A stretch of DNA of 64,000 bases, from contig CM039516.1 in the NCBI GenBank assembly GCA_022432975.1, forward strand, positions 36,607,599-36,671,598, read 5' to 3'. A program made the position numbers and the translations under genes. Position 1 is the stretch's first letter; each line of letters begins with the position of its first letter. Of this stretch, positions 1 to 64,000 are shown piece by piece. A model generated the notes under the pieces. The model had not been told where the DNA came from, did not search any database, and saw only the letters and a program-made list of their open reading frames with translations. The stretch is from Begonia masoniana. Lineage: Eukaryota > Streptophyta > Magnoliopsida > Cucurbitales > Begoniaceae.

Positions 1-264
1 GCCGGAGTACGCTTAACTTCGGAGTTCTTATGGGATCCGTTGTCAATTGTGCTCCAAAACGCGTCTTACTATCTTGGGAGGGATCTCTTACATATGTTTC
101 ATTTCCACATACTTCCCCAAGCGCTGTGGGATTGTGTACGACCCCCTCTTTACGACCTGTCACCTTCCGGCTCGTCCCCGCCGCGGCGTACCGCCATCTG
201 GGTTACGGTGCGTTTGCATCCATCGTACAGTACAGATTCAGGATAAAGATTCGGGTTCATCACA
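1..264 (-). mobile_element. Cassandra TRIM LTR, cut by window edge
   Basis: The minus strand carries a 5S rRNA-like module (AACTTCGGAGTTC and GGGATCC in reverse), the same downstream sequence as the Cassandra LTRs at 10230-14302, and the U3-type end GGTTCATCACA at 254-264. Cassandra elements are non-autonomous LTR retrotransposons whose LTRs contain a pol III-type 5S sequence. The 5S part here (GCTTAACTTCGG) is closer to a genuine 5S gene than the copies near 10-14 kb, which read TTTTAACTTCGG. It is incomplete at the left, so neither a partner LTR nor a TSD can be checked. Confidence 0.8.
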
Positions 265-798
265 TCTAACTGTTAGAATTGATGTGTGTTAATCAAATCC
301 AAAAATCCAAAGACAGTATTAATCAAGTTAGAACCATAAAGATAAATAGTTGTCGATAATGTCCATGAATCCATTATTACCTTAATTATTAGTGTACGTA
401 AATGGTTGACCGTGTTTTGCTGTGATAGAAAAACATGGTGTATATATTAGTTGCATTGTATAAAGGGTATATATATATAATTATATATATATATTATATA
501 TATATATATCTATAATAGTCATATGATAGATAGTTTTTCAGTTTATTATAAAAGGGCTGGTATTTATTTTTTTGGGATATACTTGAAGGATGCATTCGCT
601 TGATGCTTTGAGTGTTCACATATCAAAAGCAACAAAGAGGCTATCCTCAGCACCTTGTAACAACCCAAGAATTTTCTTTAATTACGTAGCTCTTAGATAG
701 ATGTTTGATGGAGGTAATGTCATGGTAGGTGATAATCATACGTATTAAAAAGAAAGGAAAGTGTAATTAGAGAGGGATGTGATGAGAAAATGCTAAAA
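265..798. other. Non-coding stretch with AT microsatellite
   Basis: No gene is recognised. An (AT)n-rich microsatellite lies at about 468-510. The rest is AT-rich sequence running into an assembly gap. Confidence 0.6.
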
Positions 799-898
799 NN
801 NNNNNNNNNNNNNNNNNNNNNNNNNNNNNNNNNNNNNNNNNNNNNNNNNNNNNNNNNNNNNNNNNNNNNNNNNNNNNNNNNNNNNNNNNNNNNNNNNN
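799..898. other. Assembly gap of 100 N
   Basis: Exactly 100 unknown bases, the conventional size for a scaffold gap of unknown length. The true distance between the flanks is therefore not known. Confidence 0.98.
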
Positions 899-1073
899 GT
901 GATCATTACCTTACAAAGCTCTCCAAGATAAGTAAAAATGCCGATATATCCTCCTAGAGATCTAACGATTAGTGAAAACTGGATGTGAGATTTACCTGGC
1001 TAGTGTATGGATGTTCGGATGAAGGATAGAGTAGAAATTACAGGATATTCTAGTCCGAGAGTTGCCCTTGAGG

Positions 1074-1119
<46 letters not shown>
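899..1119. other. Spacer ending in a 44-nt poly-T tract
   Basis: No gene is seen. A homopolymer of T runs from 1076 to 1119, immediately before the duplicated block that starts at 1120. An apparent poly-K or poly-F open frame across it is an artefact of the tract. Confidence 0.7.
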
Positions 1120-1121
<2 letters not shown>

Positions 1122-1397
1122 CAGAATCAACCTTCTCAGGGGACATGAAGGTTCAGCTGAAATTACAAGGGGTCCCACAAGATAAGAATCAAACGATCTT
1201 GAGTTTCCGATGAAAAATCGGAGGACAATCACACTGTAGCTTTAGCAGTGATTCGAATGGAACGTCCTGGAGCTAAGGTCAGAACCGTGTAAGAAAGGCA
1301 ACAAAAAAACCACCTAAATTCTACATTCTCGAAGCATATAAATAAAAAAAAAAAAACTAGATAAGAACTCAAATGAATTCAATTAGTTATAACATTC

Positions 1398-1718
1398 TGT
1401 TGGAATGAGGAAGAGGGATTTTAGGAGAAAGGAAGTAGGAGGAGGAAAAATACAATTAGAGAGCAAACTAGATTGTAGAATTTCACTTCTTCTCAAAGAC
1501 CTCATATAATAGTCTTATGTATGGACTATTTGGTACATTGTCCAAAAGACAGAACTGAACCTCCCTAATTAATGCAATACATGCATTAATGTGACTTTCA
1601 ATGAATCAACAACTTCTGAGATACACCTTTCACATAATACTTGACTTAAACAATGAACCTTATTAAAAACATACATGAACTAAATATATTAAAATAGAAT
1701 TAAGCTATAATTTCAACA
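1398..1718 (-). repeat. copia 3' LTR
   Basis: Starts TGTTGGAATG and ends TTTCAACA on the plus strand. It is the same length as 5787-6107 but differs by many one- to three-base insertions and deletions as well as substitutions. Confidence 0.9.
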
Positions 1719-1730
1719 TCCTCCCTTAAG
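1719..1730 (-). other. Polypurine tract of the copia element
   Basis: TCCTCCCTTAAG on the plus strand reads CTTAAGGGAGGA on the element strand, directly next to the 3' LTR, where plus-strand DNA synthesis is primed. Confidence 0.75.
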
Positions 1731-1833
1731 CTTCATTCCTTACAAACTACGAGAATGAAGCCTTAGGCTTGTGAAAGTGCAATTGAGAGGCTGGTGAAAA
1801 TATCTGCAACTTGATCATTGGACTTCACATACT

Positions 1834-4424
1834 TCACTTGCACTTCAGACTTTGTAATGCAATCACGAAGAAAATGATACCTGTCTGTATATGATGGCTC
1901 TTATCATGAAACAAGGATCTTTGCCAATGGCACAATAGATGACTGTTGTCAACAAAAATTCTCGTAGGTTCTTCTTGTGGCATTTGTAGTTCTTTCAACA
2001 ATCTACTCAGCCATATAGCATGGCATACACAAGAAGTAGCTGCAAAATATTCAGCTTCACAGGTGGATAGAGTCCCAATTTGTTGTTTTTCGAAATCCAT
2101 TGAAAAGCAGTGACCATGTAGAAAAACAAAACCTGTTGGCTTTTCGATCATCTATATCTCCACCCCAATCACTATCGCTATATCCCAAAGCTTAAATTCA
2201 TTAGAAAATGAATAAGCATGCCAAAATTAATTGTACCTTTGATATAACGAAGAATCCGTTAGCTGCCTGAAAATGTGTCACAGTTGGTGACTCCGTAAAT
2301 CGACTGACCAGTTCAACTCCAAAAAGAATATCTGGTCTTGTGCAAGTTAATACTCAAACTTCCAACCAGGGGCTTTTGAAAGTTGTAGAGTCAACTTCTC
2401 TCCTTCCTCATTTTTCGATAATTTTACTCACATGCCACAGGAGTATTCACAGGCCGACAAGTCTCCATCTTGAATTTCTTTAGAATTTCTCTTCCATAAC
2501 CTTCTTGTGATGCAAAAATTCCATCATCTCTTTGATCGATCTCTATGCCAAGATAATAGGACATTAGACCAATATCTGTCATCTCAACTCCTTGGTCATT
2601 GCTTGCTTGAATTCTTCATACATAGTTGAATTTGTCCCCCGTAAAAATCAAATCATCAACATACAAGCAAACAAGTGAATAAGACATCTCCATTTTCACC
2701 CGCCCCTCTAGCATAGAGAGAGTGTTTCATATGGTCATTTGATAACCCATTCTCGAGGAAGTACTTATCGATTCGACTATTCCAAGCTCTTGGAGCTTGC
2801 TTCAGGCCATAGAGTGCTTTCTTCAACTTCAATACATTATCTCGTTACCCTTTCAATGTATCCTGAGGGTGTCGACATAAACTCCTCTTCAGAAACTCCA
2901 TTCAAGAATGCTGATTTGACATATCCATTTGATGATATCTTCCATCTATTTTGTGCAGCTAGAGAGATAACCAATCGAATAGTTTCTAACTGGAACAGGA
3001 GAAAATACTTCTCCATGGTCAATACCCGGTATTGACTATATCCTTTCGCCACTAACCGGCTTTGTATTTCTCCACTTTTCCTTTTGCATTCTTCTTTTCT
3101 TTGAAGATCCACTTAAACACCCATAGGCTTTGGACCGTCGGACTAGTGTAACTCCCTTGGCTTGGCTTTTCAATTGAAGTAATCTAGTCATCCATGGCAA
3201 TCCTCCAATTTTCATCTTTCACAGCTTCTTCAAATACTATGGGCTCACAATCAACCAAATGACAAAAAAGAGTTAGATCTTCACTTAAATTTTGTGTTAC
3301 CTCATAACGACTTCAAGACTTCTCATACGAGCTTCTTTCACTGGAGCTTCCACTTGAAGAGATGAAGGTGTATAATATGTTGGTAATCTTGGAGGTGTAA
3401 TGGGCTCTTGAACGTCGTTTCTTTGTTCCTCATCAAATAAGGAAAAGAATTCGTACATTTTCTTGTCTTCGTCATTCCAATTCCAAAAATCTTCTTCATT
3501 AAACTCCACATCTTATAACAAATTTCTCCCAATAATTGGACATAAGATGCTTGTAGCCTTTGAGTATTGATCCTAACCGACAAAAGGTACTTCTTACTTT
3601 ATCATCAAGCTTTGATCTTTGTTGATCTGGGGAACGTATATAGCAATGCTACCAAACACTCTTAAATGAGAAGCACTTGGTTTTCTTCCACTCCATGCTT
3701 ATTGAGTGTTTGTTCCACAAGCTTCTTGGTCGGACCACCGGATTTGCTAGGTAAACAGGGGGCCCCCCAATTACAGCTTGCTTAGAATTTTTCGGCATCA
3801 TTTTAGTTTTAGCCATAACTCGGCCATGTTGAGAGGTTCGATTTCTTCCTTCACAACACCGTTTTGTGAGGAGGACCTTGGAACGGTAAGGAATCCTTGG
3901 ATGCACTGTGCTTCACAAAACTCTTTAAACTCTTAGAAATGAAATCACCTCAAGTACAGGGGGGGATCTCAAAGCTTTGAGAACGTCCCACTGTGTCTTT
4001 CCACATAAGGGCTTTAATTTTTAAACACTTCAAAACTTGAGATTCTCCTTCAAAAAAAAGACCAAGTTGTATACTAAAATCATAATGACGAGAGGGAAAA
4101 ATACGCATTTTTACCGACTGACAAAGGCGTAATCGGTCCGCAGACATCTGCATGAATAAGTTGAAGTGGTTTACTTGCTCTTGATGTCGATCCTTAGGAA
4201 AACTCTTCGGAAATGTTTCCCCTAGCAAGACACCTTCACATAACTGGGCTGGTCGATCTATAGATGGCAAACCCGTCAACATCTTTTCTGGCCCCATAAT
4301 TCAAACCACCAAAGTAAGATGGCCAAAGTTCTCCAAATGCCAAGCCTGAGATGTCTTTGTACAAGTCTTCAAACATCGAGCAACATCGGCTTGAATATCT
4401 AGCATGAACATTATTTTTAGTCAT
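1834..4424 (-). pseudogene. copia pol remnant (integrase, RT, RNase H)
   Basis: Broken minus-strand frames keep recognisable copia pol segments. RNase H is at 1834-2151 (with CEAEYFAA). Reverse transcriptase is at 2837-3112 (RLVAKGYSQ and VKSAFLNG). The acidic integrase-RT linker is at 3297-3509, and integrase-related pieces lie between about 3649 and 4424. The order on the element strand is integrase, RT, RNase H, as in Ty1/copia. No segment is complete, the RT catalytic YVDD region is not in an open frame, and the pieces are in different frames. It is inferred to be inactive. Confidence 0.85.
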
Positions 4425-5205
4425 TGGGACTTCGCGATCACATTTCTTCTATCATCTTGAAGTAGGAGAGTACAATCCTTCATGTGAACTTCATAGTTTT
4501 TCTCCAAGAGTTGCCATAACTCAATATGTTGCTCTTCATACTTGGAACATAGTAGACATTGTTAATGAGTTATGATCACCATTCTTCATACGAATTATAA
4601 TCGTACCTTTTCCTTCAATTTGAACTTTGGAGTCATCTCCAAATGTGACTAATTCCAGTCACTGAGTTGTCGATCTCCTTGAATTTGCTTTTGTCACCAA
4701 ACATGTGATTGCTTGCAGCATTGTCAAGATACCACATATTGCTCTTGCTTCCTTCTCCCTCTTGTAAGCAAGAAACAAATTCTTCTACCTCTTCGTTTTG
4801 AGCATAATTTGCTATTTTTTTGATATTTTTGGGACTCCAACATCACGAGCACAATGTCCGTGCTTTTGGAAAGTGTAGCATTGAACACTTGATTTATCAT
4901 TTCTCTTTGAGTTGCTTCCTCTATTGTCTCTTGACTCTTCTCTCTATTGTCAAAATTTTGCCATCCTCGACCTCTTCCTCCACCTCGTCCACGTCCCAGT
5001 CCTTGTCCTCTTCCTTGTTGACTTCTCCCACGTTCATTCTCCTTTTCATTCACGAGAGTTTGGTGGCCAAAACTCCGCTCGATTGGCTCCTCTTTCTTCT
5101 TGTTGATTCTCTTTTCATGAGCTTGTAAAGAACCCATGAGTTGGTCAACCGTTATGGTAGCTAAATCCTTGGACTCCTCGATACGCTACAACCACGTAAT
5201 CAAAA

Positions 5206-5249
5206 CCCTAAACCCTAAACCCTAAACCCTAAACCCTAAACCCTAAACC
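5206..5249. repeat. Interstitial telomere-type repeat (CCCTAAA)6
   Basis: About 6.3 perfect units of CCCTAAA, the Arabidopsis-type plant telomere repeat, lie inside the gag region of the copia element. The flanks still look like gag on both sides. Confidence 0.95.
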
Positions 5250-5770
5250 TTTGAATACAATGAGCGAAGAATCTTTTCATTGATGCGAACATCTTCTATT
5301 CTTTCTCCATATCTCTCATTTGGTTTATGATCGCCAAAACCCTCGAAAAAAAATCCGCTATGGACTCGGATCCTGCATTCGTACACTTTCAAATTCTCCT
5401 CGTAAGATTTGAAGACGTACCTTTTTAAACCTTATCAACTCCTTGATAAGAATTTTGTAGAATTTCCCATGCTTGCTGACGTGATCGCATTTGAAACTCT
5501 CTCAAATGTAACTTCATCTAGACATTGATGAATAAGGGTGAGAGCTTGTTGGTCTCTCTTACGCAATTTTTGTAGCGTCTCCCTTTGATTAGGCGTCATG
5601 GAAGAATCATCACGAGGCTCCTCGTAGCCTCTATCAACAATCTCCCATACGTCTTGCGATCCAAGCAAAGCTTTCATACGAATGCACCAATTCTCGTAAT
5701 TATCTTTTGTAAGTTGAGGGAAATGGAAAGGAAATGTAGAATTCGACATTTCTACAAGATCTAAAATCCG

Positions 5771-5784
5771 TGCTCTGATACCAA
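5771..5784 (-). other. Primer-binding site (initiator tRNA-Met)
   Basis: TGCTCTGATACCAA on the plus strand is TTGGTATCAGAGCA on the element strand, complementary to the 3' end of plant initiator tRNA-Met. It lies 2 bp inside the 5' LTR. Confidence 0.92.
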
Positions 5785-5786
5785 TT

Positions 5787-6107
5787 TGTTGGAATGAGGG
5801 AAGAGGGATTTTAGGAGAAAGGAAGTAGGAGGAGGAAAAATACAACTAGAGAGCAAACTAGATTGTAGAATTCACTTCTTCTCAAAGACCTCATATGCAT
5901 AGATCCTATTTATAGGACTATTTGGTACATGTTCAAAGACAGAACATGAACCTCCTAATTAATGCAATACATGCATTAATGTATATATTCAAATGAATCA
6001 CAACTTCCTAGATACACTTTCACAAATACATTGACTTAAACAATAAACCTTATTAAAAACATACATGAACCAAATATATTAAATAGAATTAAGCTATAAT
6101 TTCAACA
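5787..6107 (-). repeat. copia 5' LTR
   Basis: 321 bp, TGTTGGAATG to TTCAACA on the plus strand, paired with 1398-1718 and followed by the TSD CATTC at 6108-6112. Confidence 0.92.
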
Positions 6108-6424
6108 CATTCTTCAAGAGAAATATCTTCTTCAAGAATCCAAGAATAAATAGGTGGAACTAATGACATGCACACATCCATGGGCTTAAGTTCAACTGTC
6201 CAAAAAGACTAGAATAGATATGAGCTGAAACTATGAGAGAAAATGATTAAAACAAATTTCGAACAAAATTTAATTATAAATGTTGTGCTTAGCTTCAATA
6301 TAAATTTTGATATCGAGAAATGGGAAAGATAGGTTTTACGATACAACGGGTGCCAACTACAATGCATGAAACTGCAGCTATTCGAAAGGCTGCCTCATTG
6401 AAGATCACAAGGCTATAGTGCCAT

Positions 6425-7970
6425 TAGAGATGGCAAGTGAGCAGGCTTGCTTGCCAACACGACTGCTCAGCCCATAACTGTAGTGGGCTGAACTTAATTC
6501 GACTAACTACAATGATGAGCCAGGCTTGGCTCGGTCTACGGACCGAGCCAAGCAAGTGATTCCAAGCTTGCGAGCTTCAGCTCACAAGTCATTTGAGCCC
6601 ACCAGCCATCACCCCAATTTTATCCCGCATCTAAAAATATATTACAAAATAGGCGTATTGATTCAGCCCGCTAATTGGCCCCAATGACAATTTTACAAGA
6701 GTGGAAATTTACACAAAAACTATTCCGCTACCCCACTATTTATAGAAAAAATGAAGGTGCCACACCTTCATTTTTTGATGTGGGAGTTGTACAATGGGCA
6801 TCCTTCTAGTGGCTGGCTCCACATCTTTCTCCCACTCAAAATCTAATTATTTAATGATTTAACTTTAATACAACTCACAGAAAAACTCCATAGTCCAGCG
6901 ATTCCAAGAACAGTGTAGGAATTTTTTGAAATTATAAGGTCACAAGAGAGAGATTAAGATTTCACCTTTTTTTTTTTGTTTTTTCATGCTATCTCTCCAG
7001 AAATAAAATAATAAGAAAATGACATTAATTCCCTCTTAATTATTAGAGAAAATAAGTGGAATTTGATTGATTTTAGAAAGTATAGTTAAATTAATATTCA
7101 TTAATTTTTTATAGTTTTTGTAAAATACAGAAGTCAATTAATATAATAGATAATAAAAGAGTAGAGAAGCATGATTTCATCTCCTTAGTGGGTACTCTAT
7201 AAAACATTATTTCAGTTAAATATAGTCAAAACAATAATATTTCGTGTTTTCCTATAAGACTTGTACAACCATGTTATGCTTTGAGTTGCATAAAAGCTTG
7301 AACTACTAAGCTAAAATCAATATAATTTTATTTATAGTGTTATACTAAATATATTGTACTTTTTAATAAATTAAATTATGAGACTTAGAGATTGGGTTTC
7401 TTATTGATGGCCATGTAATTAATAAATTATTCATTCCATTAGAGTATGATGCACTTATTTTAGAGTTTTATTTAGAACCTGATAAGTTAATGAAAAGGCT
7501 AGTCTTAAGAAGGTAAGATCAGACTTGTAATTAGATTACACAATTGAAGTTCTACATTAAAAGTTGTAATAGTTTTGAAATATGGGTACTTGATATTTTC
7601 TTTTTCTATCTTTGCATACGCCTACGTATTGGTTTTAAACTTTAGGTTTAATTCAAGTTGATTGGTATAGTTCATTGGGTCCCTCCCTCCCTCCCTCCCT
7701 CTCCCCATCCATCTCCACAATCAATACTATTATTTTATTTCTTAAGGGGTGTTAAATAGGTGGATTGACTAGACTCATTAGACTCGGCTAGTTAAGTTCA
7801 TTGAGTCGGCTTGACTCAACTAGTTAAGCTCGTGGCTCGTAGCTCGTGGGCCGGCTAGGGCTCGCCAAACTTGTTAGGCTCGTCTCATTAGACTCGGTAG
7901 GTTCAGTGAGCTAGACTTTTTCAGTTTCGGTTCGACTCGACCGACTCGACCGACTCGCTTGTCATCTCTA
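6425..7970. mobile_element. Non-autonomous hAT element
   Basis: The left end TAGAGATGGCAAGTGAGC and the right end GACTCGCTTGTCATCTCTA are imperfect terminal inverted repeats of hAT type. They are flanked by 8-bp direct repeats AGTGCCAT (6417-6424) and GGTGCCAT (7971-7978) with one mismatch. The ~1.55-kb interior is AT-rich and has no transposase frame. Near both ends are subterminal GGCTTGCTTGCC or GACTCG-type words. A TCCC microsatellite occurs at about 7680-7710. A diverged relative lies in copy B (54745-56812). Confidence 0.82.
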
Positions 7971-7978
7971 GGTGCCAT

Positions 7979-8603
7979 CAATGTCAACGCATTGAAGATC
8001 ATAAGGCTAGAAGATTTTGAGGATACTTGCGACATATAAGAGTGTTAAAAGTGTATTGATGTAAGAACAATTATCGGTATCGAGTTATGTGATTGATTGA
8101 ATTTCTTATATACATGATGTAAACAGTATCAAGGTAGACACGAGTCTTATTTAGTTTTACATTTCATGGTTTTCAAAATCTATTTTAAGATAGTTCTCAA
8201 ATACTTATGATATGTCATGTCATATAACATGTATATTTTTATTGTATGCGTATACTTTTTTTGCATTTTTTTGTCCATGCATCTTATAATTATTGTACTT
8301 ATCAAGCGCCTGTACTAACTTCACTTAAATTGAGTAATGGTCCATATTTGTTATCAATATATTAACATTCAAATATATTATTCCACATTACACAAGCATG
8401 TTATGTGGCAACTTATGATGTTGTATCTCTAAGTGAAATTCGTTAAACTTGATCACTGTTTGTTGTTGCATATCACGATCATCTAAAGATCAACTTTTCT
8501 CTATTATGCCTATGGCACGGATGCTAAGGCTTTGTGAAAGATTTTTTTTTTCATTTATTATTGCATTGATATTATGCTAATGAAAAACTATTTTATTAAA
8601 TAC
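7979..8603. other. Non-coding stretch
   Basis: AT-rich sequence between the hAT element and the solo LTR. Its first part (about 7990-8010, GCATTGAAGATCATAAGG) resembles the sequence just before the hAT insertion (about 6395-6410). No gene is seen. Confidence 0.6.
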
Positions 8604-10229
8604 GACAATGTAACACCCCGGAATTCCATAAACGTGAGTTGCCCTTAGATTAGATTATATTGTGGAAACTTAACATAGATCCTAGAAGCACTTAAATTAG
8701 AAGCAGGAATTAGAGGGAAAAACTATAGAGATGAAGAGGTTTAGGGTATTATTAGTGAGAATAAATGTAAAGGCAAAGAAAAGAAGTAGATGAGGGCATA
8801 AGAAGGGAACTTCCACGTTGGATTAGTGTGAAGTAAGGAGGGGGTAGCTTTTATAATTTTCTTAAAAATTGTGATGAAAGTTTGAATGAAAGAAAGTGGA
8901 TTATTAAAAGGTGTTAGGTGAAGGGTAATTAGGCAAAAACTTGTCTTCTTCTTCCATCGTGAACCCTAAGTCCTCCATTGTTGAAGTTTCAAGCTCCATT
9001 TGGTGAAGAAAGTAGCAAGTTTAGTGGGTCAAATTGATGGGTTTTAAGTTGCATGCAATTCTTTGGGAGTTTTTAGTGTTTTGCTGGTGTTTTAGTGAGG
9101 TTTGGTAAAGGTTTGGAAACCCTAATGGTGAAGCTCCAAATTTTCTTTTCCTTGGCTGTATTTTCTTGTCATTTTGATGATTTAAACCTTAGATAGGTTG
9201 GTTTAAGTTGTTTATAGGGATAGATTAGAGTTAGAGGTGAAATTAGTGAAAAATCGGTTTTGGTACATTATGTTGCCGGTTCTGTTTTTGTAGAATTAGA
9301 TTGGCCATGTTGTGTGGTTGGTAAATTGGGTTGATTCAATGGATAGTAGACATGTAGAGGTTTACGGAATGAGTTGGATCGTTTAAATCCGATGAAAAAT
9401 GAGTAAGTATGGCCGATTGAAGTTTAGATATTGAAAATGAGGAAAATCGGGATTTTTAGTTTAGTTGTGTTAAAGTTAGTTGTTTGTAGTAAGAGTTAGA
9501 TTAAATATCCTTTAGAATTGATTTATAATGCCTAAGTGAATTCTATATATATGTTAGGTTGACGAATGAGCATTTGGACTAATCGAGCGAGCAATTAAGA
9601 GTACGTACGAAGAATTCAGGTAAGTAGTGGTTAATTTTGATTGTGCCTTCAGGCCTACACCATGGAACGGTAGAGATTTGTTTGATTGTTTGGTTGTTTT
9701 GTTTGGTTTTGTGGTTAAGCATTTATATGACATGCATCATTGTTTTCAAACTACGAAAAACGAGTTTTGAGCATAGTTTTGATGTGTGAGCTTGAAACGT
9801 AAAAAGATAAGAAAATAATGCAACGTGGTTTCGAGTAGAGTCGCCTCGTCGGGGAATAGTGCTAGAGTAGCACCTCGAGAGGGTCTCTATGAGATATGCA
9901 TTGCTGAAGATATGTAATGTGTTGAGAATATGAACGCCTCATCGGGAAGTAGTGCTAGTGTAGCACCTCTAGAGGGTTCTATGATCGATGTGGGAGGAGA
10001 TCGTGTATGGCTGTCCAATGGATGGGGACCGGATGTGTGTTGTCCGATCTTGCTTTGCTAGGTCAAGGTGTGGTCGTCCAGTGAGCGGGGCTCGGATGTG
10101 TGCCTACTTGATCCACACGGAAAAGTGAAAGATTAACGAAACGAGAACAACAAAGCGAGTAGAAACTGTATGCGTTAGGGGTTGTGTATGCATTGTGTTT
10201 TGTTTACATTCATTATTCCCTACTTGCTA

Positions 10230-10606
10230 TGTAACGACCCTTTTTTCCAGCAAGATATTGTCCGCTCTGGGGATCGAGCCGCAGCCTAATATCCTCCCCT
10301 CATGGCTTTGTTTGGCGAGGACTTCACAGTCGGTCACCCAACCTGGTACTATTCTCGCCGAAGCACTTTTAACTTCGGAGTTCTTATGGGATCCGTTGTC
10401 AATTGTGCTCTAAAACGCGTCTTACTATTTTGGGAAGGTGTATTTACATATGTTTCATTTCCACATACTTCCCCAAGCGATGTGGGATTGTGACGACCCC
10501 CACATTACGACCTACCCCCTTCACCGGCCTTTTTCCAGCGCGGACGCACCGCCATCCGGGTCTAGATCCAGTATACGGGCCAGTCGTGCACATATGGGTC
10601 ATCACA
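10230..10606 (-). repeat. Cassandra LTR 1 with 5S-like module
   Basis: 377 bp on the minus strand from TGTGATGACCC to GGTCGTTACA. It contains a 5S rRNA-like segment with GGATCCCATAAGAACTCC and the box C-like GGTTGGGTGACCGACTG. The internal region and PBS follow at 10607-10676. Confidence 0.9.
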
Positions 10607-10676
10607 ATCACCCCCCTCGGGGGCCCAACGTCCTCGTTGGCCACATTTCCGGTTGGGTATAGGCTCTGATACCATT

Positions 10677-11041
10677 TGTAACGACCTTTTTTTCCAGCAA
10701 GATATTGTCCGCTCTGGGGATTGGGCCGCAGCCCAATATCCTCCCCTCACGGCTTTGTTTGGCGAGGACTACCCAGTCGGTCACCCAACCTGGTACTACT
10801 CTCGCCGAAGTACTTTTAACTTCGGAGTTCTTATGGGATCCGTTGTCAATTGTGCTCCAAAACGCATCTTACTATTTTGGGAGGATCTCTTTACATATGT
10901 TTCATTTCCATATATTTCCCAAAGCGATGTAGGATTGCATTACGACTTACCCTTTTCACCGGCCTTTTTCCCCCGCGGACGCACATCCATCCAGGTCCGG
11001 ATCCAGTATACGGGCCAGTCGCGCACATATAGGTCATCACA
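10677..11041 (-). repeat. Cassandra LTR 2 with 5S-like module
   Basis: 365 bp on the minus strand, with the same ends and 5S-like module as LTR 1. The internal region with the reversed PBS GGCTCTGATACCA is at 11042-11111. Confidence 0.9.
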
Positions 11042-11111
11042 ATCACCCCCCCTCGGGGCGCAAAGTCCTCGTTGACCACATTTCTGGTTGGGTACAGGCT
11101 CTGATACCATT

Positions 11112-11478
11112 TGTAACGACCCCTTTTCCCAGCAAGATAATGTCCGCTCTGTGGATTGGGCCGCAGCCCAATATCCTCCCCTCACGGCTTTGTTTGGCGA
11201 GGACTTCCCAGTCGGTCACCTAACCTGGTACTACTCTCGCTGAAGCACTTTTAACTTCAGAGTTCTTATGGGATCCGTTGTCAATCGTGCTCCAAAACGC
11301 GTCTTACTATTTTGGGAGGGTTTCTTTACATATGTTTCATTTCCACATACTTCCCCAAGCGATGTGAGATTGTGACGACCCCCACATTACGACCTACCCC
11401 TTTCACCGGCCTATTTCCCGCCGCCATCCAGGTCCAGATCCAGTATACGGGCCAGTCGTGCACATATGGGTCATTACA
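11112..11478 (-). repeat. Cassandra LTR 3 with 5S-like module
   Basis: 367 bp on the minus strand. Its U3-type end reads GGTCATTACA on the plus strand. The third internal region (11479-11550) ends in GGCTCTGATACCATAAC, directly against the inverted core. Confidence 0.9.
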
Positions 11479-12139
11479 ATCACCCCCCCCGGGGGCCCAA
11501 CGTCTTTGTTGGTCACATTTCCGGTTGGGTACAGGCTCTGATACCATAACTGTGACGACCCCCGACCCGTTCGGGGCCGGGGAGCCGTCACTCCGGGACA
11601 TTCAAAACAGGGACCTTTTTTTCTTGTAAACAAACCAACCCTTAAAACTTTACACAGAGAGAAAACATTTATCTGAATTTAAATGCAAACGGGAAACAGT
11701 TAAAATTGGACAGCAAAATGAAAAACAGAGGACATCAGTAAGACTGGAACACTTAAAATTTGGACATAAACTTTTCCTAGACGAATGCGGGGAGACAGGG
11801 AGAATCGTAAACGGGAAGACAAAAGTGGATGATGAAAATAAACAGGTGGAAATGGACGACTGACATGCAGTGAAGACCTAATAAAATGGGAAACAGAAAT
11901 TGGATGTCATGCCGGAAGAAGGGCTACAGTGAATGACAAGATCGGGTGATCTAGGGCAGAAGAAGTAAATAAACTGAGGCAGAAGAAGTAGGCAGATGAT
12001 GTCAGGCGGAAGATGTAAATAAACTGGGCGGGCGATATAGACAAGCAGTAGATGTGAATAAGACAAAAGTGAACAGTAAACAGCGGCAGATGTGAATAAG
12101 ACAAAAGTGAACAGCAAATAGCGGCAGATATGATTTTAA

Positions 12140-12292
12140 AAGGCAGTGGTGGATGTAATTTTAAAAGCAGCGGTGGATGTGATTTAAAAAGGGCAGCGGT
12201 GGATGTAATTTTAAAAGCAGCGGTGGATGTGATTTTAAAGGGCAGCGGTGGATGTAATTTTAAAAGCAGCGATGGATGTGATTTTAAACGTT
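12140..12292. repeat. Minisatellite GCAGCGGTGGATGTGATTTT, left arm
   Basis: About six units of ~25 bp alternating GCAGCGGTGGATGTAATTTT and GCAGCGGTGGATGTGATTTT. The inverted counterpart is at 12660-12850. Confidence 0.85.
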
Positions 12293-12596
12293 GTATTGAA
12301 TCTTTCGATGTATTTAAAACCTCTGTATTTGACAGTTGAATTTATACTTTGAAGTATTCTGGAATTGTTTGGAATATTTTCTCTTTTAGGGTGTACACAG
12401 GATTATCTCCGATTTTAGAGCCATCCATGCAGTATGGTTTCTTAAACCTCGGTTGTGTTTTCTGATATGTCTAAAATCATGTTTTGAATCGGTTTTTGAA
12501 GTTTGAAGCTTTTATACTTTTTGTTTTCACGTTTTCTGTTTTATGTATTCCTGTTAAAGGTCATAATTTTGCCTTTAAACTCTACTTCCACCAATT

Positions 12597-12850
12597 CACA
12601 TCCACCGCTGATGACGTCATCTGTTTTACATCGCCCGATGACGTCATCTGTTTTACATTTACCGCTGCCTTTGAAATCACATCCACCGCTGCCCTTTAAA
12701 ATCACATCCACCGCTGCTTTTGAAATCACATCCACCACTGCCCTTTAAAATCACATCCACCGCTGCTTTTAAAATTACATCCACCGCTGCCCTTTTTAAA
12801 TCACATCCACCGCTGCTTTTAAAATTACATCCACCGCTGCCTTTTAAAAT
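12597..12850. repeat. Minisatellite in the right arm, with TGACGTCA sites
   Basis: About eight inverted units of the same ~25-bp repeat (ATCACATCCACCGCTGC). It begins with two copies of a segment holding the palindrome TGACGTCA (12612-12619 and 12639-12646); a third copy of the palindrome is at 12979-12986. Confidence 0.8.
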
Positions 12851-13485
12851 TATATATGCCGCTGTTTACTGTTCACTTTTGCCTTATTCACATCTGCTGC
12901 TGTTTACTGTTCACTTTTGTCTTATTCACATCTACCGCTAGTCTATATCGCCCGCCTAGTTTATTTACATCTTCCGCCTGACGTCATCTGCCTACTTCTT
13001 CTGCCTCAGTTTATTTACTTCTTCTGCCCTAGATCATTTGATCCTGTCATTCACTGTAGCCCTTCTTCCGGCATGACATCCAGTTTCTGTTTCCCATTTT
13101 ATTTGGTCTTCACTGCATGTCAGTCGTCCATTTCCGCCTATTTATTTTCATCGTCCACTTCTGTCTTCCCGTTTACGATTCTCCCTGTCTCCCCGCATTC
13201 GTCTAGGGAAAGTTTACATCTAAATTTTTAAGTGTTCCAATCTTACTTATTTCCTCTGTTGTTCATTATGCTGTCCAATTTTAACTGTTTCCCGTTTTGC
13301 TTTTAAATTCAGAGAAATGTTTTCTCTCTGTGTAAGTTTTCAGGGTTGGTTTGTTTACAAAAAAAAAAATGGTCCCCGTTTTAAATGTCCCGGAGTGACG
13401 GCTCCTCGGCCCCGAACGGGTCGGGGGTCATCACAGTTATGGTATCAGAGCCTGTACCCAACCGGAAATGCCGAGGGGGGGTGAT

Positions 13486-13862
13486 TGTGATGACCCATAT
13501 GTGCACGATTGGCCCGTATACTGGATCCGGACCCAGATGGCGGTGCGTCCGCTCGGGAAAAAGGCAGGTGAAGGGGGTAGGTCGTAATGTGGGGGTCGTC
13601 ACAATCCCACAACGCTTGGGGAAGTATGTGGAAATGAAACATATGTAAAGAGACCCTCCCAAAATAGTAAGACGCGTTTTGGAGCACGATTGACAACGGA
13701 TCCCATAAGAACTCCAAAGTTAAAAGTGCTTCGGCAAGAGTACTACCAGGTTGGATGATCGACTGGGAAGTCCTCGCCAAACAAAGCCGTGAGGGGAGGA
13801 TAGTGGGCTGCGGCCCAATCCCCAGAGCGGAAAATATCTTGCTGGGAAAAGGGGTCGTTAGA
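13486..13862 (+). repeat. Cassandra LTR 4 with 5S-like module
   Basis: Starts TGTGATGACCC and ends GGTCGTTAGA (the terminal CA is mutated to GA). The 5S-like module runs with the plus strand from about 13672. The PBS ATGGTATCAGAGCC follows. Confidence 0.88.
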
Positions 13863-13924
13863 AATGGTATCAGAGCCTGTACCGAACCAGAAATGTGGCC
13901 AACGAGGACGTTGGGGGGGGTGAT

Positions 13925-14302
13925 TGTGATAACCCATATGTGCACGACTGGCTTGTATACTAGATCCAGACCCGGATGACAGTGCGTCCGCATGGGAAAA
14001 AGGCCGGTGAAGGGGGTAGGTCGTAATGTGGGGGTTCGTCACAATCCCACATCGCTTGGGAAAGTATGTGGAAATGAAACATATGTAAATAGATCTTTCC
14101 AAAATAGTAAGATGCGTTTTGGAGCACAATTGACAACGGATCTCATAAGAACTCCAAAGTTAAAAGTGCTTCGGCGAGAGTAGTACCAGGTTGGGTGACC
14201 GACTGGGAAGTTCTCACCAAACAAAGCCGTGAGGGGAGGATATTGGGCTGCGGCCTAATCCCCAGAGCGGACAATATCTTGCTGGAAAAATGGGTCGTTA
14301 CA
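13925..14302 (+). repeat. Cassandra LTR 5 with 5S-like module
   Basis: 378 bp, TGTGATAACCC to GGTCGTTACA, the right end of the composite. The 5S-like part at about 14108-14230 includes AGTTAAAAGTGCTTCGGCGA and GGTTGGGTGACCGACTGGG, which correspond to box A/intermediate element and box C of 5S genes. Confidence 0.9.
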
Positions 14303-15247
14303 TGCTAAGCATTAGACTTACGTTTTGTGTTCTATGGTGTAGGTGAGTACGTGCTCTCAGGTGAGCTATATGAGGGAGGCCAGGAGTAGGACGCAGTCGG
14401 AGACGCATGCGGTATGCCGGTGCAGGCAGTTGTTGAGGCGTCTTGACCATGACGCAGCTGAGAGGAGTGTTAAATGGGGTATTTTGATGGAGATTTAGAA
14501 TTGTACATAAGTTAGGAAACTTGAAACTCTTTTGTTATGTATTTGAGACGTATTTTATAAAATGTATATTTTCAAGATTTTTGTTTTAGAAAAATTAAAC
14601 GTTATGCTACTCAGTTTTTCATAAAAGGATCGATGTTGGTTTTCATCAATTTTTACGTTTCTGCTGACATTTTAGAGTCGAGTTTCCGGGATTTTCACGT
14701 GTCAAGAAGTTAAAAATGTTGGGAAGGTTTTAGGTGAATTAGAAGTGTGAGAATTGAAGAAAAATTGAAAATGGTGGAAGTGGGTCGAAATGGTGCACTG
14801 GTGGCTGAGGTTGGTGCGCAGGGCTACTGGTGGGCTCGTGCAACAGGCGCGCGGTGGCCGTGCGCAGCGCCTAGCACCGATCGATGGCAAAATTGGTGCA
14901 AAATTGGTCGGCAACCCGAGAGGGTGCAAGCGCTGATCAATCGGCACCAAGCGCGCAAGACGCGCTGCTTGGGCAGCGCGCGCACCGAGTGCGTGCACGC
15001 AGTGCCCATGGTGGGCCATTTTGATTTTTTTCAAATTTTTTCTTTTTCCAATATGTTTTAACGCGGCATTTTCTGACACGTTTTATACTTATTTTACTAA
15101 CGGTTTCCACACGTTTTCGAATTTTCGAAAAACTCAAAAATCGAGTCAAAAGTTTATTGAAAATCTTTTTAATCGCAGTTTAATGGTTTGTATGAGTGAG
15201 CAAAGTAGCGACTCGAGCTCGAGTGGGTTCGGGGGCGTTACAGACAA

Positions 15248-16376
15248 TATAGTGATGGTTGCACTACATGGCCCTACAGATGGTTTGTTGATTCTGATTT
15301 CCCAATTTGAATTTATCTTATCCATAAATACTTATTTTTAAAACATTGGTTATGAAAGTTGAAATTATTATTTGAGTACAGTTAGTTCACCACAATATAG
15401 TTTAGATCAGATTGGAGAAAAGTGAGTCCGACATCATTACTCAACATTTAATTCTTATTTTGAGTATTTCGAGTATTTCTTTTTGGTAAGAAACTATAGT
15501 ATTTTTCATTTCAATTTGGTTTATCTGTATAACTCTTAGTGTTACACTTTTATCAAAGACTATTTTAATTTTGATTTATTATTATGTTATATAGATGTTG
15601 CTGTTGGATTGACGTGTAAAAGCCCAAAGTTTTTGAGTATTGGCTTCTCTGATGTATTAGTTTTTTTTTTTTAAGTCTTCTATTAGGAGTCGCAATATCT
15701 ACCTAAGGTTAGACAATCTGATCTTGTCGAAGGTCACTCGTTCCCATTTTTGTTGCAATATCTTTTTGGGCTGTGATAGGAAGTGCGTTGGTTGGTCACT
15801 TCATATTTTTCAGGATGTACAGTAGGAAGACCTTCTGGTGTATAACAGTTGACGTGATGACAAAAATGTTAAATGTTAAATTGTTTAAAATAAATTTTAA
15901 TTAAATAAGCTGACTATCCTGAGTTTTTCAGACAAATTAGATCTCAAACATACTCCTGTTAGTAAAGTCATCATTGGCGTTTTAAAAAAAACGTTTGTTA
16001 GTTAGACAACACCTAGATGTTTCCATGAAATTGAAAACATGCAGCTGACGCAATTTATGTCGGAGCATTATCGAACATAATGTTGTGACAATTTTGTGTT
16101 TTTCCAGGGTTTGCATGAATATGATGTGTTTCGCGCCTAGGCATCTGAAGTCAAGACGTTGAGGCGGCGTCAAGGTGGACATGTGCCTGCTTGTTATGAC
16201 ATTTTATGCCGTGGCATTTTCTAAGGTATGTTTGGGCACTATAACGTTGAGGCTTCTTGATCGGGCAAACAATTTCAGCCCATTAGAAACCTTAGTTGTT
16301 CTTGAGAATTTTAGAATGGTAGTCATGATGATGTTAGGATAAGCACTAAAATTTGATATTCATACTAGACTTTTTG
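15248..16376. other. Non-coding stretch
   Basis: AT-rich sequence with no recognisable gene or element end. It separates the solo LTR from the Sirevirus-like element. Confidence 0.6.
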
Positions 16377-16425
16377 ATTATTGGATTTTGGTAGTAGTGA
16401 TATACTTCTACCAAAATCCAATAAT
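16377..16425. repeat. Perfect 18-bp hairpin at truncated LTR edge
   Basis: ATTATTGGATTTTGGTAG (16377-16394) and its exact reverse complement (16408-16425) are separated by 13 bp. The right arm ends where homology to the other LTR begins. Confidence 0.9.
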
Positions 16426-17028
16426 GATGAATCTTTAAACGCAGAACCGGTGTCGGATGATGCAACTTTAAAATGTTGAACCGGCATCGGATGAGAAGTT
16501 GTAGATGTCTTCCGCCTTTGTCGTTTAGTGAGCGTAGGATATCTTATTGATGTCTTCTGCCCTTGTCGTCTAGCGAACGTAGGATGTCTTCTTGAAGTAT
16601 TCCGCCCTTGTCGTCTAGCGAACGTAGGATGTCTTCTTGAGGTCATCCGCCTTTGTCGTCTAGCGAACGTAGGATGTCTTCTTGAAGTCTTCCGCCCTTG
16701 TCGTCTAGCGAACATAGGATGTCTTCTTGAAGTCATCCGCCTTTGTCGTCTAGTGAGCGGTGGATATCTTCATTTTATCTCATCCGCCTTTGTCGTTTAG
16801 TGGGCGGTGGATATCTTCATTTTAACTCTGTTAAAAAACTATGCAGCCCTGGACACTTAATCATATGCATTAGATAACTATAATACCCTTTCCAAGGGCA
16901 TTTCCAATAGATTAAACTCAAATGCATAATTCATTATTCTCATTTAATAAACATAATCAAATTATATTACAAGCATATAAACACATCATCAAAAATATAT
17001 TTAGACTTAAACACTAATTAAGTCAACA
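16421..17028 (-). repeat. Truncated 3' LTR of the Sirevirus-like element
   Basis: 608 bp matching the right part of the 5' LTR (about 27546-28201) and ending TTAAGTCAACA. The remaining ~0.7 kb of the LTR is missing and replaced by the hairpin at 16377-16425. Confidence 0.85.
16500..16820. repeat. 42-bp minisatellite in the 3' LTR
   Basis: About seven imperfect units of ~42 bp with the words TTGTCGTCTAGCGAACGTAG and GATGTCTTCTTGAAGTC. The repeated frame would read TSRRHPTFARRQG, which is a repeat artefact rather than a gene. The same array is in the 5' LTR. Confidence 0.9.
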
Positions 17029-17042
17029 ATCTCCTCCTTTTT
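17029..17042 (-). other. Polypurine tract of the Sirevirus-like element
   Basis: ATCTCCTCCTTTTT on the plus strand is AAAAAGGAGGAGAT on the element strand, adjoining the 3' LTR. Further PPT-like purine runs lie at about 17077-17088 (CTCCCCCTTAGG) and 17195-17206 (TCTCCCCATTGA), a multi-PPT arrangement reported for Sireviruses. Confidence 0.75.
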
Positions 17043-19264
17043 GATGATGACAACCTATAAATTTGATTAAATATAACTCCCCCTTAGGAAATGCATATAT
17101 TCCAAAAACAAACACAGAGCATATCAGAGTTTAAAAAACAGTCAAAAATATGCATACACAAATCATAGTAACTAATTTCACCGATCAAATATATTCTCCC
17201 CATTGACATTATCAAAAACAAACAAACACAAAGACAGCAGAAGCAATGCAGTCACCACATGGATAGAAACATAAGAGAAATGTCATTAGAATATCAATAA
17301 AAATGTTTACAAATAAAATCTGCTACTTAAAGAAAACTAAAAAATGAGTCTAGAAAGCTTGGCTAATCCAAGCGGGCACTTCAAGATCTGAACGAAAAAT
17401 AAGTATCCACAAGGGCGCGAAGTGAAGCAATAGTGGGAGGAAGTGGTGCTTGATAGATCACGATATCCTGGCATGGAGAAGGCTCTGGCTGAGGAGCATC
17501 AGATGGAGAGGGTCCTTGATAGACCACCAAATCAAAGCAGGGAGCAGAAATGGCAGAGATTTCGGGAAACATTATCATGTCCAGACAAGAGGGATGTGCT
17601 ACAGATGGAGAAGCAGTAAGAGAGGCATCCAGAGGACTTGAGGACTCGAAAGGGGGCTCTCGGGCAGAAATAGCAGCAGAAGGAGAGAATGTCAGCGTAG
17701 CTTCCTGAAGATCTAAGGGCAGGAGCCGAGCATCTTCACCTGCCTCTGGACGGATGATCGGAGGGAGGAAGTCTTCAGAACAAGCCTCTGTGACACAGAC
17801 TAAATTGGATGGTTCAGTTTCAGGTTCGGGATGCAGATTGTCAACAAAGGATCTGAGCAACTCAAGTTCCTTGGCAACAATGCGGCGATGACCATCCATT
17901 TTTGTTGCCAGCAACCCAAGACCAATATCCATAGCAATGCTTATGTTCTTTTGAGTCTGGTCAAGCTTGGCGTCTAGAGATTTCTCAAGCTGACAGAGGG
18001 CGGACCCTAGACTGTCAATAGAGGCCTTTAAATCATTGTATTGAGCCTCACTCAACGAAAATCTCCGCTGATAAGTCAGAGGAGTGGCAGGAGTAACTGA
18101 TGGAATTGGTGAGGAAACGTGGACAAGTGGAGCTGTTAGTAGTGGAGGAGGTGGTTGGACTGGAGGAGGAGGTGGTAGTAAGGGAGGAGGTGGTTGGACT
18201 GGTGGAGGAAGTTGGACTGGAGGAGGGGTTTGGACTGGAGGAGGAAGGGGGACTGGAGGAGGCAGAGAAGGTACCAAAAGAGTAGGGAAGGAGATGGCTG
18301 AGGAACTGAGATGGCCTCAAAAAGATGGGCTGGAGAGGATGGAGCAGAGAGTCTTGGCACTGGTGGAGGAAGGTGGGAGCGTGAGACCAGAGATTGAGGA
18401 GGGGAAATATCAAATGCAGGTATCTCTGAGTCACCACCTCCTTCTTGCATTGATGACTCTTCATCCAAAATCAGTTTCATTTTTCCTTTTCTGACGGCTG
18501 CAACCTTAGCAGCCCTTTGCTTGGACTGATCCAAAACTGTAACGCCGCCGAACCCACCCTAGTTCGGTGCGCTACTTTGCTAACCAATCCCACATTAAAA
18601 CATAATTTATAAGCCTAGACTCGTTAATTTCCCTTAATCCTAACCGCTAAGCACCACAACATCTTTCCCGAAAATTTCGGCAAAATAACGCCTGAAAATT
18701 GCGCCTAAAAAATGCTAGGTACCTGCAACCGAATAAATCCCAACCAACCAGATCCCGAAAATACTTACTTAACTAACCAGCAACCAGCATACGAAATCTC
18801 CAAATAACAATAAGAGGAACCTAAAATGCGAACATCTGAAAAATCCACAATATAGGCGATACATCACCCGTAAATATGACTAAATACAACATTTCCCAAA
18901 AAGAGTTAAAAAAAACTGAATACAATCCAATCCAACACATTTCCCCGAAGATCATGGTCGAGACGCCCCGACAACTGCCTGCACCGGCGTGCTCCATGTG
19001 CCACCGACTGCCACCTAGTCCCGGGCTTCATCATCTAGCTCACCTGATCTTGTTTTCACCTACACCACAGAACACACACACACACGTAAGCTTAAGCTTA
19101 GCAAGTAATGAAGAACGAATATAAACATTCACAACGCACACCACACTCACACAATACTCAAGCAATAACCAACAAACAAATAACACCGACAACCAAGCAG
19201 GTCACTCACACAATACTCAAACACCAAACACCAAACAATAAACAACTTCTAACACAGTTTGCCT

Positions 19265-19379
19265 GCACCGAAGTGCCATGTTTGCCGTGCACCGAAGTGC
19301 CATGTTTGCCGTGCACCGAAGTGCCATATTTGCCGTGCACCGAAGTGCCATATTTGCCGTGCACCGAAGTGCCATATTT
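19265..19379. repeat. 24-bp minisatellite, five units
   Basis: Unit TGCACCGAAGTGCCATRTTT plus GCCG, five copies, within the solo LTR. The translated CTEVPCLP repeat is a by-product. Confidence 0.92.
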
Positions 19380-20210
19380 TTCACACACACACGACAAACA
19401 CAACAACAACACAACAGCAAGGCCAAACCAACACAACAGCAAGGCCGAACCACACCACAACTCAATACAAAACACAACAATAACACAACACTACACGAAG
19501 GAGAGCAGTAAAAAAATAAACACTACCGTTCTGTGGTGTAGGCCCGAAGGCGAAAGGATAACACCCAATACTTACCTGAACGCTCGGCTTCTGCTTGCAC
19601 ACTTCTACCGGTCAAATCACTCGTCCGACGACCTAAAATAACAAAACTTAGCTTGATAAACCATCAATAAAATCTACAACTTCTTAAACCTAAAACTAAC
19701 CAACACCTAAACACATTTCAATATTAAAACCCAAAAACCCGATTTTTGTACAATTTTGACCGTCAAACTTCAAACGGTCATAACTCTCTCATTTTTAAAC
19801 AGAATTCGACATGCCACCCCAATTCGGAAACCTCTACACGTCTACTATACATTGAAACACTCAAAACAATTAAACAAACACCCTAGCCAACTCGAAATCC
19901 AGCAAACAGAATCGGCTCACTTGATGCCTAAAAATCGATTTTGTGCATTTCAATTCCAAATCACAATCTAATCACTCCAACACCTAAACTAACCTATTGA
20001 AGGACTAAATAACTAAAAGAGGAAGAAAATCCCCAAAGAAAACCAAATTTTCGGACTCCTCCTTTTAGAACCCTCACCAAAACCTCCTAAAACACCCTAC
20101 AAACACTTCTAAGCTTTATCCCATAGTACATAAACCAAAACCCATGAGAAATTACCTTGGATTGCCTTGAGAAAATGAAGAACTAAGGAGGGAAATTGTC
20201 GGCTATGGAG

Positions 20211-20237
20211 GAAAGAGAGAGAGAGAGAGAGAGAGAG
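20211..20237. repeat. GA microsatellite
   Basis: About 13 GA units in the solo LTR. Confidence 0.9.
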
Positions 20238-21380
20238 TTGATGGAGTGGAGAAGAAGACCACTTTGTCTTCGTTTTAAACCTAACTTTTCTTTCTTTTTT
20301 TTTTCATTTAATTACCATGTAAATTACCAATTAACCCTCACTTTTCCCCCACCACCTAGCAGCCAACGATTCATCTAAAACCCTCCACTTCTTCCTTTCA
20401 ATTTACTACATTTTGATTGGTTAGTTGCATTTGACTTTTCAAACCAAAGTTCTCCACCAATCACAAATTGGTTTGACATGTCAAACTCTCCACTTCTCAT
20501 TACTCTTCTAATACCCTTCTATGTACACTAATCTTAAATAATTGAACCCTCATGCTTGACCTAGACTAGGGTCACACACGTTCTGGGAAAATTCTTGGTG
20601 TTACAAAAATAAAATTCCCTTGACGGGTTCTCTTAATTCTCATCCTTGTCAAAGTGGATTTAGAGTAGTAACTGGATGATTTGAGACAGGAAGGATCCTC
20701 ATCCTCGGGAAATTCAACCTCGGACATCTGAAAAATCTTCATGAGAAGGAGGTTATAGGGAAAAGATGTAGGCCCTGAAGAAACACACTGAATCATCCTT
20801 CTCAGAATAATGTATCCTATTTCAACCGTGGTCTTTTGATAGAGGGCAAAAAGAACAACAAATTCCATGCTGCTAATATCATCATAATGACCACCCTTAG
20901 GAATAACGTTATAACTGATCATCTGATGGAGAAGTCAAGCTCTAATGGTTAAATGTTTGCTCTTTAAGGAATTGGGAATGTTGTTCGGGTCTAGGGCAAT
21001 TTCTTTCAAAAATTGTTTTCCCTCGGGAGTTCCAAGAAATGGGGGTTCTAGCCCTGTTGAATAGATTTTGGGATGTTGATCTAGATGAGGACTCCCCAGA
21101 AACTTACTTAGAGATTGGGAGGTAAGAACTATGTGTTTTTCATACACATAGCTCGAGATGGTTGATTGGTCAGAAGGATAACTAAGATTGACATAGAACA
21201 TTTTAATGGCAGTGGGGTAAAAGAAGGATTCAACTTCAAACAACCCTATTAAACCAATGTCTGTCAAGGGAGCTACTAAATTTAAACCTACTAACTCGTC
21301 TGGAACAATACCACGACTTGGAATCAACTTCTTATCTTTAAAGTACTCGTGATACCTGGCTTTAGCAGTCTGATTGAGGA

Positions 21381-21894
21381 AATAGAACGACGGCCAACTA
21401 TTTGCACGAGGAATCACCGAAGTTGGACGAGCAGAGACTTTGGCTTTCTTCTTGGTCGGTTCGGAAACTCCACGAGATGATGAAACCAGATGATCCATTG
21501 GAAAGATAAGATCGAGAGAGAGAGGATTGGTAGGGCTGGGGTTTTCAGAAAGAGTGCGAAAGATGAAGCGTCTTGGTGAAGAAATAAAAATTTAAAAGAA
21601 ATAAAGCACCGCCCGACGTGATGAAGTCACACGTGTAAATAGAACGACAGCCAACTATTTGCACGAGGAATCACCGAAGTTGGACGAGCAGAGACTTTGG
21701 CCTTCTTCTTGGTCGGTTCAGAAACTCCACGAGATGATGAAACCAGATGATCCATTGGAAAGATAAGATCGAGAGAGAGAGGATTGGTAGGGCTGGGGTT
21801 TTCAGAAAGAGTTCGAAAGATGAAGCGTCTTGGTGAAGAAATAAAAATTTAAAAGAAATAAAGCACCGCCCGACGTGATGAAGTCACACGTGTA
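21381..21894. repeat. 257-bp tandem duplication over the third-ORF start
   Basis: 21381-21637 and 21638-21894 are nearly identical with a period of 257 bp. Each contains the first ~38 codons of the third ORF, its ATG (cat at 21496-21498 and again near 21753) and the upstream leader. The upstream copy therefore encodes only a truncated N-terminus. Confidence 0.92.
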
Positions 21895-22067
21895 ACACTG
21901 ATATCGTCCGATAGATGACACGTGTCAGCAGATTAGAAAATACATCATCCGATGCATAGACATCATCCGGTCAGTGGAGGATACATATCATCCGGTTATC
22001 TATATGCACCGATTTCATCAATAAATCAGATCACTCTTTCACAGGAAGACATTCCAACAGAAGAGAC

Positions 22068-23444
22068 TTAGCAATTCTCAAACCGAATGAGACCTAACCT
22101 TATTCTTATATTATTGAAGGTCTTTTCATAAAACGGTTTTGTAAATATGTCGGCCAATTGATCTACAGAATTTACAAACTCCAAGGAGATATCACCTCTT
22201 AGAACATGCTCTCTTATGAAGTGATATCTGACATCAATATGTTTTGTTCTAGAATGCTGAATAGGATTTTTAGAAATGTTGATAGCACTGGTGTTATCAC
22301 ACCGAATAGGAATCCTATCATAAAACAGATTATAATCTTTCAAAGTCTGTTTCATCCAAAGCATTTGTGCACAACAACTGCCTGCAGCAATGTATTTACT
22401 CTCAGCAGTTGACAATGCAACAGAATTCTGTTTCTTAGAATACCAGGAGACTAAAGATTCACCTAAGAACTGATAGGTGCCACTAGTGCTTTTCCTATCA
22501 ACTAGACTACCTGCATAATCAAAATTTGAATATCCAATCAGATCAAAAGAGGTGCCCTTCGGATACCATAATCCTAGGTCAGGTGTCCCACTTAAATATT
22601 TGAAAATCCTTTTAACAGCAGTTAAGTGAGATTCCTTAGGAGCAGCTTGAAATCTAGCACAAAGACAAACACTAAAGAGTATATCTGGCCTATTTGCAGT
22701 CAGATATAACAATGAACCAATCATACCACGATATTTTTTAATATCAACACTTATTCCTTTTTCATCTTTATCCAATTTAGTTGTGGTACTCATAGGAGTC
22801 TTGGAAGACTTGACAGATTCTAAACCAAATTTCTTTAGAAGTTCATTGATGTATTTTTCTTGACAGAAGAAAATTCCATCAGAAGATTGACTAATCTGGA
22901 AACATAAGAAGAATTTTAACTCCCCCATCATACTCATCTCAAATTCACTTTGCATGAGGGAGGAAAATTCATTACACATGTTGACATTAGTTGATCCAAA
23001 AATAATGTCATCGACATAAATTTGAACTAACAGAATGTCATTCTCCTTTTGCATGTTAAATAGAGTTGAATATGTATTTCCCTTTTTGAAATTCTTTTCC
23101 TCAAGGAAATTCTTCAATCTATCATACCAAGCTCTAGGAGTCTGCTTGAGACCATAGAGAGCTTTCCTTAATTTGTAGATATGATCGGGTTTATCAAAAG
23201 CTTCAAAACCTAAGGGTTGCTCAACAAAAACTTCTTCATTGATGTAACCATTTAAGAATGCACTCTTTACATCCATTTGAAAGAGTGTGAAGTTCTTGTA
23301 GCTGGCAAAGGCTAGGAGCATCCTAATTGACTCTAATATAGCTACAGGGGCAAAAGATTCCTCAAAATCAATACCTTCTTCTTGAGAGTATCCCTTAGCA
23401 ACTAGTCTAGTCTTGTTTCTAACCACAATCCCATTTTCATCCAA
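22068..23444 (-). pseudogene. Sirevirus-like reverse transcriptase/RNase H
   Basis: A 458-residue open frame with copia RT motifs: RLVAKGYSQ (residues 13-21), [11 protein letters not shown] (about 56-66), [13 protein letters not shown] (about 95-107) and the catalytic YVDD at 143-146. RNase H follows with [10 protein letters not shown] and DIFTKPF near the end. This is the best-preserved pol segment. It lacks its own start: it is the C-terminal part of a Pol polyprotein whose frame breaks near 23445-23540, so it is scored as part of a broken gene. Confidence 0.9.
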
Positions 23445-23540
23445 CTTATTCTTGAAAACGCATTTAGTTCCAATGATGGGATGATCCTTAGGCCATGGAA
23501 CAAGTTCTCATAACTTGCTCCTTTCAAATTGATTTAGCTC

Positions 23541-25140
23541 CTATTGCATAGCTAAAATCCAATTTTCATCACACTCGGCCTCTTTAAACTTCTTAGGCTC
23601 TACTTGAGAGATAAATGCTACATTGGCACGGAGATTCCTAAGAGAGGATTTAGTCTTAGCTCCTAAAGAAGGATCACCTAAAATTTCATCTATTGGATGG
23701 TCTTTGACATACTTCCACTCTCTAGGAAGAGCAGGATTTTCATCCTTAACAGGAATAATATCAAGAGAAGTAGAAGAGGGTTCTAAAGATTTTTCTACTT
23801 GAAGGGGATCACTAGGCTTTTCTAAAGAAAGAGAGTCCAGTTGTCTATCCAAAGAATCATCCTCATCCACATTGATTGTGGGTTGAAGGGACTCATCAAA
23901 GTTGACATGAACTGATTCTTCTACAACTAGAGTTCTCCTATTGAATACTCTATATGCTTTACTTGAAAGAGAATAACCAAGAAAAATTCCAAGATCAGAT
24001 TTGGAATCGAATTTTCCTAAGTTATCCTTAGTGTTGAGAATAAAGCATTTACAACCAAAGGCTCTAAAGTATTTAACAGAAGGAGTTTTTCCATTCCAGA
24101 GCTCATATGGAGTTTTCTCAAGAATAGGTCTTATGGAGACCCGATTGAGCACATAGTATGCTGTAGAGACAGCTTCAGCCCAGAAGTATTTAGGAAGAGA
24201 ATTCTCATTGAGCATAGTCCGAGCTAGCTCTTGGAGAGACCTATTTTTCCTCTCAACAACACCATTTTGCTGAGGAGTTCTAGGGGAAGAGAAGTTGTAC
24301 TCAATTCCATGTTTGAGACACAAGAGTTCAAATTTTTCATTTTCAAATTCTCCACCATGATCACTACGAATAGCGACAATGGTGAGCCCCTTTTCATTTT
24401 AAATTCTTTTCCTAAAGTTAGAAAAGGTATCAAAAGTCTCATCCTTAGACTTCAGAAAATATACCCAGGTGAATCTGGAGAAGTTATCTATAATAACAAA
24501 GGCATAGAATTTGCCTCCTAAGCTGGCTATATTGGAAGGACCGAAGAGGTCCATGTGAAGGAGTTGGAGAGGCTTTGAAGAAGAAATTGCATTCTTAGAT
24601 GCAAAGGAACTTTTGATCTGCTTACCCATTTGGCAGGCTTCACAGACCTTATCATTTACAAATGATATCTTAGGGATCCCTCTAACTAAATTCTCCTTAG
24701 TAATCTTAGCTAAGGTATCCATCCCTACGTGTCCTAATCTCCTATGCTAAGTCCAGCAGTCATTAGAAGAATTCACAGCAAAGCATTTTTCATCAGAAAA
24801 TTCAATATTATCTAAATCAATAATACACACATTTTCTTTTCTATATCCTTTAAACAGTATAGAACTAGATGAGCTATCTTTAATTATGCATGAATTTGAT
24901 TTAAATATCATCTCATAACCTTTGTCACATAATTGACTTATGCTTAGCAGATTGTGTTTTAACCCATCAACTAATAAAACATTTTCTATAATAGGATTGA
25001 TAGGGTTACCTATGTTGCCAATGCCAACAATTTTGCCCTTTTGGTTTTCACCAAAAGTAACACTTCCTTTCTTCTTGTTGACAACAACAAACTTAGATGC
25101 ATCTCCAGTCATGTGCCTTGAACAGCCACTGTCCAGGTAC
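23541..25140 (-). pseudogene. Sirevirus-like protease and integrase
   Basis: The minus strand carries, in order, the retropepsin active-site region WYLDSGCSRHMTGD (about 25100-25143), the protease body (24747-25112), the GAG-pre-integrase/zinc region and integrase start (24399-24722, with CEACQMGK and LLHMDLFGP), and the integrase core plus C-terminal part (23541-24323, with SPRTPQQNGVVERKNR). An in-frame stop near 24745 and frameshifts near 24350 and 23450-23540 interrupt it. Protease would mature Gag-Pol and integrase would insert the cDNA; this copy cannot make the complete polyprotein. Confidence 0.88.
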
Positions 25141-25183
25141 CATTGATTCCTTAATAGAGATGCATCATCCTACAAAATAGAAA

Positions 25184-26762
25184 TCAGGTTGTCTTCTTAG
25201 GTACCCAAATCTTTTGGGTCCTAGCGTTAGGTCTGGTTCTTTTAGGAACCCAGTGTAATTTACAACCAGCTTTCTTATTGTTTGTTTTTGAAGGACATTC
25301 AAAGGATTTATGTCCTACATCATTACATGCATGACAAACAGTAGATTTAACAAAAAAAGTTTTTATATACCTTCTTTTTACTACTCCCATTATATCCAAT
25401 GCCTGCTCTATCAAAAGTCATTCTTTGATCACTAATCAGCATATTCAGTTATTTACTACTATAGGTAAATTTCTGAACAAGATTATTCAAAATTTCATTT
25501 TTCTTTTTCAGTTCAGTGATCTCCTTTTCATGCAAGTCCACTTCTTTAGCATGTTTTTCTAATAGACCTGCATTTTCTCTTTTCAACAAGTTATATTTAT
25601 TCTTAAGCATACCAAATTGCTTAACCAGGTCATTAAAAGCATCAATCAGATCACCATCATCATTATCACTCTCACTATCACTCAAAGTACTAGAGGATAA
25701 AGAACTAACCTTATCTTCGTGTGCCATGAAGCACAGGTTGGCTACTTTCTCATCTTCTGAAGAAGAGGTGTCGCGTTCGCTGTCATCCCAAGTGGCCTTC
25801 ATAGCCTTCTTAAACTTCTTGGGATATTTCTTGGCCTGTGGACAATCTGCCTTCATGTGGCCAGGCTTGCCGCACCCAAAACAGGTAATCTCCTTGTCTT
25901 TAGGAAGTTTTTCATTCCTTGGAAAACTTCTCCCTTGCAGCTACTTCCTACGGAGAAACTTGCTGAATCTCCTAGTGATGAGAGCAATGTCCTCATCATC
26001 TTCTTCTACTTCTTCCTCAGATGCTTCATTTTTGCTTGAAGAGGCTTTCAGAGCAATATCCTTCCTTTTATTTATCTCCTTTTCTTTGAGATCTTCCTTA
26101 TCATTGGCCCTCATGATTATCTCATGAGTCATCAGAGAGCTAATGAGCTCTTCAAGCTTGAGCACCTTTAGATCCCGAGCCTCATGTATTGCTGTCACCT
26201 TTACTTGCCAGGCTCTAGGTAGGCATCTTAAAATTTTTCTTACCTGTTCTTCACCTGAATAAATCTTACCAAGAGCTTTAAGACCATTAGTGATATTAGT
26301 AAATCGAGTGAACATAGAACTAATGGTTTCTTTTTTTTCCATAGAAAACAGTTCATATTCATGAACTAACATGCTCAATTTACTCTCCTTTACTTGGTTA
26401 GTTCCCTCATGTGTTACTTCTAATAAGTGCCAAATTTCTTGAGCACTTTCACACCCTTGCACTCTATTAAATTCATCTCTATTTAGATCACAATACAGTG
26501 TGTTTATTGCCTTGGCATTAAGGCTCAAGTTCTTTTTGTCTGTATCATTTAGTTCATGTGAAGCTTTGGGGATCTTAACACCATTCTCTGTTTTAACAGC
26601 AACGTATGGACCGTTTTCTATGTTATTCCATAATTCATAGTCCACAGCTTGAATGTATATTCTCATTATAGACTTCCAGTATACATAATCATTACCATCA
26701 AAGAACGGAGGTCTAGTGGTAGACTGGCCTTCTACTTGTGTAGAGTTTGTGTTAAATGCCAT
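25184..26762 (-). pseudogene. Sirevirus-like gag
   Basis: Starts at 26762 with MAFNTNSTQVEGQSTTRPPF and continues with the UBN2/retrotran_gag fold (LWNNIENGP, LSMLVHEYELFSM, LEELISSLMTHE) to about 25941. After a frameshift there is a zinc knuckle ending in GHMKADCP (about 25845-25880). A coiled-coil stretch rich in Leu, Lys and Glu follows (25449-25700), then a second zinc knuckle CHACNDVGHKSFEC (about 25290-25335). Two separated knuckles and an extended coiled-coil Gag C-terminus fit Sireviruses. Frameshifts and stops near 25940 and 25415-25448 inactivate it. Confidence 0.85.
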
Positions 26763-26812
26763 GGTAAATGTATCACCAATAATTCAAATACAACTTAGAC
26801 AATGATTGACCT

Positions 26813-26827
26813 TGCTCTGATACCAAT
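26813..26827 (-). other. Primer-binding site (initiator tRNA-Met)
   Basis: TGCTCTGATACCAAT on the plus strand is ATTGGTATCAGAGCA on the element strand, complementary to initiator tRNA-Met, just inside the 5' LTR. Confidence 0.9.
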
Positions 26828-26829
26828 TA

Positions 26830-28201
26830 TAGGATCGAGATTATCTAAGAGGGGGGTGAATTAGACTTTTTTAAAATTATTAATCTAACAGCAAATCAAC
26901 ACAACAATAAAAATAACAGAGAGAGAGAAAAACCAACACAAGAGTTTTTACGTGGTTCGGCCAAAACCTGCCTACATCCACGCTTCAAGGTTCCCCCTTG
27001 AAGATCCTTAACCTTCTCCTCATGAGAATAAACAGATCGAAATTCCGGGCTCCGATCAACTGCCTTTTACAGTTCTGGATTGTTCTTCACGGGCGACAAT
27101 CCACTGCCTTATACAGATTTTTGAGTTTGTAAATTGCAAGCTCAGACTACACTCTCACAAGGAGTAAATCTCAAGTTAAAATCGAGAGGTGTAGAAGAAA
27201 TACCGAGTATGATAAATTTCGCAGATTAGGGCTCAATAGTAAAATTCGCAAAAGTTGTTCCTTCGTGCTCTAACCTCGGCTTAAATACTCTGTCTCATTT
27301 TTTTCTTCACAGACTTGAATGCTCCTTTCTTCAAATGGAAAAGTTACCGTTGGGAAGCATCCGTACTTAAGCAGATATCCGTTGCATCTGAAATTGTTGT
27401 TCGTCGTCGCCATTAATGTACTGGAATTAAAGCTGAAAACGACGTCACTGTAGCTTCGCGCTAACTTTGAATTCTAGCGGAAGACAATGTTGTTTTAGTC
27501 TTGAACCGCCATCGGAGGATGCAACTTCAAAATGTTGAACCGGCATAGGATGATGAATCTTTAAACGCAGAACCAGTGTCGGATGATGCAACTTTAAAAT
27601 GTTGAACCGGCATCGGATGAGAAGTTGTAGACGTCTTCCGCCTTTGTCGTTTAGTGAGTGTAGGATATCGTATTGATGTCTTCCGCCCTTGTCGTCTAGC
27701 GAACGTATGATGTCTTCTTGAATTTTTCCGCCCTTGTCGTCTAGCGAACGTAGGATGTCTTCTTGAAGTCATCCGCCTTTGTCGTCTAGCGAACGTATGA
27801 TGTCTTCTTGAAGTCTTCCGCCCTTGTCGTCTAGCGAACGTAGGATGTCTTCTTGAAGTCATCCGCCTTTGTCGTCTAGTGAGCTTTGGATATCTTCATT
27901 TTATCTCATCCGCCTTTGTCGTTTAGTGAGCGGTGGATATCTTCATTTTATCTCATCCGCCTTTGTCGTTTAGTGGGCGGTGGATATCTTCATTTTAACT
28001 CTGTTAAAAAACTATGCAGCCCTGTACACTTAATCACATGCATTAGATAACTAAAATACCCTTTCCAAGGGCATTTCCAATAGATTAAACTCAAATGCAT
28101 AATTCATTATTCTCATTTAATAAACATAATCAAATTATATTACAAGTATATAAACACATCATCAAAAACATATTTAGACTTATACACTAATTAAGTCAAC
28201 A
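26830..28201 (-). repeat. 5' LTR of the Sirevirus-like element
   Basis: About 1.37 kb. The right end is TTAAGTCAACA (TGTTGACTTAA on the element strand); the left end lies near TATAGGATCGAG and has lost a clear TG/CA. It includes the 42-bp minisatellite at about 27620-27990 and matches the truncated 3' LTR over its right half. Confidence 0.82.
27620..27990. repeat. 42-bp minisatellite in the 5' LTR
   Basis: About eight units with TTGTCGTCTAGCGAACGTAG/TATGATGTC words, the same array as 16500-16820. Unit numbers and order differ between the two LTRs. Confidence 0.88.
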
Positions 28202-28979
28202 GTATTCCCATATTTTATGACACGTGCTATCTTTACGACATGTCATTTTTTTATTTATATGTATGATTTTTATTTCGATATTTATTTGAGTATACATATT
28301 TATTTTTAAACTTTTGATTAATTTGGTGGTTCATAACGGAGTTTGATCGACCTAAATGAAGGTCCCTGTTTGATACTAACATTGGACTATTTGAGAAGGT
28401 GTTCGTTATTCTAATAATAGAGTAACGCCACATCTTGTCCCTAGATGTAAAACTCTAAACTTGATCAGGGTATTATGTTTTTGCGATCGTCAAATATTGT
28501 CTTTCCCCCTTATGTTTTGACCATGGTGTGCTCGGTGTCTATGAGTGTTTCTTTTTTTTTTATTATTGAAGTTTTATTTTATTATAGTAATGACTTATTT
28601 TTATTACTTGTAGTATAGTGACCATTTCTGACGTTTTCCCTTGTAGTGTTTTCATTCTCCGTTGTAACATATGATTTTAACAGTACCATGCTCACTCAAA
28701 ATTTATAAATCACTATTTATAACACTTGAATCCATGTTGTGTCTCGTCAAGGCAGCTCAATGACATCCTTTTTAAAGTCATAGTCAAGGTGATCATCAAC
28801 AGTTAGACTCATCGTATGAATTTCTTCAAGGAATTTGATCAGATGAATCCGCTTGTATTTGAAGGAGGAGTTGACTTGTAGGCTATTGAAAAATGGACTT
28901 TAACGTTATTTCAAAGAATCTGAATGTTGTATGCATGCCTATTGAGTACAATTTAGATTTGTCACCTTCTACTTTCACA
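28202..28979. other. Non-coding stretch
   Basis: No gene or element end is recognised between the Sirevirus LTR and the MULE-type end. Confidence 0.6.
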
Positions 28980-29181
28980 AGAAGATTGGGGTTTATAGAA
29001 ATTCTCGAGACATTGGTCAAATCATACAAGTGTTAAAAAATCACGAAAATTTTTCAGATTATCTTCCCATGATGTGGTAAATATATGTTAAAATTTTCAA
29101 GTAAATTCAATATCTTTTGGTATTTTAGGGAGTGTTTAAAAAAAAAATTCATAGTTTGAGGTTTAAATTGAATTTACCCTA
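28980..29181. mobile_element. MULE-type terminal fragment
   Basis: Matches, in reverse, parts of 50641-51010 and resembles 51290-51400 (words AATCATACAAG, TCAGATTATCTTCCCA). It ends ATAGTTTGAGGTTTAAATTG then AATTTACCC, like the end at 32632-32701. Probably the right end of a MULE-derived non-autonomous element; no TSD could be established. Confidence 0.5.
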
Positions 29182-29636
29182 TAATATTACAAAATTTACA
29201 AATTATATTATATCCATAAATTACACATTACAATAATAATAAATTAAACCTTAAAATAAATCCATATATTACACACATCACAGATTATAATAAATTCATA
29301 TGTTAAACATTATACTAATTATAAATTAAGTAATAAAATAAATTCATATATTACACATTGCACATTGAGTATATTAAATATTAAAATAAATCCATAAATT
29401 ACATCTCGAACATTAATTAATTTATGCCGCGGTCGCGTGTCGAATATTCATGCACATAATAAAAACTATAATAAAAACGAATGTCACTGTCTTTATGAGC
29501 GAAACATGTTGAAATGTATCTACGTTCCGTCAAATATGTAGAACCCCATAAATGTATCTGGGGAAGCAGAATCGAAAGTAGCACCTGAAGAGGATCTCCT
29601 ATTAGGACAAGTGCGACTATTATGCTACTATTGCCG

Positions 29637-31891
29637 TCATATACGACACGACGTCGTTGAGTTCTTTCTACTAATTGTGGAATTTGGCGGCTCATCGACA
29701 TTTTGCACTATTGTTTTCTTCGACCTACCTGATTGACGCTGTCTTATGGGTGGAAGTATTGGGGCCACATCTCTGACGGACGACCACATTTGTTGGCTGC
29801 TAAGGGGCTGACTATAGTTTAATGACATCTGCAGGTAAGTTGCCCAGTGATAGTATAGATGCATATAATTTTCTGGTGCTACTTTCATGAAATGCATGCA
29901 TGGAATGGAATGATCACACGAGATTCCAGTAAGCTCCCACCTGGTACAGTTGAACATAGCGGCATTCATGTCGACAATGTATTGTTCATTGTCGTTACTG
30001 ACCTCAAATCGTCCTGCTCCCGCAAACATATGGCTCCAATTTTGAGCCACACGTTCTAGCTTCCCAAGCTTCTTTTTTATTTGTGGACAGAAGAGGTTCA
30101 TTGAGAAGGCTAACTTCTTAAACTTTTTCACTATCTGAGTTATCAAGTACTTTCGGATCATCTCGAACATGGTCAGGATCGGTTTGATTCTGGCCGACAA
30201 TAGAACTGCATTAAATGACTCGCATAAATTATTCAAGCACATTTCACACTTGAAAATCGAGGAAAACACATGACTAGCCCAATAGTTAGGCTCTATTCAT
30301 TAAAGCCATGCGTGAGCATCCGTGTTAATCTAATGCAGTTTCAATATTTCTATCTCAAAATGATAACTTGTGGTTGCCCTGTCTACATTTTACATTGCAT
30401 TTCTTTATGCTCTGCCTTAAAATTAGTTTTTAAAGTTTGCGTAGATATACCGGAGATAATAGTGGTATTCAGCTAAACCTAATTCATCATTCACAGTAGA
30501 CACCAAACCCTGATATTAGAAAGAAAACTATAGTAAACATAAAATAATCTAACAACCGCAACACCTCAATATTTTTGTTGGGAAAATAACAAAATTAGTG
30601 GGAACAATAATAATAATACCACTGCTGTAAAACATGGAGAGTACTGATCAGACTAATTTCTAGTAGAGACTGTACTGGACAATCTCCTAGATATAATTAC
30701 TTTTCTAGGTAAGTTCCCAGAAAAGGCTGGAGAGGTCATAAATGGTCCCACTTAAAATCCAGTCTCCTAGACAGAACTTTCTTACACAATACAATTACAC
30801 CACTAAATAAGTGATACAAAAAATAATAGCAGATGCGATACCTTTTGTCGATCAGACACATTTTTTGATCCGTATCCATCTTCAGTGTCTGGGTGTTGTT
30901 TCAGTATTTGCGAAAACCAAATCCATGAGTCTCTGCACTCTGACTCCACATTGGCAACTGCGACGAGATATATTTCATCGTTGCCATCAATACTGACGGT
31001 TGTGAGTAATTGGCCAAGACATGAGTCATTCAAATGACAACCATCCAAACAGATAATAGGGCAACCGTATTGCAGCAAACCTACATTTCAAGTAGCCATG
31101 CACATATATATTCTTTGGAATACGCATGACTCATTATCGCCAAAGCCTACCAGGTAACTATGTATTTTTAATGTGCTACCAGATTTTATCTAAGTATTTC
31201 TGCTACCTACGAATGCAGTATCTTGAATTGCTCGCCGTCCCTCCCGTCATTAAGTTTTCGAGCTTCGATTCTTGTTCTTCTGGCAAGACTGGGTGTAATG
31301 TTCACATTAAAATCCTTCTTCACTATCTCAATAATGGAAGGGATTTCCCAAGCATGTTGACTTTTGAATCTATTCAAATAATTATTTGCCACCCTTTTTG
31401 TAGTAGCATGTCGATTCTATATTTTTCTTGCACAGTTGTGAGAATCAGTGAAACTCTTTATTTGAAATGTAAGCTCGTTTTGCATCTTCAAAGCATGCAA
31501 TCACCAATCACATACGTCTTCACAGACTGCCGTTAGTCGCTGAGATTCGCTTTTAGTGAATTTGATTCCATAACCATTTTTCAGTGTATAATCTACTATT
31601 TCATCTCTAATTTCACCTAATGGACTATATTTTCTCCCAAAAGAAAATCCATCAAAATTTCTTCCCTTACCGGTATGCTTTCCACCTCGTCATTATCCGA
31701 GTTGACCAGTGTTCGAAACTCATCGTCTAGAGTTTTCGAGATCGAATGCACCTCTATTTTTTTATTACCTTCTATGTGATCGAATCTTGAATATCATCAT
31801 ATATGGACATGACATCCGCATACCAGTCCATATTGGCATCACAGGTTGTCGTCTTGTCTAAATCAACCAATCTACTTGAATCAGAATTCAT
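29637..31891 (-). pseudogene. Degenerate MULE transposase (mudrA-like)
   Basis: Paralogue of the MULE gene at 42602-44862. On the minus strand: N-terminus near 31891 (MNSDSSRLVDL), DNA-binding region 31207-31392 (RFKSQHAW, ITPSLARR), transposase core 30803-31078 (CLDGCHLNDSCLGQLLT, then VSDRQK followed by a splice-donor-like GTATCG), and C-terminal part 29637-30269 (NNLCESFNAVLLSA, then a SWIM-type region CTRWELTGISCDHSIPCMH). Frameshifts and stops separate these blocks. Unlike its paralogue, the reading runs without an intron through EVSNDNEQYIVDMN. MULE transposases cut and paste elements with long TIRs; this copy is inactive. Confidence 0.85.
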
Positions 31892-31939
31892 CAATGTCAC
31901 TAATACAGAGAAAATACAAATGAGCAAGAAAATAGTGTA

Positions 31940-32590
31940 GAGGTTTTGAAGTTTTTGAGAGTCGGGGGTGAAGAATGGAGGGCCGACTTCTTATATAATT
32001 TCGAAAATCAGTCCCCCGTTTTAGAAAATGACCCCCCGTTTTCAATAAATAATGGAGAAAATAGGTGGCCGTTCTGGAAAGTGGCCCCTCATTTTCTCCA
32101 TTACTGTGGGCTCATGACTGAAGTCACGACAATAACAAAAAACGGGGGCCCGATTTGGGAAAAAGCCCCCTCGTTTTAGAAAATTACTATTGGCCTGTTA
32201 CTGAAGTTACAGACAATAAAAGAGAACGGGGGTCCCATTTGGGGAAAAGGCCCCCTGGTTTATCCATTACTATTGGCCCGTGTCTGAAGTCACGGGCAAT
32301 CAAAGAAAACAGGGGCCTGATTTGGGAAAAAGACCCCTCATTTTATCCATTACTGTTGGTCTGTGATGTAAGTCACGGGCAATAACAGAAAACGAGGGTT
32401 CGATTTGGGAAAAAAGCCTGTTTTATCTATTATTGTTGGCGCGTGACTAAAGTCACGGGCAATAACAAAAAACAAGGGTCCGACCCACCATTACATGTGG
32501 CAAAACGAGGGGTCGATAAATTTAAATCGGCCCCCCGTTTTAGGCAAAAATTGAAAACAGCCCCTATTTTTGAAAATCGGGGGCCGCCAG
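31940..32590. repeat. GC-rich hairpin array, MULE subterminal
   Basis: About five ~100-bp units are recognisable between 32080 and 32480, each with CGGGGGYCCGATTTGGGAAA then AAGCCCCC (a short hairpin), TTTATCCATTACT, and GAAGTCACGGGCAATAAC. Looser GGGGGCC and CCCCCGTTTT words extend to both sides. The array lies just upstream of the decayed MULE transposase. Confidence 0.85.
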
Positions 32591-32631
32591 GGTTTGATTT
32601 GTTAGGTTTTTGATAGTTTGAGGTTTAACTT

Positions 32632-32701
32632 GTTCAATTTGATACTTTAAGGAGTGTTTTAAAAAAATCTCATAGTTTAGAATTTAAATTGGTTATTGCC
32701 C
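32632..32701. mobile_element. Probable right terminus of the decayed MULE
   Basis: AGGAGTGTTTTAAAAAAATC and ATAGTTTAGAATTTAAATTG then GTTATTGCCC mirror the end at 29110-29181 and, in reverse, the start at 50641. A TSD is not visible. Confidence 0.45.
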
Positions 32702-35700
32702 AAATATGAAATCGAAGAAACAAATCTTAAACTATTTTGGTTAAGAAAATAAATTTAAAATTATCTTAGAAACTCAATCCTCCTATCGTTAAATTATATT
32801 CGTTATCATTTTGTACTTATTTCAAGTATGGGAAATAACATTTCACTTGTGGACGACCACGTGAAGCAGAGTTCAACCGTCCTCGTGCGTGTTGTGCACT
32901 TATTTCAAGTGCGGATGACCTCATTTGAACTATGAGTGACTACAAAGAGTTAGATTTTTAAAAAATAATAGTTTAAGGTTTATTTTGTTAACGAATATAA
33001 TTTAAAGTTTATCTTATCACTGACCTTATAGTTTAAGATTTTTAATGATAATTATCAAAGTAAAAATATGACATTAAATTAAATAAAAAATTTCAGATAA
33101 GTTAGAAACAAATGCTTTTAGATGCAAAATTGGTGTGGTAAAGAGTGGTGTTAGTATTGAATTACAAATAGATATGGGTATGGATGGAGGGGACTTGCAT
33201 AGCTATAAGCACATACTATGGTTTGAGCTGTCTTATTACCCGTTTAATGCATTCTATTTTTCTCTAACTATTTTGTGAAAATGGTACGAATAAATTAAAT
33301 ATTTGTTCATACAAATTATTGAAATAATATTAATGATTTGTCTCTTTTTAACGAGTAGGTTTTATTGAATTACATAAAGACTAATTAATTTATTTGATGG
33401 GGCATTATTCCAAAATTATCATCTTTAGTTAGTTGATTATTATCTTCTGGTTGTAAGTACTTTCTATAATCAATATTATTAAGATGCTAATACCCGTAAT
33501 TGTATTTGGTTAGCTAATATTATTCGGTAGTTAGGAAGTAATTGGTTTTAACAAAAAGATTTGGAAAAGAAACATACAATACCAATTCAAGCACTAAGTG
33601 CAATGATCACGAGTGAACAAAAAAGATAGAACTCGAAAGGATGTGTCATGGTGTCTAGTCCATGGAGCAGCATCACCAACTTGAAAATTATTGAAGCCCA
33701 TCAACATGCAATTTGAATGATTGAGTTTTTAAGATAAAATCTGTAATATTTGCAAATTTTATATTTATGATTCAATTTTTACGTTATTCGAGATCAATTT
33801 GCTTCGTGTTGACTTGAATTATCTTGTTTCGTTGGTATTTGACCACGTGTGGTGCTTTGTCAAATGGTTAAAATTGTTGGCTTTGAAGTACTATGCGACG
33901 AAATTCCTAAGTTTCCTGCTGGGTAAATTGGATTTTTGTCATTAGGTTTGTTAGAACAAAAATATTATAGCGTTCAGTTTTCTATAAATTAGGGGTTCCG
34001 TGTAATTGAGTAAATCAAGTTGTCTCGGGGGAAGTTTTGATTAAGGTTTGAATTTTTCCTCTGTTAGGTTTGGACAATTTTGGTTTCACGTTAGATTTTT
34101 GAGAATTGGGATTTAAAGATTTATTTAATATAAAAATTTATATATTAAATAAATTATTTAAATTTTGTTTTTACAAAGGAAAGGAGATTTCTCTCCTTTC
34201 TTGTGAGCCGAGCGAGATGGAGGAGAAGGGAGAGAGGAGAAATCCAAGCATGGAACAGAGGGTTTCTGATGCTAGGATTGTGTTCGTGTCTTTCCTATCT
34301 TCAAATTTTGTGAAGATTCGTCGCCGGTAAGTCATTTTTCAACTCTGTTTTGGAGTTTGAAAGTTATGGTCTATGTCGATTTCAATTTCTTGAACTTAGA
34401 AACTTGAATCCTTTTGTTATTTCTATGTTATTATGGTAGATTTAAAGTTTATGCAAGATGTAAAGTCGATTAAAGGCGGAAATCGATGAGGGAGGCCAGA
34501 TTGCGCACTTTTCTTTCTATGGAAATCAACTCAGTAGTCAACACTTGTTGAGCAAGTGTCAACTCCGATAATACTGCATGGGGCAAGGGCTGACCTGCTC
34601 GGTCCACACTTCCCATACCCCAATCTAAGGATTAACTAAACTAAATTATTATCATATCTAATCATATGTATTAATGTCTTAAATGATTAGTATTCACAAC
34701 TATCACTTGAAAATTCAATATTGATCAACTTTATAGATCACGCATCCTATGCTTTATAGGTTACCATGATTCTCTAAATATTTCTTATTAATGTCCAATT
34801 ATGTGAAACTCATATTTATGTAAGAAGTATATATCGCATGTGTGAATGCTTATGCATATGATTTAGATAATTATAGCCTACTCTCGTTCTATCCTCATAT
34901 ACCATTGACTATCATGCACCCTTAATTTTATGTGTAATTAATTCTCATGTATCTATCAACTTCATGTGCAACTCATGTTATGCACGTCACACACTCATTT
35001 ACTTTTTTAACAATTTCAACATAAATATATGTATTACCCAACTATCTAGACATATCTATTTAAATGTCTAACTCCATGAATTTTATATAATTCACTAGAC
35101 ATTTCTAATTAGTATCTAACTCAATGTTCTTTACATGATTCATTAGACATTTCTTATTAGTGTTTAACTCAATTTACGTTTACCACATTCCTATATATAT
35201 AGGAAATGAATGATGCATATATTAATATGCCAAACAAATGATATTATGAATCATTTCTCATTACCACAACTCACCATTTTATCATTTTATTCTCAACCAC
35301 ATGTAATGTATGAAATGTCTTTCTCATACATACAAATCGTGCTATGATAAGTGAATCAATTAGTATCCATGTACCATATTATTTAAGAGATCTAATTTTT
35401 ATTTGGTACCATATTAAAATCTTATATGAATGTCAATATACATGATCTATATTAACATATAATGTGAATTTTAATAATCATGATCAATAACCTCCATATG
35501 TAAAGCCGCACACATACGTACATCCTACTGAATATTTTGCAGCATCGCCTACACGCTACAACATAAAATACCTCTAGAGTGCTAAGGATTTACAACCTAA
35601 GGAAGACTCATAATCACTCCCTTCTATTTTTTCACTTTGCATACGTCGCACAATACAAAGCCGGCGAGATACCTATTAGGTTCGAATGCTACCAGTAATA

Positions 35701-36210
35701 CCGCCTGCAATACCGTTCATACGTATAAATAATTCCATGATGCATGATTTGAGCACCTTCATTCAACATACATTGAATCCATGTAAGTACATAATAATGC
35801 ATTTGATATGGACATGCAACTCTTGTAATATTGCATGCAAAATGATGCATGAATGATGTCCATGTGTTTAGACACCGTCTAATGATGCTCCAGAACTCAT
35901 GAAAACTTAACACTTAAATCAGATATTTTAAGGCATCTTTTTAATTATATGTATGCGTCCACACCTCAACTTTGGGTGTTTGCTCTAGACAAATTTTTTC
36001 ATTTTGTCCTTGTGTGGATGTATGCTCTAGAACCCCGAAAGTCTGATCCCAAGAGCTTGTTTTCCTATTTCTTCTACGGGTGTCCGCTTGGGACCCAAGA
36101 GCCCACTCTTGAGAGGTTTTTCTCAATTTTACTTCTCCGACCATCCACTTTAGATCTCAGAAGCACAATCTCGTAATATTCCATTTTCACACAATTTCAA
36201 CATTATTTTT
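32702..36210. other. AT-rich non-coding stretch
   Basis: No conserved gene is recognised. A short GC-richer part at about 34190-34335 has an open frame ending at a GTAAGT-like site but no family match by eye. 35948-36175 repeats GCTCTAGA and CTTGGGACCC-like phrases. Confidence 0.5.
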
Positions 36211-37860
36211 ATGAAAAATTATATCGAAATTCATTTCGAGTATGAATTACCCAAACTAACCCAAGTAGTCATGATTTATAACCCACAAGAAAAGAAACTA
36301 GACCCAAGGACCATTAGTGGCTATTTCATTAGATATGCTGAAAGGTCTAAGGGGTATATATTTTGTTGTCCATCTAACAGTACTAGGATTGTGCAATCAA
36401 GAAATGCAAAATTTTTTGAAAATGACTTGAGTAGTGGGAGTGATCGATATCACGATATTGTTTCTGAAAGAGATCACGTTGATGTTCAATAAATGAGTTT
36501 GAACAATCAATAAATGAGATTCCACAAGTTGCTGATGATCCAGTAGATCAATTTCTTGAGAAAGTTCCAAAAAATGTTGATCAACTTGTCGAACAACAAT
36601 TTTCTGAAGAAAATGTTGGACTAACACTAAGGAGATTTCAGCTATTACTACTGATTATGTGACGTATCTACAAGAATCAGACTATAATATTGGAGTCGAA
36701 AATGATTCTAAGACGTTTTCACAAGCTATAAGTTGTAGTGAATCAAGTTTTTGGTATAATGTCATGAAAGATTAAATGAATTCTATGAATTCGAACAAAG
36801 TTTGAGATCTTGTCGAGTTGCCTGATGGTGTAACATTTGTTGGATGTAAATGACTCTTTAAATGTAAGAAAGACTCAATGGGCATCATCGCAAGATATAA
36901 AGTAAGACTCGTTCCTAAAGGATTCACTCAAAGGGAAGGAATCGATTACAATGAAACTTTTTCTCCCGTATCTAAGAAAGATTCTTTTCGTATTATTTTA
37001 GCATTGGTTGTACATTATGATTTTGAGTTTCAACAAATTGATGTAAAAATGACTTTTCTCAATGAAGAGCTAGAGGAGGAGGTTTACATGAAACAACCTA
37101 AAAGATTCTCCTCTAGTGATGGTGAGCATTTAGTGTGCAAGTTTAATCTATATACAGATTGAAACAAGTATCCTGCCAATGGTATTTGAAGTTTGATGAT
37201 GTTATTTCTTCATTCGGTTTTGAAGAAAATATCATGTATCAATGTATATCCCAGAAGATCAGTGGGAGTAAAATTTTTTTCTTAGTTCTGTATGTGGATG
37301 ATATTTTACTTGCAACTAATGATAAAATTTTATTACATGAGGTGAAATAATTTCTCTCTGAAAAATTTGATATGAAGGACATAGGTGATGTATCCTATGT
37401 CATTGGTATTAAGATTCATTGAGACAAATTCATGTAACTTTAGGTTTGTCTTAAGAAACTTATATTAATGAAGTTTTAGAGAAATTTCAGATGAAAGATT
37501 GTTCGCCTAGTAAAGCTCCAATTGTGAAGGGTGGCAAGTTCCATGAAAACCAATGCCTGAAGAATGATCTTGAGAGGGAGCAAATGAAGAACATTCCCTA
37601 TGCTTCGATTGTTGGAAGCCTCATGTATGCTTAGGTCTACACAAGGCTTGACATTGCATTTGTTGTTGGGATGTTAGGAAGATATCGGAGTAATCTAGAT
37701 AAAGACCACTGGATTGCTACAAAGAAAGCGCTGAGGTACCTTAAAAAAACCAAAGACTACATGCTTATGTACAGACGGACTGATAGCTTGGATGAGATTG
37801 GCTACTCAGATTCAGACTTTGTTGTTTGTGTTGATTCACGTATCAATGTATAGACAGACG
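36211..37860 (+). pseudogene. Ty1/copia pol remnant
   Basis: Plus-strand fragments follow copia order. The integrase end is at 36211-36492 (GYFIRYAERSKGYIFCCP). RT is at 36878-37162 (RLVPKGFTQREGIDYNETFSPVSKKDSFR, shown here only as motif names RLVPKGFTQ and ETFSPVS), with YVDDILLA at about 37289-37312. An RNase H-side piece is at 37671-37853 (GYSDSDFVVC). Stops and frameshifts are frequent, and no LTR pair was identified. A short direct duplication of AGACGGACTGATAGCTTGGA occurs at about 37774 and 37856. Confidence 0.82.
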
Positions 37861-40071
37861 GACTGATAGCTTGGACGTGATTGGCCAAAAATATCATGTA
37901 TCAATGTATAGACAAGAATGTTAGTGGGCTCTTCAGTTGACATTTATGTTTGAGAAATATACTTAAGTAGTGGACCTAGTATAAACATAGAGTTTATGCA
38001 CTAAGTTTATGGAAAATAAAGAAGGAAAATAATGCATTGTAATACATAGAAGATAACTCATATTATATTAAGAGAATTTGTCGCTATGATTCATGCATTG
38101 TTAAATTATTTAAAACTCAGACTAAGTTGGCGAATATTGGTAGTTGGTCTTGTTTTAAAAGTTGGGCCCTAATAGTGGTGGGAGGACTCATGCCCATACT
38201 TTTTGCAGAAGGAAATATTTTCCTTCTACAATCTTCTTTTCAGCAAGATCTATGGATCTTGCTAGAGTTGTCATCTTGCAGGAGAGTCTCTAACGTGCTT
38301 CTGACCTATGGAAGAAATGCCACATAAAAATATGTTCGGTCTAACTCGATTTGGCTGAGAAGACCCTAATTTTCAAACCGTATAACTTTTTCAAGGCAAA
38401 TCCAAATGAGTTGAAATTTTAACACATACTTACTTTACGAGTGACTGAAATGTCCTTAAATTTTCAGGTGCTAACTCGGTGTGGATGAAAAGTTATGCAA
38501 ATGGAAGTGGCGGTCGCAGGAGACTTACTACTCTGTTCTGGCCGAGACAATGGTCGAGTTGTGGATGACATAACTCTCTCGTGTGGGATCCAATGGAAGC
38601 GATATTTGTGACAAGTTAAGACTGAGTGAATGAGGATGGTTGTATGTAAAAATGAAAGGTTGAATCGAAGGGATGAGGTTGATATGGCTGAAAGGGTGTT
38701 GGCTGGTCCAAAGAGGTGATAACGGGACCTCTCGGCTTTTGGCTCCTCTTTTGAGGGAGGGCACTCCAATGAGCTATGAGAGAGAGTTTAATACTCTTTT
38801 GCTATGGATACTACCTTCATGCAAAAATAAGGGCTTCTAAGAATACTCACAACTTAGAAGACTATGTACACCAAAACCGATCGGATATTACTCACCGGCG
38901 GCAATGGGTTTGAGACACGATGGAGGCTCGGTTTTTGAAGATGAACTTCAGCTTTTAAATTCCAATCAAGATGGCTGTTATAACAGCTAAGGAGGGGTTA
39001 AATACCTCCTCCAATTACAATTAGGGTTTAACACACAAAAAGGTAGAAAAATGCTCTAGAAGTGCATGACCATTCAACCACCTCATTGGACGAAGGTACA
39101 ACTTTCTCTCTCTCATGATCCTTGTACTTTCTTCCCTACAAATGCAGTTCATTCTCCCTCCTAAATGCAACCCTAATCTTACCATAAAGTGTTCAGTCAT
39201 GCATGTCATGCAAACATAAAAATAACTAGGTGTTTTTGGAAAGAAAATAAAAGATAGGCTCGGTTACAACATTTCTAAAAAAAAATTCCTCCTTCAACAA
39301 TTGGTGTGGCCGAGAGTTTGCTCCCAAGTTAGCACATGGAGAGCTTCTCCAAGCCTAAGGTTCTTGGTTCACACTTCAAGTCTTCAAAAGGTGTTGAGAA
39401 TCGTGGCCCCAAAGTGGTCTCCACGGCTGAAGTGTGGAGCTCTCGGGTCCTCCCTATTTAGCTATCCACTAGCACATGCTTTTGTGGATTCTTGGAACTC
39501 CTCTTGGTGGGACTTGTCTCCTCCTTCATTTCGTGTTGGGAGCTCTCTCCTGCAAAAAAAATAAACTTGTTAGATAAAAAAAAGGGTCGGCCGGGAACAA
39601 GGTCTTGGCTCGAAATTGTGCCATTGGTTCTCTTGGCACATCAGTCTCTCTATTTAGAGAGACTCTGGGGATGAAATTGAGAAAAAAAACAATGAGAGGT
39701 CCCCTAAACCTAATTCTCATTTAGAAATACACTATAGTATTGAGAGTGTGAAGGTTTGGAAACAACTAATCGCGGAGGTAAAGCAATCCTGGTTTTCAAA
39801 CATCAATGGCTTGATGTAAAATTCGTTTTTCCGCAATTGATATTTACGTGCTTTAATTTTAGTTTCTAAACCATGTTTACATTGATTAAGGATTCTAACA
39901 ATTTTATCATTTAATTACAGCTTTTTTAACATCACATAACATTTCATCAGTCTGTTTCAGCTTTTCAAGAATTTAAAGTTTTACTCTTAAGAATTCAGAG
40001 TATAGCAAAGCCTTTCAGCTCTTATTTTGATTTGCCAAGAGGCAAAAATGTAAAACATGGATTGAAGTCGA
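37861..40071. other. Unassigned stretch downstream of the UGT gene
   Basis: No conserved coding sequence is recognised. Several 60-100-residue open frames on both strands have no motif and overlap each other. Phrases such as GATAACTCTCTC followed by GGATCC-type text are LTR-like, but no ends or TSD could be paired. The last ~100 bp should contain the 3' UTR of the UGT gene. Confidence 0.5.
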
Positions 40072-41548
40072 TCAAATAGTTCGAAGTTTTGCGACAAATT
40101 CATCGACGTTCTTGTCTGAATTGCCGCCTTCATCAACTGCTTGCTTAGCCAATTCCTTCAGCTTCACGGAGTTCGCTTTGATCTCCTTCCGTCTCTCCCC
40201 CTCCATAACCTGTCCAATGCATAAAGCTATTTGTTCTTTACTGAATACTCCATTTTCATTGGCCCTGGCTCTCACTCCTGCTTTCCAAACATCGGTGATG
40301 AACTTGGCATTGGTCGTCTGATCTGCCCACTGTGGCATCGCCACCATCGGCATCCCCAAGCATATTGCCTCGAGCGTCGAGTTCCACCCGCAGTGCGTCA
40401 TGAAACAGCCCACCGACCTGTGGGTTAACACTTCAAGCTGAGGACACCAATTCACGACCAGACCTTTGTCCGACAACCCTTCCAGAAAATTCTCCGGCAG
40501 CTTTTTCTGTTCGGATTCTCTCACGACTAGTAAGAATGGATGGTTGCTGTTCATCAGACCCAACGCTAATTCCTCCAGTTGCTCTTCTCCTACGACGACA
40601 ATGCTGCCTAAAGATGCATATACGACTGAGCCAGTTTCCTTCGCGTCGAGCCACGACATGCAGGTGTTGACGTTGGGTTCGAACAGGCTGAGGCCGTAAC
40701 CGCTATCGTCCTTCACCCTTCCGTCCAAGTACTTTGATGGAATGGTTGGTCCTACGGTCTTGACTGGCCATTTGCAGCTGATCATCCATTTTATCACCTA
40801 TATAATACAATATCACCCGAACAAATCCAGTACAAAATCCCGACTTTAGCTATTTTTATCTTCACAAATGAAATCAAATGTAAGATTAGCAAACCTCCTC
40901 CTCCACACCATCGAATGAGTTGCAAAACATCATCTCGGCTTCGAGGAAATTAGAGAACTGTCCGGAAGTGATGTTTAAAATGGCCTGGAAGTTGGCAGGG
41001 TCGTAGTCATAAATGGGGAGGTCGTTAGCCTCTAGCAGAGGCATGGAGGGCAATTCTACAGAAGGGGTTTGGAGAGGGAGCTTCAAAGCTTTATTGTAGA
41101 CATGAAAGTTGATGCTGCTGACGGCGCAAGATTGAGTGTAAAAAGGGGCTGCCTCAAAGCCATACTTCTTTGCGACGTCCAGAACCCATGGCATGAAGGA
41201 GTCGTAGACGAGAAATCTAGGCCGGGGATGAGACTCGTCAGCGCGGCGGAGGAAGGCAGCTAGCCCCTCGGAAGCTACATTCTTGTAACGCTCAAGAACC
41301 GAGTCGGTGTCATCTGATTCCTTCTGGTCCTCTGAGCCGTCGGTGATGACCTGAATTTGGATGTAGATGGCTTCGCCTTGGGGTTGAACTAGAATGGTCT
41401 TGGAGGCGTACAAGGTGGTGAGAAGGGTTACTTTGAGTCGTCGTGAGACGAGGCGCTTGGCGAATTGGATGATTGGGTTCATGTGACCCTGCGACGGGAA
41501 TGGGAAAACCAAGACGTGAATATCGCCATTATCGTGGCCATCCACCAT
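40072..41548 (-). CDS. UDP-glucosyltransferase, UGT74-like
   Basis: Two exons (41548-40895 and 40797-40072) encode 459 residues, the usual size of plant family 1 glycosyltransferases. The N-terminal catalytic His is H22 in FPFPSQGHMNPI, and the likely partner Asp is D116 in LVYDSFMPW. The 44-residue PSPG sugar-donor box runs from W335 (WCPQLEVLTHRSVG) to Q378; a terminal Gln usually goes with UDP-glucose. The 97-bp intron has GT/AG ends and the position typical of UGT74 genes. Known UGT74 enzymes glucosylate small acids, hormones or triterpenoids in the cytosol; the acceptor here cannot be read from sequence. No stop or frameshift is seen. The promoter is interrupted by a MULE 186 bp upstream of the ATG. 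Confidence 0.93.
40798..40894 (-). other. Intron of the UGT gene
   Basis: 97 bp, GT (GTTTGC) to AG (TTATATAG) on the minus strand. It lies between GAG and GTG codons in phase 0, keeping the frame from VEEE into VIKWM. Confidence 0.88.
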
Positions 41549-41734
41549 AGCTTCTGTTGTTTTTTCTCTGGGTTTTCTTCAATATTTCCCCTTTCATCTT
41601 CTAGTTCTAGCTGTATAAATCTTTTTGTAATGACAACAAGGGTCGCAGTCATTGAAAACTTTTGATTACTTGCGAAACACGTAAACCGTGGGTCCCCCCA
41701 TTATGACAATATTGTGACAAGTTGAAAATAAGAA
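41489..41734. repeat. UGT 5' end, copy 1 (native)
   Basis: Holds the first ~20 codons, the ATG (41546-41548) and 186 bp of upstream sequence of the UGT gene. It is repeated at 47823-48074 and 48075-48326. Confidence 0.92.
41726..41734. other. 9-bp target-site duplication of the MULE
   Basis: AAATAAGAA, identical to 47805-47813. Nine bases is the standard duplication for Mutator-like elements. Confidence 0.95.
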
Positions 41735-42067
41735 GGGAAATTACCAAAAACGACCACCAACTACGTGTATTTTCCGAATTCAACCACAAACAAAATTTTC
41801 TAACAATTCAAACCATCACATATTGAAAATCTGCCAAATATAACCACGCCGGACGGACGGACCTGGATTGCGTCCGTCCAGACCAAATTTGGCCCCAACC
41901 CGGACGGACGGCTAAAAGTACCGTCCGTCCCCAATTTGTCGTTCAATCATAATCTGCCACGTAGTCGCCACGTAGCCCGTTCGGACTCTGTAAAGCCCCG
42001 TCCGTCCGGGTTAACTTAAAAATTTCCCGGACGGACGGTATATTTTCCCGTTCGTCCGGGTCCTCGA
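41735..42067. repeat. MULE left TIR
   Basis: Reverse complement of 47471-47804. It contains three CGGACGGACG...CGTCCGTCC hairpins. Confidence 0.93.
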
Positions 42068-42295
42068 TATGAAAACCAGCGAAAAGGGGTATTTGGATTT
42101 TTTACTAGAGACAAAAACATCAACAGAAGGCGACGAAATTAGACTTTTCACTCAGAAGCTTTGAAATTTTTCGTAGATTTACGATAAAAAGTGTCTGTGG
42201 CAATTTCTTTATCAATTCTGATTTATTTCCTTCAAGTTTTAACCTAAATAACGCGACAATCCGAGCCCTAATTCGAAAAGGGGAAAAATGTGGAA

Positions 42296-42436
42296 ATCGG
42301 ACGGACGGGAAAATATAAAGTCCGTCCGGGTCCCTTCATTGAATAAAACCCGGACGGACGCGTAAAAAGGCGTCCGTCCGGGGACCTTCATTTAATTATA
42401 CCTGGACGGACGTGTAAAAATGCGTCCGTCCGGCCG
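42296..42436. repeat. CGGACGGACG hairpins inside the left TIR
   Basis: Three further short hairpins (arms ~9-11 bp, spacers ~10-14 bp), each with GGACGGACG then CGTCCGTCC, lie between the TIR and the transposase start. Confidence 0.88.
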
Positions 42437-42601
42437 AAACCAAATATACTTAATTTGTTTTTTTTTTTCTTTTTCAATTTTTCTGTTCATTTATTGAGTG
42501 TATATGAAATTATATTATTGTCAAAACTATTTTGTATTCAATTCATAGGATATTGTTTGACTTGAATAAAATTTTGATTTTTTTACAGATAATTGTCGCA
42601 A

Positions 42602-44862
42602 ATGGCTGAGAGATTGGATGATGTAAATGAGCCTGCGAACATAAACTGGTATATGGAGGAGGACGCTCCCATGTACGGTGATATTCAAGCATTTGACCAC
42701 TTAGAGGGTGATGGAGAAATACAAGTGTGTTCAATTTCAAAAACCTTAGACGATGAGCTACGAACACCATTCAATTCTGAGGATGACGAGGTGCAAAGCA
42801 GACAAACAAGGGTTGCAGATTCTGGTGATTTTGCTTTGAGTAGAAAATATATATCTTTGCAGGCCATTAGAAATGAAATACGAGACTATTCTTTGAAAAA
42901 AGGATATGATATCAAGATTGTTAAAAGTGGGAAGAACAGATTGACGGCAAAATTTAAAGGAGTAGATTGTCAATGGCATCTGCATGCGACGGCCATGCAA
43001 AATGAGGCCACCTTCCAAATAAAGTCATACTGTAATGATCACAATTGTGTAAGGGTATTAGATAATCGACACGCTACAGCAAAGTGGTTGGTAACAACTT
43101 ATGCAGATAGGTTCAAAAGTCAACCTGACTGGCCCATTCATGATATTATCGAAACAGTGAGGCGGGAACACAAAGTTAACATTAAGCCAAGTCTTGCGAG
43201 AAGAGGAAGAACCCAAGCAAAAGAAGCTAATTTCGGGAAGAACGAAGAACAACTGAAGATACTTCGTTCTTTCGGAGCTGAAATATTAAGATCAAATCCA
43301 AGTAGCACACTGGTAATAGATGGTGACCTGGTCGTTGAAGATAGAAATGAGAAGATGATATTTAAAAGAATGTACATGTGTATGGCTGCTTGCAAAGTAG
43401 GTTTGTTGGATATGGGCAGACCTCTTATTTGTTTAGATGGATGTCATCTGAAGGGAGCCTGCCCCGGCCAATTACTCACGGCCGTGAGTATTGATGGCAA
43501 CAATGGTATATATCTCATAGCTGTTGCCAACGTGGAATCAGAATCCCAAGTCTCGTGGAAGTGGTTTTTGGAGATATTGCGAAACGACTTAGGGATTGAC
43601 GAAGGCCGAGGATGGACATTTGTGTCGGATCGACAGAAGGTATATATTGTTATTATTATTATTATTTGGATCGGCAGAAGTTATTATTTTAATCTGAGCC
43701 TGTTTTTCTTTAAAATTGCAGGGATTGTTGAATGCTGTGAACGAGATATTTGGTTTAGCCGAACACCGTTTCTGCCAGAGGGATATGTATGCAAACTACA
43801 AAGGAAAATTTCCGGGTCTATCGTATAAAGATGTGATGTGGAATGCAGCAAGGGCAACCACAAGAGAATATTTTGAGCTAGCAATGTGGAAAGTATATGA
43901 GCTCAATAAGGATGCCCATGCATGGCTTCGACGAACACCACCTAGATTTTGGGCCAGTCATGCATTTTCGACAATTCCCAAGTGTGACTTGGGCTTGAAT
44001 AATTTATGTGAGTCTTTCAATTCAGTTCTTTTGTCGGCCTGGAACATGCCGATTTTGACGATGTTCGAGATAATTCGAAAGACCCTGATGACACGCATTG
44101 TCAAAAAACACGAGGAGATGCTCAAGGTAGAAGATGTTCTGTGTCCTAAGATTAGGAATAAGCTAGAGGGGCTGAAAGGGACAGCTTACGATTGGAGGGC
44201 TGAGTTAGCAGGAAATGCACTATTTCAGGTTTGTTCAACTTGTTCATACTGATATGTTCTTCTTAGTTTGTTCTACTTGTTCATACTGAATTTGTTTATG
44301 CACTGTTTCAGGTTAGCAATGGCGACGAACAATATATCATTGACCTCAATGAAGGCGAGTGCGCATGTCGAGGGTAGGAGATTTCTGGAATCCCTTGTGT
44401 TCACGCCGTTGCATGCATTAATTTGATGCGAAAGCCGATGGAAGATTATGTTCATATATATTATCATCAGGACATATAACTGGAGATGTATTCGCACTTC
44501 ATTCGTCCCATTAATGGGCAACAAATGTGGCCAGAACCAGAGAATAAGACCCCAATCATTCCGGGTCAGAGAAGGCCTCAACCTGGTAGGCCAAAGAAGA
44601 AAAGAATTTGCGACGTCGATGTGCCTTCTACCACTTCTCGTGGTCCGCGTGGTCTGACTTCTAAAAAGAAGTCTACGATGACGTGTCGTAAATGTGGACG
44701 CCAGGGGCATAACAGTCGCACATGTTCTGAGAGGGGATCCACTTCACGTGCTTCTGCTTCGCTTGACACATTTATGGGTTTCCGAACCGTTGGCGGGACA
44801 CAGGGACATTTTTACTATTATTCTCATAAACAAAATTTCACTATTAAGTTCTAATATAACTC
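42602..44862 (+). pseudogene. mudrA-like MULE transposase, near intact
   Basis: The ATG at 42602 follows a TTTTTTACAG splice-acceptor-like site. Exon 1 (42602-43639) has the N-terminal DNA-binding region and the transposase core start (CLDGCHLKGACPGQLLT, first Asp; VSDRQK, second Asp). Intron 1 is 43640-43721, exon 2 43722-44229 (NNLCESFNSVLLSAWN, likely catalytic Glu), intron 2 44230-44311. Exon 3 has a SWIM-type region (ECACRG, ISGIPCVHAVAC) and a C-terminal zinc knuckle CRKCGRQGHNSRTC. Two in-frame stops in exon 3 (about 44376 and 44477) interrupt the SWIM-to-knuckle part; otherwise the frame is open. It would cut and rejoin element ends in the nucleus. Stops could be real or sequence errors. 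Confidence 0.88.
44230..44311 (+). other. Intron 2 of the MULE transposase, flanked by repeats
   Basis: 82 bp with GT/AG ends. GCACTATTTCAGGT spans its start and GCACTGTTTCAGGT its end, and TTTGTTCAACTTGTTCATAC recurs inside with one change. The paralogue at 29637-30269 reads straight through this position. Confidence 0.8.
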
Positions 44863-45536
44863 TCAATACGTGCAGGAATCTACTACTGGCAATGAGGAAA
44901 GCGACCATGAGAGAGAATGATGGATATCTTTGTCTGAAACTTCCACGAGAAAATGATTCGCTCGGACAACTATCTTTTTCCCCACGGTACCATATCCCGG
45001 TCTTCTTTGAAGGCTCATAGCCTTTGAAGAAACACCCCATGAGAGAGAATGATAGAAGACGACATACAGATGGTGGAGAGCGGATCATGTTTATTTTATG
45101 CATATTTGATGTATCTTATAGTTTGTACAGCAAATTGTATTTTATAATGCCCAAATTCAACTTTTCTAATGTCCCTTTTATAATTAAAGTGAGAAAAAAA
45201 TTAGAAATTTGGGCAGAGTTTCCTTTGTTTTTAGTCTCCCCCACAGCTAGTATCATCCTGCGTATTTGAATATCCAAACAGTTGCAGTATTTTGCCTCAA
45301 ACATCAATTGCATCCAACAAAAATAAATATAACTAATGTACATCAAATTAATGAATATCGAGCTACAAGTACTACAATTTTTCATCATCCAAATACAGTA
45401 CATCATCAAAGTTTACAAAAAAAAACTGTCTCTGTGCATCGCCCTCTGTCGTCCCCTCTCTGCACGTAATAAAAGAAAGTTAGATTATAATGAGTTGAAA
45501 TGTAATTAATAATGAGAAAAATAGGTTCAAATATAC
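44863..45536. other. Region between the two convergent MULE genes
   Basis: AT-rich sequence holding the 3' ends of both genes. GAGAGAATGATRG recurs at about 44908 and 45041. No further gene is recognised. Confidence 0.55.
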
Positions 45537-47188
45537 CTAAGCTTGGGCAGCGTCGTCATCTCCAGCCCCTGGCAGCACACCCTCATCATCTCCACCCCCG
45601 GTCAGGAGTACCTCATCATCGTCACCATCGGCATTACCTCTCCCAAGATCGTCGGGATCAAAGGTATGGACCTCTATCCAATCCTGGATGATCCGTCTAG
45701 TCTCTCTATGGTAATCCATCATCTCTGTGAGGTACTCCATAATGTTTGCTCGACCAGACGCCGCCTCTGATTGAACAGTCTGCACCTCCGTTCGAACAGA
45801 CGCCACCTCTATTCGAACAGCCTCCACCTCCACTTGAAAAGTCTCTATCAACGTCCTAATAGAAGCCATATCCGCGGGAGGCACGATCTGAGGGGGGAGT
45901 TGCCATCGACGAGGGTGTTGCAGCACAGGAGGGAGCCGAACATCATTCCCCTCCGTCCACCTTCCGTCGACCTCATGCAGCCTCATCTTCACCAAATGCA
46001 GCCTGCCGAATGCATCCACGGGCCGTTGTGGTATAGTCTGTGCCCCTCACGGTAACTGAATCTGAAAATGCTCAATAATCTTCTGAATCAAGACAGTGTA
46101 CGCGAGGTTCTTGGTCCGTGTGCGTGAGATCTCACTAATGTGACTCAGAATCACATAGTCGGGGTCGAAGAAGTTACCGCTATACAATTTCTCCATGACA
46201 TAGAGACACATGTAGCTAACATGATCTCTATGTCCAATCTCTATGTCCAACGCGCGGTAGAATGATGTGTGCTATAAGGTTGTGGATGACGCGAGCTTTC
46301 ACAGTCATATCTTTTACTCCTGGCTTCACGATATCCACAATATTAGCGTTCCGATGAATCTGTCTAATGAACACTATTCTCTCCGCTGTGGCAAGCATGA
46401 GACATTTTTTCTGGGCATGGTAATACTTTTCTGCCTCTTCTGCGTGAAAGCCAAGCACCTCATTCACAACCTATGGCGTCACTTCATACTCCTCATCCAA
46501 TATGTAGGTCTTTATAACTCCCAACCTCGTAGAAAATCTTATGTTCGCATAGAATAGGCGAACCATTTTTTCACAGCTGACTCCCCGAATAGTGTAGAGT
46601 CCTTGAAGTCCGATTCTGTCAAACATTTCTTTTATCTCTAAGGACTCCCATCCTGAAAATTTTTAATAACAAATGAATAAGACTAGTTCAACGAAATATT
46701 GTAGAAACAATTTGTAAGAATAATTGGCTCAACCTGTAAAGTCCACCATCTTTGTCAACGACACCTTTCGGTGTACTATATCCAGCTGATATTGCTCTCG
46801 ACAAAGTTGACTGCGAAAGTCCTTCGATTGTGAGGTCGATGTAGCTGGCTGTGACGAGCTGGGAGCTGGGCAGTGGCTGTGAGGCCCTTGGAGGTGCCTG
46901 TGGAGCACATGGATGTGGCTCTGGGGCCCGTGAAACTGACTGTGGGACCGGTAATTGTGGCTGTAAGGCCCGTGGAGGTCGAGGTGGCTGTGAGGGCAGT
47001 GGAGATGGCTGTGACATCGTTGGCCGCTTCGATGGTCCACCTTGTGACGTCGAATCCTTCTTTCGTTTATAAGCAATTTTATCTGCCATTTTCGTAAAGT
47101 CTGTAAATTGGAAAGTTCCAAGATTAGCCACAATAACTCGAACCGTGGCGAAAATCAGAGCCCGGTGAAACTCGGCCTTCACAGCCAT
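45537..47188 (-). pseudogene. Second MULE gene, plant-transposon-protein-like
   Basis: The minus strand starts with MAVKAEFHRAL (47188) or the internal MADKIAYKRKK. A Pro/Gln/Ser-rich stretch follows (about 46830-47060). After a probable intron with acceptor TTTTCAG near 46655, 46060-46650 resembles the domain in the third ORF at 20935-21498 and in 57742-58365 (shared motifs: VKARVIHNLIAHIILPRVGHRD here; VRARLIHHMIT there). The end (45537-46019) is a probable coiled coil (VEVEAVRIEVASVRTEVQTV) with a Gly/Asp-rich acidic tail. Stops near 46470 and frame changes make it broken. Function unknown; its position is that of the accessory gene in MuDR. Confidence 0.65.
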
Positions 47189-47280
47189 AACCCGGACGGA
47201 CTCAATATTGGTCTGTCCGTCTGGGTTAAGGCTATGATCACCTGGACGGACGGATTGAAATCGCGTCCGTCCGGGTAATT
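47188..47280. repeat. CGGACGGACG hairpins inside the right TIR
   Basis: Two hairpins of the GGACGGAC...GTCCGTCC type at 47190-47228 and 47241-47277, the counterpart of 42296-42436. Confidence 0.85.
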
Positions 47281-47470
47281 CTAAAAAACCGATTTTGACC
47301 TAGGGCTCGAATTTTTGCGTTCTAAATGTAAAAATTTAAACTAAATCAATACAAAAGGAGTAAGATATTACTTGATGCGTTTTTCGCTTGAGAATCGCAC
47401 AAGAAATTTGTAGAGCGTCGAGAGAAAACGAATTCCGGCCACTGTGAATACCGGCTTTGAACGATTATAA

Positions 47471-47804
47471 TCGAGGACCCGGACAGACGAGAAAATATAC
47501 CGTCCGTCCGGGAAATTTTTAAGTTAACCCGGATGGACGAGGCTATACAGAGTCCGAACGGGCTACGTGGCGACTACGTGGCAGATTATGATTGAACGAC
47601 AAATTGGGGACGGACGGTACTTTTAGTCGTCCGTCCGGGTTTGGGGCCAAATTTGGTCTGGACGGACGCAATCCAGGTCCGTCCGTCCGGCGTGGTTATA
47701 TTTGACAGATTTTCAATACATGATGGTTTTAATTGTTAGAAAATTTTGTTTGTGGTTGAATTCGGAAAACACACGTAATTGGTGGTCGTTTTTGGTAATT
47801 TCCC
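47471..47804. repeat. MULE right TIR
   Basis: Reverse complement of 41735-42067, with a few substitutions and small indels. It is followed by AAATAAGAA (47805-47813). Confidence 0.93.
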
Positions 47805-47822
47805 AAATAAGAAAGATTATGA

Positions 47823-48326
47823 CTGCGACGGGAATGGGAAAACCAAGACGTGAATATCGCCATTATCGTGGCCATCCACCATAGCTTCTGTTGTTTTTTG
47901 TCTGGGTTTTCTTGAATATTTCCCCTTTCATCTTCTAGTTCTAGCTGTATAAATCTTTTTGTATTGACAAGGGTCGCAGTCATTGAAAACTTTTGATTAT
48001 TCGCGAAACACGTAAACCGTGGGTCCCTCCATTATACAATCATTATGACAAGTTGAAAATAAGAAAGATTATGACTGTGACGGGAATGGGAAAACCAAGA
48101 CGTGAATATCGCCATTATCGTGGCCATCCACCATAGCTTCTGTTGTTTTTTCTCTGGGTTTTCTTCAATATTTCCCCTTTCATCTTCTAGTTCTAGCTGT
48201 ATAAATCTTTTTGTAATGGCAACAAGGGTCGCAGTCATTGAAAACTTTTGATTACTCGCGAAACACGTGAACCGTGGGTCCTCCATTACGACAATCATTA
48301 TGACAAGTTGAAAATAAGAAAGATTG
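47823..48326. repeat. Two extra tandem copies of the UGT 5' end
   Basis: 47823-48074 and 48075-48326 repeat 41489-41734 with a period of 252 bp. Each keeps the ATG (cat near 47880 and near 48132), about 20 codons and the proximal promoter. These are truncated gene starts, left behind the MULE. Confidence 0.92.
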
Positions 48327-48699
48327 TTTTTTCTTCAACTTTGTCGCTTCCTTCTGTAGTACTCGGTATCTGGAAAACAACCAACAAAGAGAATTTCTTA
48401 CGTGTGAAGAGGGAGAAAGATGGTGAGAATTTTGGAGAGAGAGAATAAGAATGTTAGAAAAAAATAGCTAGTGTAACGAAAATTTAGAGTGGTGATTTAT
48501 TTTAGTGAATATTTTTTATAATATTTGATACGTAAAAAAATATTATAAATTTTATTTTTTATAGTGAGATCTTTTTGGAGTCTGTTTTCTTGATTTTTTC
48601 TCGATTTGTATTTCTATATAAAATTATTGGTGTTCATTTTAGCCATTATTTCTTTTACTTCTTGGCCGTTATAATTTTACGACGTGAAAAAATATTCCT

Positions 48700-49413
48700 G
48701 TGGCTACAAATCGGAACGGACGTCACAGTTTCTCAACGGGCCTTGGTAAGTTTTTCCATCGGGTCCATTTACAAGGACCAAGGTATGTCTGACGTGGTGG
48801 GTATGGATGCTTGCCACTTATTGCTCGATCGACCATGACAATACGACCGTCACTCGAGCCATGATGAACACACCAATGCCTATATCTTTATGTTTAAAGG
48901 TAAGAAGATCGTGTTACTGCCGTCCAACCCGACTAAAATCGGCCCCACTCTCCCCAACACCAACCTCCTGACCCGAGCTGCATTCGAAGGCAAATTCGCA
49001 CAAACCGGGGTTGTGTTTGTTCTCATAGGAAAACCTGTTGACCAATCCCCGTTATTCCGATTCAAGCGCATCCATGGTACGGTCGCGGACCTCGTTGACG
49101 AGCTTCAGTGTGGGCTGTCTTGACTAAGGATCGCGTTCTAGCTCATGGATACAACAAGTTGTCGCCTAATAACATTGGGCCCCTCGAGGTTGTTGCGAAG
49201 ATCAATTCCAATGCTTTCAACTTGAAATTGTCACCTCACGTTCGCACATTCGATGTTTTCAATGTGAAGCATCTCGTCTCTTTTCGTGGTGGCAACCCTG
49301 ACGTTGCCGTTACAACAAATTCAGAGACGAATTTGTTGTATCGGCAACCTCAGAGTAATTTTATTCAGCCTGGGAAGAATAAGGCAGCCTCGGAGCCTAC
49401 ATGTTTAGTTTAA
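48700..49413 (+). pseudogene. Ty3/gypsy pol fragment with internal deletion
   Basis: About 48715-49080 resembles the gypsy protease-to-RT linker (VGMDACHLLLDRP, then IFMFKGKKIVLLPSNPTK). Without the RT and RNase H that should follow, 49108-49413 continues with the integrase C-terminal end (IGPLEVVAKINSNAFNLKL, VRTFDVFNVKHL). A large deletion therefore joins two distant parts of pol. No LTR pair was found; the T-rich sequence after 49414 may be its 3' end. Confidence 0.82.
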
Positions 49414-49640
49414 ACTTTTACGAATTACTTTTAGTATTTTGTTTTCTTACTTTTAGTTTATTTAGTTTCCTTATTTTAAAAGTTTATTTAGTTTCTTTTT
49501 ACGTTTTAGGAGTATTTTCTTTTCTTTTATTTTAGAAGTTGTTTTAGGAGTATTTTCTTTTCTTTTATTTTAGAAGTTTATTTAGTTTTTTTTTTTTTTT
49601 TACGTTATAAGAATATTTCCCTTCGATTTATCTTCTTTCT
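49414..49640. repeat. T-rich imperfect tandem repeats
   Basis: Repeats of TTTTAGAAGTTTATTTAG and AGGAGTATTTTCTTTTCTTT, with two near-identical ~53-bp copies at about 49508-49600. Confidence 0.8.
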
Positions 49641-50640
49641 ACATTTTTTTTTATGGGTATTTAATCACTTTTCGTTGCTTTTAGATAAGAGAATTTTTTT
49701 AAATCAAAGAATAGATTTCAAAAGTTTTATCGGCGCCTTTACATAACGCTTGAATGGAAGCCGGGAAAGCAAATAGGGCTTTGCCAATCCAGTACGACTC
49801 TAGCGATTTCAGGCTAATCAGTCCATTGGAACTCACCGGGATCGAGGAAAATTGGAGAAATGAAAAAGCCATTTTAGTAATTTCTTGTCGATTTTCACTA
49901 GCAATAAAAGCTTCTGCAGCGTTTGAGATGTACTGGTGAATTTAAAACAGCAGTTCATCAATGGATTTACTGATAGAGATAGATATCCACCAACCAAAGT
50001 TCAAATCCACATCTCCTTTGCGGAATCCATATCAAGAAATAATATATTCCTTTAAGAACTATAAATTGTTTTGAATAGGCAAAAAACTATATACCATCCC
50101 TCCCACTTGAAGGTCATTCATATTTTATGGAATGCTGGAAGTTCTCAAACAGCTTCTGAGATTAAGAAAAAGGAATTGATCATCGCCTTGAACCTAAGGT
50201 TTCTAGGAGCCTCTTGCAAGAAGTAAATCTAACTTTAAAGTAAAAAGAAGCGAGTTGTAATTAATGGAAATTTTGGATTCAATGGTCTAGGTTATTTATA
50301 TATTAGATGGTAAATTTTATTTTACCAGACTCTCAATTTTAAATTTCTAAGAATTTAGAATTTATTAATTTATTTATTAAATCTAGCATGTTTGTATAAA
50401 ATTTTTCATTTAATCAAGCTGTTTTCACCTAATTTATGACTTTTCTAATGATTTATAAGTTGATTTCAAGTTTTATCGATTTACAATTCAGCAATTTCAA
50501 ACAGTTCAGAAAGATTGACAAAATTTGACATTGAGATAATACACTAGAAATTAAAATATACACGAGCTAGATTTAACGAAAAAATTACGGTAATATTAAA
50601 TTATAGGCAACTCAAAGGTAGAGATTCTACTTATAAAAAT
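49641..50640. other. Non-coding stretch
   Basis: A small open frame at 49754-49939 has no family signature. No gene is recognised in the rest. Confidence 0.55.
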
Positions 50641-51400
50641 AGGGTAATATTCAAATAAACTCTCAAAGTATGAGATGTTTAACAAAATGGATTTTAAAAT
50701 AATTTTGTAAACGAAATTTCTCCGGCCTAAGAGAACAACCCCTAATCTCTGTGGCAACTGAGAATGGGGGTCGTTCTACAAGAATGGCCCCTTGATTTGG
50801 GAGAACGGGGGCAGTGACCCCCACATTGGCCCCTAATGTTTATAAATTAAATTAACAAAATTCATAGTGTCTACCGCAAAAAATATATCAAACAATATCA
50901 TATTTGTTTGAAATTTATATCACATATTCAACATATTGTGGGAAGATAATTTGAAAAATTTCGTGATTTTTTAACGCTTGTACGATTTATTATAATCTTT
51001 TACACTTATTTTATAAAATACTTTATTAAAATTACGCATTTCATCTAAATATTATGAAAATTTCACAATAGATTTTCTTTGTACTTTTAGTTATATCTTC
51101 AAAATGTTAGAAAAAATAAGCTCTCATACATTTAGCAGTTATTTCAAAGTCAAGACTATCTATTCGATCTTTTATGAAAGTTTAAGAATAAATACACGGT
51201 AACTTTTTTTTGTTAGTCATTTTGTAGCTTTAACTAGGATTACAAAGAGAGCCAATTGTGAAAATTTCATAATTTTTAGATGAAATACATAATTGTAATG
51301 AATTATTTTATAAAAAGCATAAACATTATAATAAATCGTACAAATTTTAACCAATTCCGAAACTTTCCAGATTATCTTCTCATCATATGCTGCACATGTG
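50641..51400. mobile_element. Fold-back MULE-type element fragment
   Basis: 50930-51080 and 51235-51400 are inverted copies of each other (shared words ATTATAATAAATCGTACAA, CAGATTATCTTC). The left end GGGTAATATTCAAATAAACT matches, in reverse, the ends near 29181 and 32701. Subterminal words at 50750-50840 (GGGGGTCGTTC, ACGGGGGCAGTGACCCCCAC) resemble the 31940-32590 array. The right part is cut by a copia fragment at about 51400. Confidence 0.6.
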
Positions 51401-51414
51401 CAATATCTCGAAGG

Positions 51415-51890
51415 AACTAAAGAACACATGCTTATGCACAAAAAAAAATTTATAATTTGAATGTGATTGGATACTCTGTTTTAGACTTTGCTAGTTGTGT
51501 TGATACTCACAAATCAACTTTAAGATTCATATTTATGTTTGTCGGTGGAGCTGTATTTTAGAGAGAGTCATAGCAAAAATTGACTGTCGCTTCCATGATG
51601 AGTTTGAATCATCATTTGAGGCTACTTTCCATGATGTATGGGTAAAGAGTTTTACTCTAAGACTTGGAATTGTGGTTTCTATATCTAAGCCATTGAGGAC
51701 ATATTAAGAAATTCAATTGCAATTTTTATAGCATAAAATAAAAAAGTGGTAGCCCAAATATACACATTGACATTAGGTATCGAACAACAAGTCATGAGCC
51801 ACGAGGATCTGGAAAGTAATAACAGTCTCAAGATCTAGTAGCGTAACCCATTAATAAACATACATTGATCAAGTTTAGGGATTCGAAATC
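51415..51890 (+). pseudogene. copia RNase H fragment
   Basis: GTKEHMLMH, then GYSVLDFASCVDTHKST and a later NIHIDIR-like piece follow the copia RNase H order, as in 37740-37860. Stops and frame changes are present. Confidence 0.7.
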
Positions 51891-53730
51891 AAAGGAGCAC
51901 GTCATCACTGCCATATTATCCATTTTTGTAACTTGCAAATAAGACAACCTTCACACAACAAAGGGTTTGCTAGGATAGCGTCGTAATGCTTTGACACCGA
52001 AACTGTCCAAAGCATCAAGATGATTCATCCTCCAATATATATCATATCAAAATAAAACACCATACATCAATAATAAACGTGTAAAACATATGTACATATA
52101 TGTAAAAAGCTGATGTACTGGCGACTATCAAGTTTTCCATGGATGATAGATAACTCATCAAAATAAAGTTTTCATAAAATCCATGCAATGCCGTGAAAAA
52201 GTATAAAACTCCTACCTCGACGAGAACTGCTCTTCACACGCATAGGAGTGACAACTCTAGTTTTCGGATCATAATAAAAAAATTTGTCCGAGCCTAAAAC
52301 AAAATAAATGTGATGAATATCACACTCAACACTAAGAGAAAATCATGAATGTGTCCTATAGTAGGACTAGGAACACAATAAACAGTAGCGAACTTCGCCG
52401 AGGCACGTAGCGGTGAGGCGAAAAAATTTCTAATTAAACACAACATTATGTGGCAGAACAGAGGTCGACCCATCAGTCAACACTTATAGGCAGAGATCGA
52501 CACCTTTAAATAAGCGTTGACCTTTAAACCTCCTGAGTCTTGGTAGCGATCGACACTTTCACCAAAGCGGTCGACTACTTGATGAGTTTGTTTCTAAGAG
52601 TAAGGTTTGAAGTGTCGACCGACCTTCCATAGCGGTTGACACTTTGGTGATTTTCAGTGAATGAAAAAGTCGCAAAAATCGTCCCTTTTGCCATTTTTAA
52701 CCACCAATTACCCAAATAATAATATAAAACCTAAATTTACTCCAATGAACCAGATATAACTCATGGATTCGAGTTCCTAATTCGTATCTGAATCCATCAA
52801 AATCCCAAACTTTAAACTCAAAAATCGAGAGGAGAAACTTACAAACTTACGAATCTCATTCACGAAGGTTGTTACTCGAAGCCTCGTAAACACTTCTCTA
52901 ACCTTAGAACGCGACGATTTCACCATTGTAATGAACAACTCTCTCTCCCCTCTCTTTTCCTTGGGCAATCGTTAGAAAAATGAAGGAATAGGGTTTTAAA
53001 ACCCTATTTATTAAAATATTTCTTTTTAATAAATAATTTAATACATAAAATATAATTTTATATATTCTTAAAGTCCTTAAATTCCACTTGTCCAACAATT
53101 CGAACACCATTCATATTCTTACTCAATGTAAATTCAAAATTACCAAATATTAATTTCTCAATCTTTACCCGCACCGTAATTTATCAATTTACCAATTTTG
53201 ACCAATTGACCTTTAAAATTTAACGTGGCCACATCACGACAAAATATGTCAACTCCTGACATATTGATCGTCAATAACACAAAAAATCGATGCGTGAAAT
53301 TTAATTAATATAAAAATACCCATTTTTACAAGAGTTCCCCTAAATGAAAATATTTAGTACATAAAAATACACCATGACGATTGAGATTGTTTAAACTAGA
53401 TAAAGCAACAATCCAAAATTCAAGTGCATAAATTGGCTGGAGGTATTTTAATTTTTTATTTCTACATTTGATTGACATGATTAATTTTGAATATAAAGAC
53501 GGTTGTTTTGAATATAAAGTATGTTTAAATCGTACGAAGATTATCTACATCTATTATCACCTTCTCTCTATGTTTTCGAAATATCTTTCATTCTTTTCCA
53601 CACAGTAATATCTAGAAGTAGAGGAGAAATGGCCTCATATGGTATGAATGCTGCCAAGTTTTGTTTTTGACATAAAATCAATGACTTCTTTTGAATTACT
53701 AATTTGGTGAATCTTGGACAATACATTAGT
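51891..53730. other. Non-coding stretch with GTCGAC words
   Basis: No gene is seen. At 52460-52650 words of the GTCGACC/GGTCGAC type recur and include a hairpin AGTGTCGACCG...CGGTTGACACT. This resembles the words at 59827-60140. The region may be an LTR, but ends were not found. Confidence 0.5.
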
Positions 53731-56700
53731 AGCAGAGTTCAACCTTCATCATGGGACCTGAAGGTCCAGCTGAAATTACAAGGTCACATGCCAACGATCT
53801 TGAAGTTCTCGATCTGAAAAATTCTGAGACAATCACACTGCAGCTTTAGCAAGTGATTCTAATGAAGCTCCTGACTGCTAAGTAAGAACCATGAAAAGGC
53901 AACAAAAAAACTACCTAAATTCTACATTCTCGAAGGCATATAAATAAAAAAAACTGGATAAGAACTCAAATGAATTCAATTAGTTACAAAATTCTTCAAG
54001 AGAATATCATCTTCAAGAATCCATGAATAAATAGATGGAACTGATGACATGCACACGTCTATGGGCTTAAGTTCAACTGTCCAAAAAGATTAAGAATAGG
54101 ATCTGAGCTGAAATTTTGAGAGAAGATGGTTGAAAAAGCTCATTACATTTCCAATTTACTAATGTTCAACATTGGTAAAGGCTTGCACTAAGCTAAAAAT
54201 TAAGAATATTTCTTAGTTATCGTCTCCATTTCTCCAAAGTTCTTACCTGGTGAAGAAGCTTTTTCAATCCGTACAAAGAAAGTGTAAAACCTGATAATTT
54301 AAATTTTGAAATATCAGGATGTTACTAAATGTAATTACTGGAAGTGTAACGATGAGTCATATTGACATAGGTTACATCATTGGACGAGCCGATGGCTGAT
54401 GGGTAATGGAGGTTATGGAAAATTGAGTTTTCTCCCTAAACCTCTTCTTCCTGTTTGGGAATTTAACATGAAAGTTTGATCGAGGTTGAGAAGGATTGAA
54501 ACTCAGCTCTCATGACCTTATTAAGATTTCAAGAAATTTATTAGAATTTTTTTTTTTGAATTATAGAAACTCAAAATTGATGGTTAACAATCAAAGATTT
54601 CGAACAAAATTTAGTTATAAATGTCGAGTTTAGCTTCAATATCAATTTTGGTATTGAGAAATTGGGAAAGATTGGATTACGACACAACGAGTGCCAACGA
54701 CAATGCAGCAATTCGCAAGGCTGTCTCATTGAAGATCACAAGTCTAATGACAAGTGAGGAGACTTGCTCGCCAACCCACTTGTTCAGCCCATAAATGTAG
54801 CGGGTAGAACTCAACTCAGCTAACTACAATGATGAGCTGGGCCTGGATCTGTCCCTATCGACGAACCGAGCCAAGCAAGTGTTCCAAGCTTGTGAGCTTG
54901 TCTGGGACCGAGCCAAACAATCTATTGAACGAACTTCTTCATCTCAGTAAGATATTGTCTGCTTTAGGTCGTCCATATAGCCCCGACGGTTTTGTTTTGG
55001 TGAGTACTTCCCAAGCGGTCACTCAACTTGGTACTGCTCTTGCCGGAGCACTCTTAACTTCAGAGTTCTTACGGAATCTGATGCCAGTTGTATTCCAAAA
55101 CGTGTCTTACTATATTGAGAAGGTTTTTTTTACATATGTTTCATTTCCATCTTCTTTCAAAACAATGTGAGATTGTGCCTGATCCCTTATTTCGGGTCGT
55201 CACAATCATCGCTCCCTCTTTTGGGGTCCAATGTCCTCTTTGGCTACATCTCTTTCCCACCAAACGATGTGGTATTGTGACAAGTCCCTCTCGGCCTTCA
55301 CAATAGATCGATAACCCCATTTCGGGCCACATCTTAGGTTGGGTACAGACTCTGATACTATTTGTAACGAACTCTTTCATCCTAATAAGATATTGTCCGC
55401 TTTGGGTTGCCCATACAGCTTTCACATATTTTTTTTGGCGAAAACTTCCCAAGCGGTCACCCAACTTGATATTGCTCTCGCCAGAGCACTCTTAACTTTG
55501 AAGATTTTGTGAAATCCGATGCCAATTATACCCCAAAACGCGTCTTACTATATTGAGAGGGTTCCTTTTATATGTTTCATTTTCATCTTTTCTTCAAACT
55601 ATGTGGCATTGCGACCGACCCCTTATTTCGGGTCATCACAATCTAGCTCACAAGCCAATCCAGCCCACCAACCGTCACCCCAATTTTAGCCTGCAACTCA
55701 AAATATATTACAAAATAGGCGTATTGATTCAGCCTGCTAATTGGCTCGAATGACAATTTTAAAAGAGCTAAAATTTACTCATAAACCATTCTCCACCCCA
55801 CTAGTTATAGAAAAACACACCATTTTTCGACGTGGGAGTTGTACAGTGGGCATCCTTCCGGTGGCTGGCTCCACCTCTTTCTCCCACTCAAAATCTAATT
55901 ATTTAATGATTTAATTTAATAAAATTCACAGAAAAATCCCATAGTCTAGCGATTCCAAGAACAGTGTAGGAATTTTTTGAAATTATGAGGCCACAAGAGA
56001 GAGATTAAGATTTCAACCTTTTTTTTTTGTTTTTTCATGCTCTCTCTCAAGAAATAAAATAATAAGAAAATGGCATTAATTCCCTCTTAATTATTAGAGA
56101 AAATAAGTGGAATTTGATTGATTTTAGAAGTATAGTTAAATTAATATTCGTTAATTTTTTGTAGTTTTTGTAAATACAGAAGTCAATTAATATAATAAAT
56201 AGAAAAAGAGTAGAGAAGCATGATTTCATCTCCTTAGTCAGTACTCTATAAAACATTATTTCAGTTAAATATAGTCAAAACAATAGTATTTTGTGTTTTC
56301 CTATAAGACTTGTACAACCATGTAATGCTTTTGAGTTGCATAAAAGCTTGAACTACTAAGCTAAAATAAATATAATTTTATATATGGTGTTATACTAAAT
56401 ATATTGTACTTTTTAATAAATTAAATTATGAGACTTAGAGATTGGATTTCTTAATCGATGGTCATGTAATTAGTAAATTATTCATTCGATTAGACTATGA
56501 TGCACTTATTTTAGAGTTTTATTTGGAACCTGATAAGCTAATGAAAAGGCTAGTCTTAAGAAGGTAAGATCAGACTTGTACTTAGATTTAACAATTGAAG
56601 TTCTACATTAAATGTTGGAATAGTCTTGAAATATGGGTACTTGATATTATCTTTTCTTTTTCTATCTTTGTATACGCCTACGTATTGGTTTTAAACTTTA

Positions 56701-56812
56701 GGTTTAATTCCAGTCTATAGTTATAGTTTATTGAGGCTCTATCTCTCTCTCTCCGGTCAATTATATTATTTTATACCTTAAGACGTGTTAAATAGGTGCA
56801 TTGACTAGGCTT
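53731..56812. repeat. Duplicated block, copy B
   Basis: Matches copy A (1120-7782) in order. It lacks the copia element of copy A at about 53990 and carries a Cassandra (54925-55640) and an extra ~450 bp (54140-54592). The hAT-related part starts near 54745 with TAATGACAAGTGAGG and lacks the clean TSD seen in copy A. Confidence 0.8.
54925..55640 (-). mobile_element. Complete Cassandra TRIM element
   Basis: 716 bp with LTRs 54925-55204 (280 bp) and 55363-55640 (278 bp), a 158-bp internal region, and the 5-bp duplication ATCTA (54920-54924 and 55641-55645). Each LTR has a minus-strand 5S-like module (GGTCACCCAACTTG and CGCCAGAGCACTCTTAACTT on the plus strand). The PBS is near 55349-55360 (TCTGATACTA, one base changed). 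LTRs are clearly diverged from each other and from the 10-14 kb copies, so this is an old insertion. Confidence 0.92.
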
Positions 56813-56814
56813 AT

Positions 56815-57000
56815 AGATGTTAAACGGGTGGGCTGGCTCGCCAGCCTACCCGCTCGGCTCGTTACAGTAGCGGGCCGAGCTCGAGCAGGTTTGGCCCGAG
56901 TCACACAGGCGAGCCGAGCCGAGCTCGGACATCCCGGATCGCGAGCTCGTCAATGATCGGGTTCAACGAGCCTGCTCGCGAGCTGGCTCGTCAAGCCTAG
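56815..57000. mobile_element. hAT terminal fragment
   Basis: TAGATGTTAAACGGGTGGGC at the start resembles plant hAT ends, followed by GGCTGGCTCGCCAGCC (a palindrome) and many GGCTCG and GAGCTCG words. No opposite terminus or TSD was found. Confidence 0.55.
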
Positions 57001-57189
57001 CTCGGGGCCCCTGGCCCTGAGGCCTGGCCCTCTTTAACGCTCGACAATTGATAGTCTCCGACTCTCCTGATGGCTCGGTCAAGCCCAACTCCGATGCCTA
57101 GGTCGGGGCACTCTCCGGCGCCTCCTAGGCCCTCTCCGACGCTTGATAGAAGACAGAGCCCAGAGGCAATAAATCGCCACTCAATGGCT

Positions 57190-57465
57190 GAATGCTGATT
57201 GATCGGCTCTGGCCGTATGTTAAAATTTTGGGAAAGAAAAGAAATGTGAAGCACAACCGATTGATCGGCTCTCATGCGATTGATCTGCTTGTGCGCAAAT
57301 AATGATACAAGTATAATTGATAAATGATAAGTGATATTGTGATAACAATAACAATTAACAGAGACATGGCCGATCGATTGGCTATTTATGAGCGATCGAT
57401 CGGCTCTGGCTCGTTCAAAGCAAGTGTCGACTTCTAATGTAACAGGTCGACACCTAAACAATCCT
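57190..57465. repeat. GATCGGCT / GTCGAC word array, left
   Basis: TTGATCGGCTCT occurs at about 57197 and 57261, CGATCGATCGGCTCT at about 57391, and the hairpin GTGTCGAC...GTCGACAC at about 57424-57453. Similar words recur at 62805-63050 and 59827-60140. Confidence 0.65.
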
Positions 57466-57618
57466 TTTATTCAGAGTGTCGTTCGAAAATCCTAACTCTT
57501 GAGTTTACTCTCGACTCTTCTCTCTCTCAGTCTCGACTGTCATCGGCTATTTTCGACCATTCCAAGTCTACGCCACTTTCTTCCGATATTCATCTCCTCT
57601 CTTCATTTTATATCTCCA

Positions 57619-58908
57619 ATGGCTTCATCATCTCGCAGCAAACTCACCATTCACAAAAGGAGATCGAAGAATGCTACTCCAGCGGCTGAAATTGAGCAAC
57701 AATCTACGTGGCCTTCTCCTTTATTCAAGAATTATGATTGATTGAAATGGTATGAGGATGATTTCCAGTTCAAACCCCTGATTTTAAGTAGAAGAGTGGA
57801 ATTCTATGATTTATGTAGCTTAAATTTGGAACACCCATTAAAGGCTTTGGGGTTATATGAGTTGTTCTTTTGTGATGGCCCTTACATTAAAACTCCAGTG
57901 AGAATGTTCTACGCAAATTTAGAACATTCTCCGAGGCCTCTCAAAATTATTAGTTATATGTATGGAAAATACATAGAGATATTCCCACGTTCAATAAATA
58001 CTATTTTATAATATGAGTTCAACAACGAGGTTGAATGTTATTATGAGGGAGCTAAGGATCTTGATTTTATGGGCACTAGTGGAGGAACTGAATTTTTGAG
58101 AATGATTGTTAAGGATCCAAATCGATTCCTTTCGTTTAAACCGAAGGCTAAGGATTTAAATGTACGTGCACGACTCATCCACCACATGATTACATACAAT
58201 CTCTTACCAAGAGATGGACATAGAGATCATATTAGTGAGATGGATCTTTATGTTTTGTATAAAATCTTTCGAGGAGAATCATTTAATGTTGGGTACGTCG
58301 TTTTGAAACGGATGCTGCAAGTATTCACCACTCCGCCAAGTCCTTACCCTTTAATCTTCTTCTAATGAAGATTTTTGAGGTCAATCGTGTCCAAATTCCT
58401 AGGTCGGAAACTCGATTACCTTTGAAGAAAATTGACATCTACACCACTTCCTCTCTAGCAAGAATGGGGATAGTACTCAATGCGACTGGGGAGTGGATTT
58501 TCAAAGGAGAACAAGCAGGTGCATCTGGGGCTGGACCCTCACATATGGAAATTGACAAGGGTGGTCACGAGCAAAGACAAACTCCTGAACCCCCTCCAAT
58601 GCATCTAGAGGAAGCTTCTCTCACCTTGAGGAAAGGGTCAACACTTTGGAGGCAAATATATCCAGCATTGGCACCGCTTTTGACTCCTTTCAGAACCTGA
58701 TTCTCGATTGCTTTGATCAGATGGACACTCGGATGGACCCTCGGATATACGCGATGGTAGCTGAACTCCATGAAGAATTCAACGAGGTTCACCAGCATCT
58801 TGATTATCTTCAAGATTATTGGGATGGTAGAGTAGACCCTCCAGCCGATCCTCTAGTCGATCCTCCAGCCAATCCTTTTGTTGATCTATGTTATTCTTTA
58901 TCTGAGTG
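57619..58908 (+). pseudogene. Plant-transposon-protein-like gene, broken
   Basis: ATG at 57619 (MASSSRSKLTIHKRRSK, basic). A stop follows at about 57739 and the frame continues at 57742-58011 with a region resembling the third ORF at 20935-21498 (shared FYANL/FYVNL, ISYMYGKY/ISSYVYEKH). It continues at 58069-58365 (FLRMIVKDPNRF, VRARLIHHMITYNLLPRDGHRDHISEMDLYV listed here by its motifs RARLIHHM and DGHRDHI). After a frameshift, 58365-58908 ends in a coiled coil and PPADPLVDPP repeats. Function is unknown. It lies 5' of a hAT transposase on the same strand. Confidence 0.65.
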
Positions 58909-58923
58909 ACATTTTTTTTTTTT

Positions 58924-59124
58924 GTGTGCTTCTCTTAGTTTATGAAAATTATAGTTTGTTTGTAAATTGTAATTATTGAAATTTGAATGATTGAATACTG
59001 AGTTACTTATTTTTTTTTCTTGTACAGTTGTACTTATTATATCTATTTTGGACTCACTTTTGCAATGTTTTAAATGAAATGTTATTTGTGTTGAATGACT
59101 GCAATTGTTTTTTTGATAAAGGGA

Positions 59125-59125
<1 letters not shown>
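58924..59125. repeat. 202-bp block A, copy 1
   Basis: Nearly identical to 59625-59826; both are preceded by T tracts and begin GTGTGCTTCTCTTAG. Confidence 0.92.
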
Positions 59126-59625
<500 letters not shown>

Positions 59626-59826
59626 TGTGCTTCTCTTAGTTTATGAAAATTATAGTTTGTTTGTAAATTGTAATTATTGAAATTTGAATGATTGAATACT
59701 GAGTTACTTATTTTTTTTCTTGTACAGTTGTACTTATTTATATCTATTTTGGACTCACTTTTGCAATGTTTAAAATGAAATGTTATTTGTGTTGAATGAC
59801 TGCAATTGTTTTTTTGATAAAGGGAA

Positions 59827-60140
59827 TGTCGACCAGAACTCACTAGTGTCGACCAGAACTCACTAGTGTCGACCCCAAGTTTTAATGGATAAAAACAGAG
59901 TCAATTCAAGTGTCGACTGAAACATAAATGTGTCGACTTGTAAAAAACAGAAGCAATTCAAGTGTCGACCTGTAGCGTCAAGTGTCTAACCAAAGTGTGA
60001 CAAATGAAAACAGAATTACAGAAGCAATTCAAGTGTCGACCAGAACTCACTAGTGTCAACCCCAAGTTTTAATGGATAAAAACAGAGCCAATTCCAGTGT
60101 CGACCGAAACATGCATGTGTCGACCTGTAAAAACAGACTT
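59827..60140. repeat. GTGTCGAC word array
   Basis: Two ~170-bp imperfect units, each with GTGTCGACCAGAACTCACTA, CAAGTTTTAATGGATAAAAA and several GTGTCGAC words. Confidence 0.85.
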
Positions 60141-60635
60141 TCGGTAACAATTCAACGGTAACATTAACAATGCAACGGTAACAAGACCGTTGCTCTGGAT
60201 GAGTTGCTGAGATTCTCAGCAACGGTCATGTGGCCGTTGCTCTCATTAAAAAGAATTCCGTCCTCTTTCCGACTCTCCCCCTTCACTCTATTTTTTCTAT
60301 AAATTCTTCATCTTCCCCTTTTTTTTTTTCACCTCAATCTCTCTCAATTCAATTCATTTACTTCTTAGATTCCTCTTTTGTACTCTGCTATCTGTACTCT
60401 GCTCTCATTCCATTCTGTGCTTCAATAAGGTAAAATTTAGTTTATTTTTTTTACGTATATTTACAAAATTTTTAATTATATTTAATAGTTATACACTTGT
60501 ACTAACATACATTAATTTGTTTTCGTAAGTTTCGTATACGGTACAAGTGAGTTGATCAATTCACACCATTACATACAAGCTCTTGTTGGAAATTGGTTTT
60601 GTGGTATCATTTGTTTATTTGAAATTATTTTAATT

Positions 60636-62621
60636 ATGGATCCACATGATTATAACATTGATTTTGATGATGATATTGAAGAAATTAGGGAAATAAATCC
60701 TGCATTTTTAATAGGACAATCATCTGTACAAGCATCCACGTCCACTTCATCACCTCAAAAAAAAAAAAAGAAACAAAACTTTTGAGGTATGAAAACATTT
60801 TGTCATGAAAGATATTAAAATGGGTGAAAAAATAGAATCTAGAGCTCAATGTAAACATTGTATTAAAAATTATGCATATGTTTACGGTAGTTCAACTACC
60901 TCACTAAATAGGAATTATCAAAAGTGTCACTTAAATGAGCAAGTTAGAGATCCTACATAAAGATTATTAAATGCTAGTGGTAGTGGCACTTTTATGTATT
61001 CACAAAATAAAATAAAAGAAGGAATAGCAAAACTGGTAGCACAATGTGAATTGCCCCTAGCGTTTACTGATAGTGTTGAATTTGAAAATTTTATGAAAGA
61101 ATATTAATTTTAAACGTGTTCCTAGAAGTACAACTAAAAATGATATCATTAAAATGTTTAATGATATGAAAAATGAACAAATTGTATTTTTTTTAAATGC
61201 TCATTCAATGTCTATTTGCATCACGTCTGATTTATGAAGTGCACGTAATTCTACAAGATATGCAGTTGTAACTTCTCATTTTATAGATGACTCTTGGCAA
61301 TTAAATAAAAGAATTTTAGGATTTCGTAATTGTGAATATTCCCACATTGGTATTACAATTTATAAATATATTGTTACGATATTGCAAGAATATTCCATTA
61401 GAGATAAAATATTTAGCATAACACTTGATAATGCTAGTGCTAACGATGCTACTATTTCTCATTTTAAAAATTATTTTCAATTACATACTACTTACGATTC
61501 TCTTTTTCATATGAGATGTGTTTGTCATATTTTAAATTTAGTCGTTAAAGATGGTATGACATATATTTCACCTCATATTGAATCAACTAGATCCGTAATT
61601 TCTTATATAATGGGATCTAATTCGAGGTAACAAGAATATCGAGATTTTTGTAAAGCTGCTCAACTTAAACCAGAAAAATTAAAAATTGATGTAGATAATA
61701 GGTGGAATTCTACTTATTTAATGTTAGAAAATGTTAGGCCATATTGGAAAGTTATCTGTACTTTTATTAATGAGAAAACTCAAAATATTAATCTTGATAA
61801 ATCTAGTTGCGACGTAGCTAATATATTTCTTGATTTTTTTAAACCATTTTACGAGGCCACAAATGAATGCTCAGGAATTTATTATCCAACTTCTCATCTT
61901 GTTCTTCCAATTTTTATAAACTTAATCGGTAATTTTGCACAATATCGACATATAGATGAATTTAGAGATATACTAATAAAATGGAAACAAAATATAAAAA
62001 ATATTGGCTTGACATTCCTCCTATTTTTTGTTATGCGTGTATAATGGACCCGAGATATAAGTTAAGAGGAGTATGACTCATTGTTAATAAAATTTCTAAT
62101 AATTAATAAACTCATTCTTTATTTTCTATAGATCAAATAACTCATGGAATTACTAGTTTATATTCTTCTTATGAATCTAAATATTCGAATGTTAGCCGTG
62201 TTTCTTCACATGCTGCTAGTTCAAGTAGTGGTGGTGGAAATATTGTAGGTTCACAATTTGGTATTCATGATATTTAGAATCAGTTAGATACAGATGCATA
62301 TTCTAGTTCTATGCGAAATGAACTAGAAATTTATTTTGACACTAGAAATCAATTTTCTCGAGAAAAAATGTTTTCCACCACATATCCTATTCTGTCTATA
62401 ATGCACGTGATCTACTAACATCTTCGGTCTCAACTGTAGCATCAGAGTCTCCTTTTAGTGCAGATGGATGTGTGTACGATGATAGCCGAGGACGACTTTC
62501 ACCCGATCTCGTGGAGGCACTTATTTGCATGAAGGATTAGAATGACGCGGTTACGAGAAACCAACAACGAGAGGACGAAATACTCGAAGAATTTCAAAAT
62601 TTGGACGTTCAAGAAGATTAG
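60636..62621 (+). pseudogene. hAT transposase (Ac-like), degenerate
   Basis: The start region MDPHDYNIDFDDD is acidic. A BED-type zinc finger follows at about 60845-60930 (CKHC, then NYQKCH). The transposase core is at 61382-61630 (ITLDNASANDATI with the conserved DNAS/N, then MRCVCHILNLVVKDG) and 61721-62044 (NTYLMLENVRPYWK-type region, YPTSHLVLP). The hAT dimerisation end is at about 62440-62545 (ASESPFSADG, LVEALICMKD). A frameshift after the poly-A near 60770 and stops near 60958, 61237, 61628 and 62538 inactivate it. hAT transposases bind subterminal repeats and make 8-bp duplications. No TIR pair could be assigned. Confidence 0.88.
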
Positions 62622-62800
62622 CCATTTGTAATTTTTTCATTTTATAATTTTTTTTGACATTTTTGCACATGATTGACGATTAGATGGTTGCGAAGCTAGT
62701 TGGAATGTGTTTATTTTGTAGTGATGCAAATGTCAAAATTTATAAATTTATAATGAAGATTATATTTTTTAGATATTTGTTTTTTTTAAATAAATGTCCG
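62622..62800. other. 3' flank of the hAT gene
   Basis: AT-rich, with no further coding sequence. Confidence 0.6.
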
Positions 62801-62804
62801 AGTG

Positions 62805-63055
62805 AAAGCCGATCAGTCGCCTGAGTGGGGTGAGTGATCGACTATCGCTCTAATTTAACCAGATCGATAGCCGATCACTCACCCCAAGGGCGTTGTTTGA
62901 TCGGCTGTCGAGCGATCAATCCCCCCAAGTGGGGCAAGTGATCGGCTGTCGCTCTGATTTAACAGGGCGAGAGCTGATCGCTCGCCCCAAGTGGGGCGAT
63001 TGATCGGCTGTTGCTCTTTAGTTTAGGTCAGCAGATAGCAACTTCCCCGAGTCCC
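62805..63055. repeat. GATCGGCTGTCGCTC hairpin array, right
   Basis: About three ~62-bp units with GTGATCGGCTGTCGCTCTRA, TTTAACAGGGCGAGAGCTGATCGC-type sequence (given by its words GCGAGAGCTGATC) and CCCCAAGTGGGGC. Each unit can fold, since GATCGGCTGTCGC pairs imperfectly with GCGAGAGCTGATC, and CCCCAAGTGGGG is itself a small palindrome. Confidence 0.8.
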
Positions 63056-63520
63056 GATCAATCGCCCACCCCTAACCCCTTCAACTCTGAAACCTACACA
63101 CAACTAAACTCAACGCCGAAAACCACCAAATCTCCCTTCGCAGCGCCTCCCCTCTCGTCAATCGCAGTTGTTAATGCTATTGTGTGTTGGCATTATATTT
63201 TTGGCAAACTATTATTTTTGGTAAGATATCGTTTTGGAAATTATATTCTTTTGGAATATATATTAGTCTATCCTTATATTTTGGAGAACATATTTAGCAA
63301 AATATTTAGTCAATTCAAATGTGATTTGTTGAAAAAGGAATCGTAACAAACTTGGATCATGTTCCTAATTATTTGAGATACTTTCCTAAAGTGTCATTGA
63401 AGTGTCTCTGCGGCAAATTTGTTAAGCAGAGTTTTTCGGATCCTTAGGCTGGCTTCGTGGGATAAGATCTTTTGCATGAGTAGTCTGTTTTGAGAATATA
63501 TCGTTGAGAGAAACAGATCT
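63056..63520. other. Non-coding stretch
   Basis: Open frame 63011-63346 is low complexity and without motif. No gene is recognised. Confidence 0.5.
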
Positions 63521-64000
63521 TGTGACACCCCGAGTTACCTGAACCTGGTTCGTCACATTTGCTGTTCATGTGTCTAATCGTACTCGAAAATCCATAAAAA
63601 TTTAAAATTTTGCCCATCGTTTAAAATGACATCGTTAAAACATTAAATGTTTGCAGCAGAAAGAAAAGATTACTTTATAGAAGGCTCATTATAAAATCTT
63701 TGAATTAAATAAAATAAGAGAATGAAATCTTGCTTTACATTCACTATCGTTAAAAAAAAAACGACAATATAACGTTTAAAACTATAAAACCAAAACCTGC
63801 AATAAGAAACTAGATTTCCAATATAATTTCCAAAATATATTCATACATCAAAATAGACACTACCATTTAAAGACAACTAAACTTGTCATTTACATACAAA
63901 TCTGCAACTTCAAAACCTTTTGTCCATACATTATCCCAAAATTACTTATGCATTCGCCCACAGGTCAAAATCGCCCTAGCGACTACAAGCACACTCCATG
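63521..64000. mobile_element. Possible LTR start, cut by window end
   Basis: TGTGACACCCCGAGTTACC at 63521 resembles the TGTAACACCCC starts of the solo LTRs in this window. The rest is AT-rich and non-coding. The other end and TSD lie outside the window. Confidence 0.4.

Follow-up and report, generated by a model that had tools for sequence, protein, structure and literature searches.

Cassandra elements are known to form long tandem arrays, for which template switching has been discussed as an origin (PMC7215508), and a methionine-tRNA primer-binding site is a described trait of Cassandra (PMC10853983). In the passages of PMC7215508 compared, the word "inverted" is used of PCR primers, "palindrom" appears a single time, within a reference, and "head-to-head" is absent, and the passages of PMC12789967 compared hold nothing on such inverted composites. 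A figure legend (Fig. 2 of PMC4717578) lists, for maize SMART, a TRIM "with two inverted TRIMs" and the duplication CTTCA, although the outer LTR ends and the origin are not stated in the passages compared. In the Triticeae, complex elements attributed to template switching have been described, and a multi-LTR insertion within one 5-bp duplication was taken to mean formation before integration (PMC1950507). Those elements are same-strand with a shared internal LTR; neither an inverted nor a U5/U5 form appears in that account.

Within the 64,000-bp stretch of Begonia masoniana DNA analyzed here (the window), a first-pass annotation had placed three leftward and two rightward Cassandra LTRs at 10225-14307. 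This layout was borne out, as the Rfam 5S matches follow the LTR strands: five 5S rRNA-like stretches reached at least the gathering score, three on the minus and two on the plus strand, the weakest with 38.1 bits against a gathering score of 38. The LTRs are 365-378 bp long (TGTGATRACC...GGTCGTTACA) and the Cassandra internal parts 46-68 bp. TGGTATCAGAGC, which we take to be the methionine-tRNA primer-binding site, stands after the Cassandra LTR, and a G-run (PPT) before the LTR; a tRNA search across the window found none. The left arm (minus strand) consists of an outer LTR (10230-10606; 5S-like stretch at 10304-10416, minus strand), an internal part with its primer-binding site (10663-10674) and a 2-nt spacer (10607-10676), a middle LTR (10677-11041), a second internal part with primer-binding site (11098-11109) and 2-nt spacer (11042-11111), an inner LTR (11112-11478) and a third internal part with primer-binding site (11535-11546) and an LTR2-type GTTA spacer (11479-11550). 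On the right arm (plus strand), an LTR2-type GTTA spacer, primer-binding site (13440-13451) and internal part (13436-13485) are followed by an inner LTR (13486-13862), a 2-nt spacer and internal part with its primer-binding site from 13865 (13863-13924), and an outer LTR (13925-14302). The middle and inner left LTRs and both right LTRs were placed by their 5S match and located ends. As claimed previously, both outer ends of the locus are Cassandra U5 ends, with TGTAACGACC at 10230 and GGTCGTTACA ending at 14302. An ordinary Cassandra element has direct LTRs and presents U3 at one outer end and U5 at the other, whereas the ends here are inverted and U5/U5. The locus is not an ordinary member of the family but a composite assembled from Cassandra parts.

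Each arm resembles the published Cassandra arrays (PMC7215508) in its multi-LTR units, and the locus shares with maize SMART (PMC4717578) the oppositely oriented TRIM units within one target-site duplication. Compared with what is given for SMART, B. masoniana adds U5/U5 ends, a class counted in one genome, many joints that retain cDNA-end bases and, in the composite of the window, the presence of Ty3/gypsy LTRs. The statement in the first-pass annotation that no U5-U5 palindromic Cassandra had been described therefore needs a limit, because the inverted SMART TRIM and its duplication have already been published; within the openly licensed literature searched, the locus is a further variant of an inverted TRIM with duplication. 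Sabot and Schulman require a single 5-bp duplication around a whole complex, which the window has, and outermost LTRs that are highly alike and of the same orientation, whereas here the outer units are inverted and 92.7% alike.

One perfect TGCTA duplication (10225-10229 and 14303-14307) flanks the whole composite, as had been proposed, and a scan for equal 5-mers outside LTR1-end pairs also selected this outer pair. A related copy of the flanking repeat, uninterrupted at this site, lies at 18952-19103 on the minus strand; read from ~19103 to 18952 (77% alike there) it gives TTACTTGCTAAGC, with one TGCTA (~19099-19103) and no insert. Because this related repeat presents an empty site with a single TGCTA, the pair around the composite is interpreted as a target-site duplication. 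For ordinary same-strand Cassandra copies, perfect 5-bp duplications were found in 11 rows (10 loci) of 189 end pairs tried, many of which are internal ends of arrays. The same structure also occurs ~56 kb upstream (L009, C15:36560000-36569999), with 99.18% identity over 10,017 bp including the flanks, and is separated from the window locus by a 100-N gap at window positions 799-898. It was rejected as a second independent insertion since its flanks are those of the window locus; the structure there represents either the other haplotype or a duplicated copy of this locus.

The core had been described as inverted and non-Cassandra. It is inverted, but it is not an unrelated palindrome: it consists of two truncated, head-to-head copies of a Ty3/gypsy LTR (LTR2). 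The left copy (11551-12288, minus strand) is a U5-side part, and the right copy (12289-13435, plus strand) is longer, lacking roughly the first 1.4 kb of complete LTR2, with 406 bp (12289-12694) present in this copy only. The arm alignment called for by the first-pass annotation gave 42 mismatches over 740 aligned LTR2 bases (94.3% alike), so the arms are not perfectly identical. Comparison with LTR2 homologues indicated that TTTTAAA at 12282-12288 is microhomology, seemingly shared by the two sequences that meet head-to-head there. Each LTR2 copy occupies the place of a Cassandra 5' LTR, and the change from LTR2 to Cassandra falls at the common primer-binding site. Four of the 11 LTR2 ends examined (L010, L011, L015 and L019) have LTR2-GTTA-TGGTATCAGAG in common, and unrelated sequence follows the remaining seven; LTR2 elements and the window diverge 0-4 bases past GTTA-TGGTATCAGAG. 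The LTR2-Cassandra joint is rare, with six independent loci by similarity (window included) and five places by exact match, four of which belong to the window locus and its near-copy. One-sided chimeras offered two ends for comparison only at C13, where they mismatched (TGGAA/ATTTA).

LTR2 is a Ty3/gypsy LTR retrotransposon family. Behind the LTR of L011, Retrotrans_gag, Ty3_capsid, RVP_2, RVT_1, RNase H and integrase zinc domains were spread over three ORFs split by stops, identifying a broken copy; the L010 ORF, one of four ORFs scanned, gave no domain match. TG..CA ends with a perfect 5-bp duplication were found for two of seven LTR2 copies tried (L016, TGGAC; L018, CACTT), while the only match of L017 was not at an LTR start and the other four gave nothing in the stretch examined. 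The autonomous partner of Cassandra was called unknown in 2020 (PMC7215508), and LTR2 is a candidate for this helper.

Genome-wide, exact U3|U3 head-to-head joints of Cassandra were found at 24 places and the reversed-pattern control at none; two pairs of these places lie only 0.2 and 1.2 kb apart, leaving perhaps at most 22 insertions. At 14 of the 24 joints, both sides carry AT, the dinucleotide that separates the PPT from the LTR; four of these 14 have nothing added in between, and by reading of the joints two retain more of the PPT. Since an integrated LTR would have random target DNA beside it, AT at the joints points to cDNA ends. In a sample covering the first 22.5 Mb of C1 only (100 of 3729 exact internal starts, taken from the top of the list), 3/74 Cassandra clusters were head-to-head and 0/74 tail-to-tail. 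The tail-to-tail pattern occurred at 20 places: 12 have an A-run/T-run spacer, and L073, the only one of these examined, showed no Cassandra match; two U5 cDNA ends would leave AA to the left and TT to the right, a combination seen at none of the other eight. The head-to-tail pattern occurred at 46 places, seven with an exact AA-AT joint. Retroviral 2-LTR junctions, which join U5 to U3 within one molecule, and the end joining of linear cDNA likewise leave unprocessed end bases at the joint. The Cassandra joints, unlike 2-LTR junctions, are integrated and link U3 to U3, several of them connecting two separate molecules. A palindromic 2-LTR junction has also been reported (PMC1905944).

Nine of the 24 U3|U3 places were examined, three of which (L065, L066 and L072) extend past the stretch examined. 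Of the LTR1-U5/LTR1-U5 composites, 11 were read at both ends, and nine of these have perfect 5-bp duplications around them (the window, L026, L064, L067, L068, L069, L070, L071 and L075). L074 agrees at four of five bases (ATTCC/CTTCC), and C7 (L025+L059), kept in the count as a failure, has no duplication (ACATT/GACTA). L026 and L027 were found via the window's own joint and thus form a non-random sample; L027 has an LTR1 U5 end and an LTR2 U5 end, each bordered by AAAAC. Low-complexity sequences are among the duplications, for example AAAAC and AAAAT. Two loci were left out of the count, L044 as an array nested in another copy (GAAAC/GAAAA) and L043 as neighboring copies. The proposal that one pre-formed molecule with U5 at each side had integrated, here by a normal staggered cut of 5 bp, is thus supported by the perfect duplication, the paralogous empty site and eight further composites.

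Comparison of LTRs within and between arms bears on how such molecules arise. In three composites with perfect duplications, LTR identity was far higher within arms than between them: 99.5 and 99.8% versus 83.7-84.0% in L069, 96.0 and 95.7% versus 77.8-78.6% in L068, and 93.2 and 95.8% versus 80.9-82.2% in L071. L065 and L072, whose outer ends lie beyond the stretch examined, follow the same pattern. Such agreement within arms, together with strong differences between them, implies for several composites that two cDNAs were joined before one integration. In L067, the inner-left and outer-right LTRs are 98.9% and the outer-left and inner-right 99.7% identical, with 85.3-85.9% for the other pairs, a crosswise arrangement that would be expected if two co-packaged cDNAs had exchanged plus-strand strong-stop DNA. 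These results support U5-U5 integration of Cassandra and, for the class, argue against a fold-back within one molecule. The Cassandra units of the window are 90.9-93.7% alike all round with no split by arm, and the 15 informative sites on their ancestry conflict (three group inner with inner, three outer with outer, three middle-left with outer-right, and six are others). For the window itself, the lack of a split by arm makes two source molecules no more than probable, and the unequal arms (three LTRs on the left, two on the right) and the rarity of the LTR2-Cassandra joint also weigh against the explanation given next.

Probably, two Cassandra cDNAs were joined head-to-head before integration and inserted as one piece by their like ends. 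Joining at the 5' (U3) sides would give an inverted, linear dimer with a U5 end, fixed by the tRNA primer, at each free terminus, and integrase would insert this dimer like a single element, producing the usual 5-bp duplication. For the window, an LTR2 element packaged in the same particle may have donated its plus-strand strong-stop DNA to the primer-binding site of the Cassandra minus strand; extension through LTR2 would have been left incomplete, and the incomplete ends could then have joined at the seven shared bases TTTTAAA. In HIV-1, second-strand transfer is known to occur intermolecularly, onto the partner template within a particle (PMC5651808). There it takes place between HIV-1 variants, whereas here it would run from a Ty3/gypsy element to a non-autonomous TRIM and, in L067, between Cassandra subfamilies. 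As a whole, U3-side joining, U5/U5 integration and LTR2 strand transfer in the window make up the best explanation, in which we place considerable confidence; that the window's own joint was made by joining two molecules is only somewhat favored.

The strongest rival places the origin of the window palindrome in a single minus strand. While extending through the transferred LTR2 strand, this strand would turn back at the self-complementary TTTAAA onto its own minisatellite and copy to its own 5' end; the product would be palindromic and end in U5 on either side. LTR2 in both arms would thus be explained by one chimeric event, and the LTR2 arms are 94.3% alike, while a genome-wide comparison of the LTR2 end gave no copy >90% alike outside the locus and its near-copy (among the 40 scored of 1101 candidates). 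The unpaired 406 bp are one-sided, as in a loop, and the seven-base TTTTAAA is common to both sides of the joint. The differing number of units in the two arms, and a middle left unit close to neither right-arm unit, speak against it, and arms of different subfamilies and loop-free joints, both found in the class, are not explicable in this way. We regard a fold-back as a possible but less probable origin for the window. The earlier proposal of a palindromic cDNA made by template switching is supported in part, for one pre-formed molecule bearing two U5 ends. Template switching within one cDNA is not supported for the class, where joining of two cDNAs is preferred because arms often differ in subfamily and because the joints retain bases of the cDNA ends, with little added.

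Opposite LTR orientation could also result from two separate Cassandra insertions or from an inverted duplication made in the chromosome after integration, and nested and neighboring Cassandra copies do exist (L043, L044). This origin is very unlikely given the one perfect outer duplication with its single TGCTA in the related repeat, the perfect duplications in 9/11 such composites and the cDNA-end dinucleotides at many joints. Palindromes are prone to assembly and library errors such as unresolved hairpins. An artefact of this kind is disfavored because the near-copy exists across the scaffold gap and the arms diverge (42/740 LTR2 bases); unit number also differs by arm and the outer duplication agrees with the empty site, making such an error more improbable still. 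Least credible is a foldback or MULE-type DNA transposon that captured Cassandra LTRs, which would match the long inverted repeats and short direct duplication, since the termini are not inverted repeats of its own but exact LTR U5 ends, the same as those used by ordinary same-strand copies, the core is LTR2, with gag-pol domains behind it elsewhere, and the parts stand in retroelement order with primer-binding sites.

Returning to the joining of two cDNAs, we suggest tentatively, and with more doubt than conviction, that head-to-head joining and U5/U5 insertion are a regular Cassandra route here and that the window records Cassandra together with a protein-supplying LTR2 element, whose strong-stop DNA would have become the 5' LTR of both arms in a shared particle. 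Annotation that expects direct LTRs likely misses or misreads such composites. A concrete candidate is now offered for the autonomous partner of Cassandra. Overall, the composites indicate that Cassandra cDNAs of different subfamilies meet and join before integration, and that in vivo a plant retroelement integrase can repeatedly insert an inverted cDNA dimer by way of its two U5 ends.

The composite at 10225–14307 contains the parts listed in the first-pass annotation. Its proposed arrangement of three Cassandra LTRs facing one way and two the other was matched by Rfam 5S rRNA-like stretches (three minus, two plus), the composite terminates on either side in a Cassandra U5 end as described, and a perfect TGCTA flanks the composite on both sides. 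With ordinary copies as a guide, Cassandra LTRs were delimited from TGTGATRACC to GGTCGTTACA (365–378 bp in the window), with the primer-binding site TGGTATCAGAGC in an internal part of 46–68 bp. Pairs of LTR ends in fetched loci, many of them internal array ends, were scanned for equal 5-mers, which were found for 7 of 130 U5-U3, 4 of 59 U3-U5 and 3 of 17 U5-U5 pairs. The 11 same-strand matches represent 10 loci (L038 and L049 are the same locus) and thereby provide a check of the LTR boundaries; the three U5-U5 matches were the window, its near-copy L009 and locus L026. A minus-strand relative of the flanking repeat, also in the window, is uninterrupted at the site and has only one TGCTA, which identifies TGCTA as the target-site duplication from one insertion of the whole composite. 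Entry as one molecule, as the annotation had it, is thus supported by both the outer TGCTA pair and a related empty site. More Cassandra LTR pieces lie at 1–203 and 54928–55643, the second pair being more distant (~73–81% identity). A 100-N scaffold gap (799–898) separates the locus from L009, a 99% identical copy ~56 kb upstream; this copy is possibly not a segmental duplication but the other haplotype, placed in tandem. Tandem repeats, 98–99.7% alike, occupy 21380–21895 and 58912–59826 (steps of ~257 and ~50 bases).

The "non-Cassandra core" is inverted as annotated, and was identified as two head-to-head LTRs of a Ty3/gypsy family, LTR2. The left copy (11551–12288, minus strand) and right copy (12289–13435, plus strand) each lack part of their U3 side and abut at TTTTAAA, seven bases that LTR2 homologues suggest belong to both sides of the joint. 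LTR2 relatives are dispersed through the genome (1101 candidates, of which 40 were scored), and true LTR2 ends were obtained from solo copies L016 and L018 with perfect duplications (two of seven copies tried). At L011, gag, protease, RT, RNase H and integrase domains lie behind LTR2 in ORFs separated by stops. In 4 of 11 ends examined (L010, L011, L015 and L019), LTR2 runs into GTTA-TGGTATCAGAG and from there into its own internal part; the window tracks LTR2 elements through GTTA-TGGTATCAGAG, then switches to Cassandra internal sequence. Because shared sequence ends at this point, the family change maps to the primer-binding site, the place of plus-strand strong-stop DNA transfer in normal reverse transcription. 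Long, highly regular minisatellite arrays were also observed in or adjoining LTR2 at L017 (6–2315, 26-base steps) and L019 (21–1709).

A genome-wide search for two Cassandra U3 ends placed head-to-head at most 15 bases apart, leaving U5 ends outside, returned 24 places, compared with none for the reversed control pattern; two closely spaced pairs mean that insertions may number 22 or fewer. The AT dinucleotide between PPT and LTR was present on both sides in 14 of the 24 joints (four without any further base), and a longer PPT remnant at two. Next to an LTR that had already integrated, these positions would hold random target sequence, so AT indicates that these joints formed between linear cDNA ends. 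Both outer U5 ends were reached in six of nine fetched places, and all six carried perfect duplications (CCGAT, CGAGA, CTTAG, AAAAT, AAAAC and ACTTG); the other three (L065, L066 and L072) extend past the fetched stretch and fall outside this count. Exact internal starts of Cassandra number 3729 in the genome. An orientation-blind sample of these, the first 100 in the list, all within the first 22.5 Mb of chromosome C1, gave 74 clusters with three head-to-head and no tail-to-tail arrangements. Two head-to-head loci from this sample were L075, flanked at both ends by AAGAC, and L074, whose outer 5-mers agree at four of five bases. L026 has an ACAGG duplication, and the outer bases of the C7 composite do not match. 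With these four and the window included and L009 left out, 9 of 11 composites with two Cassandra U5 ends have perfect 5-bp duplications.

Tail-to-tail joints (U5 ends joined, U3 outside) were matched at 20 places. A group of 12 has an A-run/T-run spacer in common, and L073, the one fetched of the 12, had no Cassandra match; none of the other eight carried, on both sides, the bases that two U5 cDNA ends should leave. L073 (C13:10722150–10722950) and 11 similar places represent a short palindrome scattered over the genome, in which AAAAAGGCGCCTTTTTT is the spacer and the ends resemble an LTR U5 end. The head-to-tail pattern occurred at 46 places, seven with an exact AA-AT joint; these read TTACA-AA-AT-TGTG, an unprocessed-end form like 2-LTR junctions, located in chromosomes. 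As joint patterns were unequal in length and degeneracy, the excess of head-to-head over tail-to-tail is a rough comparison, and it fits either an integrase need for U5 ends or joining mainly at U3 ends.

To compare arms, LTRs were aligned pairwise in eight of the nine fetched loci (L066 left out). Within-arm identity was 93.2–99.8% in L065, L068, L069 and L071, compared with 77.8–84.0% between arms, and the latter three have perfect duplications. L072 gave 99.5% within its one testable arm versus ~86% between arms, and separation was weak in L064 and L070 (97.8–100% versus 93.6–95.8%). The arms of these loci look like separately reverse-transcribed cDNAs. L067 (C8:37945050–37947450, 378–2043) paired differently, with 98.9% identity for inner-left/outer-right, 99.7% for outer-left/inner-right and 85.3–85.9% for other pairs. 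The two subfamilies appear to have traded 5' LTRs in this dimer, which may reflect reciprocal intermolecular plus-strand transfer; such a pattern would be expected if two co-packaged cDNAs had exchanged plus-strand strong-stop DNA before being joined. Second-strand transfer can be intermolecular in HIV-1 (PMC5651808). The window would represent a similar exchange, of LTR2 for LTR in both arms, with the junction inside LTR2 and not at complete U3 ends; truncated-end joints are also present in L074 and L075, and in L026 the primer-binding-site end of one molecule abuts the U3 end of the other. The arm alignment proposed for estimating divergence showed that the LTR2 arms are not identical (42 differences in 740 bases). 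The window's Cassandra units, three in one arm and two in the other, are all about equally divergent from one another, and their informative sites conflict. One strand folded back is a less likely alternative; by analogy with the other composites, we favor an origin of the window arms from two molecules.

In maize, a figure legend of PMC4717578 names a SMART TRIM "with two inverted TRIMs" that is flanked by the duplication CTTCA; the accessible text of that paper yielded no explanation of it. Template-switching complexes with one duplication were same-strand (PMC1950507), and tandem Cassandra arrays have been described (PMC7215508). The accessible portion of PMC10853983 does not mention inverted, palindromic or head-to-head forms, that of PMC11899658 has "inverted" in its reference list only, and no account of U5/U5 Cassandra dimers was found in the accessible open-license literature.

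Searching the genome for core-to-Cassandra junctions, as the annotation advised, recovered five loci besides the window, giving six independent loci with an LTR2-Cassandra joint (window, C7, C4, C15:14495023, C13:36009337 and C13:8333696). The exact 28-base joint occurs at five places, four of them in the window locus and near-copy, which against 3729 internal starts makes chimeras rare; these counts cover LTR2 as the sole LTR family in one genome. The C4 chimera (L027) terminates in a Cassandra U5 end and, opposite it, an LTR2 U5 end, with AAAAC flanking both. Among the one-sided chimeras, the end comparison covered C13:36009337, whose two ends do not match, and C7, where agreement at four of five bases depends on assuming an upstream LTR2 start. 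Overall, the chimeras suggest that DNA of LTR2 and DNA of Cassandra came together while reverse transcription was under way. They speak for DNA contact rather than for LTR2 proteins moving Cassandra, and in this sense provide a lead to LTR2 as a candidate helper of Cassandra, an element whose autonomous partners have been called unknown (PMC7215508).
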